Source: Candidatus Ancillula glyptotermitis
GTDB taxonomy: Bacteria; Actinomycetota; Actinomycetes; Actinomycetales; Bifidobacteriaceae
Length of the DNA stretch: 54,296 bases
Reading direction: 5' to 3'
Assembly: GCA_031268675.1 (NCBI GenBank)
Contig: JAIRWY010000015.1
Span: 1-54,296, forward strand
Part shown: positions 1 through 54,296 of the stretch, in pieces
How the letters are laid out: the number at the start of each line of letters is the position of its first letter
How positions within the stretch are numbered: the stretch's first letter is position 1
Translations under genes and position numbers: made by a program
Notes under the pieces: model-generated
What the model was told of the DNA's origin: nothing
Database searches by the model: none
Seen by the model: only the letters and a program-made list of their open reading frames with translations

Positions 1-37
1 GGTGGTTTTATAACCTAGACCTTCATTAAGGCTATTT

Positions 38-68
38 ATAAGCACGTGGTTTGATTTAAGGTGCTTAT
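38..68. repeat. Inverted repeat upstream of the first ABC gene
   Basis: ATAAGCAC (38-45) is matched exactly by GTGCTTAT (61-68), an 8-bp stem with a 15-nt loop. A second short inverted repeat, TGTGT/ACACA, lies at 68-84. There is no T-run directly after the stem, so it is not a standard terminator. It could be the tail of an upstream gene's terminator or an operator for the promoter at 155-163. The rest of 1-154 shows no gene. Confidence 0.4.
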
Positions 69-154
69 GTGTGTTATATACACATGTACTATTTTGAAGG
101 GGGAAAACAGGCTTTTTTAGACTTCATGAGGTTGTGCAAAATGTCATAGGGGTG

Positions 155-163
155 TGGTATAAT
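155..163 (+). promoter_or_regulatory. Extended -10 promoter of the ABC exporter genes (leaderless)
   Basis: TG at 155-156 and TATAAT at 158-163 form an extended -10 box. The expected transcription start, about 7 nt downstream, coincides with the GTG codon at 170, which is in frame with the ABC ATPase. No consensus -35 hexamer stands 17 nt upstream, which is common for extended -10 promoters. Confidence 0.7.
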
Positions 164-169
164 GTAGAA

Positions 170-928
170 GTGGTAGATATTGAATGCAAGAACATCTCAA
201 AGAAGTTCAACGATTTTTATGCACTTGATGATATATCGTTCAAAATTTCATCTGGGGAGATTGTTGGATTTATTGGCGCAAATGGTGCTGGTAAAACTAC
301 TGCAATGCGCATAATTATGGGTGTTTTAGCATCTACAAACGGTCAAGTTTTATTCAACAACCACGAAATTACACTAGAAGATCGACGCAAAATTGGATAT
401 ATGCCATCAGAGCGTGGACTCTACCCGAAGAAAAAAGTTGGTAAGCAACTTCAGTATTTGGCGATGTTACATGGATTATCAGCAAGTAAGGCCAATGAAC
501 AAGTTGATAAATATTTAGAACTTCTGAATATTAAACAGTACAAAAATAAGGCACTAGAAACACTATCAACTGGTAATCAACAACGCATTCAGCTAATCGT
601 GAGCCTGATTTTTGAGCCTAGTGCATTAATTCTTGATGAACCATTTTCAGGACTAGATCCAGTTGCTGTTCATGATATGAGTTCCATGATTCGTGAACAG
701 GCGAAGAAAAATGGAGTCCCAGTATTGTTTTCTTCACACCAATTAGAACTAGTTGATGAATTATGCGACCGTATTATTCTCATCAAGAATGGTAAGATTT
801 TAGCGCACGGAAGTCCAGAGCAGCTGCGAGAAGAGTATGGTTATTCGCAAACTATTGAAATTCCAACTCCACTTGCTTCTATATTCTATGACTTGATATC
901 TGGAGGTACAGATGATCCCAATAGTTAG
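170..928 (+). CDS. ABC-2 type exporter, ATP-binding protein (NatA-like)
   Basis: This is the ATPase subunit of a probable ABC-2 exporter. It works with the membrane protein encoded next (overlap 17 nt). Visible motifs are Walker A GANGAGKTT, an ABC signature of the form STGNQQR (more often LSGGQ), Walker B ALILDEPFSGLDP and the switch histidine in FSSHQ. The LSTGNQQ form and the partner's architecture suggest the NatA/CcmA-like group that expels sodium, drugs or peptides; the substrate is unknown. The open frame extends back to 134, but those codons overlap the promoter. I chose GTG at 170, 6 nt after TATAAT, which implies a leaderless mRNA and gives 252 aa, close to the family's usual length. 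Confidence 0.85.
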   Translation: MVDIECKNISKKFNDFYALDDISFKISSGEIVGFIGANGAGKTTAMRIIMGVLASTNGQVLFNNHEITLEDRRKIGYMPSERGLYPKKKVGKQLQYLAMLHGLSASKANEQVDKYLELLNIKQYKNKALETLSTGNQQRIQLIVSLIFEPSALILDEPFSGLDPVAVHDMSSMIREQAKKNGVPVLFSSHQLELVDELCDRIILIKNGKILAHGSPEQLREEYGYSQTIEIPTPLASIFYDLISGGTDDPNS

Positions 929-2096
929 TAAACATGAATTTTTGAACATCGTAAAGACCAAGACATTTGTATTCTCAACACTTTTCTGGGTTGTACTTAT
1001 ATGTGTTGGGCTTATAATTTCTGAGCAATTTGGGAAAGCACCAAGTTCTGGACAACCTCCTTCAATGCTAATTGCATATGAGCAAGAAGTTGAACCAATT
1101 GTAAAAGAAGCTGAAACTTTAACCAGTTCACATCTTGTTTTGACTCTTGTGCATTCAGATAAGGAAGGTCGCGATTTGGTGGAAAATTCAAGTGTTAGTT
1201 ATTTCGTGTCATCAAACAAAGAGCTGATTACTAAAAACCACGAGTTTTCAAGCAATGTTTTGGATATGCTGAATCAAGCAAGTAGAAATCTCCATCTACA
1301 AGAGTCCATTAACCAACTTGGTCTGGATAACCAAAAACTTTCTGAAATTGACAGTAGTGCAGAAAAGTTCAGACCAAAAGACCTAGGTGTTGATAAGAAA
1401 ACAGATTCTCATCCTTCTTTCGGGATATTTACAGGTATATTTTTATTTATTATGTTGATGCTCTACGGATCTCTTATCGCAACTGGTGCTGTACAAGAAA
1501 AAAGCAGCCGAATAGTTGAAATTCTGCTGTCCACTGTTAAGCCTTACGAACTCATGACTGGAAAAATACTGGGCATCGGAGCTGCAGCACTTTTCCAGAT
1601 GTTGATTGTTCTTGCAGTTGCATTATCCACAAATAGCTACTTGATTACACTTTTGAGCATGAATTCACTAGGTGCGGTATTTTCCCTCGTGTTCATGGTC
1701 TTGTGGTTTTTATTGGGCTTTATCGTACTTTCTGCACTTGAAGTTGCACTCGCAAGTAGAGTTTCTAGGCAAGAAGATATAGGTTCTGCAATTTCTCCGT
1801 TGACCTTCACACTCTTGCTAATATTTTATGCTGGAATTTTCCTTGCTCCATCATCACCAGATTCACTACTACTTAAAGTTCTTGAGTTTTTACCAATATC
1901 GTCTCCAATTATAATGCCAATTGCAATTTCTTCTGGAGTTGTGAGCACATTTGAAACTGTTGTTTCCTTTTTGATTCTAGTCGCATTCGTTCCACTTGCT
2001 CTTTGGTTCAGTGGAATAATCTACAAGCGATCTGTTCTACACATCGGTTCAAAATTGAGCTTGAAGAGTGTATTTGCAAAACGGTCTAACCTCTAG
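912..2096 (+). CDS. ABC-2 type exporter, permease (NatB-like)
   Basis: This 394-residue membrane protein is the partner of the preceding ATPase. It has one TM near residues 20-37, an extracellular domain of about 130 residues, and a C-terminal block of about five TM segments (roughly residues 170-370). The stretch AVQEKSSRIVEILLS after the second TM is characteristic of ABC2_membrane_3/NatB permeases. A strong SD, GGAGG (902-906), lies inside the end of the ATPase gene and fixes the ATG at 912, so the two are translationally coupled. NatAB-type systems export sodium or cationic antimicrobials. The substrate here cannot be read from sequence. Confidence 0.8.
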   Translation: MIPIVSKHEFLNIVKTKTFVFSTLFWVVLICVGLIISEQFGKAPSSGQPPSMLIAYEQEVEPIVKEAETLTSSHLVLTLVHSDKEGRDLVENSSVSYFVSSNKELITKNHEFSSNVLDMLNQASRNLHLQESINQLGLDNQKLSEIDSSAEKFRPKDLGVDKKTDSHPSFGIFTGIFLFIMLMLYGSLIATGAVQEKSSRIVEILLSTVKPYELMTGKILGIGAAALFQMLIVLAVALSTNSYLITLLSMNSLGAVFSLVFMVLWFLLGFIVLSALEVALASRVSRQEDIGSAISPLTFTLLLIFYAGIFLAPSSPDSLLLKVLEFLPISSPIIMPIAISSGVVSTFETVVSFLILVAFVPLALWFSGIIYKRSVLHIGSKLSLKSVFAKRSNL

Positions 2097-2123
2097 TTCT
2101 TTCACAACAACATCTCAAAACTG

Positions 2124-2132
2124 TGGTATAAT
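2124..2132 (+). promoter_or_regulatory. Extended -10 promoter of nadE (leaderless)
   Basis: TG (2124-2125), one base, then TATAAT (2127-2132), just after the NatB-like gene ends. The in-frame GTG at 2140 lies 7 nt downstream, where transcription should begin. The context TGTGGTATAAT is the same as in the promoter at 155-163. Confidence 0.7.
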
Positions 2133-2139
2133 GTCAGGT

Positions 2140-3726
2140 GTGGTGTTGTATAAGAAAGTTGCAATTGCACAAATAGATTCTAAGGTCGGAGACTTTGAAG
2201 GTAATGCTGCAAAAATCATAGATTTTAGTACTCTTGCTGAAAAAAAAGGTGCAGAAATTGTGGTGTTCCCTGAGTTCTCTTTGTGCGGTTATCCACCTGA
2301 AGATTTGCTTTTCTACACGAAATTTATAACGGACTCTAAAAATATCCAGAATACACTACTTTGCGAACTAAAAAAACATGTTCCAAATTTACATGTATTC
2401 TTTGGAAATATCGCAGAACAAAAAAATGATAACCGTATAATCCAAAATGCGCTCTTTGAAGCACTAAATGGAGAGATTGTTCGCAAATACACGAAGAGAG
2501 ATCTGCCAAATTATGGTGTTTTTGACGAACAACGATACTTCACAGCGGATAGTAGTCAGGATTTTAGACTTGAAAATTCAGCAAACGTAGCTGTAGCAAT
2601 ATGCGAAGACATTTGGAATGGTATACCTCTTGATGTGCAAAAATCTGATGAAGTAATTATCGTTATCAATGCATCACCATTTTCTGTTCTGAAATTTAAT
2701 CAACGAGTGCAAACTACCAAAAACTTAGCGAATGAGTACAACTTACCAGTAGTATATGCAAATCTTGTTGGTGCACAGGACGAACTAGTTTTTGACGGTG
2801 GTTCATTTATACTTGATGAAAATGCTGAAGTTGTTTCAATCTGCCCGAAGTTTATTGAAAAACTCGCACTTGAGCATGACATTACTGAACACACGGATGA
2901 ATTACTAGATATATATTCTGCATGTGTTTCAGGACTACGAGCGTATGCATTCAACAACGGATTTCATGCTGCTGTTCTTGGACTTTCTGGAGGAATTGAT
3001 TCTGCACTTGTTGCCACTATGGCAGTTGATGCGATTGCAGATGTAGTTGGAATTGCAATGCCCTCAGTGTATTCTTCGTCTAGTTCTCTTGCAGACGCAG
3101 CAAGTCTTGCAAATAACTTGGGCATTAAGTATATTGAGCAACCGCTTGGTGATATTTTTAATGCCTACACATCACTAGATTCGAACTTCACCAGTAATAT
3201 AGCACTTGAAAATATTCAAGCACGAATCCGTGGTAACTTTCTAATGTCCTATGCAAATTCTAATTCTGGGTGCCTAGTTCTTGCAACTGGTAATAAATCA
3301 GAACTAGCAGTAGGTTATTCAACTGTTTATGGTGATGCAATTGGTGGGTTCGCACCAATTAAAGATGTATATAAAACAAAAGTTTGGGAATTAGCAAAGC
3401 GCCGAAATGAACTCAGTTTTAGAGACTTGAAAAAATTAGGATTCAAAGGTAGTGTTAACCCTATTCCTACTAACTCAATTACTAAACCACCATCTGCCGA
3501 ATTAAAGCCTGGACAGTTAGACTCGGACACTTTGCCAGATTATACAGAACTTGATGCAAAACTTGAGCAGCATATTGAGAATTATGCACAAGTTGATGAG
3601 CATATCATGAAAATGGTTAAAAATGCAGAGTGGAAAAGAAGACAATACCCAATTGGTCCAAAAATAACAACTCGCTCATTCGGCAAAGACTTCAGAATGC
3701 CCATTACTCAATCCACATGCAGATGA
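2140..3726 (+). CDS. nadE: Glutamine-dependent NAD+ synthetase
   Basis: Catalyses the last step of NAD+ synthesis, amidation of nicotinic acid adenine dinucleotide using ammonia from glutamine. The N-terminal nitrilase-type glutaminase domain (residues about 5-250) shows the catalytic triad: Glu in VVFPEFSLCGYPPEDLL, Lys in YTKRDLPNYG and Cys in VAICEDIWNG. The C-terminal synthetase domain carries the PP-loop LGLSGGIDSALV and the ATGNKSE motif. The open frame reaches back to 2068 inside the previous gene, but the promoter at 2124-2132 makes GTG 2140 (or GTG 2143) the likely start, giving 528 aa. There is no SD, so it is predicted to be leaderless. The use of glutamine rather than free ammonia is typical of actinobacteria. 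Confidence 0.93.
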   Translation: MVLYKKVAIAQIDSKVGDFEGNAAKIIDFSTLAEKKGAEIVVFPEFSLCGYPPEDLLFYTKFITDSKNIQNTLLCELKKHVPNLHVFFGNIAEQKNDNRIIQNALFEALNGEIVRKYTKRDLPNYGVFDEQRYFTADSSQDFRLENSANVAVAICEDIWNGIPLDVQKSDEVIIVINASPFSVLKFNQRVQTTKNLANEYNLPVVYANLVGAQDELVFDGGSFILDENAEVVSICPKFIEKLALEHDITEHTDELLDIYSACVSGLRAYAFNNGFHAAVLGLSGGIDSALVATMAVDAIADVVGIAMPSVYSSSSSLADAASLANNLGIKYIEQPLGDIFNAYTSLDSNFTSNIALENIQARIRGNFLMSYANSNSGCLVLATGNKSELAVGYSTVYGDAIGGFAPIKDVYKTKVWELAKRRNELSFRDLKKLGFKGSVNPIPTNSITKPPSAELKPGQLDSDTLPDYTELDAKLEQHIENYAQVDEHIMKMVKNAEWKRRQYPIGPKITTRSFGKDFRMPITQSTCR

Positions 3727-3756
3727 TGCGATCATGTTGAACATACGCAGTTGTAG

Positions 3757-4015
3757 TATAATACATCACAAGGTAATTTTTCGTGCTAAGTTTATGACCA
3801 GTTTTGTGAACAACAGACAGTTTGAACCGCTTGACGCAAAATCAGACAGCACTCAAATTAAAACAGACAAATGCAAAGCATTTGGCAACTAATACTGTTG
3901 TTTGTATCAAAATTATGCGTATTCAATATCTACTTGTTTTTTCACTGCAGTAGATATTGCAAATGCTTAAATACAAGAAAAGTAATGACTGCACTTGGTG
4001 AAACTTCACCTTTTT
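3757..4015 (+). ncRNA. Candidate small RNA between nadE and the ABC operon
   Basis: A TATAAT box (3757-3762, without the TG extension) points into a region lacking a convincing gene and ending at a terminator-like hairpin (3997-4015). The implied transcript is about 245 nt. It contains two inverted repeats: CAATATCTAC (3924-3933) with GTAGATATTG (3950-3959), and AAGCATTTGGCAA (3876-3888) with TTGCAAATGCTT (3957-3968, one bulge). The second pair nests around the first, so a branched or alternating fold is possible. A 32-codon ORF (3794-3892) is present but has no SD, and I do not call it. A structured sRNA is the simplest reading; no known Rfam family is recognised. Confidence 0.4.
3997..4015 (+). 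terminator. Terminator-like hairpin
   Basis: GGTGAA (3997-4002) and TTCACC (4005-4010) pair and are followed by five T residues (4011-4015) on the + strand. The stem is short (5-6 bp). It would end a transcript from the promoter at 3757, and lies immediately before the convergent end of the minus-strand ABC operon. Confidence 0.45.
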
Positions 4016-4022
4016 CTGCTCG

Positions 4023-4694
4023 CTATTTTTTGAACCAGAGTACAATTCCAGTTGATGCTAAAACTAGTGCTAGAACTACATGAACCACATCAGTTGGTGC
4101 ATGCTCTAGTGAAAGACGAGGTGAAAATGGTAACTTGTCAAAAACACTCTGGAAGCCTAGCATCAAGAGGTAGATTATGAACGAGAAAAGTAGTGCTAAA
4201 TGTTTATCTAATAGTGCAAACAATATAAGCCCAATTGCTACAAATATTACTGAATTTATTGCAATTTTCTCAATATAATTATCCTCCGCTAAGTAAAACT
4301 TAAACGTAGATTCATATAAATCTCCAGAAAGCTGATGTCCAGTTGTCCTTATATTAAAATCTATTGCGTATTTTGTAAGCTCTGAAATAAAAGTTGCAAA
4401 AAGAATAAAAAATGCAGCAAAACAACCCGATGAAATTGAAATTACTTTGTTTACTTTTGGCTCAAAATCTTTCATACGTGTAGAGAATAGGAAAAAACTG
4501 ATATAAGATATAACTATAATTAAAATTTCCCAATAAGTAACTCTTGAATCAATACCTGGTTTATCATATAATCTCATCAAATGAAGTCTAGAAATATAAA
4601 AAACAGGCAAAGAAGCTAGAACAATTATGAAAGGCAAGAAAACAAAACGTGCACGTCTAAACAATGACAAGTTCAACAAAATTCTATTTAGCAT
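4023..4694 (-). CDS. Membrane protein, last gene of the second ABC exporter operon
   Basis: A 223-residue hydrophobic protein with about five or six TM segments (around residues 18-36, 50-68, 82-105, 140-158, 160-180 and 200-218) and a basic N-terminus. It begins 6 nt after the stop of the larger permease gene, so it belongs to the same transcription unit. It is probably a second membrane subunit or accessory protein of the exporter. No family is recognised from sequence alone. It ends next to the terminator-like hairpin that serves the opposite strand. Confidence 0.65.
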   Translation of the reverse strand: MLNRILLNLSLFRRARFVFLPFIIVLASLPVFYISRLHLMRLYDKPGIDSRVTYWEILIIVISYISFFLFSTRMKDFEPKVNKVISISSGCFAAFFILFATFISELTKYAIDFNIRTTGHQLSGDLYESTFKFYLAEDNYIEKIAINSVIFVAIGLILFALLDKHLALLFSFIIYLLMLGFQSVFDKLPFSPRLSLEHAPTDVVHVVLALVLASTGIVLWFKK

Positions 4695-4700
4695 ACTAGT

Positions 4701-6035
4701 CTAACTCTCCATTTCACACTTGTATAATTGTTCAGAATGCTCATGAAAATACTCTAATAACTGCTCTTTAGAATAGCCCTTGAAACGATCTCCTTCTTCT
4801 CGTGATTTACGACTACTAGAATTTTCTTCTTCTGGTGGTGTATAAAATTGCATAATATCATTTATGAAATTATCATATATTGAGTATTTATTTGGGTCAT
4901 ATTTAGATGGATCAAGATCTTTGTAAAAGCAATTCTGCCCAGAAATCTGATTCACAAAATAAATAAATGTCTGGTTCACAAATGAATAATCATGCGTGCC
5001 ACTACTATAGTAAAATTCAAGCGTTTTATCTCTTCGCTCTATATTATCAAAATCTACTTCTTCGCCAAGTAAATTTACATTACTTCCATCGGCAATTTCC
5101 ATATAATCAAAAAATCTATCAGATGCTTTTTCTACATATGGAATAATTTTTTCTTCACTCCCTAATACGCAAATCTTTTCTTGGTGTTTTCCTATTTTAC
5201 AAATTGTTGGCATATTTACATTTTTTACAACTAAATATGGCTGATATATGAATGCAAAAACTGCTAAAAATATTGGAACTAAGAACACTGTAATTTGTTT
5301 TTTTACTGCATTTATTCTATCTGTTTTAGTTTTGCTCATCCAGCTTGAAAAGTAGAAATATAGACAACAGAAAATACTCATGAAAAATACTATTCTAAAT
5401 ATTTGTATTGAATTTGTTAAAGTATATCCAACATATGGAAAACCGTTGCCCCATGTTGGAAGTAGAGACACAAATGATATAGATTTATGTGACGGATCAG
5501 TTAAAATTGATGGAGTAAAAGGGGAAAGTTTGTAATTAACTAGTGCAAATAAAAGCAGAGTTAAGAGTACTGACCATTTGCTATCAAAAATAGTTTTAAC
5601 TATATATCCAATTAAGCCCCAAGTAAATATAACTATAACAACTACTATTACATTGAAAATATTTAGAAAACCGTAATGATCGGTAATTGCAACATTACAC
5701 AGCAGTGGAATTAAGCCAATAAAATATGATATTGTTGCAAAGACTGATATAGGCAATATTAAAGATATATATCTGTTTTTTAGCGATAAACCTGAATTAT
5801 ACGGTGCAATTACTGAACTTTTTGATGCTTTACTTGCTGATATATTTACAAGTATTAGTGTAAATAAGCCTGGAATCCATGAAGCTTCTCTAACGACAGA
5901 ATCAAACTTAGCCCAAGTAAGTATAGGCCATGAAGAAAAACCATCATAAAGTAGTGCAACTAGACTTATTTCTACCGCAAGAAATACAAGAAGTGGCAAT
6001 AATTTTATATGTCTAAATATTATCATCTTTTTCAT
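4701..6035 (-). CDS. ABC exporter permease with large extracytoplasmic domain
   Basis: This 444-residue membrane protein has about six TM segments in residues 10-265, followed by an extracytoplasmic region of roughly 170 residues. The topology is odd, because the last TM (VFLVPIFLAVFAFIY) leads into this soluble C-terminal domain. That domain contains Cys in TICKIGKHQEKICVLG and SGQNCFYK, which might form disulfides. It overlaps the ATPase gene by 23 nt and precedes a smaller membrane protein, so it is the probable permease of a three-component transporter. Peptide export or resistance is plausible but unproven. Confidence 0.65.
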   Translation of the reverse strand: MKKMIIFRHIKLLPLLVFLAVEISLVALLYDGFSSWPILTWAKFDSVVREASWIPGLFTLILVNISASKASKSSVIAPYNSGLSLKNRYISLILPISVFATISYFIGLIPLLCNVAITDHYGFLNIFNVIVVVIVIFTWGLIGYIVKTIFDSKWSVLLTLLLFALVNYKLSPFTPSILTDPSHKSISFVSLLPTWGNGFPYVGYTLTNSIQIFRIVFFMSIFCCLYFYFSSWMSKTKTDRINAVKKQITVFLVPIFLAVFAFIYQPYLVVKNVNMPTICKIGKHQEKICVLGSEEKIIPYVEKASDRFFDYMEIADGSNVNLLGEEVDFDNIERRDKTLEFYYSSGTHDYSFVNQTFIYFVNQISGQNCFYKDLDPSKYDPNKYSIYDNFINDIMQFYTPPEEENSSSRKSREEGDRFKGYSKEQLLEYFHEHSEQLYKCEMES

Positions 6036-6801
6036 TTAATATGTTCCTATACGCACTTTCTAAAGGTGAAACAAATGCTTCTTTTTCAGAATCTGCATTT
6101 TCTAAAAATTCATCTAGCGATCCAACAAATTTTACTCGTGATTTATCCATAACTATCATTTTCTTTGCAATTGTTAAATCTTCTACAAGGTGCGTGCTCA
6201 TTAAAACAATGTTATTCTTAGAATACTCGTTCAAGAAATCACGAATAAACATTCTCTGCTCAGGATCAATTCCAACAGTTGGTTCATCTAGAAGTAGAAT
6301 TTGCGGCCTATTAGATATTGCACATGCTATACCGAGTCGTTGAATCATACCACCAGAAAGTGTCTTTGCGCGCGAGTTTGCTCGGTCAAGTAAATCAACA
6401 GTTTTCAGTGCCTCAACTGCTGCTTCATGGCATTTTTCCGCTGGAACGCACCTAGCCCATGCGGCATATTCAACATTATCTATCAACTTGGAGTAGCGCA
6501 TTAGAGAAAACTTCTGCGGAAGAAAGCTAATCCTCTTCCTGATCTTGGATAAATCCTTAGACCTTACGGAACTTAGGCTTGCATTATTCGTGCCTTTCAA
6601 GTTGTTGTATATAATTGAACCAGTTTTAGGCGATAAATTCGTATTCAGCAAGCTCATCAAAGTGGTCTTACCAGCACCATTTGGACCAAGTAAACCAACA
6701 ACACCTTGTTCAAGATCTAAATCTACATTCTGCAAGGCGAAACGCTTCCCATATTTATAAGAAACGTTTTCACACCTTACATTTAATGCTGATGATGTCA
6801 T
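6013..6801 (-). CDS. ABC exporter ATP-binding protein
   Basis: A 262-residue ATPase with Walker A LGPNGAGKTT, Q-loop LPQKFSLMRYSK, signature LSGGMIQRLG, Walker B ILLLDEPTVGID and switch histidine in STHLVED. It resembles ATPases of ABC-2 exporters. The ATG shares its first base with the TAA stop of an upstream 18-codon ORF (TAATG), so translation is likely coupled. Transcription probably starts from the promoter at 6910-6939, giving the operon small ORF, ATPase, permease, membrane protein. Confidence 0.85.
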   Translation of the reverse strand: MTSSALNVRCENVSYKYGKRFALQNVDLDLEQGVVGLLGPNGAGKTTLMSLLNTNLSPKTGSIIYNNLKGTNNASLSSVRSKDLSKIRKRISFLPQKFSLMRYSKLIDNVEYAAWARCVPAEKCHEAAVEALKTVDLLDRANSRAKTLSGGMIQRLGIACAISNRPQILLLDEPTVGIDPEQRMFIRDFLNEYSKNNIVLMSTHLVEDLTIAKKMIVMDKSRVKFVGSLDEFLENADSEKEAFVSPLESAYRNILNEKDDNI

Positions 6802-6857
6802 TATGGACGAACCTCTGCAAACATGTTCACAGCAAAATTCTTTACAATCTTCTTCAT
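6801..6857 (-). CDS. Possible 18-residue leader peptide upstream of the ABC operon
   Basis: A very short ORF encoding MKKIVKNFAVNMFAEVRP starts at ATG 6857 with a good SD (GGAAGGA, about 5 nt upstream). It ends at TAA 6803-6801, overlapping the ABC ATPase start by one base. The well-placed SD and exact coupling argue that it is translated. It is basic at the start and amphipathic, and could be a regulatory leader peptide, an exported signalling or antimicrobial peptide, or only a translational coupler. No family is recognised. Confidence 0.45.
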   Translation of the reverse strand: MKKIVKNFAVNMFAEVRP

Positions 6858-6909
6858 TGTAATCCTTCCATAATATAACTCATGTACGGCAAACTACCGA
6901 ACTTTCTAC

Positions 6910-6939
6910 ATTATATCACAACTAACTAGCACTTGTCAA
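6910..6939 (-). promoter_or_regulatory. Promoter of the second ABC exporter operon
   Basis: On the minus strand TTGACA (6939-6934) is separated by 18 bp from TATAAT (6915-6910), and the -10 is preceded by TG plus one base. The predicted start near 6903 leaves a leader of about 45 nt before the 18-codon ORF. The left end of the insertion sequence lies only 16 bp upstream of the -35 box, so the IS has not cut the core promoter but has replaced everything above it. Confidence 0.75.
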
Positions 6940-6966
6940 GTAACTGCATTCTGTGTTGTGAATAAT

Positions 6967-7012
6967 ATTACGGAATGTCCGCCCTAAAAAAAATATTACG
7001 GAATGTCCGCCC
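6967..7012 (+). repeat. Left-end tandem copies of the IS terminal motif
   Basis: ATTACGGAATGTCCGCCC occurs at 6967-6984 and again at 6995-7012, 28 bp apart and in the same orientation. The A-rich sequence between them gives a spacing close to three helical turns. These are probably two transposase binding sites. Confidence 0.8.
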
Positions 7013-7028
7013 CCAAAAAATTGAGACT

Positions 7029-8291
7029 ATGATACGTTATATATTTATGAAAAACCAACTATATAATAGAGAAGTAATAATAATGAGTTGTATTGACAAT
7101 AAAATAACAAATAAGCAAGCCTCAAGACAACTGGGCATATCCGAGAGACAAATCAGAAGACTGAAATCGGAATTTAGAGAACGTGGTTGTTTAACACCTC
7201 ATGGAAGTATAGGTAATAACAATCAGAGCCGTGTTTCTAAAGAAATTTGTGCCAAAATTCTCGAACTTCTGGATTTACCAGAACACACCAGAATTAACTT
7301 CAAGTTCTTTCATGAAATGCTGGCTGAAGAATATAATATTTTTGTAAGCTACTCGTTTTTATGCAAGTTCTTGAAGTCAGAGAGAAGAAAAAGCCCGAGA
7401 AAACACAAGAAAATAGAGTCTCATCCAAGACGCGAACGGCGTTTAAAGGAAGGTGAATTGTTGCAAACGGATGCCTCTAAACACCAGTGGTTTGAACTGC
7501 TTGGTGATAAAAATTACTATAATATTCATGGATTTATCGATGATGCGACTGGCAAAATTACAGGACTTTATATGACCATGAATGAATGTTACACAGGATA
7601 TATGGAAGCTTTTTCTCAGACGTTACTAGAATATGGAATACCTGAGGAAATATATGCAGATGGACTCAGGCTCTTTTTTAATAATGACAAGCGAAGCCTT
7701 TCTATTGAAGAAATGCTAGATGGCATTGACGCAAATAAGACTCAATTCGCTGGTCAATTAGAGGGTCTTGGAATTAAACTGATTCACGCCCGTTCGCCTC
7801 AAGCAAAAGGACGAATTGAGAGGTTTTGGAATACATTACAAGGTAGATTACCAATTGAGTTCGCTAAACGTAAAATTAGAACTATTGAAGATGCCAATAT
7901 ATTTCTCAGAGAATATAAGAATATATTAAATCGGAAGTTTTCTATACCTGCAATTATTACATCATCAACTGCGTATGCACCATTTGAACCGAATTTTGAT
8001 TTTAATAAATATTTTTCAATGAAATTTACTAGGAGTCTAGATAGGGGTTATACGTTCAGTTTGAGTAATGTTAAATTTAGACTTAATGGATGTCATGCAC
8101 AAACTGGCGATCACGTAAGAATTCATATTAGTGAACGTATAGGAATGATTGTTCAGTACAAAGGTATTGATTATGTACCTGTTCCTTTAACGGAGCTTAA
8201 TAGACCAATTCCACAAGAGCGGAATTCAACCACTGCCATATTTGAAAGATTTGTGTTCCAAAATTGTTTGCGTGATGAGAGGCTACCGTAA
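7029..8291 (+). CDS. Transposase, DDE type, IS1202/ISNCY group
   Basis: An apparently intact 420-residue integrase-type transposase. An N-terminal helix-turn-helix is visible (ITNKQASRQLGISERQIRRLK). The catalytic core has the first Asp in LLQTDASKHQWF, followed by IHGFIDDATGKITGLYM and NECYTGYMEAF, a combination typical of the IS1202 group. The second Asp is in EEIYADGLRLFF and the Glu is in QAKGRIERFWNTLQGRLP. The frame is open from 6975, inside the terminal repeat. I chose ATG 7029; ATG 7047 and ATG 7083 are alternatives and no SD decides between them. Confidence 0.8.
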   Translation: MIRYIFMKNQLYNREVIIMSCIDNKITNKQASRQLGISERQIRRLKSEFRERGCLTPHGSIGNNNQSRVSKEICAKILELLDLPEHTRINFKFFHEMLAEEYNIFVSYSFLCKFLKSERRKSPRKHKKIESHPRRERRLKEGELLQTDASKHQWFELLGDKNYYNIHGFIDDATGKITGLYMTMNECYTGYMEAFSQTLLEYGIPEEIYADGLRLFFNNDKRSLSIEEMLDGIDANKTQFAGQLEGLGIKLIHARSPQAKGRIERFWNTLQGRLPIEFAKRKIRTIEDANIFLREYKNILNRKFSIPAIITSSTAYAPFEPNFDFNKYFSMKFTRSLDRGYTFSLSNVKFRLNGCHAQTGDHVRIHISERIGMIVQYKGIDYVPVPLTELNRPIPQERNSTTAIFERFVFQNCLRDERLP

Positions 8292-8345
8292 ATTGTAGAT
8301 TTAGAGTTCATTCAACCTACTTAGATGGATGAAAAATATATCATA

Positions 8346-8397
8346 GGGCGGACATTCCGTAATGTTAAAACGTCTAATAGGGCGGACATTCCGTAAT
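8346..8397 (-). repeat. Right-end tandem copies of the IS terminal motif
   Basis: The motif GGGCGGACATTCCGTAAT, the reverse complement of the left-end motif, occurs at 8346-8363 and 8380-8397, 34 bp apart. The outer copy is followed by GTTATTCACAA, matching the outer left terminus. Confidence 0.8.
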
Positions 8398-8414
8398 GTT
8401 ATTCACAATTTCAA

Positions 8415-11400
8415 TTACGCATTGTCATTATCCAGATTTTTGCGGTTTTGTGAACGTGATATATACACAAATACAGTAATAAGTAGTATTAATATGAGTA
8501 GTAGATAATTAAACCTTGTGGATTTGTGCGCATATTCTAAAGGTGGTTTCTCCTCCCCTGCCCTATGTGCAGAACCAGAATGTTCATTACTAGACCCTCC
8601 TACTTCATCAACAAGTATTTTATTTTCTAAGAGAGTTTTATCTGGTTCCTTTATGAGCACTCCAAACAATGAGAAGTCCTGTGTCTTGAATGTAATTGTA
8701 TTACCTTCTACTGCAGTTGGAATGATATAGTCAACAGAACCATCTTTATGCATATGAACGATTTTCACATCATGCAAAGAATCGGAGTTGATATTATTCA
8801 GTTCCTTCACATTTGTTATCTTTATAATGTATGGACTACTTTGAGGTGTTTCAATATCATCAGTAGTTAGCATATCATGGATACTAAGAGAATATGCATC
8901 AACTAGCCGTTGCCCAGAATTACTGTATTTATCAAGTTCGTTATATTCTTGATCATCTTGAGGACTGAGTTGTTTTGCTGCTAATTTGATATTCCAACTC
9001 GCATTATCTAGTCTGGCAATTGAATCAACTTGTAGATACTGACGAACTTGTTCTTGTGCAAGTAGTAGCTTTTTTAAATCAATATGTGTGAAGAGTTCTT
9101 GATTCTTCATAACAACTTTTGATATTTCAAGCACTTTTTCAATTTCTGATACATTTACGATAGGAAGTTCTAATTCTTTTAGTTTTTTTACTGTTTCAAT
9201 AATTTCATCATGCCGATTTGAATAGTTGTAAATATGCTCATATGTTGTTTTTGGAAGTTGTTCAATGCGTGATTTAGTAGTCATGTCGTCCCAAATATCC
9301 AAAATTTCAAGTAATACTGCATTTTCATCAAAATTATCTAGTTCAAAGTCCAATATAGACTCTAGTTCAATAATCTTTTGTGCATTATCATCTGCCAAAA
9401 TTGTATAGTATCCATTTACAAATGTTATCAAATAGTTGGAGTTTTTTAACTTATCATCTTTGTCTTCTATTATCTTGTGTATGCCAACAGTTGTACCACC
9501 ATCTAGTACGAGTTTTCCAGAAATTACATCATTTGGCAATATTGAACCAGAAGTTACATCCCAGGTTAGTTCTGGCTCAACTGATTCGTAGGTAATTTCA
9601 TTTGAGTGTGCTTCAATAGTGATTGGGCGCGCAACTACTGTTAAAGTGGCTGTATTTGATTCAAATTCATAGTTTGGATCTTCACCACCTTCTGTAGTCA
9701 TTGTATATTCACCAACCTTGCCATTCTTCGGATAGTTATTCACTTTTAGTTCAGGATATGCGGCAAATTTATACTGCTTTGCTAAATCTTGATCTGTTAA
9801 ACCTGTGTACGCAATTTTAACACCAGAAAAATCATCTCCATATGTCATTTCTTGATCAACTAGGTTGGCAAACACTTTCTTTTTTGTAACTGTTATATTC
9901 TTGCAATCCATTTGTGTTGTATCATAAATTGCATCATACCTACTTGCGCAGATTGTAGATTCACCTGCTTCTCCAAAAATTAAATTACCAAAATTGCTTA
10001 CCTTTACTATATTTTCATTTGTTGAAGTAAAAATAATGTTGTCAGTAAGTTCAAAGTTCGGAATATTTAATACAATAGAATCTTGCCCATATATATAGCT
10101 ATAACTATCTAGTTTAATCTGAAATGGGTTAATAGGAGGTGCTTTTCTAACTATAAACGTTGCAACTAGAGGTTTTGTGCCACTAGAATTATCTGTGTAC
10201 TTCATACCTTCTGGATCAAAGTAGACCGTAAATTCGTGTTGACCAGTTTCAAGTTTATGCAAATAGTGTGGAAGCAAAACTATATACTTGCATTCAGAAT
10301 TACAATTTGCGTCATCAGGAGCTGGAGACTGCAATAAATAGTCGGTAGTTGGCTCTAATTCGCCATTTTCGCTAATTATACTAGAAATTACATTTTTATT
10401 CAAGTTTATTCGCACTTTTACATTAGCATCACTATTTTCGTCGGCAAAATAGCGTAAGTAGTTGTCAACAACTGTTGAATTTTCATAAATAATAATTCCA
10501 TTTGAGTTAACAATTGTTTCATTAGATGCATTGTCTTCAGCACGTAAAAATACAACAAGCTTTCCTTTTTGGTTAATGTTCTCATCAAAGGATTTTGAGT
10601 TATTTGCAAGTTTACGCCATTTAAGGTTTGGATTATTGCATGAATTATATTTTGACAAGAAGTCTATTGCATTAGTCGCCTCAATTAAAGCACATGTATC
10701 TTCATCTGCATTAACAACAAGAGTGTCTATTTGTTTAATTCCAGACATTGCATCAACAGCAGAGTATGTAATATTTGCATTTTTCAGATGAAAAATACCG
10801 AATGTGATGGAGTCTAAAAATGTTGTAAAACTATCTTGGCTAATTTTTATGGACGCTTGTGGTGCAAGACTATCTACACCATATTTAATCGTAAAATCAG
10901 GAGAAATTGAATTATCTGCATATCTAAGAGCAACTGTTTTTGTGTATGCAATATTATGTGAATCGTTAGGAACACCTAAAGTAATGGGTAAGTTGTCTAA
11001 ATCTTCACCGCCAATATACCAATTCTTTACTCTCGTGGTGTTTAGTTGGACTTCTGAATTTGTGGACGGACTTAAATAGCATGAATTGGAGTCACTATAT
11101 ACGCATCCTTCTAGTTTATAATCCAAGTTTAAAGTTGCACTGGGTGCAGCAGTAATTGAACCTGTTATATTTTTTGGTTGTTCAAGTTTATAATTTTCAC
11201 TATCTGTTCCACTTATGCTAAATTCTGGACTGAAATATATAGGCTTGTTTTGACCAATTTGTCCTTTTGTATCTTCGTAAAACCCCTGAGTATCAGCATT
11301 AAGCAAAACTTGATCTCCTAAAAGCGTATCTTCTACTCGTGGAGTTCCACCAACTGCAAATTTGGCAATGTTTGTTCCATCATATAGTTTATCAGCAATT

Positions 11401-14400
11401 TGTAGATTAACATTCAGAGTTCTAGGCAGAATCCTTGCTGTTAAATTTGAACATGCACCACCATTTGCATTAAGTGCTGTATTGTCAACTGAGTAGTTTA
11501 TTGACATACTACCAGCAGTTTTTAATATACATGTAACTTTTGCTTCTCCAACATTGCTAAAAGCAAAATATGAACCGTCATCTTCAACTTGCACATCATC
11601 ACCAGCAACAATATTTGACAACTGCTCATCTGGTGAGGTTGTATTTAGATCTACAGTTGCTTTATTTGTACGATCATACACCTTGTCATATGCATGAATA
11701 TTTGATACTATTAAGTTCCTTTTGATGATGTTCGCAACTAATATGGTATCAGTTTCTGCCTCATAATTGGACAGTGGAACAATTTCTTCAGGCATATATT
11801 CAGTACCTTGATACTCAAAAGGAGTTATAACTTTCATGTAAATCCCAAAACCTTGAAGATGTACAGAAATACCATTGCCAACATTTGAAGTACTGTATTC
11901 CACATCTGCAAGATTACTATTTTCACTGCGCTTTTGAACTACTAATTCATAATTTGCACTAAGTGCATGCAGTTGATCGGTTTCTAGTAGATGAACTCCA
12001 GATGAAATGCTCGGAGTATTTTGAATACCCAAATTACTTTGTGTTCCTGCATCATAAACCTTATCTGGAATTGTTGCAGTTATAGGCAATGTCTTCGGGA
12101 ATATGGTCGCATTAAATGATATTGGAACTTTTATGCAGTAGTTGTTGAATTGCGCACCACTTAAAGCGCCAGCATCATTAGATAATACAACCTCTTTTGA
12201 AATTCCCGCATCACTAGTCTTAAACTGAACTGTTATTTTATCAATATCTTGTGCTCGTAAAAAAACATCATCACCAGATATCTTCTGATTATTTACAGAA
12301 TCTAGTTGACCTGTTGCATTGGTGGAAATCTGCGCCGAAGTTGTACCATCAAATATTTTATCAGCCACATGTAGTTCCTGAATTTCAAGCGGTTTTCGCG
12401 TTATAGAGCATGTTGATAACAAATTTGAAGCACGGACATAATATGTACCAACGTTTACCGGTTCTTGGTATGAATAGTTAATTAAATCCGTAGAATATTC
12501 AAATTGTGATGCTATTAAAGGTGAAGTTCTTGGAGTTACTTTTGGCGCAAGAACAGGTTTTCTTGCATATTCTTCACTTTCGCACAGCAACTTTGAGCCA
12601 CCTGAACTTGCAATTACAATATATCCTTTTGATGTATTCTCTGAGCCAAAATACACCTTTACCATAACAGTATGTCCAGCATCTTCTGGTACAAAAGTAT
12701 ATGAACTAGAAGTAGCTGTTGGTATTAACTGGTCATCGCGATACCACTTGTACTCAAGATTTTCTAGTTCAGATGGAAGTGTTGTTGAAACTGAAAAGGT
12801 GTTTGCATCTATTGAACTAGAGTATGAGACATCATCAAAAAATGCAGAAGTTCGCGCAAAATTATTCTCAATAATTGTTGGAGATGTAGATTGCGTCAAA
12901 TTTGCTTGAGTAGTTGGCTCAATACTGGCATTTGGATCTGCAGTTGTATCAACTATACCAGTAATGTTGTCTGTAGATAGACTTTCGTAGCTCGAGCTTT
13001 GAATGCTCGTTGAGTTTTGGGCAGATGCATAAAATGCACCAACTTTTACTTCTGGCGACCAATTGGTGTTCGTTTTATGATCTACATTATAATATTTTGC
13101 ATGTATTTTATCTTCTGGATAGCTTGCAAATGAGTTACTAATTAAAGGGTCACTTCCGCTAGTTCCCCCTGAAAGTCCTACAAATCCCCCAGCAAGTGCT
13201 TCATGCCCGCCAAAAATTGAGTTAGATGAATTATCATCATCTTCCCTAGAAGATGTGGAAATTGCAGAAACACTTGTGACTTTGGCATAGTTGAAATTTA
13301 ATAAACTAGTGGAATTTTCATCCTCATCTTCGCTGTCTAGTAAATCACTAATTTGCCCCACAAATCCACCCGCAATAGACTTCGGATATTTACAATCAGA
13401 GTTTGAAATATCTACAGTTGTAGAATCACCAACTATTGAATTTGTGACATTTCCAAACATTTGTAATCCTACTGCTCCCCCAGCCACACTAATACATGCA
13501 GTTGTCTGCTCTGATGATGCATTTGCTGTAGACGTTGACTTTATACTTGTACCCTTAACCGTGCTATCGGCTATTTTGCCAGAATTTTGCCCAACAAGAC
13601 CGCCAATACTTGCATTTGAGAGCGGTATTGTTTCATTATCATCATCAGTATTTCGCTCAGATTGTTGCGCAATACGAATTACAACTGTGGCATTATAAAC
13701 TTCAGCATTTGAAATTTCGCCAGAATTCTCACCACTAACCCCTCCAGATAGCCCAGATTCGTCATAAGACTGCGCATTATTTGATATAAGTGTATATGCC
13801 TTTGAGTTGTTTGATGATGCATTTTTAATAGTTGAATGATTTTGTCCGACAATTGTTCCAGAAACACTAGAAAATGAACTAGAATATTCATCTTTATGAT
13901 TTGCACCTTCTGAAGATGCTGCACTTAGCAGGTTAGAAACACCTGCATTTGACAAACTGCCGTCATTTACTCCAATAAGTCCACCAGAAACACTTGAATC
14001 TGAAGATGATACCAAAACAGTTGAATTATTTGCATGCACATTAGAAATATTGCCATCATTGTATCCTGCTAATACACCAGCATTTATATTACCTGGTACT
14101 GAAATCATTCCACCACCGTCATCGCCAACATTTTCCTTGCCGCTAGCAAATCCGAGAATATGAATATTTTCAAGGCGTAGATTTTCAACGGACCCTTTTA
14201 GTCCTCCAAAAATACCCAAATTCTTACCATAATCATCAAAATGTTCATTATCATCCACATATACTGCATTTGAAATAAGATGATTATTCCCATTGAAATG
14301 TCCTGCAAAGTAGTTTTCTTCATTTTTGCCAATCAGAGTAAATGCGTTGGTAATACTAACATCTCCAGTTGCCTGCAATATGTTGTCATCATTTGAAATA

Positions 14401-17400
14401 TTCAATCCAGTGATACCTGAACCAACATCTATATCGTTAACAAGTCGAACAAATTTATCAGTAAAGTTATGCGGATTTTCTTTATCAAATTCATTTACGA
14501 ACTTTGAAAAAATATTAAATTGGCAAGTTGTACCTATTTCTAGTGCATCTGCTTCATTCTTATATGCATTTTCTAGATAATTTTTTCTTAAACTATTCTC
14601 AAAACTCTCATCTTGACATATATATTCAGAAGTACTTGTGATATTATAGTTGATATATTGAGCACCAAGTTGTGATGCATCAACATTATTCAGTTTTGAA
14701 AGTGTAAGACCAAACGAAACTAATAACAGTAATGCGATTATAAGTGAACGGTTACCAAAATACTTCTTAGTAAAAATACGCTTTATAAAATTTTGATGAT
14801 TTTTGCTTCCGCGATTTTTACGGCGCTTTTGGATAATAATTCCAGCCGTTAGTGCCAATGCTAAAGTAACCGCAATAAGTAAATACAGGATCCAGACAAA
14901 ATTTGTACTACTTTCTTCACTTATCGTAACCATAAAATCCCTATTTAGCATATTTCCCTCCTTTTCAAATGCAATAGTGTGATAACCAGGTGACATACCA
15001 TCTAAAAACTTCGTGTTAAATTCCAGTAAACTAGCCATGCTTTTTTCATCATCCTGAGTTCTCCTATATATTGGTTTCAATTCATATTCCGCTTGTTTCA
15101 AAGGTATGTCATCTATACGCAGATTGGTAATTGATTTTTCATCTAGTACAATTCCAAACGAAAATGAAAGACCTTTTTTAGAACCGCGCACATAAACAGG
15201 ACATGATGGATTGATATTCTCTTCAATATTTTCATCTACAGAAGAATTTGCAGGTAGATTTGCATCTTCGTCTAATTCAACTGAGATTCCGTCATATATA
15301 CTCTCTGGCGCACTGGATAACTTGGCAAGTAGAAAAACTGCAGAATTACGCTCAGTACTTCCAATTGTTAATGTACCATTTTTGTCAATTTTACTACTAT
15401 TTGAGCCACCTAGAACTTCCCACGATATTTGCTTATCCATATCCTCAGGAACGCTAACATCTGCATGAAAACTAAAAGAGTCTCCTCGCTTTAAGCGAAC
15501 ATTTCTTTCCTGAATGCGTACACCATTAGAAGTTCTATCTAGTATTTGTACAACAGCAGCATCTGAAATATTAACATTGTCTTCTCTGGTTGCCATGACA
15601 AGAATATGACTATTTCCTTCAAGAGAATCAATATTTAAAACACCATCATCTGAAATAGTTGTCTTGTCGCTTGCTCCAAAAACATCCCACTTAATCTTTG
15701 GCTGTTCTTCTGTACTTGGAACAGAAACCATCGACTTAAATGATATACTACTTCCTGCTTTTACGGCAGATGTTTTTGGCATGATGTCAATTCCGCTGCT
15801 GTGTCTATCTAAAACATATACACGAACCTCATCGTAAATATTAGGTTCATCTTTCAGCGCCGCGCGCACAACTAAAACTGGTGCAACTTCTTCTTCTGCA
15901 ACTTCTAATAGTCCAGTGTCTGTTATTCTAGTTCCTTTTGATATCGCACTTTCTGGATTCATCAAACTCCAAATGACATCTTTTCCTCTATTATCTGCTT
16001 TAGTTACAACAGCATTTAACTGAAGTTTTTCTCCAACTTCAACAGCATTATTTTTCTTGGGCATTATATATACACTTGATGTAATTCTATTTCTAATGTA
16101 TACTGGTGTTATATCTGTGCGAGAACTGTCATATTTACTTCTTGCTCGTACAAAGATTACTTCCCTAGATTCGTCCATTGAAATAGTTAGTAGTCCGTCG
16201 TCGCTAATAGATGTATTTTCACTACCGCCTTCCACTTCCCAAGAACATTGGGTATTTTGACCATATGGAACATCAACTTGAGCACTGAACTTCAGAGACT
16301 TTCCAATATCTACAAAAATGTGCTCATTAGTGTCTTTTTCTCTTGGTGAAATTCTAACTCCATTAGTCAAGTTTTTTACAATATGAACAACTGCACGATT
16401 GGAATACTTAGGGTTTTTTACATATAGTGCTGTTACAAAAATATCATGTGCTATTTCATTCTCATCAATATGTAATTTTCCGCTCTTATCTATAGTTGTT
16501 CCAGTATTACCTCCATGTACAGCATATACAACACTATTTAATGAGTCTACTTGATTATCATCTTCTGCGATATTCGTCGTATACTGTATATCAGTATTTG
16601 GTAGGACGTTAAAAGATTCATGTGGACTTAATGTTAAAGCAATTTGATTATTGTTAAGTGGAACTTTAATTACTACATGTCGCATTTTGTCATATACAAG
16701 AGATGCACGTATGTATAGAAAATCAGAGAATTCGTTAGGCCCAATTTGTAAATGCGCTACTTGGTCATCAGAATTTTCCGAAGTGTAAATACTGCTTTGA
16801 TTAGAATCGTTAAGTATTGACCATCGAATTTCTTTACTTGCACCTTCTGGAACTGTAACTTTTGTTTGAATATCTATAGTTTGTCCAAGGTTGATTGTAG
16901 TTGATTCCAAGTCCTGAGGATTTATGCCATTTACTGAGAGGATCTCAATTCCACAAGATTTTTGATTAGTGAGGTTAATGGTTGCCGTATCTTTGGCAGA
17001 ATATGCATCATCTTTACTATCTAAAACAACTTCAACCCGTAAAATTCCAGAACTTTCACTTGGATCTATATATATATCAGCAGCAAGCAAATTTGGTGTA
17101 TCTGGCATTTGAACTGGTACAATTCTTGTGCGTCCATTTGCTCCATAAATATGCCAGCTGACATCATCATAACTTCTGTCAACTTGTGCATTAACTCTAT
17201 AAACCAGATCTGAATCTTCATCTACACTATTAAAAGTAGTAGGATTTTGCATGTCAATTACATAACCTTTATGAGTAGGAAGAATTTCTACTCCACCTGT
17301 ATTATTCCGCCGCAGTGCAACACTTACAGTATCATAACTAACACCATCATATGCAGAAGTTGCACGTACTTGAATTAACTTTGAACTTTCACGAGGTGAA

Positions 17401-20400
17401 ATATGCAGCAATCCGTTAGAATCAATAGTTGTATTAGAACGATTTCCAACTACACTATATTGTACATCTTCTGGTGCAGTTTTGGTCTGGGCAAATTCAG
17501 GCACAATAACTGAACTATTTACTTGCAAAGTTTTTTCATCATCTGCATTATCAATTTCAAGAGTTGTATATTTGCAATTACAACTTTCAATGGATGCCTG
17601 CACTCCCTGTGATAGATGTTGTGATATTTCAACAGTCGTAGTGTCAGCCAATCTAAGAGATGCATCTTGTCCAAGAACTTTAACTAGCAAGTTTGATGCA
17701 GTTTCAAGAGGATCTATCCACAAAAATGCTTCATCTTGATCATTAACTTCACTAGGATAAAACCCTGTATGTCCATTTCCTCCACTTACGCTCCAAACTA
17801 ATGTATGATTTGCGTTCTTATTTAGTGTAGTAATTGCAGTAAATGGAACTTTAATACAGTTCGCGCATTGTGGAATACTTTCAACTTCCTTTGCGTGCAT
17901 ATCAATTGTTTGGTGTTGATTATTTATTTTAATACTATTCTTCGTTCCTGCACCAATTTGAACAAGTACAGTATCAATTTTTGTATTATCAAACTTTAAG
18001 TATGCGCTAACCAATATAAGTGAAGAAAGTTCATCATCTCCAATTGTCAAAAGACCAGATTCTGAAATATTCGTAGTATTACTACCAGATTGCCCTGATA
18101 TTGACCAAACTACACCATCATCTTCAAAAGAAGGTACACTAACTTGGGCAGTAAACTGTTGAGTTGATTCGGGCTGTAGTAGAATATCTCCTTTTGGTTT
18201 TATACTAATTGATGTTTTGGGGCGATTTTGAACTAATACAACTGCATATCCAAATATTGATACATCAGATTCTAGTCGCGCAGTAACAATTAGAGTTGGA
18301 GAACTTTCTGAAAAGCCTATAAACAGAACACCTTCATCATCAATTGTGGTTGTTTTGTCATTTGCGCCACTAATATTCCACAAGAATTTTGCATCTTTTG
18401 TTGATTCATGTTCGCTTACTAGTTTTGCATCAAATTGATTACTTTCTCCAACACTAATAAATGCTGGTGAAGGACTAATTTCTACAGATGTACTACCTTT
18501 TCCTCCGATATTTACAACTGCATTAGCTATTTTTTCTGAGTCAACGGATGAAGTAGCAGAAATCATTAAAACTGCAGATGTTTCTTTTTTGCCAACTACT
18601 AGTTTTCCTACATTTGGATATACCTTATTTTCACATGCATTTTTATCTTCAGGTTGTTCATCATCGTCACACACAAGAGCAGAATCATCTCTTTGTTTAA
18701 CCTGTTCTTGATTCAAATATTCAACATGCGTATTTGGGTCATTTGCGCCAATCACGGACCAATTCACATCAAGTGGAAAACCATCGGTTGCCGTTACTGT
18801 TGCACTAAATTGACAGTTATCGTCATATGTCGTTTCACCAATAGCAGTATTTGTTTCAATTGGTAAAACTGCACATTGCGATGGAGTAATCTTTATTTCT
18901 GTATTTCTAATTCCTGTAATATCAACTGGTATAAAGGCATACTTTTTTGTATCATAAGTAGATCTCACAATAATAAATACGGTTGTTGATTTTTCATTTG
19001 GACTGACATAAAACCGATTTGTGATAACTTCATGTTCAATAGTATTATCAGCTGTATTGGGACCATCTTCACATCGGTTTTCTTCTGTAAAGTTTATAGG
19101 ATCTCCTAATTTTATTTGTGAATACTTACCCTTTTTATTTGATCCAGAAGTACATCTAATGCCATCAGAATCTAAAAACCTAGTGCTATCTAGTTGTCCA
19201 TTAGTTGATGATCCAATAACATCCCATGTAATACTTGTATCTGCTGGCCCACGAGTTGTTATACTTGCACTTAAATCAACTGTTTCATTTATATTTACTC
19301 CACCAGCCTGATCACTGTGCAAGACAAGCGAGTCAGGAGTTACGCTAATGTCTTCAATTTGTGGCGATTCTGTCATAATATCTATAGTAAATGCAGCATT
19401 TTTTGTGCGTGTTGGAATATATGAAAGTAGAGATACAAATTGACCCTGATCAACTTGTATACTATAAGTTCTTCCATAACGTAAATTACCATTTTCATCA
19501 AGCAAACATAATTTATTCGGATTATTATTATCACATGGACCATCAAGTCTACTCCAGTTATTGTTATTTAATTGAATTTCAACTCCAAACCAGTTATTGA
19601 CAGAATTATCATTACTAGAAGTTGTGTCAACAAGTGGATTAAGTGTATATGTATATGTAGCAACTTTTTTAGGATTTGATATATCAAGAATGCGTACAGT
19701 TTTATTTTCATTAGAGCATTCTCCGCCAACTATACTAATTTCTTGTCCATTTCCATTTATTACTGGCATAGATTGATTTGGTTCACAAACTGCCATTTTA
19801 CGAGAAAATTCTAGTTGTAGAGAATGTGTATACTTTGGATCAACGTTAAGAGCCTCAGGACTATTTGGTGCAATGCCATGTAGACCTATATTCGGAGTTT
19901 TTGGTGCAAAGTTATCAACAATTATACTGTTTTGATAATCTCCTGAAACTAGTATATTATTTTCATATTCGTTAACTTCAAGTGTGCCAATGTGAATGCA
20001 TTCAGTTGATTCCATACTAATATTATTAGATGTGCCTGTGTTGAGGAACAGTGTTTTTCCAGATGGTATTGTAAGTTTATTGATCCATATATCACATCCA
20101 TGGTTATCATTACTTTCGCGTTTCTTTGAGCCTTGCACATCTATCATAAACGAATTCTGAATAACCAGTTGGTTAATATTTACAGTAATTTGTCCAGAAT
20201 TCTTAGGTTTACTTACTTTAAGTGAAGTGGGTTGTAATATACCTGTTGAAGTGAAACTCGCGGAACCTGCTATACCCGCATAACCTGGAGGTCCACCTTG
20301 TCCTTTGGCTCCCGCATTACCACGATTTCCGTTACTTTGGCAGTTGAAAACTAGACTACAAGTTCTCACGCCGCCGCCTCCGCCGCCTCCGCCGCCATAA

Positions 20401-21296
20401 TTAGTTGCAGAAGTTGTTCCAATTCCTTCGCTCTCCCCCTCGTTTCCATTTAAACCAGGTTCTAAATCTATTAGGTCAGTTTTAACATTTGCACCAGATA
20501 AAGTAACTGCACCGCTTCCGCCTTGACCGCCTTGACCGCCTTGTCCGCCAGCACCACCAGCACCACCACCGCCGCCTCCGCCGCCAGCACCTCCGTTAGT
20601 ACCTTTTGCATTACCGCCACCTGCTTCGCCGCCGCTATTGCCGTCTCCACCATTTCCTCCATTTCCTCCATTTCCTCCGTTTCCACCTGTACCACTTTTT
20701 ATTCTGATCTCGCCGTATTCTGCGCCATTTAGCAACTTGGTATCTGAGTTTCCAGCTTTTCCTATATCACCTGATACACCAAATCCGCCGCCGCCTCCGC
20801 CGCCTCCGCCGCCACCGCCTTTATTTCCAGCATTACCGCCTCTGTTGCCTGCGCTTGCAGCAACCATATTCCAAACATTACCAGTTTTATACCAATATGA
20901 GCCTCTACCGCCACTTCCACCAGATGCGCCGTTACTGCCCCCGCCACATGAACTACCTGGTGCGGAGCCATAACCACCGCCACCGCCAGCATATATAAGA
21001 TTTTCACTATTAGATGTGTATTTATCTGGCTCATCTGTAAAGCGAGACCGTCCAGTGTCGCCACTTCTTGCATTATCTCGGTGTTCGCATGCAGTTCGTG
21101 CATTTCCACCTCTTCCACCATTACCGCCACTGTAACCAATTGATCCTGTATTACCATTACCGCCATTACCGCCTTGTATAGTAATATTTTCTGCTGCATA
21201 TGCTTTTGGCATTTCAGGTAATGATATATAAACACATACACTAGTTAAAACAACTGTAAATTGAACTAACACATTAAATAACTTATTTCTTTTCAT
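8415..21296 (-). CDS. Giant fused surface protein: Ig-like repeats, internal signal segment, GLUG/YDG/MBG repeats
   Basis: A 4293-residue exported protein. In order: signal peptide (1-34, ending AYAAE); glycine-rich region (about 38-360) with long GG and GGN/GGx runs; roughly 16 BIG2-type Ig-like repeats of about 80-85 residues (about 640-2005); a TM segment (about 2132-2155) ending in KRRK. A short basic stretch follows, then a second hydrophobic segment (about 2181-2200) with a VDA|SQ signal-peptidase-like site near 2206. The second half has GLUG-type repeats (about 2360-2720), YDG-type repeats (about 2960-3390), Ig-like and MBG-type repeats to about 3965, a helical region and a C-terminal TM (about 4261-4282) with a short basic tail. 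The first half is paralogous to the upstream gene. No LPXTG is present. The SD GAGGAGG lies inside the upstream gene's last codons. Probable adhesin or aggregation factor. Confidence 0.85.
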   Translation of the reverse strand: MKRNKLFNVLVQFTVVLTSVCVYISLPEMPKAYAAENITIQGGNGGNGNTGSIGYSGGNGGRGGNARTACEHRDNARSGDTGRSRFTDEPDKYTSNSENLIYAGGGGGYGSAPGSSCGGGSNGASGGSGGRGSYWYKTGNVWNMVAASAGNRGGNAGNKGGGGGGGGGGGGFGVSGDIGKAGNSDTKLLNGAEYGEIRIKSGTGGNGGNGGNGGNGGDGNSGGEAGGGNAKGTNGGAGGGGGGGGAGGAGGQGGQGGQGGSGAVTLSGANVKTDLIDLEPGLNGNEGESEGIGTTSATNYGGGGGGGGGVRTCSLVFNCQSNGNRGNAGAKGQGGPPGYAGIAGSASFTSTGILQPTSLKVSKPKNSGQITVNINQLVIQNSFMIDVQGSKKRESNDNHGCDIWINKLTIPSGKTLFLNTGTSNNISMESTECIHIGTLEVNEYENNILVSGDYQNSIIVDNFAPKTPNIGLHGIAPNSPEALNVDPKYTHSLQLEFSRKMAVCEPNQSMPVINGNGQEISIVGGECSNENKTVRILDISNPKKVATYTYTLNPLVDTTSSNDNSVNNWFGVEIQLNNNNWSRLDGPCDNNNPNKLCLLDENGNLRYGRTYSIQVDQGQFVSLLSYIPTRTKNAAFTIDIMTESPQIEDISVTPDSLVLHSDQAGGVNINETVDLSASITTRGPADTSITWDVIGSSTNGQLDSTRFLDSDGIRCTSGSNKKGKYSQIKLGDPINFTEENRCEDGPNTADNTIEHEVITNRFYVSPNEKSTTVFIIVRSTYDTKKYAFIPVDITGIRNTEIKITPSQCAVLPIETNTAIGETTYDDNCQFSATVTATDGFPLDVNWSVIGANDPNTHVEYLNQEQVKQRDDSALVCDDDEQPEDKNACENKVYPNVGKLVVGKKETSAVLMISATSSVDSEKIANAVVNIGGKGSTSVEISPSPAFISVGESNQFDAKLVSEHESTKDAKFLWNISGANDKTTTIDDEGVLFIGFSESSPTLIVTARLESDVSIFGYAVVLVQNRPKTSISIKPKGDILLQPESTQQFTAQVSVPSFEDDGVVWSISGQSGSNTTNISESGLLTIGDDELSSLILVSAYLKFDNTKIDTVLVQIGAGTKNSIKINNQHQTIDMHAKEVESIPQCANCIKVPFTAITTLNKNANHTLVWSVSGGNGHTGFYPSEVNDQDEAFLWIDPLETASNLLVKVLGQDASLRLADTTTVEISQHLSQGVQASIESCNCKYTTLEIDNADDEKTLQVNSSVIVPEFAQTKTAPEDVQYSVVGNRSNTTIDSNGLLHISPRESSKLIQVRATSAYDGVSYDTVSVALRRNNTGGVEILPTHKGYVIDMQNPTTFNSVDEDSDLVYRVNAQVDRSYDDVSWHIYGANGRTRIVPVQMPDTPNLLAADIYIDPSESSGILRVEVVLDSKDDAYSAKDTATINLTNQKSCGIEILSVNGINPQDLESTTINLGQTIDIQTKVTVPEGASKEIRWSILNDSNQSSIYTSENSDDQVAHLQIGPNEFSDFLYIRASLVYDKMRHVVIKVPLNNNQIALTLSPHESFNVLPNTDIQYTTNIAEDDNQVDSLNSVVYAVHGGNTGTTIDKSGKLHIDENEIAHDIFVTALYVKNPKYSNRAVVHIVKNLTNGVRISPREKDTNEHIFVDIGKSLKFSAQVDVPYGQNTQCSWEVEGGSENTSISDDGLLTISMDESREVIFVRARSKYDSSRTDITPVYIRNRITSSVYIMPKKNNAVEVGEKLQLNAVVTKADNRGKDVIWSLMNPESAISKGTRITDTGLLEVAEEEVAPVLVVRAALKDEPNIYDEVRVYVLDRHSSGIDIMPKTSAVKAGSSISFKSMVSVPSTEEQPKIKWDVFGASDKTTISDDGVLNIDSLEGNSHILVMATREDNVNISDAAVVQILDRTSNGVRIQERNVRLKRGDSFSFHADVSVPEDMDKQISWEVLGGSNSSKIDKNGTLTIGSTERNSAVFLLAKLSSAPESIYDGISVELDEDANLPANSSVDENIEENINPSCPVYVRGSKKGLSFSFGIVLDEKSITNLRIDDIPLKQAEYELKPIYRRTQDDEKSMASLLEFNTKFLDGMSPGYHTIAFEKEGNMLNRDFMVTISEESSTNFVWILYLLIAVTLALALTAGIIIQKRRKNRGSKNHQNFIKRIFTKKYFGNRSLIIALLLLVSFGLTLSKLNNVDASQLGAQYINYNITSTSEYICQDESFENSLRKNYLENAYKNEADALEIGTTCQFNIFSKFVNEFDKENPHNFTDKFVRLVNDIDVGSGITGLNISNDDNILQATGDVSITNAFTLIGKNEENYFAGHFNGNNHLISNAVYVDDNEHFDDYGKNLGIFGGLKGSVENLRLENIHILGFASGKENVGDDGGGMISVPGNINAGVLAGYNDGNISNVHANNSTVLVSSSDSSVSGGLIGVNDGSLSNAGVSNLLSAASSEGANHKDEYSSSFSSVSGTIVGQNHSTIKNASSNNSKAYTLISNNAQSYDESGLSGGVSGENSGEISNAEVYNATVVIRIAQQSERNTDDDNETIPLSNASIGGLVGQNSGKIADSTVKGTSIKSTSTANASSEQTTACISVAGGAVGLQMFGNVTNSIVGDSTTVDISNSDCKYPKSIAGGFVGQISDLLDSEDEDENSTSLLNFNYAKVTSVSAISTSSREDDDNSSNSIFGGHEALAGGFVGLSGGTSGSDPLISNSFASYPEDKIHAKYYNVDHKTNTNWSPEVKVGAFYASAQNSTSIQSSSYESLSTDNITGIVDTTADPNASIEPTTQANLTQSTSPTIIENNFARTSAFFDDVSYSSSIDANTFSVSTTLPSELENLEYKWYRDDQLIPTATSSSYTFVPEDAGHTVMVKVYFGSENTSKGYIVIASSGGSKLLCESEEYARKPVLAPKVTPRTSPLIASQFEYSTDLINYSYQEPVNVGTYYVRASNLLSTCSITRKPLEIQELHVADKIFDGTTSAQISTNATGQLDSVNNQKISGDDVFLRAQDIDKITVQFKTSDAGISKEVVLSNDAGALSGAQFNNYCIKVPISFNATIFPKTLPITATIPDKVYDAGTQSNLGIQNTPSISSGVHLLETDQLHALSANYELVVQKRSENSNLADVEYSTSNVGNGISVHLQGFGIYMKVITPFEYQGTEYMPEEIVPLSNYEAETDTILVANIIKRNLIVSNIHAYDKVYDRTNKATVDLNTTSPDEQLSNIVAGDDVQVEDDGSYFAFSNVGEAKVTCILKTAGSMSINYSVDNTALNANGGACSNLTARILPRTLNVNLQIADKLYDGTNIAKFAVGGTPRVEDTLLGDQVLLNADTQGFYEDTKGQIGQNKPIYFSPEFSISGTDSENYKLEQPKNITGSITAAPSATLNLDYKLEGCVYSDSNSCYLSPSTNSEVQLNTTRVKNWYIGGEDLDNLPITLGVPNDSHNIAYTKTVALRYADNSISPDFTIKYGVDSLAPQASIKISQDSFTTFLDSITFGIFHLKNANITYSAVDAMSGIKQIDTLVVNADEDTCALIEATNAIDFLSKYNSCNNPNLKWRKLANNSKSFDENINQKGKLVVFLRAEDNASNETIVNSNGIIIYENSTVVDNYLRYFADENSDANVKVRINLNKNVISSIISENGELEPTTDYLLQSPAPDDANCNSECKYIVLLPHYLHKLETGQHEFTVYFDPEGMKYTDNSSGTKPLVATFIVRKAPPINPFQIKLDSYSYIYGQDSIVLNIPNFELTDNIIFTSTNENIVKVSNFGNLIFGEAGESTICASRYDAIYDTTQMDCKNITVTKKKVFANLVDQEMTYGDDFSGVKIAYTGLTDQDLAKQYKFAAYPELKVNNYPKNGKVGEYTMTTEGGEDPNYEFESNTATLTVVARPITIEAHSNEITYESVEPELTWDVTSGSILPNDVISGKLVLDGGTTVGIHKIIEDKDDKLKNSNYLITFVNGYYTILADDNAQKIIELESILDFELDNFDENAVLLEILDIWDDMTTKSRIEQLPKTTYEHIYNYSNRHDEIIETVKKLKELELPIVNVSEIEKVLEISKVVMKNQELFTHIDLKKLLLAQEQVRQYLQVDSIARLDNASWNIKLAAKQLSPQDDQEYNELDKYSNSGQRLVDAYSLSIHDMLTTDDIETPQSSPYIIKITNVKELNNINSDSLHDVKIVHMHKDGSVDYIIPTAVEGNTITFKTQDFSLFGVLIKEPDKTLLENKILVDEVGGSSNEHSGSAHRAGEEKPPLEYAHKSTRFNYLLLILILLITVFVYISRSQNRKNLDNDNA
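14679..14905 (-). other. Fusion junction inside the giant surface protein
   Basis: This encodes TM1, the KRRKNRGSKNHQ loop, TM2 and the candidate VDA|SQ cleavage site. The upstream paralog has its stop codon immediately after the equivalent KRRK, so the reading frame here continues where a C-terminus is expected. No ATG is available before the second hydrophobic segment, so the second half cannot easily be translated on its own. Confidence 0.7.
20360..20830. repeat. GCC/CCG triplet-rich tracts encoding polyglycine
   Basis: Several runs of CCGCCGCCTCC type (for example near 20371-20398, 20564-20590 and 20786-20819) encode stretches of nine or more Gly in the giant protein. They are much more GC-rich than the surrounding sequence and imperfect enough to be interrupted microsatellites. 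Length changes in multiples of three would alter the polyglycine segments without breaking the frame. Confidence 0.7.
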
Positions 21297-21298
21297 AA

Positions 21299-24200
21299 CT
21301 ATTTCCTCCTCTTAAGCCAGATTACACATGAACAACTTAGTACAAGTGCAGCCAGTACATACAGCCACATATATGGCAAATCCTTCTGTTCCATTTCAAT
21401 AATATTCAACTCTTCAATCATGTCTTGTCTATTTTTAAAACTTACACTGATTAAATGTTGCCTTGATTCTAGCTTGTCTAAATAGCTAGGTTTGAGAAAT
21501 ACTACTGTATTAAGTTTTGTAGCAGATATATCTTCTTCTGCTTCTTCTGTATACTTAGTAAGTATGCCATTTCTAGTACTTTCAGTGAAATCTTGCACTT
21601 GGAAAATACTATAATCATCTTTGTCTAGTAGTTTACCATCAATTGAGATTCCGTCAAAAAGAACTGGAGAATCATCAAAATTTAAGTAGATTGGTTCCGC
21701 TGATGATTTTATGTATGTCATCTGATTTCTCGCTGTGCTATTATCAATAACATAGTTAGGTAATGATAGGTTAATTACAGCAGTGTCAAAGAGCATGGAG
21801 TCGTATTTACTTTTTGCGGTTATCACTAAATTGGTTGCCTTTTCATTAAAACCGATTTGTACTGAACCGTCTGCTCCTATAGTTGTTAAATCAGATGTTT
21901 TACCCGTAATTTCCCACTGAACGTCAGTTGTCATACCATATGGTACTAAAACATGTGCAGTGTAGTTTAAAGAATTTCCAGGCTCTAATATACTTGACTT
22001 AGGAGAAAGTGTCACAGCAGGTCTAAACTCACCAACCTTAACTGTTGTAAATCCGAACTGAAGTGAATCATATTTACTCCTTGCAAGAACTACAAGAGAA
22101 TCTGCGCACTCTAATGTTCCAACTTTTAGTACAGCTGCATGTTCTTTATTCATCTTGTTGATAGTTGTATGAGAGTCTGTATTTCCATAAAGTTCCCAAT
22201 TCAGATCTGGATTAACACCTGCACTCAAATGAACACTTGCGTTAAATTCTTGAGTTGCACCAACTTTCACTTCAGAAACTCTTGGTGTTACAGTTATGCT
22301 TGAGTTATTCCGATTTACGATGTTCAAAATAGCAACATCTCGTTTAGAACCATCTGCTTTGCTGCGTGCGCTAATAAACAGTTTTGGAGCAACTTCGTTC
22401 TTATCAACTTCAACAATGCCTAGTTCATGGTCTATTTTTGTATTTGCACTTGAACCGTAAATATCCCACAAAATGGATTTGTCCACACCTTTTGGTAGTG
22501 AAAGTTGAGCTTCTTGATTAAATGTACTACCTGGTTCAGTAAAAGCATTTTTGGTCAGAATTTTCAAACCACTAGTTGTTTTATCAGCAACATTTACTAT
22601 TGCAGTTGCAAAACGAGTTGGGTCAAAAATCAGCCTTGCAGTTACAAATATTGCATCTGCTGTTTCATTAGCTGACACCTTCAATAAGCCAGAATTGTCA
22701 ATTGTTGTTTCTTCAACGCCTCCGTAGACTTCCCAAACAACATTGCGGTTCGTTCCAATTGAGGTTGACACAACATTGCTGAACCTCTGTTCTTTACCAG
22801 CTGAAACTGTGGAGGTTCTTGGGCTAATGGCAACTCCGCTTGTTTGAAGGTTGTGTACATATACTGTCGCAGTATCAAATCTCGTATTGTCAAATATTTG
22901 TCTTGCAGTTACAAAAAGAACTTCATGCACTTCATCATTGGCAACAGTTAGATTTCCCATTTGATCTATTTTGGTTCCTTCAACTCCACCGCTAAGTTCC
23001 CAAGTTACACCATCTTTTAGTAAGTCAGCACTATTTGGCAAATAGGTCTTTGCATCAAATTTGAAATGTGCATCTTCTTTATTTTTAACTACAACAGTTC
23101 TGGAGTCTTCTAAATCATCTTGTTTTTGATCTGTAGTGCTTGTGTCAAAATTTATGTGCAGTTTATGTGTTGATAAAACAACACCTTGAGTTTGATTGCC
23201 CGTAATTGCTACTGTTGCAGAATCCTTGTGGTTAGAATTATATTTAGAAATAGCAACAACTTGAAGCATATGCGAGTTCTCGTATTTTGAAACTTCTAGT
23301 AGTCCATCTGCTGAAATTTTTGTTCCAACAGATCCGCCATGCATTTCATACTGTACCTCATTTTCAAGCTTGTCCTCTGTATTCTTGTGAGAGACAGATG
23401 CATGAAATTGTAGTGTCCATTTATCTTTGTCTGAATCGAATTTCCAGCCCTCTTTATTGTCCTGAGTATTTTTACTAAGGTCTAGGGTTGTACTTTCTGG
23501 TGTAATTGTAACAAATTTAGTTATACCGCCTAGAATGCTAACTTTGCAGAAATCATATGCTCTTGAATCTAGTGATGATCTTGCAATAACAAAAAGTGCG
23601 CTTTCCGATTCAAGTGGAGAAACTTCCAAAACTGCATGGCGAACATTGCTACTCTTTAAGTCGTATTCCCCAAGTTTTGCGCCTGATTCTTGTGCTTCTT
23701 CGTCATTTTCAAAAACTGGAAATTTATTGAGTTTCGTTTCATTTGAGCCATTTTCAAGTTTCCAAACCACATCGTTTGTATAATCATCTTGCTCTTTTCT
23801 CCAAGCAGGAAAATTCACTGTACTAGTTAATATCATATTTTTGCTATTAGCCAAGTCTAGCATTGTAGAGTGACTAGAAAGCGTTAAGGCACCAGATCGT
23901 CCATTTACCTTGATTTCAACCATACTATATGCAGATGGTTCATAAACTGATCGCGCAAGGATATACAATGAGCTAGCGGTTTCCATTGGAGACACATTCA
24001 GTATGGCTCTACGTAAATATGTTCCATTAGCATATTCAGTATAACTTTTGTCTACTTCGGTTATAGTTGTTGAATCTACTCCACCGTAAACTTCCCAAAT
24101 AAGATTTGATACACCACCTTGTATGCTGATAAGTGCATCAACATTTGCAGAAAGCCCAGAGTCAACAGATGAGCTTGTGCGTAATAAAACCCCATTATTA

Positions 24201-27200
24201 TTTGTGCGCTTGAGTAAAACCATGATATTATCACACCGCGCTGGATCTGCAACAAGTGCAGCTTTTACAAAAAGTACCTGTGCATTTTCATCTATTGAAA
24301 AAGTTATTCGTCCAGTTGATGGATTTATTGTTGAATATTTTGCACCTTCAAGACTCCATATAAGTGTTTTTTCAACTCCTGCTGGTGTATAGACATTTGC
24401 CGTAAAGTCGTAGTATAATCTACAAGGATTCTGTGTATCAAAAATATCCAACACAATTTGTTTTGTAGACTCATTAAAGTCAACTTGATGGCAAGCATTG
24501 TTGTATTGGTTATTAGGTACAATATCAACACCAGTATTTTGCCGTCCAGTTATATCAATATTTTCCGTTGTAAACACTTGGTGATTTGATGCAAGCATAA
24601 CAATAACTGTAAGATTATATGCTACTTCATGAGCGCCAACTGTTAATATAGCTTCAGCTGTACAACTTGGTGAATATTCTTCTGGGCAGTTTTGAATAGG
24701 CATTATTGATGTTTCATCACCAATTGCACCGACAACGCTCCAAATAACTTCACGAGAAGTATCTGGTCCAGCTCCGCTAAGAGTAACTTGTAGATTTTTA
24801 GATGCTCCAGCGGATACGACTTGTCCATTAGGTTCCTCATTATTAAAATTAAGTTCAGGTTGATATGTTCCAACAATATTCACAAATGCAACAACAGATT
24901 TTGAAGGCATGTATTTTAAAGATGCGCTAACAATTATGGTTTTAGCAGTTTCATCTTGTGAAACTGTAAGCACCCCATTTGAAAGCTGTGTTTTAGCTGA
25001 TGCATTACCATGTAAATTCCAAATTACTGAATTATCAGCATTGTGTGGAACTTGAACCTGTGTACTATAAATTATCTGGCGCTGAGCATCATTTTTCAGG
25101 TCAACTTCAGAAACTAGTGGAGACAAAGTAATCTGAATTTCAGGTGCGCCAATTATTCTAACAATTAGAAATGCACTGACTGATTGCGCGGTAGAGCATC
25201 TCGCATTAACAATCAACTGAGTTGATGTTTCGTTATCTGCAAGAACTATTTGAGCATGATCCTGCTTTTCACCAGAAGTTGATAATGGCGAAGTTGTTGT
25301 ATTTGCTCCAGTTACTTCCCACTCCCATACGCCTGGTGAACTACAAGCATTTGGATTACTTGCTGTTACTGAGAGATTCATTGGGGTACTAGCGTTGTGA
25401 TTTCTCAGGTCATAAACTGCACTATCTGTATCATCCACAGAATCTGTATATATAGAAACTTCCGTATTACTAGGTGTCGAATTTTCTAGTTGCACTAAAA
25501 CACTTGCTTTTTTTGTTGTATTGTATGCTAGACTAGCAGTTATTATAAAACTTGATTCTTCATTATCATCAATATTAAACTTCATAGTGTTGTCTTGTGC
25601 TTGCACAATTGTGGTTCCAGGTCGTAGTGTACCTAATCCAACTATACTCCATAATATATCAGGTGAAATACCTTCTGGTACACTCACACTGCTAGTTAAT
25701 GTATTATTTACTGAGCCTTTTTGAAGGCTGATGGTTTCTGGACCGTTTATTTTTATATCAATGTTTACATGTCCAACAACATCTATAGCTGAAAAATCAT
25801 ATATTGTTGAATTATGCACTGATTTTGCCATAACAAATATTGTTTTTGCAGTTTCATCTGGTGCTAAGTGTAAAACTGCGTATTTATCTATATCATCTAC
25901 CACATTTTGAACCACTCCATCTGCATCAATTTGCTTACCGATTTCAAGAGTCGTACCAGAATTTTCAGCACCAATAATTTGCCAAGTCAACTCAGTAGAT
26001 ACATTACCACTCTTGGCAACCGTTGCTGAAAAGTTCATATAGTGGTTAACTCCCAAAGTTAATGTTTCACCACTAGGTGTAGGCGATTTAGGAGACATTT
26101 TAATTGAACCGATCCAGGGATCCTTAGTTCCAAAAGTGCTCACATTAGCATTTCCTAGACTTAGTGATTGAGCTGCTGGGAAATCCTGTGTAGTCCTAAA
26201 AGCACCTGCCTCAACACTTAGTTGATATATGGTTGAATAGAGAAAACCAGGTCTAGTACTACCATCATCACTTGAAACAACAAGAGGTGGTGCATCGCCT
26301 TGTGGTATAAATTTATCTAGTCCAATTGTTGATGTACAGTTCACACCTTCACCAGTTGCAACATTTTCATCGTCAATTGTGTATCGATATTCATATCTTT
26401 TATCAGCTTGATTAGTGCCCATTTCTGTTGCATACAACACAATTTGCTTACCAACAACTGCTCGAACAGTACGGGAGAATTTAAGTCCAATATTTGTAAA
26501 TCGTGAATCTTCTGGATCGACTAGACCAGTCTTTTTTACTGGAATAGGAGAAGATAAAGAAACAGTTGGAGAATCACTAATAACTGAATTAACTTTTAGA
26601 TTTGCTGAGTTAACAACACTAAAGTTTGATTCAGACACACCGTCCATATGAAGGACATTTATCGTGAGTTTCCCAGAGTTGTTTGCAATATACAGTTGAC
26701 CGTTTTGTTTTATATCTACATTATCAATTACTACTTCTTCTCCGTTAGTATCATTAACCTGTATAACGGTATTTCTATTTTTATCAACTACTAAATTTTT
26801 AATGTGTACTCCAACTTTTTTTGCCTGATATTTAGAAATGCGAAGAGAATCTGTTCGTACAGTATTTGCATTAAAAAACACATTTCCACCATCTCCAGAT
26901 TCGCCTCCTTGTCCACCTTTTCCTCGTCCGCCATCTCCTCCATTATCTTGATTACCAAAACCCATACCGCCTTCTCCATAATTCGCATTATAACTACCAC
27001 TACCACTATCTCCATTTTTTCCGCTCATAGTTGATGCATCAGACTGTCCACCTTCAATTCGTATTTCATCAGAAACAAGTGAATTGTGATTGACCAAAAG
27101 TGTTGCATCTCCTCCTCGTCCGCCTTTACCACCTTTTCCGCCAGCACCGCCGCCACCGCCACCACCGCCGCCGCCAGTCGCGCCACAGATGTACGGATTA

Positions 27201-28009
27201 AGAAGTGGTTTGTATTCACCTTGTGCAAACTCTTTTGACGATCCTCCACCTTTTCCGCCATTGCCTCCATTGCCGCCTTCTCCGCCGATACCGCCTAGTC
27301 CAGCACGTACGACTATTCCTGAGTATTGAGCATCTGCATTTTCATCTTGTTCAATTACATCTTCCTGTGGTTCGGTTTCATCTGCATTTTCCCCATCTAA
27401 TGTTTTGCCAGCACCTCCGCCGCCTCCGCCGCCTCCGCCAGCCCATTTTTCAGAGGTTTGACCAACTACACCATTAATATCTCCACTATTGTGTTCTTCA
27501 ATGTAGCTAAGAGAATCTCCACCTTTTCCACCAGATGGATAATCTGAGACCTGTCTATCGGAACCGCTTGATGCTGCATTTGATCCACCGCTTGCACCTT
27601 TTCCACCATCAAGCATATACCCAGCACCATCAGCACCAGGCCGACCAGCTCCATATTCATCTGCAGTAGCTTCGCAGTCTGCAACAGCAGCACCAAGTGC
27701 AGCAGCAAAAATCAATCCATATCCCGCTTGTCCAATAATTGGTATAGCTGCAGCACTTAAAGTATATGAACCAGCATAAGTTTCCATACCATTACCGCCA
27801 TTACCGCCATCTCCACCGTTTAGTCCATCTTCTCCTCGCCCGCCAGTTTTACCTTGCGCTCCCACTACAGTAAACTGATTTGCGGCATGTGCGACTTGTT
27901 TGTCTGGAAATGAAACTAGGGCAATTGAACTACCCACGAATAGGCACAACAACAAAGATAAACTTGTTATTGCTGATGTGCATTTTGCACCATAATTTTC
28001 TTTTTTCAT
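21299..28009 (-). CDS. Giant surface protein with glycine-rich region and Ig-like (BIG2-type) repeats
   Basis: A 2236-residue exported protein. It has a signal peptide (about 1-43, ending AHAAN), a glycine-rich region (about 45-390) with two runs of nine Gly near 197 and 280, and a middle domain. About 17 Ig-like repeats follow (about 636-2085), each with a core like VVWEVYGGVEETTIDNSGLL and a following ISANE- or VTARS-like strand. It ends with a TM (about 2210-2231) and KRRK. No LPXTG or LAXTG signal is present; LPYMW before the TM is not a sorting motif. ATG 28009 has SD AAGGAG and the promoter at 28037-28065. The stop overlaps the next gene's SD, so the two form one unit of about 19.6 kb. 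Probable adhesin or cell-surface scaffold. Confidence 0.85.
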   Translation of the reverse strand: MKKENYGAKCTSAITSLSLLLCLFVGSSIALVSFPDKQVAHAANQFTVVGAQGKTGGRGEDGLNGGDGGNGGNGMETYAGSYTLSAAAIPIIGQAGYGLIFAAALGAAVADCEATADEYGAGRPGADGAGYMLDGGKGASGGSNAASSGSDRQVSDYPSGGKGGDSLSYIEEHNSGDINGVVGQTSEKWAGGGGGGGGGAGKTLDGENADETEPQEDVIEQDENADAQYSGIVVRAGLGGIGGEGGNGGNGGKGGGSSKEFAQGEYKPLLNPYICGATGGGGGGGGGGAGGKGGKGGRGGDATLLVNHNSLVSDEIRIEGGQSDASTMSGKNGDSGSGSYNANYGEGGMGFGNQDNGGDGGRGKGGQGGESGDGGNVFFNANTVRTDSLRISKYQAKKVGVHIKNLVVDKNRNTVIQVNDTNGEEVVIDNVDIKQNGQLYIANNSGKLTINVLHMDGVSESNFSVVNSANLKVNSVISDSPTVSLSSPIPVKKTGLVDPEDSRFTNIGLKFSRTVRAVVGKQIVLYATEMGTNQADKRYEYRYTIDDENVATGEGVNCTSTIGLDKFIPQGDAPPLVVSSDDGSTRPGFLYSTIYQLSVEAGAFRTTQDFPAAQSLSLGNANVSTFGTKDPWIGSIKMSPKSPTPSGETLTLGVNHYMNFSATVAKSGNVSTELTWQIIGAENSGTTLEIGKQIDADGVVQNVVDDIDKYAVLHLAPDETAKTIFVMAKSVHNSTIYDFSAIDVVGHVNIDIKINGPETISLQKGSVNNTLTSSVSVPEGISPDILWSIVGLGTLRPGTTIVQAQDNTMKFNIDDNEESSFIITASLAYNTTKKASVLVQLENSTPSNTEVSIYTDSVDDTDSAVYDLRNHNASTPMNLSVTASNPNACSSPGVWEWEVTGANTTTSPLSTSGEKQDHAQIVLADNETSTQLIVNARCSTAQSVSAFLIVRIIGAPEIQITLSPLVSEVDLKNDAQRQIIYSTQVQVPHNADNSVIWNLHGNASAKTQLSNGVLTVSQDETAKTIIVSASLKYMPSKSVVAFVNIVGTYQPELNFNNEEPNGQVVSAGASKNLQVTLSGAGPDTSREVIWSVVGAIGDETSIMPIQNCPEEYSPSCTAEAILTVGAHEVAYNLTVIVMLASNHQVFTTENIDITGRQNTGVDIVPNNQYNNACHQVDFNESTKQIVLDIFDTQNPCRLYYDFTANVYTPAGVEKTLIWSLEGAKYSTINPSTGRITFSIDENAQVLFVKAALVADPARCDNIMVLLKRTNNNGVLLRTSSSVDSGLSANVDALISIQGGVSNLIWEVYGGVDSTTITEVDKSYTEYANGTYLRRAILNVSPMETASSLYILARSVYEPSAYSMVEIKVNGRSGALTLSSHSTMLDLANSKNMILTSTVNFPAWRKEQDDYTNDVVWKLENGSNETKLNKFPVFENDEEAQESGAKLGEYDLKSSNVRHAVLEVSPLESESALFVIARSSLDSRAYDFCKVSILGGITKFVTITPESTTLDLSKNTQDNKEGWKFDSDKDKWTLQFHASVSHKNTEDKLENEVQYEMHGGSVGTKISADGLLEVSKYENSHMLQVVAISKYNSNHKDSATVAITGNQTQGVVLSTHKLHINFDTSTTDQKQDDLEDSRTVVVKNKEDAHFKFDAKTYLPNSADLLKDGVTWELSGGVEGTKIDQMGNLTVANDEVHEVLFVTARQIFDNTRFDTATVYVHNLQTSGVAISPRTSTVSAGKEQRFSNVVSTSIGTNRNVVWEVYGGVEETTIDNSGLLKVSANETADAIFVTARLIFDPTRFATAIVNVADKTTSGLKILTKNAFTEPGSTFNQEAQLSLPKGVDKSILWDIYGSSANTKIDHELGIVEVDKNEVAPKLFISARSKADGSKRDVAILNIVNRNNSSITVTPRVSEVKVGATQEFNASVHLSAGVNPDLNWELYGNTDSHTTINKMNKEHAAVLKVGTLECADSLVVLARSKYDSLQFGFTTVKVGEFRPAVTLSPKSSILEPGNSLNYTAHVLVPYGMTTDVQWEITGKTSDLTTIGADGSVQIGFNEKATNLVITAKSKYDSMLFDTAVINLSLPNYVIDNSTARNQMTYIKSSAEPIYLNFDDSPVLFDGISIDGKLLDKDDYSIFQVQDFTESTRNGILTKYTEEAEEDISATKLNTVVFLKPSYLDKLESRQHLISVSFKNRQDMIEELNIIEMEQKDLPYMWLYVLAALVLSCSCVIWLKRRK
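27120..27440. repeat. Triplet-rich polyglycine tracts in the 2236-residue surface protein
   Basis: CCGCCACCGCC-type runs near 27145-27177 and 27414-27440 encode polyglycine, as in the downstream paralog. They stand out against the AT-rich background. Confidence 0.6.
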
Positions 28010-28036
28010 CTTAACTCCTTACTTATGCTTACAATA

Positions 28037-28065
28037 AGTATAACTGCCAAAATGCTTAAAGTCAA
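28037..28065 (-). promoter_or_regulatory. Promoter of the giant surface-protein operon
   Basis: On the minus strand TTGACT (28065-28060) is separated by 17 bp from TATACT (28042-28037). A second TTGACT overlaps it at 28070-28065. Transcription from here gives a leader of roughly 20 nt carrying SD AAGGAG before ATG 28009. Unlike most promoters in this window it lacks the TGnTATAAT form and relies on a -35. Confidence 0.65.
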
Positions 28066-28125
28066 GTCAAATCTTTCTTAATGTTGTTTTTTGTATACAT
28101 AGACGTACATGACTAGTATGTGAAT

Positions 28126-30195
28126 CTACTTTAGAGCGTATTGAAATCTACGAATGTTTTTTTGTTCAAGTTGAGACATACAACACCAGTTAAATAATAA
28201 GTATACCGATATAAAAACTACACTTGCTATTATACTAGCCTGTACATTTTTAGCTTCTTGGTCAAAATACTTTGCCTCAAATATTACAACGCAGATGGAC
28301 GTTGCAGCGCCTAAAAGCGAGTAGATTAAATGGCGCTGGATAATATTATATCCATCTGTGAATTTAATGAACAACTTTTTGGAGTAGTTGTCAACATACA
28401 ATTTAGCGCAAATATAAACTGTGAAGAATAGTAATACAAGTGCTAAAGTGAGGCTGAATATCAGTGTGTAGATTTTTTGAATCTGATCAGCGATTTTACG
28501 ATTCACACTATCAACTACTGGACTTACCGTGTTGATGTATTTTGAAACACCTGCATCAACTTGCCGCTTTAGTAGAGAATCGTCCTGGTTCAGATAAAGC
28601 GCTCCGCTACTTGCATAATTTGCGAAGTATACTGGAGAACTGGTAAAAAACTTGTAGCTATAGGGCAGGACAAAGAATATAGAATCAACTGCTTGCAGTG
28701 AAATAGTACCGTTTTCTACTAGATTTACTGAATCTCCTCGATTGTAATTAACAATATGTTGATTATCTGCGATCTCAATGAACTTTATGTTATTAACAGT
28801 TGTCCGGTTTTTTAACCAGTCCTGCATATCTTCTCTTAAAATCTGCTCGTAGTGTATTTTAGCAGTTGGAATTAGAATGTACAAGGCATTATCATCAGGC
28901 AGTTGTTTTATTGCATTACCTGCACTATCTTCTAAAGTAGAATGCTCAAGAAATGCATTGTTTATAACCATGTTGTTGTATATATCATCAGATGTTTTAT
29001 CTCCAAATCCAGGTTGAAGTCCAGCAGGAATCACAGAGAAGTCGTTCTTCGCGCACAGCAATAAATTGCCCTGTTTATCCTCACTCATCATGAAATCTGC
29101 TATTTTTTCAGAAGAATTATCTTCTAAAGTTGCCGTTGACAGCGTAATTGTTGAATAATCCTTAACCTTGTCATATTGACCTAGTACAGACATATTCCTA
29201 CCAGCTAAAGTAATGTCTTCAAAATTGAGTATTAAACCTGTTGAACACAGAATTAGTATTAAAAATGATGAAAAAACTGAGATGATAAAAAGAAAAGTGT
29301 TTTTTGTCTTACCTTTAAGAAACTTGACATCTAAGAGGCTGGTTGAAGTAAATAGTTCTGATAATAAATTAGAAACTACGACAAAAGTACAAAAAATAAG
29401 TGTAAAAATAAGGAACAATGATGCATAACTGGTAAATAAAGTAAAATGATTGTAGATGCCTAAAAAGATTGCGGAAGCGGAAAAAACTGCGAGAAATGCA
29501 ATTAAAAAATATTTTATCTGACGAAACAAGAATATAGAAAAGCAGGAAAAATGTGAAATTCCAGTTGATAATAAAATGAATTTCTCTTTTGATCTAGATG
29601 AAACAAAATAACATGTTGAAATAAATAATCCTAAAAACATCACCACAACTAGTATACTAAAATTATTGCTGACAATTGTTCGTACTGTATAAAATACTAG
29701 CGATTCATTGTTTTTTACAATGCCTTGAGTTTCAAATCCTTTCGCCTTTAGAGAACTAACAACATTTGAAACGCTTTGAAAATCTGGTGCATCCACATTA
29801 TATATACCAAGAATTGACCTCCTTAATTTCTCAGATTTATCCTCATGGAATGCACTTGAAATCTCTGGACTAAAACTGTCATATTTATGCGAGTTTATGT
29901 TTTTTGAAAATTCATCATTATTACCAATATACGAATAAATATTCTTGACTTTATTACCAGAATCAACGAAATAGGTGAATATATTGACCTTATTTTCTTT
30001 TGCAACCTCATTTAGAATATCAACACTTTCCTCTTTAGTCAAGCTGTCTGAAATTCCGCTAATATCAAAGGAATATGATGCATTATATATGTGCGTAGAC
30101 GAGTATAGTTTTAATATAGAAATTGTCAAACCTGACACAAACGTAAATAATATAACGCTCGTAATTACAAAAATTCTGCTTGAAACTTTCTTCAT
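28126..30195 (-). CDS. Multi-TM protein of a bacteriocin-type ABC cassette (putative immunity/export permease)
   Basis: A 689-residue membrane protein with a first TM (about 8-30), an extracytoplasmic domain of about 150 residues, a block of about four TMs (about 178-325), a second extracytoplasmic domain (about 326-560) and a C-terminal block of about three TMs. This size and topology, encoded with a short MacB-like ATPase, match the 7-TM bacteriocin-associated membrane proteins of lactococcin 972 clusters. The ATG overlaps the ATPase stop (ATGA). Family assignment rests on architecture and context rather than a search, and the cargo or ligand is unknown. Confidence 0.6.
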   Translation of the reverse strand: MKKVSSRIFVITSVILFTFVSGLTISILKLYSSTHIYNASYSFDISGISDSLTKEESVDILNEVAKENKVNIFTYFVDSGNKVKNIYSYIGNNDEFSKNINSHKYDSFSPEISSAFHEDKSEKLRRSILGIYNVDAPDFQSVSNVVSSLKAKGFETQGIVKNNESLVFYTVRTIVSNNFSILVVVMFLGLFISTCYFVSSRSKEKFILLSTGISHFSCFSIFLFRQIKYFLIAFLAVFSASAIFLGIYNHFTLFTSYASLFLIFTLIFCTFVVVSNLLSELFTSTSLLDVKFLKGKTKNTFLFIISVFSSFLILILCSTGLILNFEDITLAGRNMSVLGQYDKVKDYSTITLSTATLEDNSSEKIADFMMSEDKQGNLLLCAKNDFSVIPAGLQPGFGDKTSDDIYNNMVINNAFLEHSTLEDSAGNAIKQLPDDNALYILIPTAKIHYEQILREDMQDWLKNRTTVNNIKFIEIADNQHIVNYNRGDSVNLVENGTISLQAVDSIFFVLPYSYKFFTSSPVYFANYASSGALYLNQDDSLLKRQVDAGVSKYINTVSPVVDSVNRKIADQIQKIYTLIFSLTLALVLLFFTVYICAKLYVDNYSKKLFIKFTDGYNIIQRHLIYSLLGAATSICVVIFEAKYFDQEAKNVQASIIASVVFISVYLLFNWCCMSQLEQKNIRRFQYALK

Positions 30196-30851
30196 TTAAT
30201 TCTTATCTGCTTCTTATCTTTTATCGTAAATACTTTTGTACACTGCGAATATACCAACTTATCATGAGTTGAAATTACCACAATTGATCCATTTTCTGCA
30301 AGTTTATTAAGCAAATTCATAATAATACTAGTATTTTCTTCATCAAGAGCAGCAGAAGGTTCATCGCACAGGATGAGTTTAGGATTCTTTATTAAGACTT
30401 TTGCAAGAGATAACCGCTGTTGCTCACCTCCGCTAAGAGTATAAACCATCGTCATATTTCTACCAGATAGTCCGACTTCAGAAAGTGCATGATTTAGAAT
30501 TTTTTTCTTTTCTTGAGGGCTTTTCTTCAAGAATTTTAGTGCATACTTTAGATTTTGTTCAGCAGTTTCATCCTCAATTAGACCGTAATTTTGAAATACA
30601 AAACCAACTGTGTGCTTATATAACTTGACTCGTTTAAAACCATTGAGCTTTTCAACACTTGAATTATTAAACAGAATTTGACCGCTAGACACGCTCTCAA
30701 GTAGCCCAAGTGAATTTAATAGAGTTGTTTTTCCTGAACCACTTTTCCCTGTAAATGCAACTAAATCCTTTGGCAGCAATTCAAAGGAGATATTCTCCCA
30801 CAATAAATTGCCACCAAAAGACTTAGATATGTTTTTTACTTGAATATGCAT
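30192..30851 (-). CDS. ABC ATPase, lactococcin-972 export group (MacB/LolD-like)
   Basis: A compact 219-residue ATPase with Walker A GKSGSGKTT, Q-loop region VGFVFQNYGLIEDETAEQNL, signature LSGGEQQRLSLAK, Walker B LILCDEPSAALDEEN and switch His in ISTHD. The phrase FQNYGLI followed by an acidic stretch and a variant of VEENL is characteristic of ATPases linked to lactococcin 972-type bacteriocins. It is followed, with ATGA overlap, by the large membrane protein, and preceded 10 nt upstream by the secreted protein gene. Confidence 0.75.
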   Translation of the reverse strand: MHIQVKNISKSFGGNLLWENISFELLPKDLVAFTGKSGSGKTTLLNSLGLLESVSSGQILFNNSSVEKLNGFKRVKLYKHTVGFVFQNYGLIEDETAEQNLKYALKFLKKSPQEKKKILNHALSEVGLSGRNMTMVYTLSGGEQQRLSLAKVLIKNPKLILCDEPSAALDEENTSIIMNLLNKLAENGSIVVISTHDKLVYSQCTKVFTIKDKKQIRIK

Positions 30852-30861
30852 GTGCTACTTT

Positions 30862-31659
30862 TTAATAAGTATTAACGGTATTGACAGTAACTAAATTATT
30901 TTTTCCAAAAGCGGTTCCAGAGCCTTTCTCTTTGATAAAACTTCTTCCATCATCAAGGTAGAAACTTGTGTCTCTTTTTATTGCCATAATCATGTTTATA
31001 TTTTTCCACTTCCCCAAATAACATGCAGAGCCGATAAAGCCGATATCACCTTGTCCAGAAAACAAGCATGCATCAGCATTACTGCATCCATTTACTACAT
31101 CACCATAAACCATGCTATGATTTTCAACTAAATAATTTAATGCATCTTTTTGGTCTTCTGCGCCTCCAAATACTGCGAAAACTTTAGCATGGAAGTCATC
31201 AAAGAATTCAGTTAAAGTATCATCTGGATTATTAAAAAACTTACAATCAACTTGATCAATGCCGATGATTGAGTTTTTGGGATTTTTGTCTGGTCCTGCT
31301 AAAAACATAATGCAAACATCATCAGATTTGTTGTTGAGGAAGTTTTCAACATCTTGTTTCGTCTTCAAGTTTTCAGAACCTGTAGCATTGATATACAACT
31401 TATCAGCAAGCGTCACCTCGTTTGGACTAGCACTTTCAAAAAATGTTCCAATTTCACCAGCATTGTGAACTACACTAGTTTGATTTGAATAATCATGTAG
31501 ATAAGGCTCAAGTTGTTGTTTTATGCTCTTAACAAACTCACCTTTTATAGCATTTACACCTTGAGTCGTTGTGCTTGCAAATGCAGTAGCAGTAGCACTA
31601 CCAACTAGTAGAAGCAACATAGCGCCTGCGCCGATTACTTTTCTGAGTTTCCTCTTCAT
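30862..31659 (-). CDS. Secreted protein of the bacteriocin-like ABC cassette, unknown function
   Basis: A 265-residue protein with a clear signal peptide (MKRKLRKVIGAGAMLLLLVG, cleavage likely after ATAFA, about residue 28). The mature part is about 237 residues with five cysteines, three of them in NGCSNADACLF and GSACYLG. It is not recognisably similar to mature lactococcin 972, which is far shorter, so whether it is the exported effector is open. I chose ATG 31659, which has SD GAAAGGA; the upstream in-frame ATG 31677 overlaps that SD. It is first in the operon and has a consensus promoter. Confidence 0.75.
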   Translation of the reverse strand: MKRKLRKVIGAGAMLLLLVGSATATAFASTTTQGVNAIKGEFVKSIKQQLEPYLHDYSNQTSVVHNAGEIGTFFESASPNEVTLADKLYINATGSENLKTKQDVENFLNNKSDDVCIMFLAGPDKNPKNSIIGIDQVDCKFFNNPDDTLTEFFDDFHAKVFAVFGGAEDQKDALNYLVENHSMVYGDVVNGCSNADACLFSGQGDIGFIGSACYLGKWKNINMIMAIKRDTSFYLDDGRSFIKEKGSGTAFGKNNLVTVNTVNTY

Positions 31660-31683
31660 AGCTTTCCTTTCATTCATTTAATC

Positions 31684-31697
31684 GTAAGTTTTCTTAC
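31684..31697. promoter_or_regulatory. Operator-like palindrome at the start of the cassette transcript
   Basis: GTAAG (31684-31688) and CTTAC (31693-31697) are separated by four bases, placed directly at the predicted start region of the bacteriocin-like cassette promoter. A repressor site is possible. The arms are short, so chance is not excluded. Confidence 0.35.
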
Positions 31698-31703
31698 ATA
31701 CTT

Positions 31704-31732
31704 ATTATACCACAACTTTAAGCAAATGTCAA
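31704..31732 (-). promoter_or_regulatory. Consensus promoter of the bacteriocin-like cassette
   Basis: On the minus strand TTGACA (31732-31727), 17 bp, TATAAT (31709-31704), with TG before the -10 (TGTGGTATAAT). Both hexamers match the sigma-70 consensus exactly with ideal spacing, so this should be one of the strongest promoters in the window unless repressed. Confidence 0.85.
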
Positions 31733-31756
31733 GTAACTCTTTTGAAACTGCTGAGT

Positions 31757-33400
31757 TCAATACAACTGAGTATCAATCAAATTCTTATACTTCTTGATGA
31801 CCTGATTTCTGCGTAGTTTATTAGAACTTGAAATTAGTTCATCATCATGCGAAAATCCATCTTCTAGTATTATATACCGTTTAATTTGCTCGTCGCGTGA
31901 AATTAAATGATTTGTTTTATTTACAGCTTTCTGTACAAGCTTGTCAATTAGAACCTTCGCCTCCCAAGAGTCAAAATCCAAGTTGCAATCAGTAAGTAAC
32001 TTCTCAACATGTATGCGATCGATAGATACTATAGCACCGACATATGCTCTACCTTCTCCAATAATAAATGCATCCTCAATAATGGGATCTGAAGCAAGTG
32101 ATTGTTGTATAGGCTCTGGAATTATATTTCTACCAGAAGAAGTAATGATTATATCGCGCATTCTGCCTTCTAGGGTTAGATAACCATCTTCATCAATTTT
32201 CCCAATATCTCCAGTTTTGATACCTGAGACCACAATTTCACCATCATGGGCTATTTCTACATTTTTATCAGAGACTACTTTTCCAGCAGTTTTGAACTTA
32301 TTAGCATATGGAAGGTTCATGGATACAATTCCACCAACTTCCGTTAAACCATAGCAGTCATATGCTCCAATACCTAAATTATCAAAGAACTTCAAAAGTT
32401 CAAGATCAGGTTTCTGTCCAGTAGAAAATGTTGCACGTAATTGACCTCCAAAAAGGTTGCGCATTTTATTTGCGAACTTCTCATTTGCTTGTCCTTTTTT
32501 TGTTAAATGTACTGCACGATTATGCAACAACTTGCTAAACCATCTCTTCTGGACTGCATCAACAATTTCGCGATACCAAGAATCGTATACTTTTGGCACT
32601 ACTAATGCAAAATCAGGACGGAAATACTGCATATCCTTAAAAGTTTCTCGGATTCCAGGTGTAATCCCAATCTCAATTCTCCCATAAATGCACATATAGA
32701 TAAAAATACGAGGTACAATATGCGCAAGAGATAGAAAACTTAGGTATTTTTTCATATTAAGTGTTTTGTCAGAACTTAAAAAATTAAAGCTGTTGATGAT
32801 GTTGTTAATTAAATCTTTATGTATAATTGTGTATCCTAACTGCATACCATCAACTCCAGATGTATAAACAATTGAAGATATATCATTAGGTGAAGGTTTA
32901 TACTTATTAAAATCAATATCTAGGATATCGCACTTCTTGGTATTTTCAATTGCTGAGTGCAAGTCACATGCAGTAATTATTGTCAAAGCATGATTATCTA
33001 CTTCTAAACAGTTCAGATTTTTAGCATAGCGCTCGTTAAAAGCGTATGCAACTTTTGCTTTTAATTCTTTTAGTATATGCGTCAATTGGTATTTTGGAAT
33101 AGTTTCGGCAACTGGAGCAACAACAATTCCAACCAACTGTGCAGCAAAATCCAGTAGAACAGTTTCATATGTACTACGAGCCAAAATCAACAACTTATCG
33201 CCCTTCTTCATCCCCAAAGTTAGCAGGTAATTGGCAACAACCTTGACTTCAAGCTCAAAGCGTCGTGCAGTCAAACTGTGCCATTTTCCTGCAACTGTGT
33301 GCGAATGCGAGTGTGGAGGGATTTTGTATTCAAAAAGAATATTGTCCGGGTCAAACGACAACCTGTAATCCAGAAGTTCTGGAATTGTCTGAATATTCAC
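31757..33400 (-). CDS. AMP-binding long-chain acyl-CoA synthetase-like protein, degenerate A3 loop
   Basis: A 547-residue member of the adenylate-forming family (FadD/long-chain acyl-CoA ligase type). It keeps the A5 motif CYGLTEVGG, the GDIGKIDEDGYLTLEGR A7/A8 hinge and RMRDIIITSSGRNI. The phosphate-binding loop, normally TSGTTGxPKG, reads TSGVDGMQLG, so the Thr pair and the conserved Pro-Lys are missing. The usual C-terminal catalytic Lys may survive in SSNKLRRNQVIKKY. Adenylation may be weak, altered or lost. The gene starts with GTG overlapping the DAHP synthase stop (GTGA). Confidence 0.75.
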   Translation of the reverse strand: MNIQTIPELLDYRLSFDPDNILFEYKIPPHSHSHTVAGKWHSLTARRFELEVKVVANYLLTLGMKKGDKLLILARSTYETVLLDFAAQLVGIVVAPVAETIPKYQLTHILKELKAKVAYAFNERYAKNLNCLEVDNHALTIITACDLHSAIENTKKCDILDIDFNKYKPSPNDISSIVYTSGVDGMQLGYTIIHKDLINNIINSFNFLSSDKTLNMKKYLSFLSLAHIVPRIFIYMCIYGRIEIGITPGIRETFKDMQYFRPDFALVVPKVYDSWYREIVDAVQKRWFSKLLHNRAVHLTKKGQANEKFANKMRNLFGGQLRATFSTGQKPDLELLKFFDNLGIGAYDCYGLTEVGGIVSMNLPYANKFKTAGKVVSDKNVEIAHDGEIVVSGIKTGDIGKIDEDGYLTLEGRMRDIIITSSGRNIIPEPIQQSLASDPIIEDAFIIGEGRAYVGAIVSIDRIHVEKLLTDCNLDFDSWEAKVLIDKLVQKAVNKTNHLISRDEQIKRYIILEDGFSHDDELISSSNKLRRNQVIKKYKNLIDTQLY

Positions 33401-34473
33401 AGTTGTTTTCCACTTCTTCTACTTGCAACTGCATCTGCAAGTGTATCTATAACTTCCGCTGTTGTATTCCAATCTACACAAGGATCAGTTATTGACTTGC
33501 CATAAACCAACATTTGATGTGGCGCAGCTTTCTGAGTTCCAGATTCAAAGAAACTCTCCATCATAATTCCACTAATTCCTTTTTCTCCGTTGGCAATTCG
33601 TTCAGCAATAGAATTAAGGACTTGAACTTGCCTAATCTCGTTTTTGTTAGAATTTCCATGTGCCGCATCTATAACCACACCAAACTGGGTAGTCTTAGGT
33701 GCTTGTGTTAAATTTGACAAAGAAAGCGCCTCTTCCACAAACTCTGGATAGTAGTTAGGTCCAGAATTTTGTCCTCGCAAAATAACATGAGTTGCATCAT
33801 TTCCGTCAGTTTCCACACACACTAAATGCCCATCGTTATTAACACTCAAAAAAGTGTGTGTAACACTCGCACAAATACATGCGTCAATTGCTGCCTGGAT
33901 ACTACCAGAAGTGGTATTTTTGAAACCAACTGGCATAGATAGTCCAGAAACTAATTGTCGATGAACTTGACTTTCTGTTGTTCTCGCTCCAATTGCACCC
34001 CAAGAAATTGTATCAGTTGTATACTGAGGAGAAATTGGATCTAAAAACTCAGTTCCAATGCCAATGCCAGCATTCAAAACATCTAGTAGGACTTTTCTTG
34101 CAGTTCGTAAACCTTTTTCCATGTTATATGTACCATTGATGTCTGGGTCATTTATCATCCCCTTCCAACCTAAAGTAGTTCTAGGTTTTTCAAAGTACAC
34201 ACGCATAATTATCAACAACTTATCTTCATACTCTCTTGCTTTTTCAGCTAAATGTTCTGCATAATCAACTGCAGCTTTTGCATCATGAATTGAACAGGGT
34301 CCAATAACACAGAAAAGTCTATCATCATCACCATTTAGAATATCAACAATTTCGGATCTATTCTGCACAATAAAACTAGCTTGCTCGTCATTTAGGCGAA
34401 ACTCATTTAGCAGGTCATTTGGAGGAAGAATTTCTGTTAACTTACGGATTCTCAAATCTGATGTTTCAAGCAT
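33397..34473 (-). CDS. aroG: 3-deoxy-7-phosphoheptulonate (DAHP) synthase, class I
   Basis: First enzyme of the shikimate pathway, condensing phosphoenolpyruvate and erythrose 4-phosphate. Class I (AroFGH) signatures are GPCSIHD near residue 60, RVYFEKPRTTLGWKG, and ARTTESQVHR and DAAHGNSNK further on. The length of 358 residues is normal. The frame is open to 34503, but ATG 34473 has SD GAAAGG, follows asd by one base and yields the usual MLETSDLRI start. The three genes asd, aroG and the acyl-CoA synthetase-like gene are tightly packed and probably co-transcribed. Symbol is by type; the aroF, aroG and aroH forms cannot be told apart. Confidence 0.88.
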   Translation of the reverse strand: MLETSDLRIRKLTEILPPNDLLNEFRLNDEQASFIVQNRSEIVDILNGDDDRLFCVIGPCSIHDAKAAVDYAEHLAEKAREYEDKLLIIMRVYFEKPRTTLGWKGMINDPDINGTYNMEKGLRTARKVLLDVLNAGIGIGTEFLDPISPQYTTDTISWGAIGARTTESQVHRQLVSGLSMPVGFKNTTSGSIQAAIDACICASVTHTFLSVNNDGHLVCVETDGNDATHVILRGQNSGPNYYPEFVEEALSLSNLTQAPKTTQFGVVIDAAHGNSNKNEIRQVQVLNSIAERIANGEKGISGIMMESFFESGTQKAAPHQMLVYGKSITDPCVDWNTTAEVIDTLADAVASRRSGKQL

Positions 34474-34474
34474 A

Positions 34475-35743
<1,269 letters not shown>

Positions 35744-35834
35744 TACAACTAGAGTCCCATGCGTAATTTTTTCTTAAGGTAATTCAATGTATTATCAAAA
35801 ATTAGCCACTTAATATAAACTTAATATTGATTCG

Positions 35835-35843
35835 TGCTATAAT
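35835..35843 (+). promoter_or_regulatory. Extended -10 promoter of amtB-glnB
   Basis: TG (35835-35836), one base, then TATAAT (35838-35843). The predicted leader of about 25 nt contains SD AAGGAG (35864-35869), so this gene is not leaderless, unlike its divergent neighbour asd. Confidence 0.7.
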
Positions 35844-35874
35844 GTTAACCAGATATTAGTATAAGGAGTGCAAT

Positions 35875-37254
35875 ATGATAAATCCGCAACACATTTTGCT
35901 AGCGGCTGATATAACATCACAAGACGGTTTCTTGGCTGGTAATGGTGCATGGATGCTAACCGCTGCATCTTTTGTTTTGCTTATGACACCTGCTGTAGCA
36001 TTCTTCTATGGTGGCATGTGTCGCAGCAAGTCTGTTTTGAATATGTTAATGCTTTCTGCAGGAGCTATGATCGTAGTATCAGTAGTTTGGCCACTGTGGG
36101 GTTATTCAATAGCTTTTGGATCTGAGGACCATATCGGGCTGTTTAGTAATCCATTTGAGAATTTTTTACTGAACAATATTGTAGAATCGCATAATGGAAC
36201 ATTTGGAGTTGTACCAGGCGCAGGTTTACATCCAGATAGTTATGCAGGAACAATTGATGTTGCATTTCAATTGACATTTGCGGTAATAACTGTTGCTCTA
36301 ATTTCAGGCGCGATTGCAGAACGTGTCAAGTTTTCCACATGGCTTATATTTGTTGCTCTTTGGGTTACTTTTGTTTATGCACCAGTTGCTCATATGGTAT
36401 GGGGTGGCGGACTTCTTTCTGGAGCTGAGAACTCGGTATCATCCTTCTTGTTCGGAGGTAATAGAGGCGAAAAAGATCAGTGGATTGCAAATGTTGTGCC
36501 GCATGACTTTGCAGGAGGAACCGTTGTTCATATAAATGCTGGAATTGCCGCGCTTGTTACAATACTGATTATAGGAAAGCGTAAGATGTTTGGAAAAGAA
36601 ACTGTTCGTCCGCATAATCTGCCATTCGTTATGCTCGGTGCGTTTTTGCTGTGGTTTGGCTGGTTCGGGTTTAATGCTGGGTCCTCATTCGGAGCAAATG
36701 ATGGTGCAGGATATGCATGGATTTCAACATCTGCAGCAACTGGTGCAGCAGCACTTGGTTGGCTCATAACTGAACGCATTCGTGATGGCAAGTTTACTTC
36801 ACTTGGTGCTGCATCTGGTATAGTTGCTGGTCTAGTTGCGATTACGCCCGCAGCAGATGTAGTTAGTCCTGGTTATGCAATTTTACTTGGTATTATTGCA
36901 GGTGTTCTATGTTGTCTAGCAGTTGGATTAAAAACCAAGTTCAATTATGATGACTCACTTGATGTTGTTGGCGTGCATTTTGTTGGTGGTTTAGCAGGAA
37001 CTGTGTTAATTGGTTTTTTTGCAACAGAAACTGGGATATTTAACGGTGGCGGTCCTAAGCAACTAATTATACAGGTACTTATCGCACTAATAGCGATTAT
37101 CTACTCTGGTGTTATTACAGCAATAATTACATTTGCACTTGAGAAGACAATTGGTTGGAGAGTTACAGAAGATGAAGAAGTTTCTGGAATAGATTATGCA
37201 AATCATGGTGAAACTGCTTATGACTTTGTTGCATCGTCAGGACTAGGAAAATAA
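35875..37254 (+). CDS. amtB: Ammonium transporter
   Basis: A 459-residue Amt/Mep channel with about 11 TM segments. Family signatures include FFYGGMCRSKSVLNM in the first helices, the twin-His pore region with DFAGGTVVHINAG, and GWFGFNAGSSFGAN. It conducts ammonium across the cytoplasmic membrane and is usually blocked by the P-II protein encoded next, 9 nt downstream with its own SD. The C-terminal tail (EKTIGWRVTEDEEVSGID) carries the family's conserved regulatory stretch that contacts P-II. Confidence 0.95.
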   Translation: MINPQHILLAADITSQDGFLAGNGAWMLTAASFVLLMTPAVAFFYGGMCRSKSVLNMLMLSAGAMIVVSVVWPLWGYSIAFGSEDHIGLFSNPFENFLLNNIVESHNGTFGVVPGAGLHPDSYAGTIDVAFQLTFAVITVALISGAIAERVKFSTWLIFVALWVTFVYAPVAHMVWGGGLLSGAENSVSSFLFGGNRGEKDQWIANVVPHDFAGGTVVHINAGIAALVTILIIGKRKMFGKETVRPHNLPFVMLGAFLLWFGWFGFNAGSSFGANDGAGYAWISTSAATGAAALGWLITERIRDGKFTSLGAASGIVAGLVAITPAADVVSPGYAILLGIIAGVLCCLAVGLKTKFNYDDSLDVVGVHFVGGLAGTVLIGFFATETGIFNGGGPKQLIIQVLIALIAIIYSGVITAIITFALEKTIGWRVTEDEEVSGIDYANHGETAYDFVASSGLGK

Positions 37255-37602
<348 letters not shown>

Positions 37603-37608
37603 CCAACA

Positions 37609-38001
37609 GTGAAACGTCGCAAAATTACACATGATGATGGAGTTGCTGCCATCATTAGGGTTGTTTCTGCACAAAATGTTGATGATATAGATGAACAAGA
37701 TATTCAACTTGTCTGTCGTTATCTACTTCAGGAGTTAGAGATTAGTGCTGAAGGTGCAAGTGTAGAAGTTCGCATTCCTCCTTATGGCGCAATTCAGTGT
37801 ATACAAGGCTCTAATCATAGGCGCGGAACTCCACCAAATGTTGTTGAAATGCCCCCCATGGTGTGGATTAAGGTAGCAACTGGGCAAATTGACTTTCTGG
37901 ACCATATAAGTTCTGGTGATATATACGGCTCTGGAGAACATTTTGCATCTGTTGCAAATTTTCTACCTATTGTGCCTCTGTGTAGTCTGAAATCTTTATA
38001 A
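37609..38001 (+). CDS. Small sterol-carrier-protein-like (SCP) domain protein
   Basis: A 130-residue protein starting with GTG 37609, 6 nt after glnB. It has the pattern VEVRIPPYGAIQCIQGSNHRRGTPPNVVEMPP, then WIKVATGQIDF, and ends in FLPIV. This resembles the SCP-like proteins widespread in actinobacteria, which adopt a sterol-carrier fold with no proven substrate. Its last 35 bp overlap the end of the convergent FHA gene. The close spacing suggests transcription with amtB-glnB, but a nitrogen role is only inference. Confidence 0.6.
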   Translation: MKRRKITHDDGVAAIIRVVSAQNVDDIDEQDIQLVCRYLLQELEISAEGASVEVRIPPYGAIQCIQGSNHRRGTPPNVVEMPPMVWIKVATGQIDFLDHISSGDIYGSGEHFASVANFLPIVPLCSLKSL

Positions 38002-38317
38002 CATCAAAATAGATATCACCAAGTCGGACTCGCTCATTCTCATGAATTTCAACTGGATCGCCGTTTATGACTTGTTTTTCAAACTCCTCATCTCCTGCAA
38101 TAAAAGTACCATTAGTTGACTCTAAATCTTCAATTAGAAGTTGACCATTTCCAGTAACTGCTAATGCAGCATGAGTTTTTGATACCGTTTTGGTACTATC
38201 ATCAACAACTAAAAGTTTAGCACCTTCAACAACACTTGAATCTGGATTACGCCCAATTAGGCAAAACCCATCAACGTTGAATACCTGACCATTTTGAAAT
38301 GTTAACTGATACATCAT
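37967..38317 (-). CDS. FHA domain protein
   Basis: A 116-residue protein consisting essentially of one forkhead-associated domain. The phosphothreonine-binding features are LIGRNPDSS (Gly-Arg), the Ser and His in VSKTHAAL, and ESTNGTF (Asn-Gly). It should bind a phosphothreonine partner of a Ser/Thr kinase; none is encoded in this window. GAAAGG lies upstream of ATG 38317, whose codon is followed by a second ATG. It lies 43 nt after pgm and may be its last cistron. Confidence 0.88.
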   Translation of the reverse strand: MMYQLTFQNGQVFNVDGFCLIGRNPDSSVVEGAKLLVVDDSTKTVSKTHAALAVTGNGQLLIEDLESTNGTFIAGDEEFEKQVINGDPVEIHENERVRLGDIYFDVIKISDYTEAQ

Positions 38318-38360
38318 CTGTAACCTACCTTTCTAAACTACCCTACTATCGTCACATTCA

Positions 38361-40118
38361 TCATGAAATAGCATCTCCTACTACTTCTTCTGCCTGTTTT
38401 AATACTTCCTCAAGGTGATCTTCACCCTTGAAACTTTCGGCGTAAATTTTATAAACATCTTCAGTTCCACTAGGACGACATGCAAACCACGCACTTTCTG
38501 TAACTACCTTCAAACCACTAATTGGTGCATTATTTCCTGACGCTTTTGTAATCTTCTCCAAGATTTTATCACCTGCTAAGTCTTCTGCAGTAACTTGTTC
38601 TGGTGACAAATTCTTTAGTTTATTCTTCTGCTCAAGTGTTGCTACTGCATCAACTCGCTTATACCAACTTTCTCCATATTTCTCAATTAACTTGCGATAA
38701 TGTTCTGCTGGATTTTTACCAGTTTTTGCAATAATTTCACTAGCTAAAAGATCCATAATTGGTCCATCTTTATCAGTAGTCCAAACTTTCCCATTAAAAC
38801 GCAGAAAACTAGCACCAGAGGACTCTTCTCCCCCAAAACCAAGTTCTCCATTTATTAGGCCTGGTACAAACCATTTGAAACCAACAGGAACTTCAGTTAA
38901 CTTATCACTTGCAATTCCTTTAGCAACTCGATCAATCAGCCCAGAAGAAACAAGTGTCTTGCCAATTTTAATATCAGATTTCCAGTTAGGCCTAGCACCT
39001 GAATATAAATAGTTGATGCATACTGACAAGAAGTGATTTGGGTTCATAAGACCAGGCAAATATTTGCCATTAGGGTCAATACTTGGTGTTTGAGTTTCTG
39101 CGGATAACATATTAGGTAGTACAATTCCGTGTCTATCAGAATCAGCATCATTACCAGTTAGAATATCAAAAGGTGCAGCATGAATGAATCTATCAACAAC
39201 TCCTTGCATAGAATATGGACTAGAGCAATCCATGCGAATCTTTGCATCCCAATCTAGTGTGATGTTGGGGAATTTAGGATCAGCAACAGGATTTAGAACA
39301 GTTAAGTCCAACTTGTAGATTTCGGCAATTAAACCCCAATATTCAAGTGATGCACCACCTAGTGGGTCTGCACCAATTTTTACACCTGCTTTTGAAATCG
39401 CATCAAGATCAACAACATTTTTTAAATCTTCAACATATATTTGGCGGTAGTCATATCTAGTGACTAGTTCTGAATCTAGTGCAGTTTTAAAATCTACTCT
39501 TGGTATGTTCTTATATCCCGCTCGTAGTATTTCATTTGCGCGTGCAGCAATCCAATTTGTTGCATGAGTATCTGCAGGACCTCCATGAGCCGCATTGTAC
39601 TTAAAACCACCATCAGTTGGAGGATTATGTGAGGGTGTTACAACAATTCCATCAGCAAGATCATGAAAAGTTGATGGATTTTGCTCACTCGCATTAATCG
39701 CTTGAGGATTTATAACACCATCTTTTGAGTTGTAGCGTAAAATGGCATGTGAAATTGCAGGAGTTGGCACAAACGAATCGTGTATATCCAACTTTATGTG
39801 AACTCCAAGTGCAGCCAAAGTCTCAACTGCAGTTTTCAATGCTGGTTCAGATAATAAATGTGTATCAGCACCAATAAATAACGGACCTTGTATACCACTA
39901 AACTTTCGGTATTCTGCTATTGCAGCAGACATTGCAACAATATGAGCATCATTGAAGGAGCTTAAAAGAGATGATCCACGATGACCTGATGTTCCAAATA
40001 CAACTTTTTGCGTTTCGTCGTCCACATCTGGCACATTTTCGTAAAACGCATCCAAAACCCTAGTGACATCAATCAAGTCACCTTTTAGTGGTATTTTACC
40101 AGCACGCGCATCAATCAT
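38361..40118 (-). CDS. pgm: Phosphoglucomutase (alpha-D-glucose specific)
   Basis: Interconverts glucose 1-phosphate and glucose 6-phosphate, feeding glycogen and cell-envelope sugar nucleotides. The phosphoserine loop TPSHNPPTDGGFKYN, metal loop NDADSDRHG, sugar-binding GGEESSGASF and phosphate-binding RPSGTEDVYKIY are all intact. The 585-residue length is slightly above the usual 545-560. ATG 40118 has SD AAGGAG and an extended -10 promoter at 40146-40154. Confidence 0.94.
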   Translation of the reverse strand: MIDARAGKIPLKGDLIDVTRVLDAFYENVPDVDDETQKVVFGTSGHRGSSLLSSFNDAHIVAMSAAIAEYRKFSGIQGPLFIGADTHLLSEPALKTAVETLAALGVHIKLDIHDSFVPTPAISHAILRYNSKDGVINPQAINASEQNPSTFHDLADGIVVTPSHNPPTDGGFKYNAAHGGPADTHATNWIAARANEILRAGYKNIPRVDFKTALDSELVTRYDYRQIYVEDLKNVVDLDAISKAGVKIGADPLGGASLEYWGLIAEIYKLDLTVLNPVADPKFPNITLDWDAKIRMDCSSPYSMQGVVDRFIHAAPFDILTGNDADSDRHGIVLPNMLSAETQTPSIDPNGKYLPGLMNPNHFLSVCINYLYSGARPNWKSDIKIGKTLVSSGLIDRVAKGIASDKLTEVPVGFKWFVPGLINGELGFGGEESSGASFLRFNGKVWTTDKDGPIMDLLASEIIAKTGKNPAEHYRKLIEKYGESWYKRVDAVATLEQKNKLKNLSPEQVTAEDLAGDKILEKITKASGNNAPISGLKVVTESAWFACRPSGTEDVYKIYAESFKGEDHLEEVLKQAEEVVGDAIS

Positions 40119-40145
40119 AAAAACTCCTTACAGTATTACTATTCA

Positions 40146-40154
40146 ATTATACCA
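40146..40154 (-). promoter_or_regulatory. Extended -10 promoter of pgm
   Basis: Minus strand TGGTATAAT (40154-40146). It overlaps the stop codon of the upstream exonuclease gene, leaving a leader of about 20 nt with SD AAGGAG. pgm is therefore transcribed separately from ddl-thiL-exonuclease. Confidence 0.65.
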
Positions 40155-41067
40155 TATTTTTAACTACTTTATCAAATTTTCCTACTAAACTTGGTATTTT
40201 CCAACTTCTGAGGAATTCGTCAACTTCATCTAGTCTAGGATTTTTGCATCTAAGGTCATCAATTGCATACTCTAAAGGTGCGTCTCGTAATAACTCGTTC
40301 ACTTTTCTGTTTAGACGAACTTGTTCAATAGATTTACACAGACTTACTCCTATTTTCCCACCTACCTTATTTGCGTTGTTCAGCAATTTCTCCAAGTTTC
40401 CATATTCTCTTAGTAATTTTGCACCAGTTACTGGACCAATTCCATGAACGCCTGGTATATTATCAGCATTTTCGCCAACTAATGCTGCAAGTTCTGGGTA
40501 TTGGTCTGGATAAACACCATATTTGTCAAATACATAGCTTGTATCTAAGACTTTAAATCCGCCATATTGATTAGTAGATAAAACTGTGGTATTTTCACAA
40601 ATCAACTGATACATATCGCGATCAGATGAAAATATACTAGTTTTATACGACTTATTATTCGCTTGATGTGCCAAAGTTGCAATAATATCATCAGCTTCAT
40701 AGCGTTCCAACTCTAAAATTGGTATACCAAGAAGTTTTATGAGTTCTCTAACTGGCTCCCGTTGTGCAATTAACTGCTCAGGAGTTGGCGGACGACCATC
40801 TTTGTACTGAGGAAGTAAATCAAGGCGATGGCCAGATCGTGAAATATCATAAGCAAATACAACAATATCAGGTTTAATATGTCCAAGAATTTTGATAATA
40901 AATTTAGCAACTCCAAAAACACAATTATTAGAAGTAGTTTCATCAATCATGTACTTTTCCATAGAATAACCATAAAATGTTCTAAACATAACAAATGACC
41001 CATCTATTAGTAGTACTTTTTTTGCCTGGTAAAACTCAGAATTTATATCACTAAACATTTCAAACAT
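40147..41067 (-). CDS. 5'-3' exonuclease (DNA polymerase I N-terminal / FEN family)
   Basis: A 306-residue stand-alone 5'-nuclease. Metal ligands and family motifs are visible: LLIDGSFVMFRTFYG, VFAYDISRSGHRLDLLPQYK, LERYEADDIIATLA, FSSDRDMYQL and the H3TH motif ENADNIPGVHGIGPVTGAKLL. It probably acts on flap or RNA primer ends in replication or repair. ATG 41067 has SD GGAGG and overlaps the thiL end by 8 nt. The frame runs to 41115, but upstream Met codons lack this SD. Confidence 0.85.
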   Translation of the reverse strand: MFEMFSDINSEFYQAKKVLLIDGSFVMFRTFYGYSMEKYMIDETTSNNCVFGVAKFIIKILGHIKPDIVVFAYDISRSGHRLDLLPQYKDGRPPTPEQLIAQREPVRELIKLLGIPILELERYEADDIIATLAHQANNKSYKTSIFSSDRDMYQLICENTTVLSTNQYGGFKVLDTSYVFDKYGVYPDQYPELAALVGENADNIPGVHGIGPVTGAKLLREYGNLEKLLNNANKVGGKIGVSLCKSIEQVRLNRKVNELLRDAPLEYAIDDLRCKNPRLDEVDEFLRSWKIPSLVGKFDKVVKNMV

Positions 41068-41983
41068 AGATTCCACCTCCAAAGTGATCAAACGCATTAC
41101 TGAGATCATCATCAAGCAAATCTATTGCCTCAACTTCATTTTCTCCTTGTTCTATAACTTCTCCAATAACATTCCATGAGTTGTTTAATTCAACATCAGG
41201 TGGAAAACATGCTAAAAGTGCATGATCCTCGCCACCAAAATAGTATTCTTGCTTGGGCACGCTCTCCTCTGCGGAGAACAACTTTATAGTAACTCCACTT
41301 GCTTTAGCAATTCTTGATGCGTCTTTAAACAGCCCATCAGAGGTGTCAATCATTGCTCGTGCGCCATTTTCAGATGCCCATATTCCTTGTGCATAATTAG
41401 GTGTTGGATATAGAAAATCAGTTATATTTTGATCATCTATTTGAGTATTAACCAGCCCAGATTTTAGCTTCTTGAAACCAATTGCACTTGAACCTATTTT
41501 ACCACAAACTGCTACTTTATCACCAACTTTTGCGCCACTTCTTGTAACAGGTTCACGACCATCAAGGCTTCCTAATACAGTAACCGCAATAGTTAGAGCA
41601 CTTGATTTTGACAAGTCTCCCCCAATAACAGCAACACTATTTTTTTCTGCTACATTTTTGAACGCATTTGCAAAATCCAACAACCATTGAGACTCAAGTT
41701 CAAGAGGCAATCCAATTGCAACAACCATCGCAACTCCCCTACCTCCCATAGCAGCAACATCGGCTAGATTCTGGGCAAATGCACGATATGCAATATCGCA
41801 GGCAGAAGACCATTCCAACTTAAAATGAACATCTTGTACTAAAATATCTGTTGAAATAACAAGATCTTGTTTTTGGCGTATGACCGCGCAATCATCGCCA
41901 ATTCCAACTAGAACTTCATCGGTCAATGTTGAAGTAAAAATACTTTTTAACTGCTTAGTAATTTTATCTTCATACACTTGCAA
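41060..41983 (-). CDS. thiL: Thiamine-monophosphate kinase
   Basis: Phosphorylates thiamine monophosphate to the diphosphate cofactor. Signatures are VGIGDDCAVI at residues about 25-34, ISTDILVQDVHFK, FAQNLADVAAMGG, VIGGDLSKS and IDTSDGLFKDA. The length of 307 residues is normal. The start is TTG at 41983 or GTG at 41977, just after the ddl stop; an AAAGGA element (42000-41995) favours TTG. It belongs to the tight ddl-thiL-exonuclease unit. Confidence 0.9.
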   Translation of the reverse strand: MQVYEDKITKQLKSIFTSTLTDEVLVGIGDDCAVIRQKQDLVISTDILVQDVHFKLEWSSACDIAYRAFAQNLADVAAMGGRGVAMVVAIGLPLELESQWLLDFANAFKNVAEKNSVAVIGGDLSKSSALTIAVTVLGSLDGREPVTRSGAKVGDKVAVCGKIGSSAIGFKKLKSGLVNTQIDDQNITDFLYPTPNYAQGIWASENGARAMIDTSDGLFKDASRIAKASGVTIKLFSAEESVPKQEYYFGGEDHALLACFPPDVELNNSWNVIGEVIEQGENEVEAIDLLDDDLSNAFDHFGGGIYV

Positions 41984-41985
41984 AT

Positions 41986-43140
41986 TTACCGCAGTCCTTT
42001 CGGTCTATTAAGTGCCTCTTGAATTAGGCTATCAAGTAGTTGACTAAAACTTAGACCATCTTTAGCTACAAGAGATGGAAACATTGAACTTTCTGTAAAG
42101 CCTGGAAGAGTATTTATTTCGTTTATATATACATCTCCTTTTGTGGTCAAAAACATATCAACCCTAGAAAGTCCTTCTGCGTCAAGTGCTTCAAACGCTT
42201 TTAGGGCAACCTCCAAACAATGTTCTTGATTTTTATGATCCATAGCAGGATTTACAATAAGTTTTACACCGTTCTTGGAAATATATTTAGTGTCATAGTT
42301 GTAAAAATCACTTTTTGTAGTCTTAATTTCTCCTAGTGTAGATGTTTTTGCCGCATAATGATCTCCAAGAAGTGCGCATTCAATTTCACGACCTTCAATC
42401 CCCTGTTCAATAATAACTTTTGGATCCATACTTGCTGCTTTCTCAATAGCAGGCAGTAAATCTTGTTCCTTTTGAACCTTGGAAACACCAAAACTTGAAC
42501 CACCACGTGCTGGTTTAACAAATACCGCTTGTTTCCAGTTGTTGCTAAAATCTTGTACTTTTTTAAGAACTTCTTCTGCTAACACAAAGTCTTTTCTCAG
42601 TTTCATACGACCTCTTCGATCTTCTACAAGTTGAATTCGCAAAGTCACCCACGGAGCAACTTTAAGTCCCGCTTGCTGGCAAATTAACTTGGTGAAGTGT
42701 TTATCTTGTCCAACTGCAGATGATAATATGCCACAACCTGCGTATTTAATACCAAACATCTCAAAAAGTCCTTGAATTGAGCCATCTTCACCATATGGAC
42801 CGTGCAATAATGGTAAAACAACATCAAGATTTAGTCCCTTATGCTTGGCTTTAAACTTCACGATATTACTATTAAACTTGTGCTTTCCTATTGCATTTGA
42901 AACTTCAGGCATAGCATATTTTCGTCGTCCACGCTTATTGAGTAGTTTAGGTTCTAGTTGCTCTGGCGAATCCCGAACATAAAGCCAAGTGCCTTCTTTT
43001 GTTATTCCAATTGGTACAACTTTATACATTTCGCGGTTTAAAGCACGTAGAACGCCAGCAGCAGTTAAACATGAGATACTATGTTCACTTGACACGCCAC
43101 CGAAAACCACACCAACGCGTACTAACTTGTTGTCTTCCAC
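41986..43140 (-). CDS. ddl: D-alanine--D-alanine ligase
   Basis: Makes the D-Ala-D-Ala dipeptide for peptidoglycan precursors. ATP-grasp features are GGVSSEHSISCLTA near the N-terminus, PLLHGPYGEDGSIQG, FVKPARGGSSFGVSKV, and near the C-terminus LSRVDMFLTTKGDVYINEINTLPGFT. Starting at GTG 43140, the protein is 384 aa. The frame is open to ATG 43158, but those codons contain the TATAAT itself, so the six bases after it lead straight to GTG and the gene is leaderless. Confidence 0.93.
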   Translation of the reverse strand: MEDNKLVRVGVVFGGVSSEHSISCLTAAGVLRALNREMYKVVPIGITKEGTWLYVRDSPEQLEPKLLNKRGRRKYAMPEVSNAIGKHKFNSNIVKFKAKHKGLNLDVVLPLLHGPYGEDGSIQGLFEMFGIKYAGCGILSSAVGQDKHFTKLICQQAGLKVAPWVTLRIQLVEDRRGRMKLRKDFVLAEEVLKKVQDFSNNWKQAVFVKPARGGSSFGVSKVQKEQDLLPAIEKAASMDPKVIIEQGIEGREIECALLGDHYAAKTSTLGEIKTTKSDFYNYDTKYISKNGVKLIVNPAMDHKNQEHCLEVALKAFEALDAEGLSRVDMFLTTKGDVYINEINTLPGFTESSMFPSLVAKDGLSFSQLLDSLIQEALNRPKGLR

Positions 43141-43146
43141 ACTACT

Positions 43147-43155
43147 ATTATAGCA
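43147..43155 (-). promoter_or_regulatory. Extended -10 promoter of ddl (leaderless)
   Basis: Minus strand TGCTATAAT (43155-43147), then six bases to GTG 43140. Its divergent neighbour is the poly-G promoter at 43184-43211. Confidence 0.7.
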
Positions 43156-43183
43156 CATTTCTTGTCTGGGCTTCCCAACCTAC

Positions 43184-43211
43184 TTGACAAGCGGGGGGGG
43201 GGTGATATAAT
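43184..43211 (+). promoter_or_regulatory. Promoter with G10 tract in its spacer (candidate phase-variable)
   Basis: TTGACA (43184-43189) and TATAAT (43206-43211) flank a 16-bp spacer in which 43193-43202 are ten consecutive G. The -10 is of the extended TGA form. Gaining or losing one G changes the spacer to 17 or 15, so slipped-strand mispairing would switch transcription strength of the surface-protein gene. This is the classical arrangement of phase-variable adhesin promoters. Confidence 0.8.
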
Positions 43212-43243
43212 AGACATATTATGGATTATAGGAGATGTGGTTG

Positions 43244-45733
43244 ATGAACAAGAACGCGTATAGAAATAGCAAACTAGCTGAAAAAAACAGTGCGGAAAAC
43301 AGTGCGGAAAACAGTGTAAGCTGTAAACAACTTGCGCAAGACAATCTGCATGTTGCTAAATCTAGCACAAGTATAAAAAAGCGCGATGTAAATCGCTCTG
43401 GGTTTAGCACAAGCACACAGAATATACGGAATATGCACAATTTTCGCAATTTTCATGCAAAAATTACTCCACTTATTGCTGTATTTGCACTAGTTGCATT
43501 TTCAATCTTCATCGGTATAAAACTACCAGCATTCGCAGAAGACCACGTGCAAACTCATTCTGCTGGGCAAGATTTGGAGTCAAATAGCCCTATAACGCAT
43601 TTAAACACGCAAATTAGCGCGCAAGTACCTTCACGTGTACAAAGTACTACTATAACCCCTCAAGCAAGCACAGGCGCAAATATCGAACTTTCAGACGGAG
43701 ACGAAACAGCAACAAGTGGTACAGGTTGGACTTATGCAGATGGCGTATACACAATCAACAGCGGTGCAACTGCAGACGCGAACCTCACAATTACAGGTAC
43801 AACCACGAACAAGCGAGTAGTTGTGGCAAGCTCAGCAACTGCGACTGTTACGCTGAATGGGGTGAGTATTGACCAGAGCGGTAAAGAAGACGCTTCAGGA
43901 TCTGTTTTTAGTATTAGTGCTGGTGCAAATGTGACTATCAAGCTACAAGGTAACAATACATTAAAATCTGGACGAAATGTTGAATATACAGGTTACGCAG
44001 GACTAAATGTACTAGGCGGATCAACTTTAACAATTGAGAGCGTTGCTGGAACTGGAAGTACAGAAGGGAGTTTATCTGCAACTGGCGGAAGGGATGGCGC
44101 TGGTATTGGCGGTAATGATAATTATTCTGGAGGACAAACAAGAGGACAAACAGTTGGAACGATAACTATCAACGGCGGAACAGTAACTGCAAATGGTGCA
44201 GCAAATGGTGCTGGTATTGGTGGAGGAGATCATGGTGAAGGCGGAAGTGTCACTATTAACGGCGGAACAATAACAGCAACTGGTGGTGGTTCTTCAGCTG
44301 GCATTGGCGGTGGCTTGTATGGAGACGGCGGAAGCGTCACTATCAACGGTGGAACAGTAACTGCAAATGGTGCAGCAACTGGCGCTGGTATAGGTGGAGG
44401 TGCCCATGGCTCTGGCGGTATAATTACTATAACTAATGGAACAGTCACTGCAAATGGCGGTAGTTCTGCGGCTGGTATAGGTGGTGGAGAATATGGCGAA
44501 GGCGGAAGTGTCACTATCAACGGCGGAAAAATAACTGCAACTGGCGGAGTGGATGGAGCTGGTATTGGTGGAGGTGTCTATGGAGACGGCGGAAGTGTCA
44601 CTATTAACGGCGGAAATATAACTGCAACTGGCGGAAGGGATGGCGCTGGTATTGGCGGAGGATATAATGGCTCTGGAGGAGATATCACAATTGAAGGTGG
44701 AGTAGTTATTGCAATTGCAGGTGAAAGTGTTTATGATAAAGGTAGCATTGGGGGCGTTAATTCTAGTCCTACTGACGGTTCAACCGTAATTTCAGGCGGC
44801 ACAGTTATTGGAATAGGCGGTCAAATTGGCTATTCCAACACAGGTGGTACGACTATCACTAATCACCCCGTAATCCTAGCACCAGGTGGCATCAACGGCA
44901 AATCATCATCTGAACCAAATAACGGCATACTAATCGGCAGCGATGTATCAATTTCAGGCACTGATCCCATAACCGTCACCATCAACATAAACCTAACCAT
45001 ACCAAGTGGTGCAACTTTCACAATTCCAGAAGGCGTAAAAGTAGTTGTTCCAAGTGAAGTAACTTTAACAGTTGATGGAAAAGTAGATATTGCTGGTGAA
45101 CTAGAGAATGAAGGAAATATAGCTATTGAAGATAATGCAGATGTAGTAATTGAAGATGGCGGAACAGTTACAGGAGATGGAACAGTTACAGGTAAATTCA
45201 ACGGCTCTGATGTATCTGAACTACAACTAGCATCAAAAACAAGTACAAGTATAACTATAAACCCAGCAACTTTGTTGTCTACAACAGGACAAGATATAGA
45301 ATATGCAATATCTACGGATTCAACTGCTCCAACAAGCGAAAGCGACTGGTATTTAGCAACTTCTGAAGGCGTTATTACAATTGAAGATAGCAAAGTGTCG
45401 TTTACTGGCCTTGTTCCAAACACCCAGTATTATATCTTCGCAAGATCTAAAGAAAATGCCACGCATAAAGCAGGTACAGCAAAACAACTAGAAGTTAAAA
45501 CAGAAGTTGATCCAAACGCGCCTGTTAATCCAGCAACTCCAACTACACCTGATAATCCTGCAAGTGGTTCAAACCCTAGTGCAAGCAACACAAGTACAAT
45601 AGGCGCAGTTGCACAAACTGGTGTTCCTGCTAGTTTACTTGTTGTGGTTATGTTGATGTTGTTGGTGGTTGGTGCGGGAATGCGCAAGCGGAATGATTTG
45701 CAGGCAAATCGCGTAACTTATCGCAAGGCGTAG
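43244..45733 (+). CDS. Surface protein with 29-residue glycine repeats, FN3-like domain and VAQTG sorting-like signal
   Basis: An 829-residue exported protein. Start ATG 43244 is set by SD AGGAG (43230-43234); the frame begins at 43235, too close to that SD. The signal peptide is unusual: about 70 charged or polar residues with NSAE repeats precede the hydrophobic segment (ITPLIAVFALVAFSIFIG, cleavage likely after AFA near 99). About six repeats of 29 residues follow (around 305-485), each with TINGG..TATGG..GAGIGGG, like right-handed beta-helix surface proteins. A smaller FN3-like domain lies near 660-760, and the C-terminus has VAQTG, a TM and a basic tail. VAQTG resembles the LAXTG (class E) sorting motif of actinobacteria. 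Confidence 0.82.
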   Translation: MNKNAYRNSKLAEKNSAENSAENSVSCKQLAQDNLHVAKSSTSIKKRDVNRSGFSTSTQNIRNMHNFRNFHAKITPLIAVFALVAFSIFIGIKLPAFAEDHVQTHSAGQDLESNSPITHLNTQISAQVPSRVQSTTITPQASTGANIELSDGDETATSGTGWTYADGVYTINSGATADANLTITGTTTNKRVVVASSATATVTLNGVSIDQSGKEDASGSVFSISAGANVTIKLQGNNTLKSGRNVEYTGYAGLNVLGGSTLTIESVAGTGSTEGSLSATGGRDGAGIGGNDNYSGGQTRGQTVGTITINGGTVTANGAANGAGIGGGDHGEGGSVTINGGTITATGGGSSAGIGGGLYGDGGSVTINGGTVTANGAATGAGIGGGAHGSGGIITITNGTVTANGGSSAAGIGGGEYGEGGSVTINGGKITATGGVDGAGIGGGVYGDGGSVTINGGNITATGGRDGAGIGGGYNGSGGDITIEGGVVIAIAGESVYDKGSIGGVNSSPTDGSTVISGGTVIGIGGQIGYSNTGGTTITNHPVILAPGGINGKSSSEPNNGILIGSDVSISGTDPITVTININLTIPSGATFTIPEGVKVVVPSEVTLTVDGKVDIAGELENEGNIAIEDNADVVIEDGGTVTGDGTVTGKFNGSDVSELQLASKTSTSITINPATLLSTTGQDIEYAISTDSTAPTSESDWYLATSEGVITIEDSKVSFTGLVPNTQYYIFARSKENATHKAGTAKQLEVKTEVDPNAPVNPATPTTPDNPASGSNPSASNTSTIGAVAQTGVPASLLVVVMLMLLVVGAGMRKRNDLQANRVTYRKA
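43287..43316 (+). repeat. 12-bp tandem repeat near the start of the surface-protein gene
   Basis: ACAGTGCGGAAA occurs at 43287-43298 and 43299-43310, with a partial third copy (ACAGTG) at 43311. Each full unit encodes NSAE. Copy changes would keep the frame and alter the long N-terminal extension. Confidence 0.7.
44161..44700 (+). repeat. 87-bp tandem repeats encoding the glycine-rich beta-helix units
   Basis: About six units of roughly 87 bp, sharing GGCGGAAGTGTCACTAT and AACGGCGGA-type words, code for 29-residue repeats with TINGG and AGIGGG cores. High similarity between units offers room for recombination. Confidence 0.75.
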
Positions 45734-46330
45734 ATTATACAGGTACAAGCAAAAGTAGCATGATTTATTTCATAAATCGCAGTTGAACTTGCAGTACTAG
45801 TGTGCGCAAGCACTAGGAGGAAACTGAGTGATTTATTTCATAAATCACACTGCTAGATTTGTGCGCGAGGAAAACCGTATAATGCAAAAACTTGCATTAC
45901 GCCACTAGATCTGTGCGCAAGCAAATGCACGCGCTGTGAGGAGAAAGTGTGATTTCCTAAAACAAATCACGCTACCAAACTGCTGGTACTGCCATATTAC
46001 ATGCGCGCAGAGGTGGAGTGATTTGCGCAGCGAATTACGCAATTGAACTTGTGACTAGCGCGTACAAGCACCAGAAGGAAGCCGCGTGATTTATGATATA
46101 AATCACACTGTTAAAGCTTACTTGGGCAAGTAAGCACATGTACAAGCAAAAACCGTGTAATGCAAAAACTTGCATTACACCGCTAAAACCTGCAAGTTGT
46201 GGATCATACGAGCAGAAACAGATATAGCGATTTGCGTAGCGAATCACGCAACTTTACTAGGCTAGTTGTCTTGATCCTTCAATGTTCTTTTTATACTTTA
46301 TTAAAAAAAAGTAAACTTAGAGCAAATATG
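45734..46330. repeat. Palindrome array downstream of the surface-protein gene (no gene)
   Basis: This 600-bp gap has no convincing gene. It holds at least eight short palindromes. Those with GTGATTT / AAATCAC-type stems lie near 45761-45778, 45828-45848, 45949-45970, 46018-46038, 46086-46106 and 46227-46247. Two have TAATGCAA / TTGCATTA stems, at 45880-45899 and 46155-46180. Two stretches (from about 45771 and from about 46031) repeat the same order of sequence with a period of about 258 bp, including TTGAACTTG and AGCAC. T-runs after the stems are lacking, so these are not ordinary terminators. They resemble REP-like elements. Confidence 0.7.
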
Positions 46331-46339
46331 TGATATAAT
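46331..46339 (+). promoter_or_regulatory. Extended -10 promoter of the two-TM protein gene (leaderless)
   Basis: TGATATAAT (46331-46339), with ATG 46347 seven bases later. An ATG at 46338 overlaps the box itself and cannot be the start of the transcript. Confidence 0.7.
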
Positions 46340-46346
46340 GGTGCAT

Positions 46347-47288
46347 ATGGTTGCGAGTCAAAAGTATTTTTTTAATACAAAACAGGATTACAAGTGGTCA
46401 CATTTAAGTTTGTGTGTTCTTGAGGTATTTTTTGAAACAGATGCCTTAACTACAACTTCTATTAAGCCAATAATAAAGCGGTATGCGGATTTTGCCAATC
46501 TTCAGGATATTGATAATCTTGAAAACCACGAAAACTTCAAGGAGCAAACTTTATCTCAACTACTTCAAAGCATTACGAATATGAGTGCAGCTAGTCGTGA
46601 AACTATTTTCAACCAGAAAAATTTATCATCACTTACTACTTTTATCAGCATGCTCATTAAGCAGAAGATTGAAGTACTTGACGATCTGAGAGCAATTTTA
46701 GGTGATGAGGAAAAAATTGGAGTACTTGAGGAAAAAATTAAGCGACTTGGTTATGTGAATAAGTTTACGAATGCCATTATGACCGAACTATTGGGGAGAC
46801 AGGAGATTATTATGGAGAAAGAGAAGAAAACAACTCAAGCTGAAAGTTCGAAACAAGTTGGACAAAAATGGACTGGTAGTCGCCAGAATAAAAGAAGTGT
46901 TGCACCTCAAGTTATACAGACTAAGTCACACAAAGTTAAGTTATATCCTGCTCTAAGTGGTGATGTGTTATATGGTGTATTAAGTATATCTTTACTAGTT
47001 CTTGCAATAATACTTGCTATCGCTGGGTCTGGATTTTTAGGAATATTTGATATTTCAATAAATGCACAATGTATATCTGCGGTCACTCAAGGAGCACAAG
47101 TTACTTCAATTTGTGAACATAACGAGACATATTTAAACACTGGATACACATTATTTGGTATTGCTGGCGTTGTGTTTGCAATAGGAGTAGGTACACTTGT
47201 TCGGTTCATAAAACTTCAGTCGCATAATAAATTTGCTGCTGCACACAATGCATTTGAACTTACGCACTACGAATTAACGAAGAGGTAA
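46347..47288 (+). CDS. Two-TM protein of unknown function, upstream of the App1-like gene
   Basis: A 313-residue protein. The N-terminal two-thirds is soluble and largely helical, with charged stretches such as EKIGVLEEKIKRLG. A linker rich in K, Q and S (about 155-200) follows, then two TM segments (about 210-235 and 265-285). The loop between them has two Cys (NAQCISAV, TSICEHN) and is probably outside. I recognise no family. It is predicted leaderless and probably shares a transcript with the App1-like gene starting 4 nt later. Confidence 0.7.
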   Translation: MVASQKYFFNTKQDYKWSHLSLCVLEVFFETDALTTTSIKPIIKRYADFANLQDIDNLENHENFKEQTLSQLLQSITNMSAASRETIFNQKNLSSLTTFISMLIKQKIEVLDDLRAILGDEEKIGVLEEKIKRLGYVNKFTNAIMTELLGRQEIIMEKEKKTTQAESSKQVGQKWTGSRQNKRSVAPQVIQTKSHKVKLYPALSGDVLYGVLSISLLVLAIILAIAGSGFLGIFDISINAQCISAVTQGAQVTSICEHNETYLNTGYTLFGIAGVVFAIGVGTLVRFIKLQSHNKFAAAHNAFELTHYELTKR

Positions 47289-47292
47289 TCAT

Positions 47293-48366
47293 ATTAAGTT
47301 ATTAAACGATATTGAGAATAAATGGGTACTTTCGCGAAATCGTTTTGCAATCATAAAGCGTAAGTATACACTTGGTCTTATTCCATATATCTCATATGGC
47401 AGTGAACAAGAAGTACAAATACTACTACGTTCAGTTCTGAAACCACCAAAAAGAACAAAGTCTGCAATTTTGAGGCGCGGATTTTCACAACTTTTTACTA
47501 AGCAGGCACCAAATGTTGATGTTGAAGTCATATTTGATGATGATGAAAAAGGGCAAATTTTGTGTACAAATACTGGTGGATACATTGACCAGAAACTAAA
47601 AGTTAGCCTTACTCCTGGTCTACATAAGGTACGGTATAGAATTGCAGATGATTATATATTGCATCCAAAAAATCCAAAAAATACAGTTGCAATTTCAAAA
47701 AAGCCTGATGAAAGTATATCGTGGGACTCAAAGGTGCTGATAGTATCTAGTAATCAAACAATTGGAATCATCAGCGATATAGATGACACGATTATGGTTA
47801 GTCAAGTTCCGTTTAGCTTTGTTGCTGCATTTAAACTACTTCTTGGAAACCCGCATAAGCGTAAAGTTGTAAAAGGCATGAATGAGCTTTTTGAAACTAT
47901 TTATGAGTTGTGGCCAAATGCATTTACTATTTATCTCTCTGCAACACCTTGGAATATGTACGATAGTAGTAGAAATTTCATCTCAAAGTTTAATTTTCCA
48001 TTTGGACCTTTAATATTACAGGATTTGGGACCTAGTGCGAATAAGATATTTGAGTCATCAAAGAAACACAAACATGAATATATGAGCAAGCTATTAGAGG
48101 ATTTCCCCAATGTAAAATGGATTCTAATTGGTGATAATGGACAGCATGATCAGCAAATTTACCGCACAATCTCTAAGTTGTTTCCAGGGCGTATACTGGC
48201 TATACTTATTCGGCAGTTAACTCCACTTAATACGCTTAAAAATGATAATACAAGCGTTCCCAATTTGCTCGCACCGAATGGATTCATGTTATCAAAGCAG
48301 TTAATAGAAACGTTCAATGAAAAACACTTTACTAGCATTTTGGCGGACAAGAGTGATAAAACTTGA
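47293..48366 (+). CDS. App1-like (DUF2183) phosphatase family protein, probable ATT start
   Basis: The catalytic-type region IGIISDIDDTIMVSQVP carries a DxDDT pattern, followed by TIYLSATPWNMYD, LGPSANKIF and WILIGDNGQHDQQIY, as in App1/DUF2183 phosphatidate-phosphatase-like proteins. Conserved N-terminal sequence (YTLGLIPYISYGSEQEV and RRGFSQLFT) begins well before the first standard start codon, TTG 47470. The frame is open from 47278. Its only plausible start is ATT 47293, which has GAGG (47282-47285) 7 nt upstream, giving 357 aa. The alternative is a TTG start that truncates a family-conserved region, or a frameshift. Confidence 0.72.
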   Translation: MKLLNDIENKWVLSRNRFAIIKRKYTLGLIPYISYGSEQEVQILLRSVLKPPKRTKSAILRRGFSQLFTKQAPNVDVEVIFDDDEKGQILCTNTGGYIDQKLKVSLTPGLHKVRYRIADDYILHPKNPKNTVAISKKPDESISWDSKVLIVSSNQTIGIISDIDDTIMVSQVPFSFVAAFKLLLGNPHKRKVVKGMNELFETIYELWPNAFTIYLSATPWNMYDSSRNFISKFNFPFGPLILQDLGPSANKIFESSKKHKHEYMSKLLEDFPNVKWILIGDNGQHDQQIYRTISKLFPGRILAILIRQLTPLNTLKNDNTSVPNLLAPNGFMLSKQLIETFNEKHFTSILADKSDKT

Positions 48367-48531
48367 AGTAGTAAATATAATAACTTTGTGGTTCACCGCT
48401 ATTATGACACAAGTTTTCGTAATACTTATTAAAAGATAAAAATAATGATTAGTATAAATGCATCATATGAAGAGCTGAATAATACAATAGTCATATGAAA
48501 TTGAGAATAAGGTACAAGAAGATGCAAAATC

Positions 48532-48540
48532 TGATATAAT
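48532..48540 (+). promoter_or_regulatory. Extended -10 promoter of ftsK
   Basis: TG (48532-48533), A, then TATAAT (48535-48540), with ATG 48550 nine bases later. The 5' leader would be at most about three bases, so the gene is probably leaderless. The rest of 48367-48531 shows nothing clear. Confidence 0.7.
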
Positions 48541-48549
48541 GTAGGTAGT

Positions 48550-51378
48550 ATGAATTCTACTGCTCGAACATCTAGGTTAGTAAAAAATGGTACTAGCACA
48601 TCTGCTAGGAAACCATCTGTGAGTGGATCTGCACGCACTGCGCGGAAACCATCAAGTTCGAGCAAGAATCAAACAACGCGGTTGAAAAATGTACAAGGTG
48701 AATTTGATCTTGGTGATAAAGAGTTCAATGATCGCAGCTTGTTTGTTAAATTTTTCGCGTGGAAGCATTCGCGTGATCTTGGCGGTATATTTCTACTGTC
48801 AATTTGTATTGCGCTTATTGTACGCGAGTGGTTTGGCATTTCGGCAGTAATTCTGGACTTTTTACATCTAGTTATTTCTGGCGCTGTTGGTTCCGTAGTC
48901 ATTTTAATGCCAATAGTGTTCGGTTGGCTTGGAGTTCGGGTCGCATTGAGCAAGTTTAAGGGTGCAGATAATGGACGAATTAGTATAGGTATACTATGTG
49001 TTTTAATCTGCGTCTGCTCCCTTATTTCTGTTGCTCACAATAATCCAACTCCTGCAACTAGTATGAGTGCAGTTGATTCTAGTGGTGGTATTCTTGGATA
49101 TGTTTTTGCAGCACCTTTATCCGCTGGGCTAACCGTCTATTGCGCAGTACCAGTTTTTGTGCTAATTGGTGCATTTGGACTGCTCGTTATTACAGCAACT
49201 CCATTTAGTCAAATACCATCGAAATATACCACACTTAAAAGTAGGATTGCTCAACACAAGGAGAATGCAGCGATGCTCTCAAGATCAACTGCACAGCAGA
49301 AAATGAAACTAGAAGAAGATGACTCTGATCTGGTATTAGCACCAGGTGTTCCTACGCATGGACAATCAACAGTTTCCGAATCACTAGAAGCTGAAAATTC
49401 AGGTGAAATTGTTGCTGCAGCTGCTACAGCAGTAGCAGGGCACAAGATTTGGAAGCATATTGCAAAACTCTTCAGAAATCGCAAACATCAAGATGAAATG
49501 TGTGATGAGCACGTTGACACTCCAGTAAAAGAAGAAGATGAAGACAGTAGTAATATGCCAGTTCCTTTTGATAGTCCACTTGAAGATGTTGTAGATACTA
49601 TAGATGACATTCCTCCTGAGCCTGAAGTTACACCATCTAGTATTAACGCTAATTCTGTTGTGCAAAATATTGCGCTTCATCCATTTGATGTATACACTGG
49701 GAATTTAGTTGATGATTTTGATTTGGCTTCACTTGACTATACACAAGCGCAGTCTCTTGCAGATTTAGTTTACAATAGTGAAGCACAAGTAGATAGTAGT
49801 CGTTTTCCAAAAGTTGACCTTGAACTAGACAATAATTCTGAGTATGAGTCACAAATTCCAAGTAGTAATATGGCAGTTTTGGGAAATGTGGTTGGCGCAA
49901 ACAGGCAAAATGTTTATCATCTTCCTAAAGGTAATCTGCTAGCCAGAGGTGGTGTTTCAAAAGATGATGTTGAGGCAAGTAAAGCAATTATGGAAGTCCT
50001 GACTGCTCTATTTGCTGAATTCAAAGTTGATGCAAGAGTTACTGGCTATAATCGAGGTCCAACTGTTACATGTTATGAAGTAAAATTAGGTACAGGAGTA
50101 AAAGTTGAGAGAATTACTGCATTGATGAACAACATAGGTTATGCAGTAAAATCAAATCAAGTTCGTATTCTAAGTCCAATACCTGGTAAATCCGCGATTG
50201 GCATTGAAATTCCCAACAAAGAGCGTGAAATTGTACTATTAGGGGATGTTCTTGAGTCAAAAATTGCCATTTCTAATCCACATCCTATGATTGCCGCACT
50301 TGGAAAAGATATTGAAGGTGGTTTTGTTGTTGCAAACTTGACGAAAATGCCACATTTACTTGTTGCTGGAGCCACAGGAAGTGGAAAATCAAGTTTCGTC
50401 AATTCAATGCTGACTTCTATACTTATGCGTGCGTCGCCGTATGAAGTTCGTATGATAATTGTGGACCCCAAGCGTGTTGAACTTTCAGTTTATGATGGAA
50501 TTCCTCACCTGTTAACACCAATTATAACGAATCCCAAACGAGCAGCAGAGGCACTTGAATGGGTTGTGAAGGAGATGGATGCGCGATATGATGATTTACA
50601 GCATTTTGGCTTTAAGCATGTTGATGATTTTAATGCTGCAATTAGGAAGCGGACTATTAAAATTCCTGAAGGTTCTGAGAGAAAATTGGCTCCGTATCCA
50701 TATCTACTAATTGTAATTGACGAACTCGCAGATTTGATGATGGTTGCACCTCGTGATGTAGAATCTTCAATTCAGAGAATAACTCAACTTGCTAGAGCAG
50801 CAGGAATTCATTTGGTGTTAGCAACTCAACGTCCGTCTGTTGATGTTGTTACAGGTCTTATCAAGGCAAACATTCCATCTAGGCTTGCTTTTACAACATC
50901 TTCGTTGGCAGACTCGCGCGTAATATTGGACCAGGCTGGCGCAGAGAAGCTTGTTGGACAAGGTGATGGACTATTCCTACCTATGGGTGCAGCAAACCCA
51001 GTTAGAATTCAAGGTTGTTGGGTAACCGAGAAGGAGATTGAGGAAATTGTGGAAGCGGCAAAAAAACAGATGAAGCCTGAATACCGCGCAGATTTGGATG
51101 CTCCTGAGACTGCAAGTGTACTAGATAGTGCAACTGAAATTGGTGATGATATGGACAATCTACTTGCTGCTGCTGAGTTAGTTATTTCAACGCAGTTTGG
51201 ATCAACATCTATGTTACAACGCAAGTTACGAGTTGGGTTTGCAAAAGCTGGTCGTTTGATGGATCTACTGGAAATACACGGTGTGGTCGGTCCGAGTGAA
51301 GGTTCAAAAGCGCGCACAGTTTTGGTAAAAGTTGAAGACCTAAAAACTACACTTGATAAAATCAGCACTCAAAAGTAG
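48550..51378 (+). CDS. ftsK: DNA translocase FtsK/SpoIIIE
   Basis: Couples chromosome segregation to division. A basic Ser/Arg-rich N-terminus is followed by about four TM segments (residues 75-225) and a long low-complexity linker rich in acidic residues and Pro. The motor domain (about 440-870) has Walker [10 protein letters not shown] and Walker [15 protein letters not shown], with [19 protein letters not shown] and the sensor region. A C-terminal gamma winged-helix domain ([21 protein letters not shown]) recognises KOPS-like motifs. At 942 residues it lies within the actinobacterial range. A rho-independent terminator follows. Confidence 0.95.
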
Positions 51379-51421
51379 TGTAGATATTCTTCATTATGAA
51401 ATTACATCCTTCTACTAGATG

Positions 51422-51450
51422 TGCACAGTAAATTATCTGTGCATTTTTTT
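51422..51450 (+). terminator. Rho-independent terminator of ftsK
   Basis: TGCACAG (51422-51428) pairs perfectly with CTGTGCA (51437-51443), loop 8 nt, followed by seven T (51444-51450). It lies about 45 nt past the ftsK stop, and its right arm and T-run overlap the last codons of the convergent nhaA gene. Confidence 0.9.
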
Positions 51451-52533
51451 AATACTGAAGTGTATAAAACTGTACCCAATTATAGCAGATATGAATGAGC
51501 CAGCTAAAACACCAAGTCTTGCAAATGCAATAAGTAATTCATTTGAAAAAGAAAGTGATGCAATTAAAAATGATACAGTAAAACCAATACCTCCAAGTAG
51601 TGAAACTCCAACGAGATTGCGAACTTTGAGACCGTGAAACAGTTTTAGTGGAGTTAAATGCGAACCAATCCAGGCAAATATTAAAATTCCAATTGGTTTT
51701 CCAACAACTAAACTAAATGCCACTGAAAATGCAACAATAAATAGGTCATAACTACTCACAAAAAGATCTGCATTATATGCTAAACTTTGTGCATTTTGAC
51801 CAGTGGTAATGCTTGTGTCAGTAAATATTTCCTTTGCACTTACAATAATAGAGACAATTGCAAAAACTGGAACAATAACTTTTGCACTAAATGGCGCTAG
51901 AAAATCTATAAGTGTTGAAGCAATTGAAGCTTTCTCATTATGAACTGCTGGAGTAATTAGTCCAAGTATAACACCAGCAATAGTAGGATGAATACCAGAT
52001 TTATAGATAGCTAGCCAAATACTACCTGCTAAAAACAGCAGTAGAATTTTTAAAAAAAGTAGAATGCTCCTAGACTTTATATTTTCTAGTTGTCGAATTA
52101 TTACAGCCCATGAAGTTGATAAAATAAGAACTAGTAAAATTCCAAGTGGTTCTATACTAGTGCTATAAACAAGTGCGATAATAACAATTCCAAGAATATC
52201 GTCAACAACTGCAAGAACCATCAAGAATAATTTAACTCCAGGTCGCAACTTATTCTTGAAAAGTGAGAGGATCATGAGTGAGAACGCCACATCTGTTGCA
52301 GTTGGAATTGCCCATCCATGCAAATTTTCACTGGAAATACCACTAATCTGCACTATAGATATGTAGAGTAATGATGGAACTAGTACACCTCCAACTGCTG
52401 CTAATGCTGGTAGTGATGCTCGTTTCAAGTCTCTAAGATCACCGTTTTTTAATTCTTCAACCAGTTCTAATCCAATTACAAAGAAAAATACAGTGAGTAG
52501 TATATCACTGGCAAAAAAGTTCAAATACTCCAC
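51433..52533 (-). CDS. nhaA: Na+/H+ antiporter NhaA, apparently lacking the first TM
   Basis: Expels sodium in exchange for protons. The core is well conserved: VFFFVIGLELVEELKNGDLRD, HGWAIPTATDVAFSLMILSL, and the Asp pair of the ion site in MVLAVVDDILGIVII. The C-terminal GISLLGGIGFTVSFLIASLSF region also fits the family. The start is GTG 52533, sharing a base with the murE stop (TAGTG). With this start the protein is 366 aa and lacks the first TM and periplasmic loop, about 55 residues compared with E. coli NhaA. No upstream extension is free, because murE occupies it. Confidence 0.85.
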   Translation of the reverse strand: MEYLNFFASDILLTVFFFVIGLELVEELKNGDLRDLKRASLPALAAVGGVLVPSLLYISIVQISGISSENLHGWAIPTATDVAFSLMILSLFKNKLRPGVKLFLMVLAVVDDILGIVIIALVYSTSIEPLGILLVLILSTSWAVIIRQLENIKSRSILLFLKILLLFLAGSIWLAIYKSGIHPTIAGVILGLITPAVHNEKASIASTLIDFLAPFSAKVIVPVFAIVSIIVSAKEIFTDTSITTGQNAQSLAYNADLFVSSYDLFIVAFSVAFSLVVGKPIGILIFAWIGSHLTPLKLFHGLKVRNLVGVSLLGGIGFTVSFLIASLSFSNELLIAFARLGVLAGSFISAIIGYSFIHFSIKKMHR

Positions 52534-54017
52534 TATTGGTCCTTCGTTTTGCCAAAAATCTTATATACTGTATCTATATCGTTATAATCAACATCTACTC
52601 CCATAATTTTCTGTCTACGCTCAGCACCTTTTCCTAAAATCATGATTATATCATTGCAATTAGAAATTTCTACTGCTCTTTTTATTGCCGCATGCCTATC
52701 TTCAACTATCTCATATTTACAACTAGTAGAAATTCCAGATGCAATCTGCGCACAAATCTCAAGAACTGACTCTGTTCTTGGGTCATCAGCGGTAAGAATT
52801 GCATAATCTGAATACTTGCTGAGAATTTTCCCAACTTCAGGTCTTTTGATGGCATCACGTTCACCTGGTTGCCCAATAACGGTTATTATCTTGCCTCCAC
52901 CATATAATATACCAGCACGAGCATTTGATTTAGCAAACTTTAAGATATTCTTAACTGCATTTGGAGTATGTGCAAAGTCAACAATAAGTTTAGGCATACT
53001 ACTTCCAAAATCCAACAACTCAAAACGGCCAGGAATATGCAACTTTGGGATATTTTCTAATATTTTCTCAATTTCATGTCCTCCACTAATGCACATCAGC
53101 AATGCAAGTGCTAGGTTATAAACATTGTAGTCGCCAAAAAGCGGAGATAGGATCTGATACTCTTTTTGTGCATATTTAAAAACTATATCTGTACCTTTAC
53201 TGGTAATAGAACTGGTTAGAATTTGGAGTGTGCAAGCATTACTTTTGCCATAAGTTGCAATTTCAACATTTTTTCCGAATTTCTCACTAATTTTACTTGT
53301 GAAAACTGCACAATAATTATCATCTGCATTTAAAATTGCAGTTGAATTGTCCGCTAGATGTTTCGTAAATACAGTAATTTTTGCTTGTAGATAATTCTCA
53401 ACTGTTTTATGCGTATTTAGGTGTTCAGAAGTTACATTAGTATAACCAATTACTTCAAATTTTAGATTCTGCAAGCGGTTATAATGAATTGCTTCTGATG
53501 ACATTTCCATAACTGAGGCCTTAAGCCCATGATTTTTGAATTTTTCAAGATATGCATAAACTTTGTCTGAATCAGGTGTTGTATTTTTACTAGATTCAAT
53601 ATGTCCTGAATAAATTACACCATTTGTGCCAATATTTCCACAATAATTATTTCCAAGCAGAGCCTGTAAAATCCATGCAGTTGTAGTCTTCCCATCAGTT
53701 CCAGTAACTGCGTACATTTCTAAAGCATTCTGCGGAAAACCGTAAAACTTCTGAAATAATATATCAACAACTTTATTTACATCTTTTACTTGAACAATAG
53801 GAATATCAACTTCTAGTTTTTTTGAAACAACAACTGCTGAGGCACCGCGCGAAACTGCATCATTTATGAACTCATGACGATCCATATTGGCACCTTGTGT
53901 GCACACGAACAAGTCACCATCAACAACATCTTTAGAGTTTATTTTAATACCATATATTTCAACATCTTGACTTATCTTACGATCAACCGTGCCGAACAAC
54001 TCAGAAAGTTTCATCAC
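52533..54017 (-). CDS. murE: UDP-N-acetylmuramoyl-tripeptide synthetase MurE
   Basis: Adds the third amino acid to the peptidoglycan precursor. Seen: an N-terminal UDP-MurNAc domain, the ATP loop AVTGTDGKTTTAW, the central domain with VMEMSSEAI and GYTNVTSEHLNTH, and the C-terminal DFAHTPNAV. The substrate motif is DDPRTES where meso-DAP enzymes have DNPR. This points to lysine or ornithine at position 3, as in Bifidobacteriaceae, but needs testing. GTG 54017 (or the adjacent ATG 54014) lies 6 nt after TATAAT, so the gene is leaderless; length about 494 aa. Confidence 0.93.
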   Translation of the reverse strand: MMKLSELFGTVDRKISQDVEIYGIKINSKDVVDGDLFVCTQGANMDRHEFINDAVSRGASAVVVSKKLEVDIPIVQVKDVNKVVDILFQKFYGFPQNALEMYAVTGTDGKTTTAWILQALLGNNYCGNIGTNGVIYSGHIESSKNTTPDSDKVYAYLEKFKNHGLKASVMEMSSEAIHYNRLQNLKFEVIGYTNVTSEHLNTHKTVENYLQAKITVFTKHLADNSTAILNADDNYCAVFTSKISEKFGKNVEIATYGKSNACTLQILTSSITSKGTDIVFKYAQKEYQILSPLFGDYNVYNLALALLMCISGGHEIEKILENIPKLHIPGRFELLDFGSSMPKLIVDFAHTPNAVKNILKFAKSNARAGILYGGGKIITVIGQPGERDAIKRPEVGKILSKYSDYAILTADDPRTESVLEICAQIASGISTSCKYEIVEDRHAAIKRAVEISNCNDIIMILGKGAERRQKIMGVDVDYNDIDTVYKIFGKTKDQ

Positions 54018-54023
54018 ATTATC

Positions 54024-54032
54024 ATTATAGCA
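54024..54032 (-). promoter_or_regulatory. Extended -10 promoter of murE-nhaA (leaderless)
   Basis: Minus strand TGCTATAAT (54032-54024), then six bases to GTG 54017. The arrangement is the same as at ddl, another cell-wall gene. Confidence 0.7.
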
Positions 54033-54128
54033 CAAATTACTTTTTATCAATATCGTGCTGGATTCAGATCTGAAAACCACAAGAAAAACACTACATCTTG
54101 CTTCACTTGAGGGGGGTTAAATCTACAA

Positions 54129-54145
54129 CCTCAAAGTGGTTGAGG
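54129..54145. repeat. Inverted repeat upstream of murE
   Basis: CCTCAA (54129-54134) and TTGAGG (54140-54145) around a 5-nt loop. A six-G tract (54111-54116) lies nearby. The stem lacks a following T-run. Function unknown. Confidence 0.45.
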
Positions 54146-54190
54146 CATGTGATATGTGGAAAATTTACCAACACACACAGTTTTATGGCA

Positions 54191-54296
54191 TAATTCGCTA
54201 TGCAAATCACGCGGTTTGTTTGTGCCTAGATTTATCAGTGTAATTCGCTATGCAAATCACGCGGTTTCTGCGCACATGCAATTATCAGTGTAATTC
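54191..54296. repeat. 50-bp-period palindromic repeat array, cut by the window edge
   Basis: TAATTCGCTATGCAAATCAC, a palindrome with G-T wobbles, occurs at 54191-54210 and 54241-54260, and a third copy begins at 54291, giving an exact 50-bp period. The shared part (from ATCAGTG through CACGCGGTTT) is about 34 bp, with a variable 16 bp between. The palindrome is of the same kind as 46018-46038 and 46227-46247. Unlike CRISPR, the variable parts are too short and resemble each other. Confidence 0.7.

Follow-up and report, generated by a model that had tools for sequence, protein, structure and literature searches.

A poly-G promoter spacer in Candidatus Ancillula glyptotermitis is one of about 31 in the genome and is predicted to be phase-variable

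Does a G10 tract that separates the -35 and -10 boxes of a promoter act as a switch for the surface-protein gene downstream, and is that promoter alone in its genome? Both questions are raised by a locus in the window, by which we mean the whole stretch of 54,296 nucleotides that was analyzed (contig C53 of the source genome). The source genome is a MAG-like draft of 1,802,720 bp in 100 contigs and is 82% complete; its tract counts may be off by one. It has a sampled GC content of 36.8-38.5%, an XFP phosphoketolase and a family make-up consistent with Bifidobacteriaceae; the part of the genome paper that was consulted lists Ancillula glyptotermitis Gsp477_bin129 with 1.80 Mbp and a GC content of 37.92% (PMC11707648).

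The window promoter and its gene

The features of the locus are as follows.

43147..43157, minus strand: divergent extended -10 TGTGCTATAAT, probably the ddl promoter (direct reading)
43184..43189, plus strand: -35 box, perfect consensus TTGACA (direct reading; ACTTGACAAGC is kept across the cassette of the source genome)
43193..43202, plus strand: G10 tract, the proposed slippage site, inside the 16 bp promoter spacer 43190-43205
43203..43211, plus strand: extended -10 (TGN), TGA-TATAAT, with TATAAT at 43206-43211
43230..43234, plus strand: Shine-Dalgarno AGGAG for the start at 43244 (direct reading; the leader is kept among paralogs)
43244..45733, plus strand: controlled gene, encoding an 829 aa exported beta-helix repeat protein (PF18889; single-sequence model, low confidence)
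43415..43513, plus strand: N-terminal hydrophobic helix or signal peptide region (ITPLIAVFALVAFSIFIGIKLPAFA; model helix 58-90, common to paralogs)
45608..45733, plus strand: C-terminal sorting-like signal made up of VAQTG, a hydrophobic helix and a basic RK tail (model helix 798-819)

The promoter reads TTGACA, AGC, G10, TGA, TATAAT, with the G10 tract forming most of the spacer. A preliminary description of this DNA had placed the tract exactly between a perfect TTGACA and a perfect extended -10 with a spacer of 16, and the coordinates confirm every detail. The arrangement is of the porA type, in which a homopolymer lies between the -35 and -10 boxes and sets their distance. An Rfam search at the locus gave no match. 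On the other strand, the strong extended -10 TGTGCTATAAT overlaps the listed ddl ATG at 43158 (minus), and the ddl start is therefore probably near 43125; the PF01820 match in the listed ddl ORF starts only at residue 14. For the controlled gene, AGGAG precedes the ATG at 43244 by 9 nt, which gives the protein of 829 aa. The ORF list has an ATG at 43235 (832 aa), an unlikely start because AGGAG is too near to it.

The gene product had been described as an exported repeat protein with a sorting-like signal, and the protein analysis agrees. Six stretches match PF18889 (Beta_helix_3) with 84.3 bits against a Pfam gathering cut-off of 27, and a hydrophobic helix follows an N-terminal extension of about 57 aa. 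The single-sequence structure model has a beta-rich core at a mean pLDDT of 54, and a fold search of this model against the PDB returned nothing at E<=0.001 (best 0.3). Substrates of class E sortases carry an LAXTG-type motif. The window protein has an export signal, a hydrophobic helix and a basic tail, but its motif is VAQTG and not LAXTG, while related proteins carry TAQTG, LAKTG or others. One sortase was found in the source genome, and it belongs to class E (220.5 bits, cut-off 160); the window protein is probably anchored by sortase. A search of the source genome with the window protein gave 47 matching stretches, indicating a large paralogous family, and a plasmid search gave no match. 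Within the N-terminal extension (window 43290-43320), a 12-bp in-frame repeat, GAAAACAGTGCG, differs in copy number among paralogs.

A genome-wide set of poly-G promoters

The preliminary description had called the G run conspicuous. This is correct for the window, where it is the only run of at least eight Gs on either strand (shuffled windows average 0.08 matches), and for the source genome, where 49 runs have at least eight Gs and 42 of these at least ten, against an expectation of 0.05-0.13 runs of at least ten Gs per 1.8 Mb on both strands under Markov or independent models derived from the window. By treating a single tract, however, the earlier reading overlooked the larger fact that about 31 promoters genome-wide, the window one included, have such a tract. 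A strict pattern (TTGACA N1-5 G8 N1-10 TATAAT) occurs in 25 places in the source genome, all of them perfect TTGACA/TATAAT promoters, and control searches of the same genome with the reversed pattern and the poly-C form each gave 0. Adding near-perfect promoters (two in which the -10 is TATACT, two that lack TTGACA, one truncated at a contig end and a diverged one with G19) brings the spacer tracts to about 31.

These promoters have a cassette in common, TTGACAAGC-Gn-TGCTATAAT, in which the -10 side is TGCTATAAT in 19/28 and TGATATAAT in 5/28. Among the copies the tract ranges from 9 to 15 Gs over otherwise kept flanks. The DNA 5' of the -35 box is mostly unrelated, so each copy is a locus of its own, as opposed to a single locus that the assembly repeats. 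The G19 tract (C40:58603, minus) has a differing layout, with CCCGGGC and CCCGC on either side and CTATAAT after them, and precedes the gene for a giant RCC1-repeat exported protein. At C56:3997 (minus), a cassette-like TTGACAAGCAGC-G10-TGCGATATAA lies upstream of an ORF that resembles DNA polymerase III alpha by sequence.

Downstream genes could be identified in 27 cases, and 24 of these encode exported or membrane proteins (21 predicted surface proteins and three further membrane proteins, one with DUF4956). The beta-helix/N-terminal-module family accounts for 14 of the 27, assigned from common leaders and N-termini as several contigs end within the gene; SLH proteins account for five and giant exported proteins for two. 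The remaining genes encode a UDP-glucose/GDP-mannose dehydrogenase (1/27) and ABC ATPases (2/27). A simple hydrophobicity comparison of downstream ORFs in the source genome was not significant (7/10 vs 37/68): surface genes abound at these loci, and only a few ORFs could be used. Gene classes were subsequently set from Pfam and common N-termini. Separately, G tracts occur within the coding part of genes for large exported proteins on C41, C50 and C88. They read in frame as assembled, and at n-1 the product is cut short. These tracts would be frameshift-type switches alongside the promoter type.

Spacer length was compared with an ordinary set, sampled from the source genome, of 83 perfect TTGACA/TATAAT pairs that have no poly-G tract. 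Among the matches listed, the ordinary spacer is 17 bp in 50/83 and 18 bp in 23/83, and pairs with an extended -10 have 17-18 bp in 60/63. This upholds the earlier claim that one extra G would bring the window promoter to an optimal 17. The 25 poly-G spacers are spread from 15 to 21 bp (two of 15, two of 16, four of 17, nine of 18, six of 19, one of 20 and one of 21), and 12/25 are off the 17-18 optimum, compared with 3/63 ordinary extended -10 promoters among the matches listed (Fisher p=7e-6). Since ordinary promoters of the genome favor 17 or 18 bp, the 16 bp of the window is off-optimum, and the window gene is predicted to be OFF or weakly expressed, with the ON state one or two Gs away. 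Spacer length can matter less when the -10 is extended, so that the promoter may be weak rather than OFF.

Tract length has changed much faster than the flanking sequence. The window leader (G10) and the C66 leader (G13) differ by six substitutions and no gaps in 150 nt, yet their tracts are three Gs apart; closely related leaders carry G11 (C90), G12 (C7 and C89) and G13 (C10). A tract that changes far faster than its flanks is a further porA-type property, found here among paralogs only. As paralogs and not clones are compared, this speaks for hypermutability since duplication and not for reversibility. A MutS search of 19 genomes from the family and order, the source genome among them, gave no match (control genomes were positive in 11/14), and the consulted part of the genome paper reports mutS/mutL as absent from termite-associated Bifidobacteriaceae (PMC11707648); on both grounds, repair of slippage is probably weak.

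Poly-G promoters in other genomes

Among 189 genomes of the family, the strict pattern was matched by the source genome alone, and 247 other sampled genomes of the order gave no match. A relaxed pattern reached at most four matches in any other family member. Repeated TTGACCATCCTG11TCCGCTAGTTT-like elements, up to four copies per genome, were seen in four genomes of one family genus, g5 (G126, G146, G137 and G151), and are maybe another cassette in Bifidobacteriaceae.

Across GTDB species genomes, matches to the strict pattern are common in Faecalibacterium and in uncultured Bacilli and Clostridia of the gut. The highest counts per genome are 35, 31, 23, 18 and 18, each genome with its own cassette, and the reversed control gave 0 in 45/45. 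Lineage-specific cassettes with 9-35 copies per genome were observed in G198, G213, G235, G208, G222, G210 and G221 (uncultured gut Bacilli, Clostridia, Candidatus Faecalibacterium). The difference in cassettes between lineages suggests that poly-G cassettes arose independently. ORFs downstream of the tracts in these other genomes more often have N-terminal hydrophobic stretches (38/50 vs 97/408, p=6e-13), and in four unrelated gut genomes a spacer of 17-18 bp was found in 2/23 poly-G promoters vs 24/30 other promoters (p=2e-7). Five IMG/VR viral contigs also carry the strict poly-G promoter pattern.

Promoter switching, its alternatives and its meaning

We consider it very probable that the source genome uses slipped-strand phase variation of promoter spacing over much of its surface repertoire, in a porA-like manner, with the window promoter as one of about 31. 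The G10 tract would make the spacer of this sigma-70-type promoter hypermutable. Slippage during replication would add or remove single Gs and so shift the distance between -35 and -10, with good transcription expected at 17 or 18 bp and poor transcription at 15-16 or 19-21 bp. We infer slippage as the origin of the length spread from the comparison of sequences; that tract length sets transcription is suggested by analogy with porA and by the spacing preference of the source genome. With one cassette on about 31 promoters, much of the surface repertoire would come under independent random switching, gene by gene, and the benefit might be phage escape, avoidance of recognition by the termite flagellate host, or variety in adhesion.

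Unusual promoter spacers can also be regulated, as in MerR-type systems. With this precedent, the G tract could be a fixed spacer element, read by a regulator or through DNA shape, whose length is constant for each gene. The sequence around the tract is conserved in the cassette, and sampled tracts in two other lineages are near-constant, all of eight Gs in G198 and all of nine Gs in G235, both small samples. The source-genome lengths of 9-15 Gs and spacers of 15-21 bp nevertheless cross any single geometry, near-identical leaders differ by one to three Gs, and a single cassette in G213 carries 7-10 Gs, which together make a fixed element improbable.

Paralogous promoter-leader modules might instead have come to differ in length by recombining or by gene conversion with one another, and not by slippage in each tract. 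About 14 genes have the leader and N-terminal module in common while the DNA 5' of the -35 box is unrelated, as expected if the module has been copied around. Copying moves lengths but does not generate many different ones, and variable tracts are also found on non-family genes with other leaders (SLH, ABC, dehydrogenase); we regard this origin as very improbable. An artefact of sequencing or assembly, through stutter or two-colour dark-cycle Gs, is scarcely credible as the source of the tracts and was rejected. The same promoter boxes bound the runs at 25 sites that have unrelated DNA upstream, the reversed pattern has no match, and artefacts would not choose promoter spacers. On the other side, C24, C68 and C72 end at or just past a tract, and Illumina reads can fail at G tracts (PMC9187656).

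Slipped-strand switching of promoter spacing has precedents, and a single poly-G promoter switch is of a known kind. In Neisseria meningitidis, a poly-G tract between the -35 and -10 of porA, an outer-surface protein gene, gives graded expression with 11G, 10G and 9G (PMC3639595). That case concerns one gene of a Gram-negative pathogen with measured switching, whereas about 31 cassette promoters in a member of Bifidobacteriaceae are recognized here from sequence. Bifidobacterium breve UCC2003, of the same family, has G tracts of 9-12 that slip and control sortase-dependent pilus genes, thus also governing surface structures (PMC9187656); unlike the source-genome promoters, the characterized tracts lie in coding sequence, act by frameshift and occupy few loci per genome, although the authors mention in passing, without detail, unpublished G-tracts in promoter spacers. 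Gardnerella, again of this family, resembles the source genome in its many variable homopolymer tracts: the consulted part of the report gives a median of 20 G/C tracts per genome, about 70% of them upstream of ORFs and some in surface-protein genes, with length variation seen by Sanger sequencing, but describes no common promoter-spacer cassette (PMC11287997). Candidatus Mycoplasma girerdii is likewise protist-associated with many surface-protein paralogs, and repeat-length variation in its BspA-like proteins was detected in metagenome reads (PMC5476646); it differs in its phylum and in using dinucleotide repeats that act largely by frameshift. For termite Bifidobacteriaceae genera, the consulted part of the genome paper reports no sortase-dependent pili and does not mention phase variation (PMC11707648). 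The literature searched, in which subscription papers and preprints were thinly covered, held no description of the cassette in termite Bifidobacteriaceae or gut Bacilli, and a copied cassette over much of a symbiont surface repertoire appears undescribed there.

A broader proposal, to which we give roughly even chances, is that poly-G promoter phasomes evolved independently among non-pathogenic symbionts and gut commensals in several phyla. In each, one lineage-specific cassette would have been copied in front of 10-35 genes, mostly for exported proteins, and any one cell would express a random small subset of its surface repertoire, most of the genes being OFF through their spacer length. 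A 2025 review of phase variation lists the apparent restriction to pathogens of genomes rich in phase-variable loci as a major question still to be answered (PMC11868660); the source genome and the gut genomes matching the same test are candidate counter-examples to this confinement. The combined test, with poly-G spacers off the optimum and ordinary promoters on it, is applicable to any genome. The consulted part of the genome paper describes the source lineage as endosymbionts whose genomes are eroding (PMC11707648), and a surface repertoire that is both large and switchable is not what one would expect there. If the proposal is true, a phasome would be at work in a relative of the bacteria that live inside termite gut flagellates.
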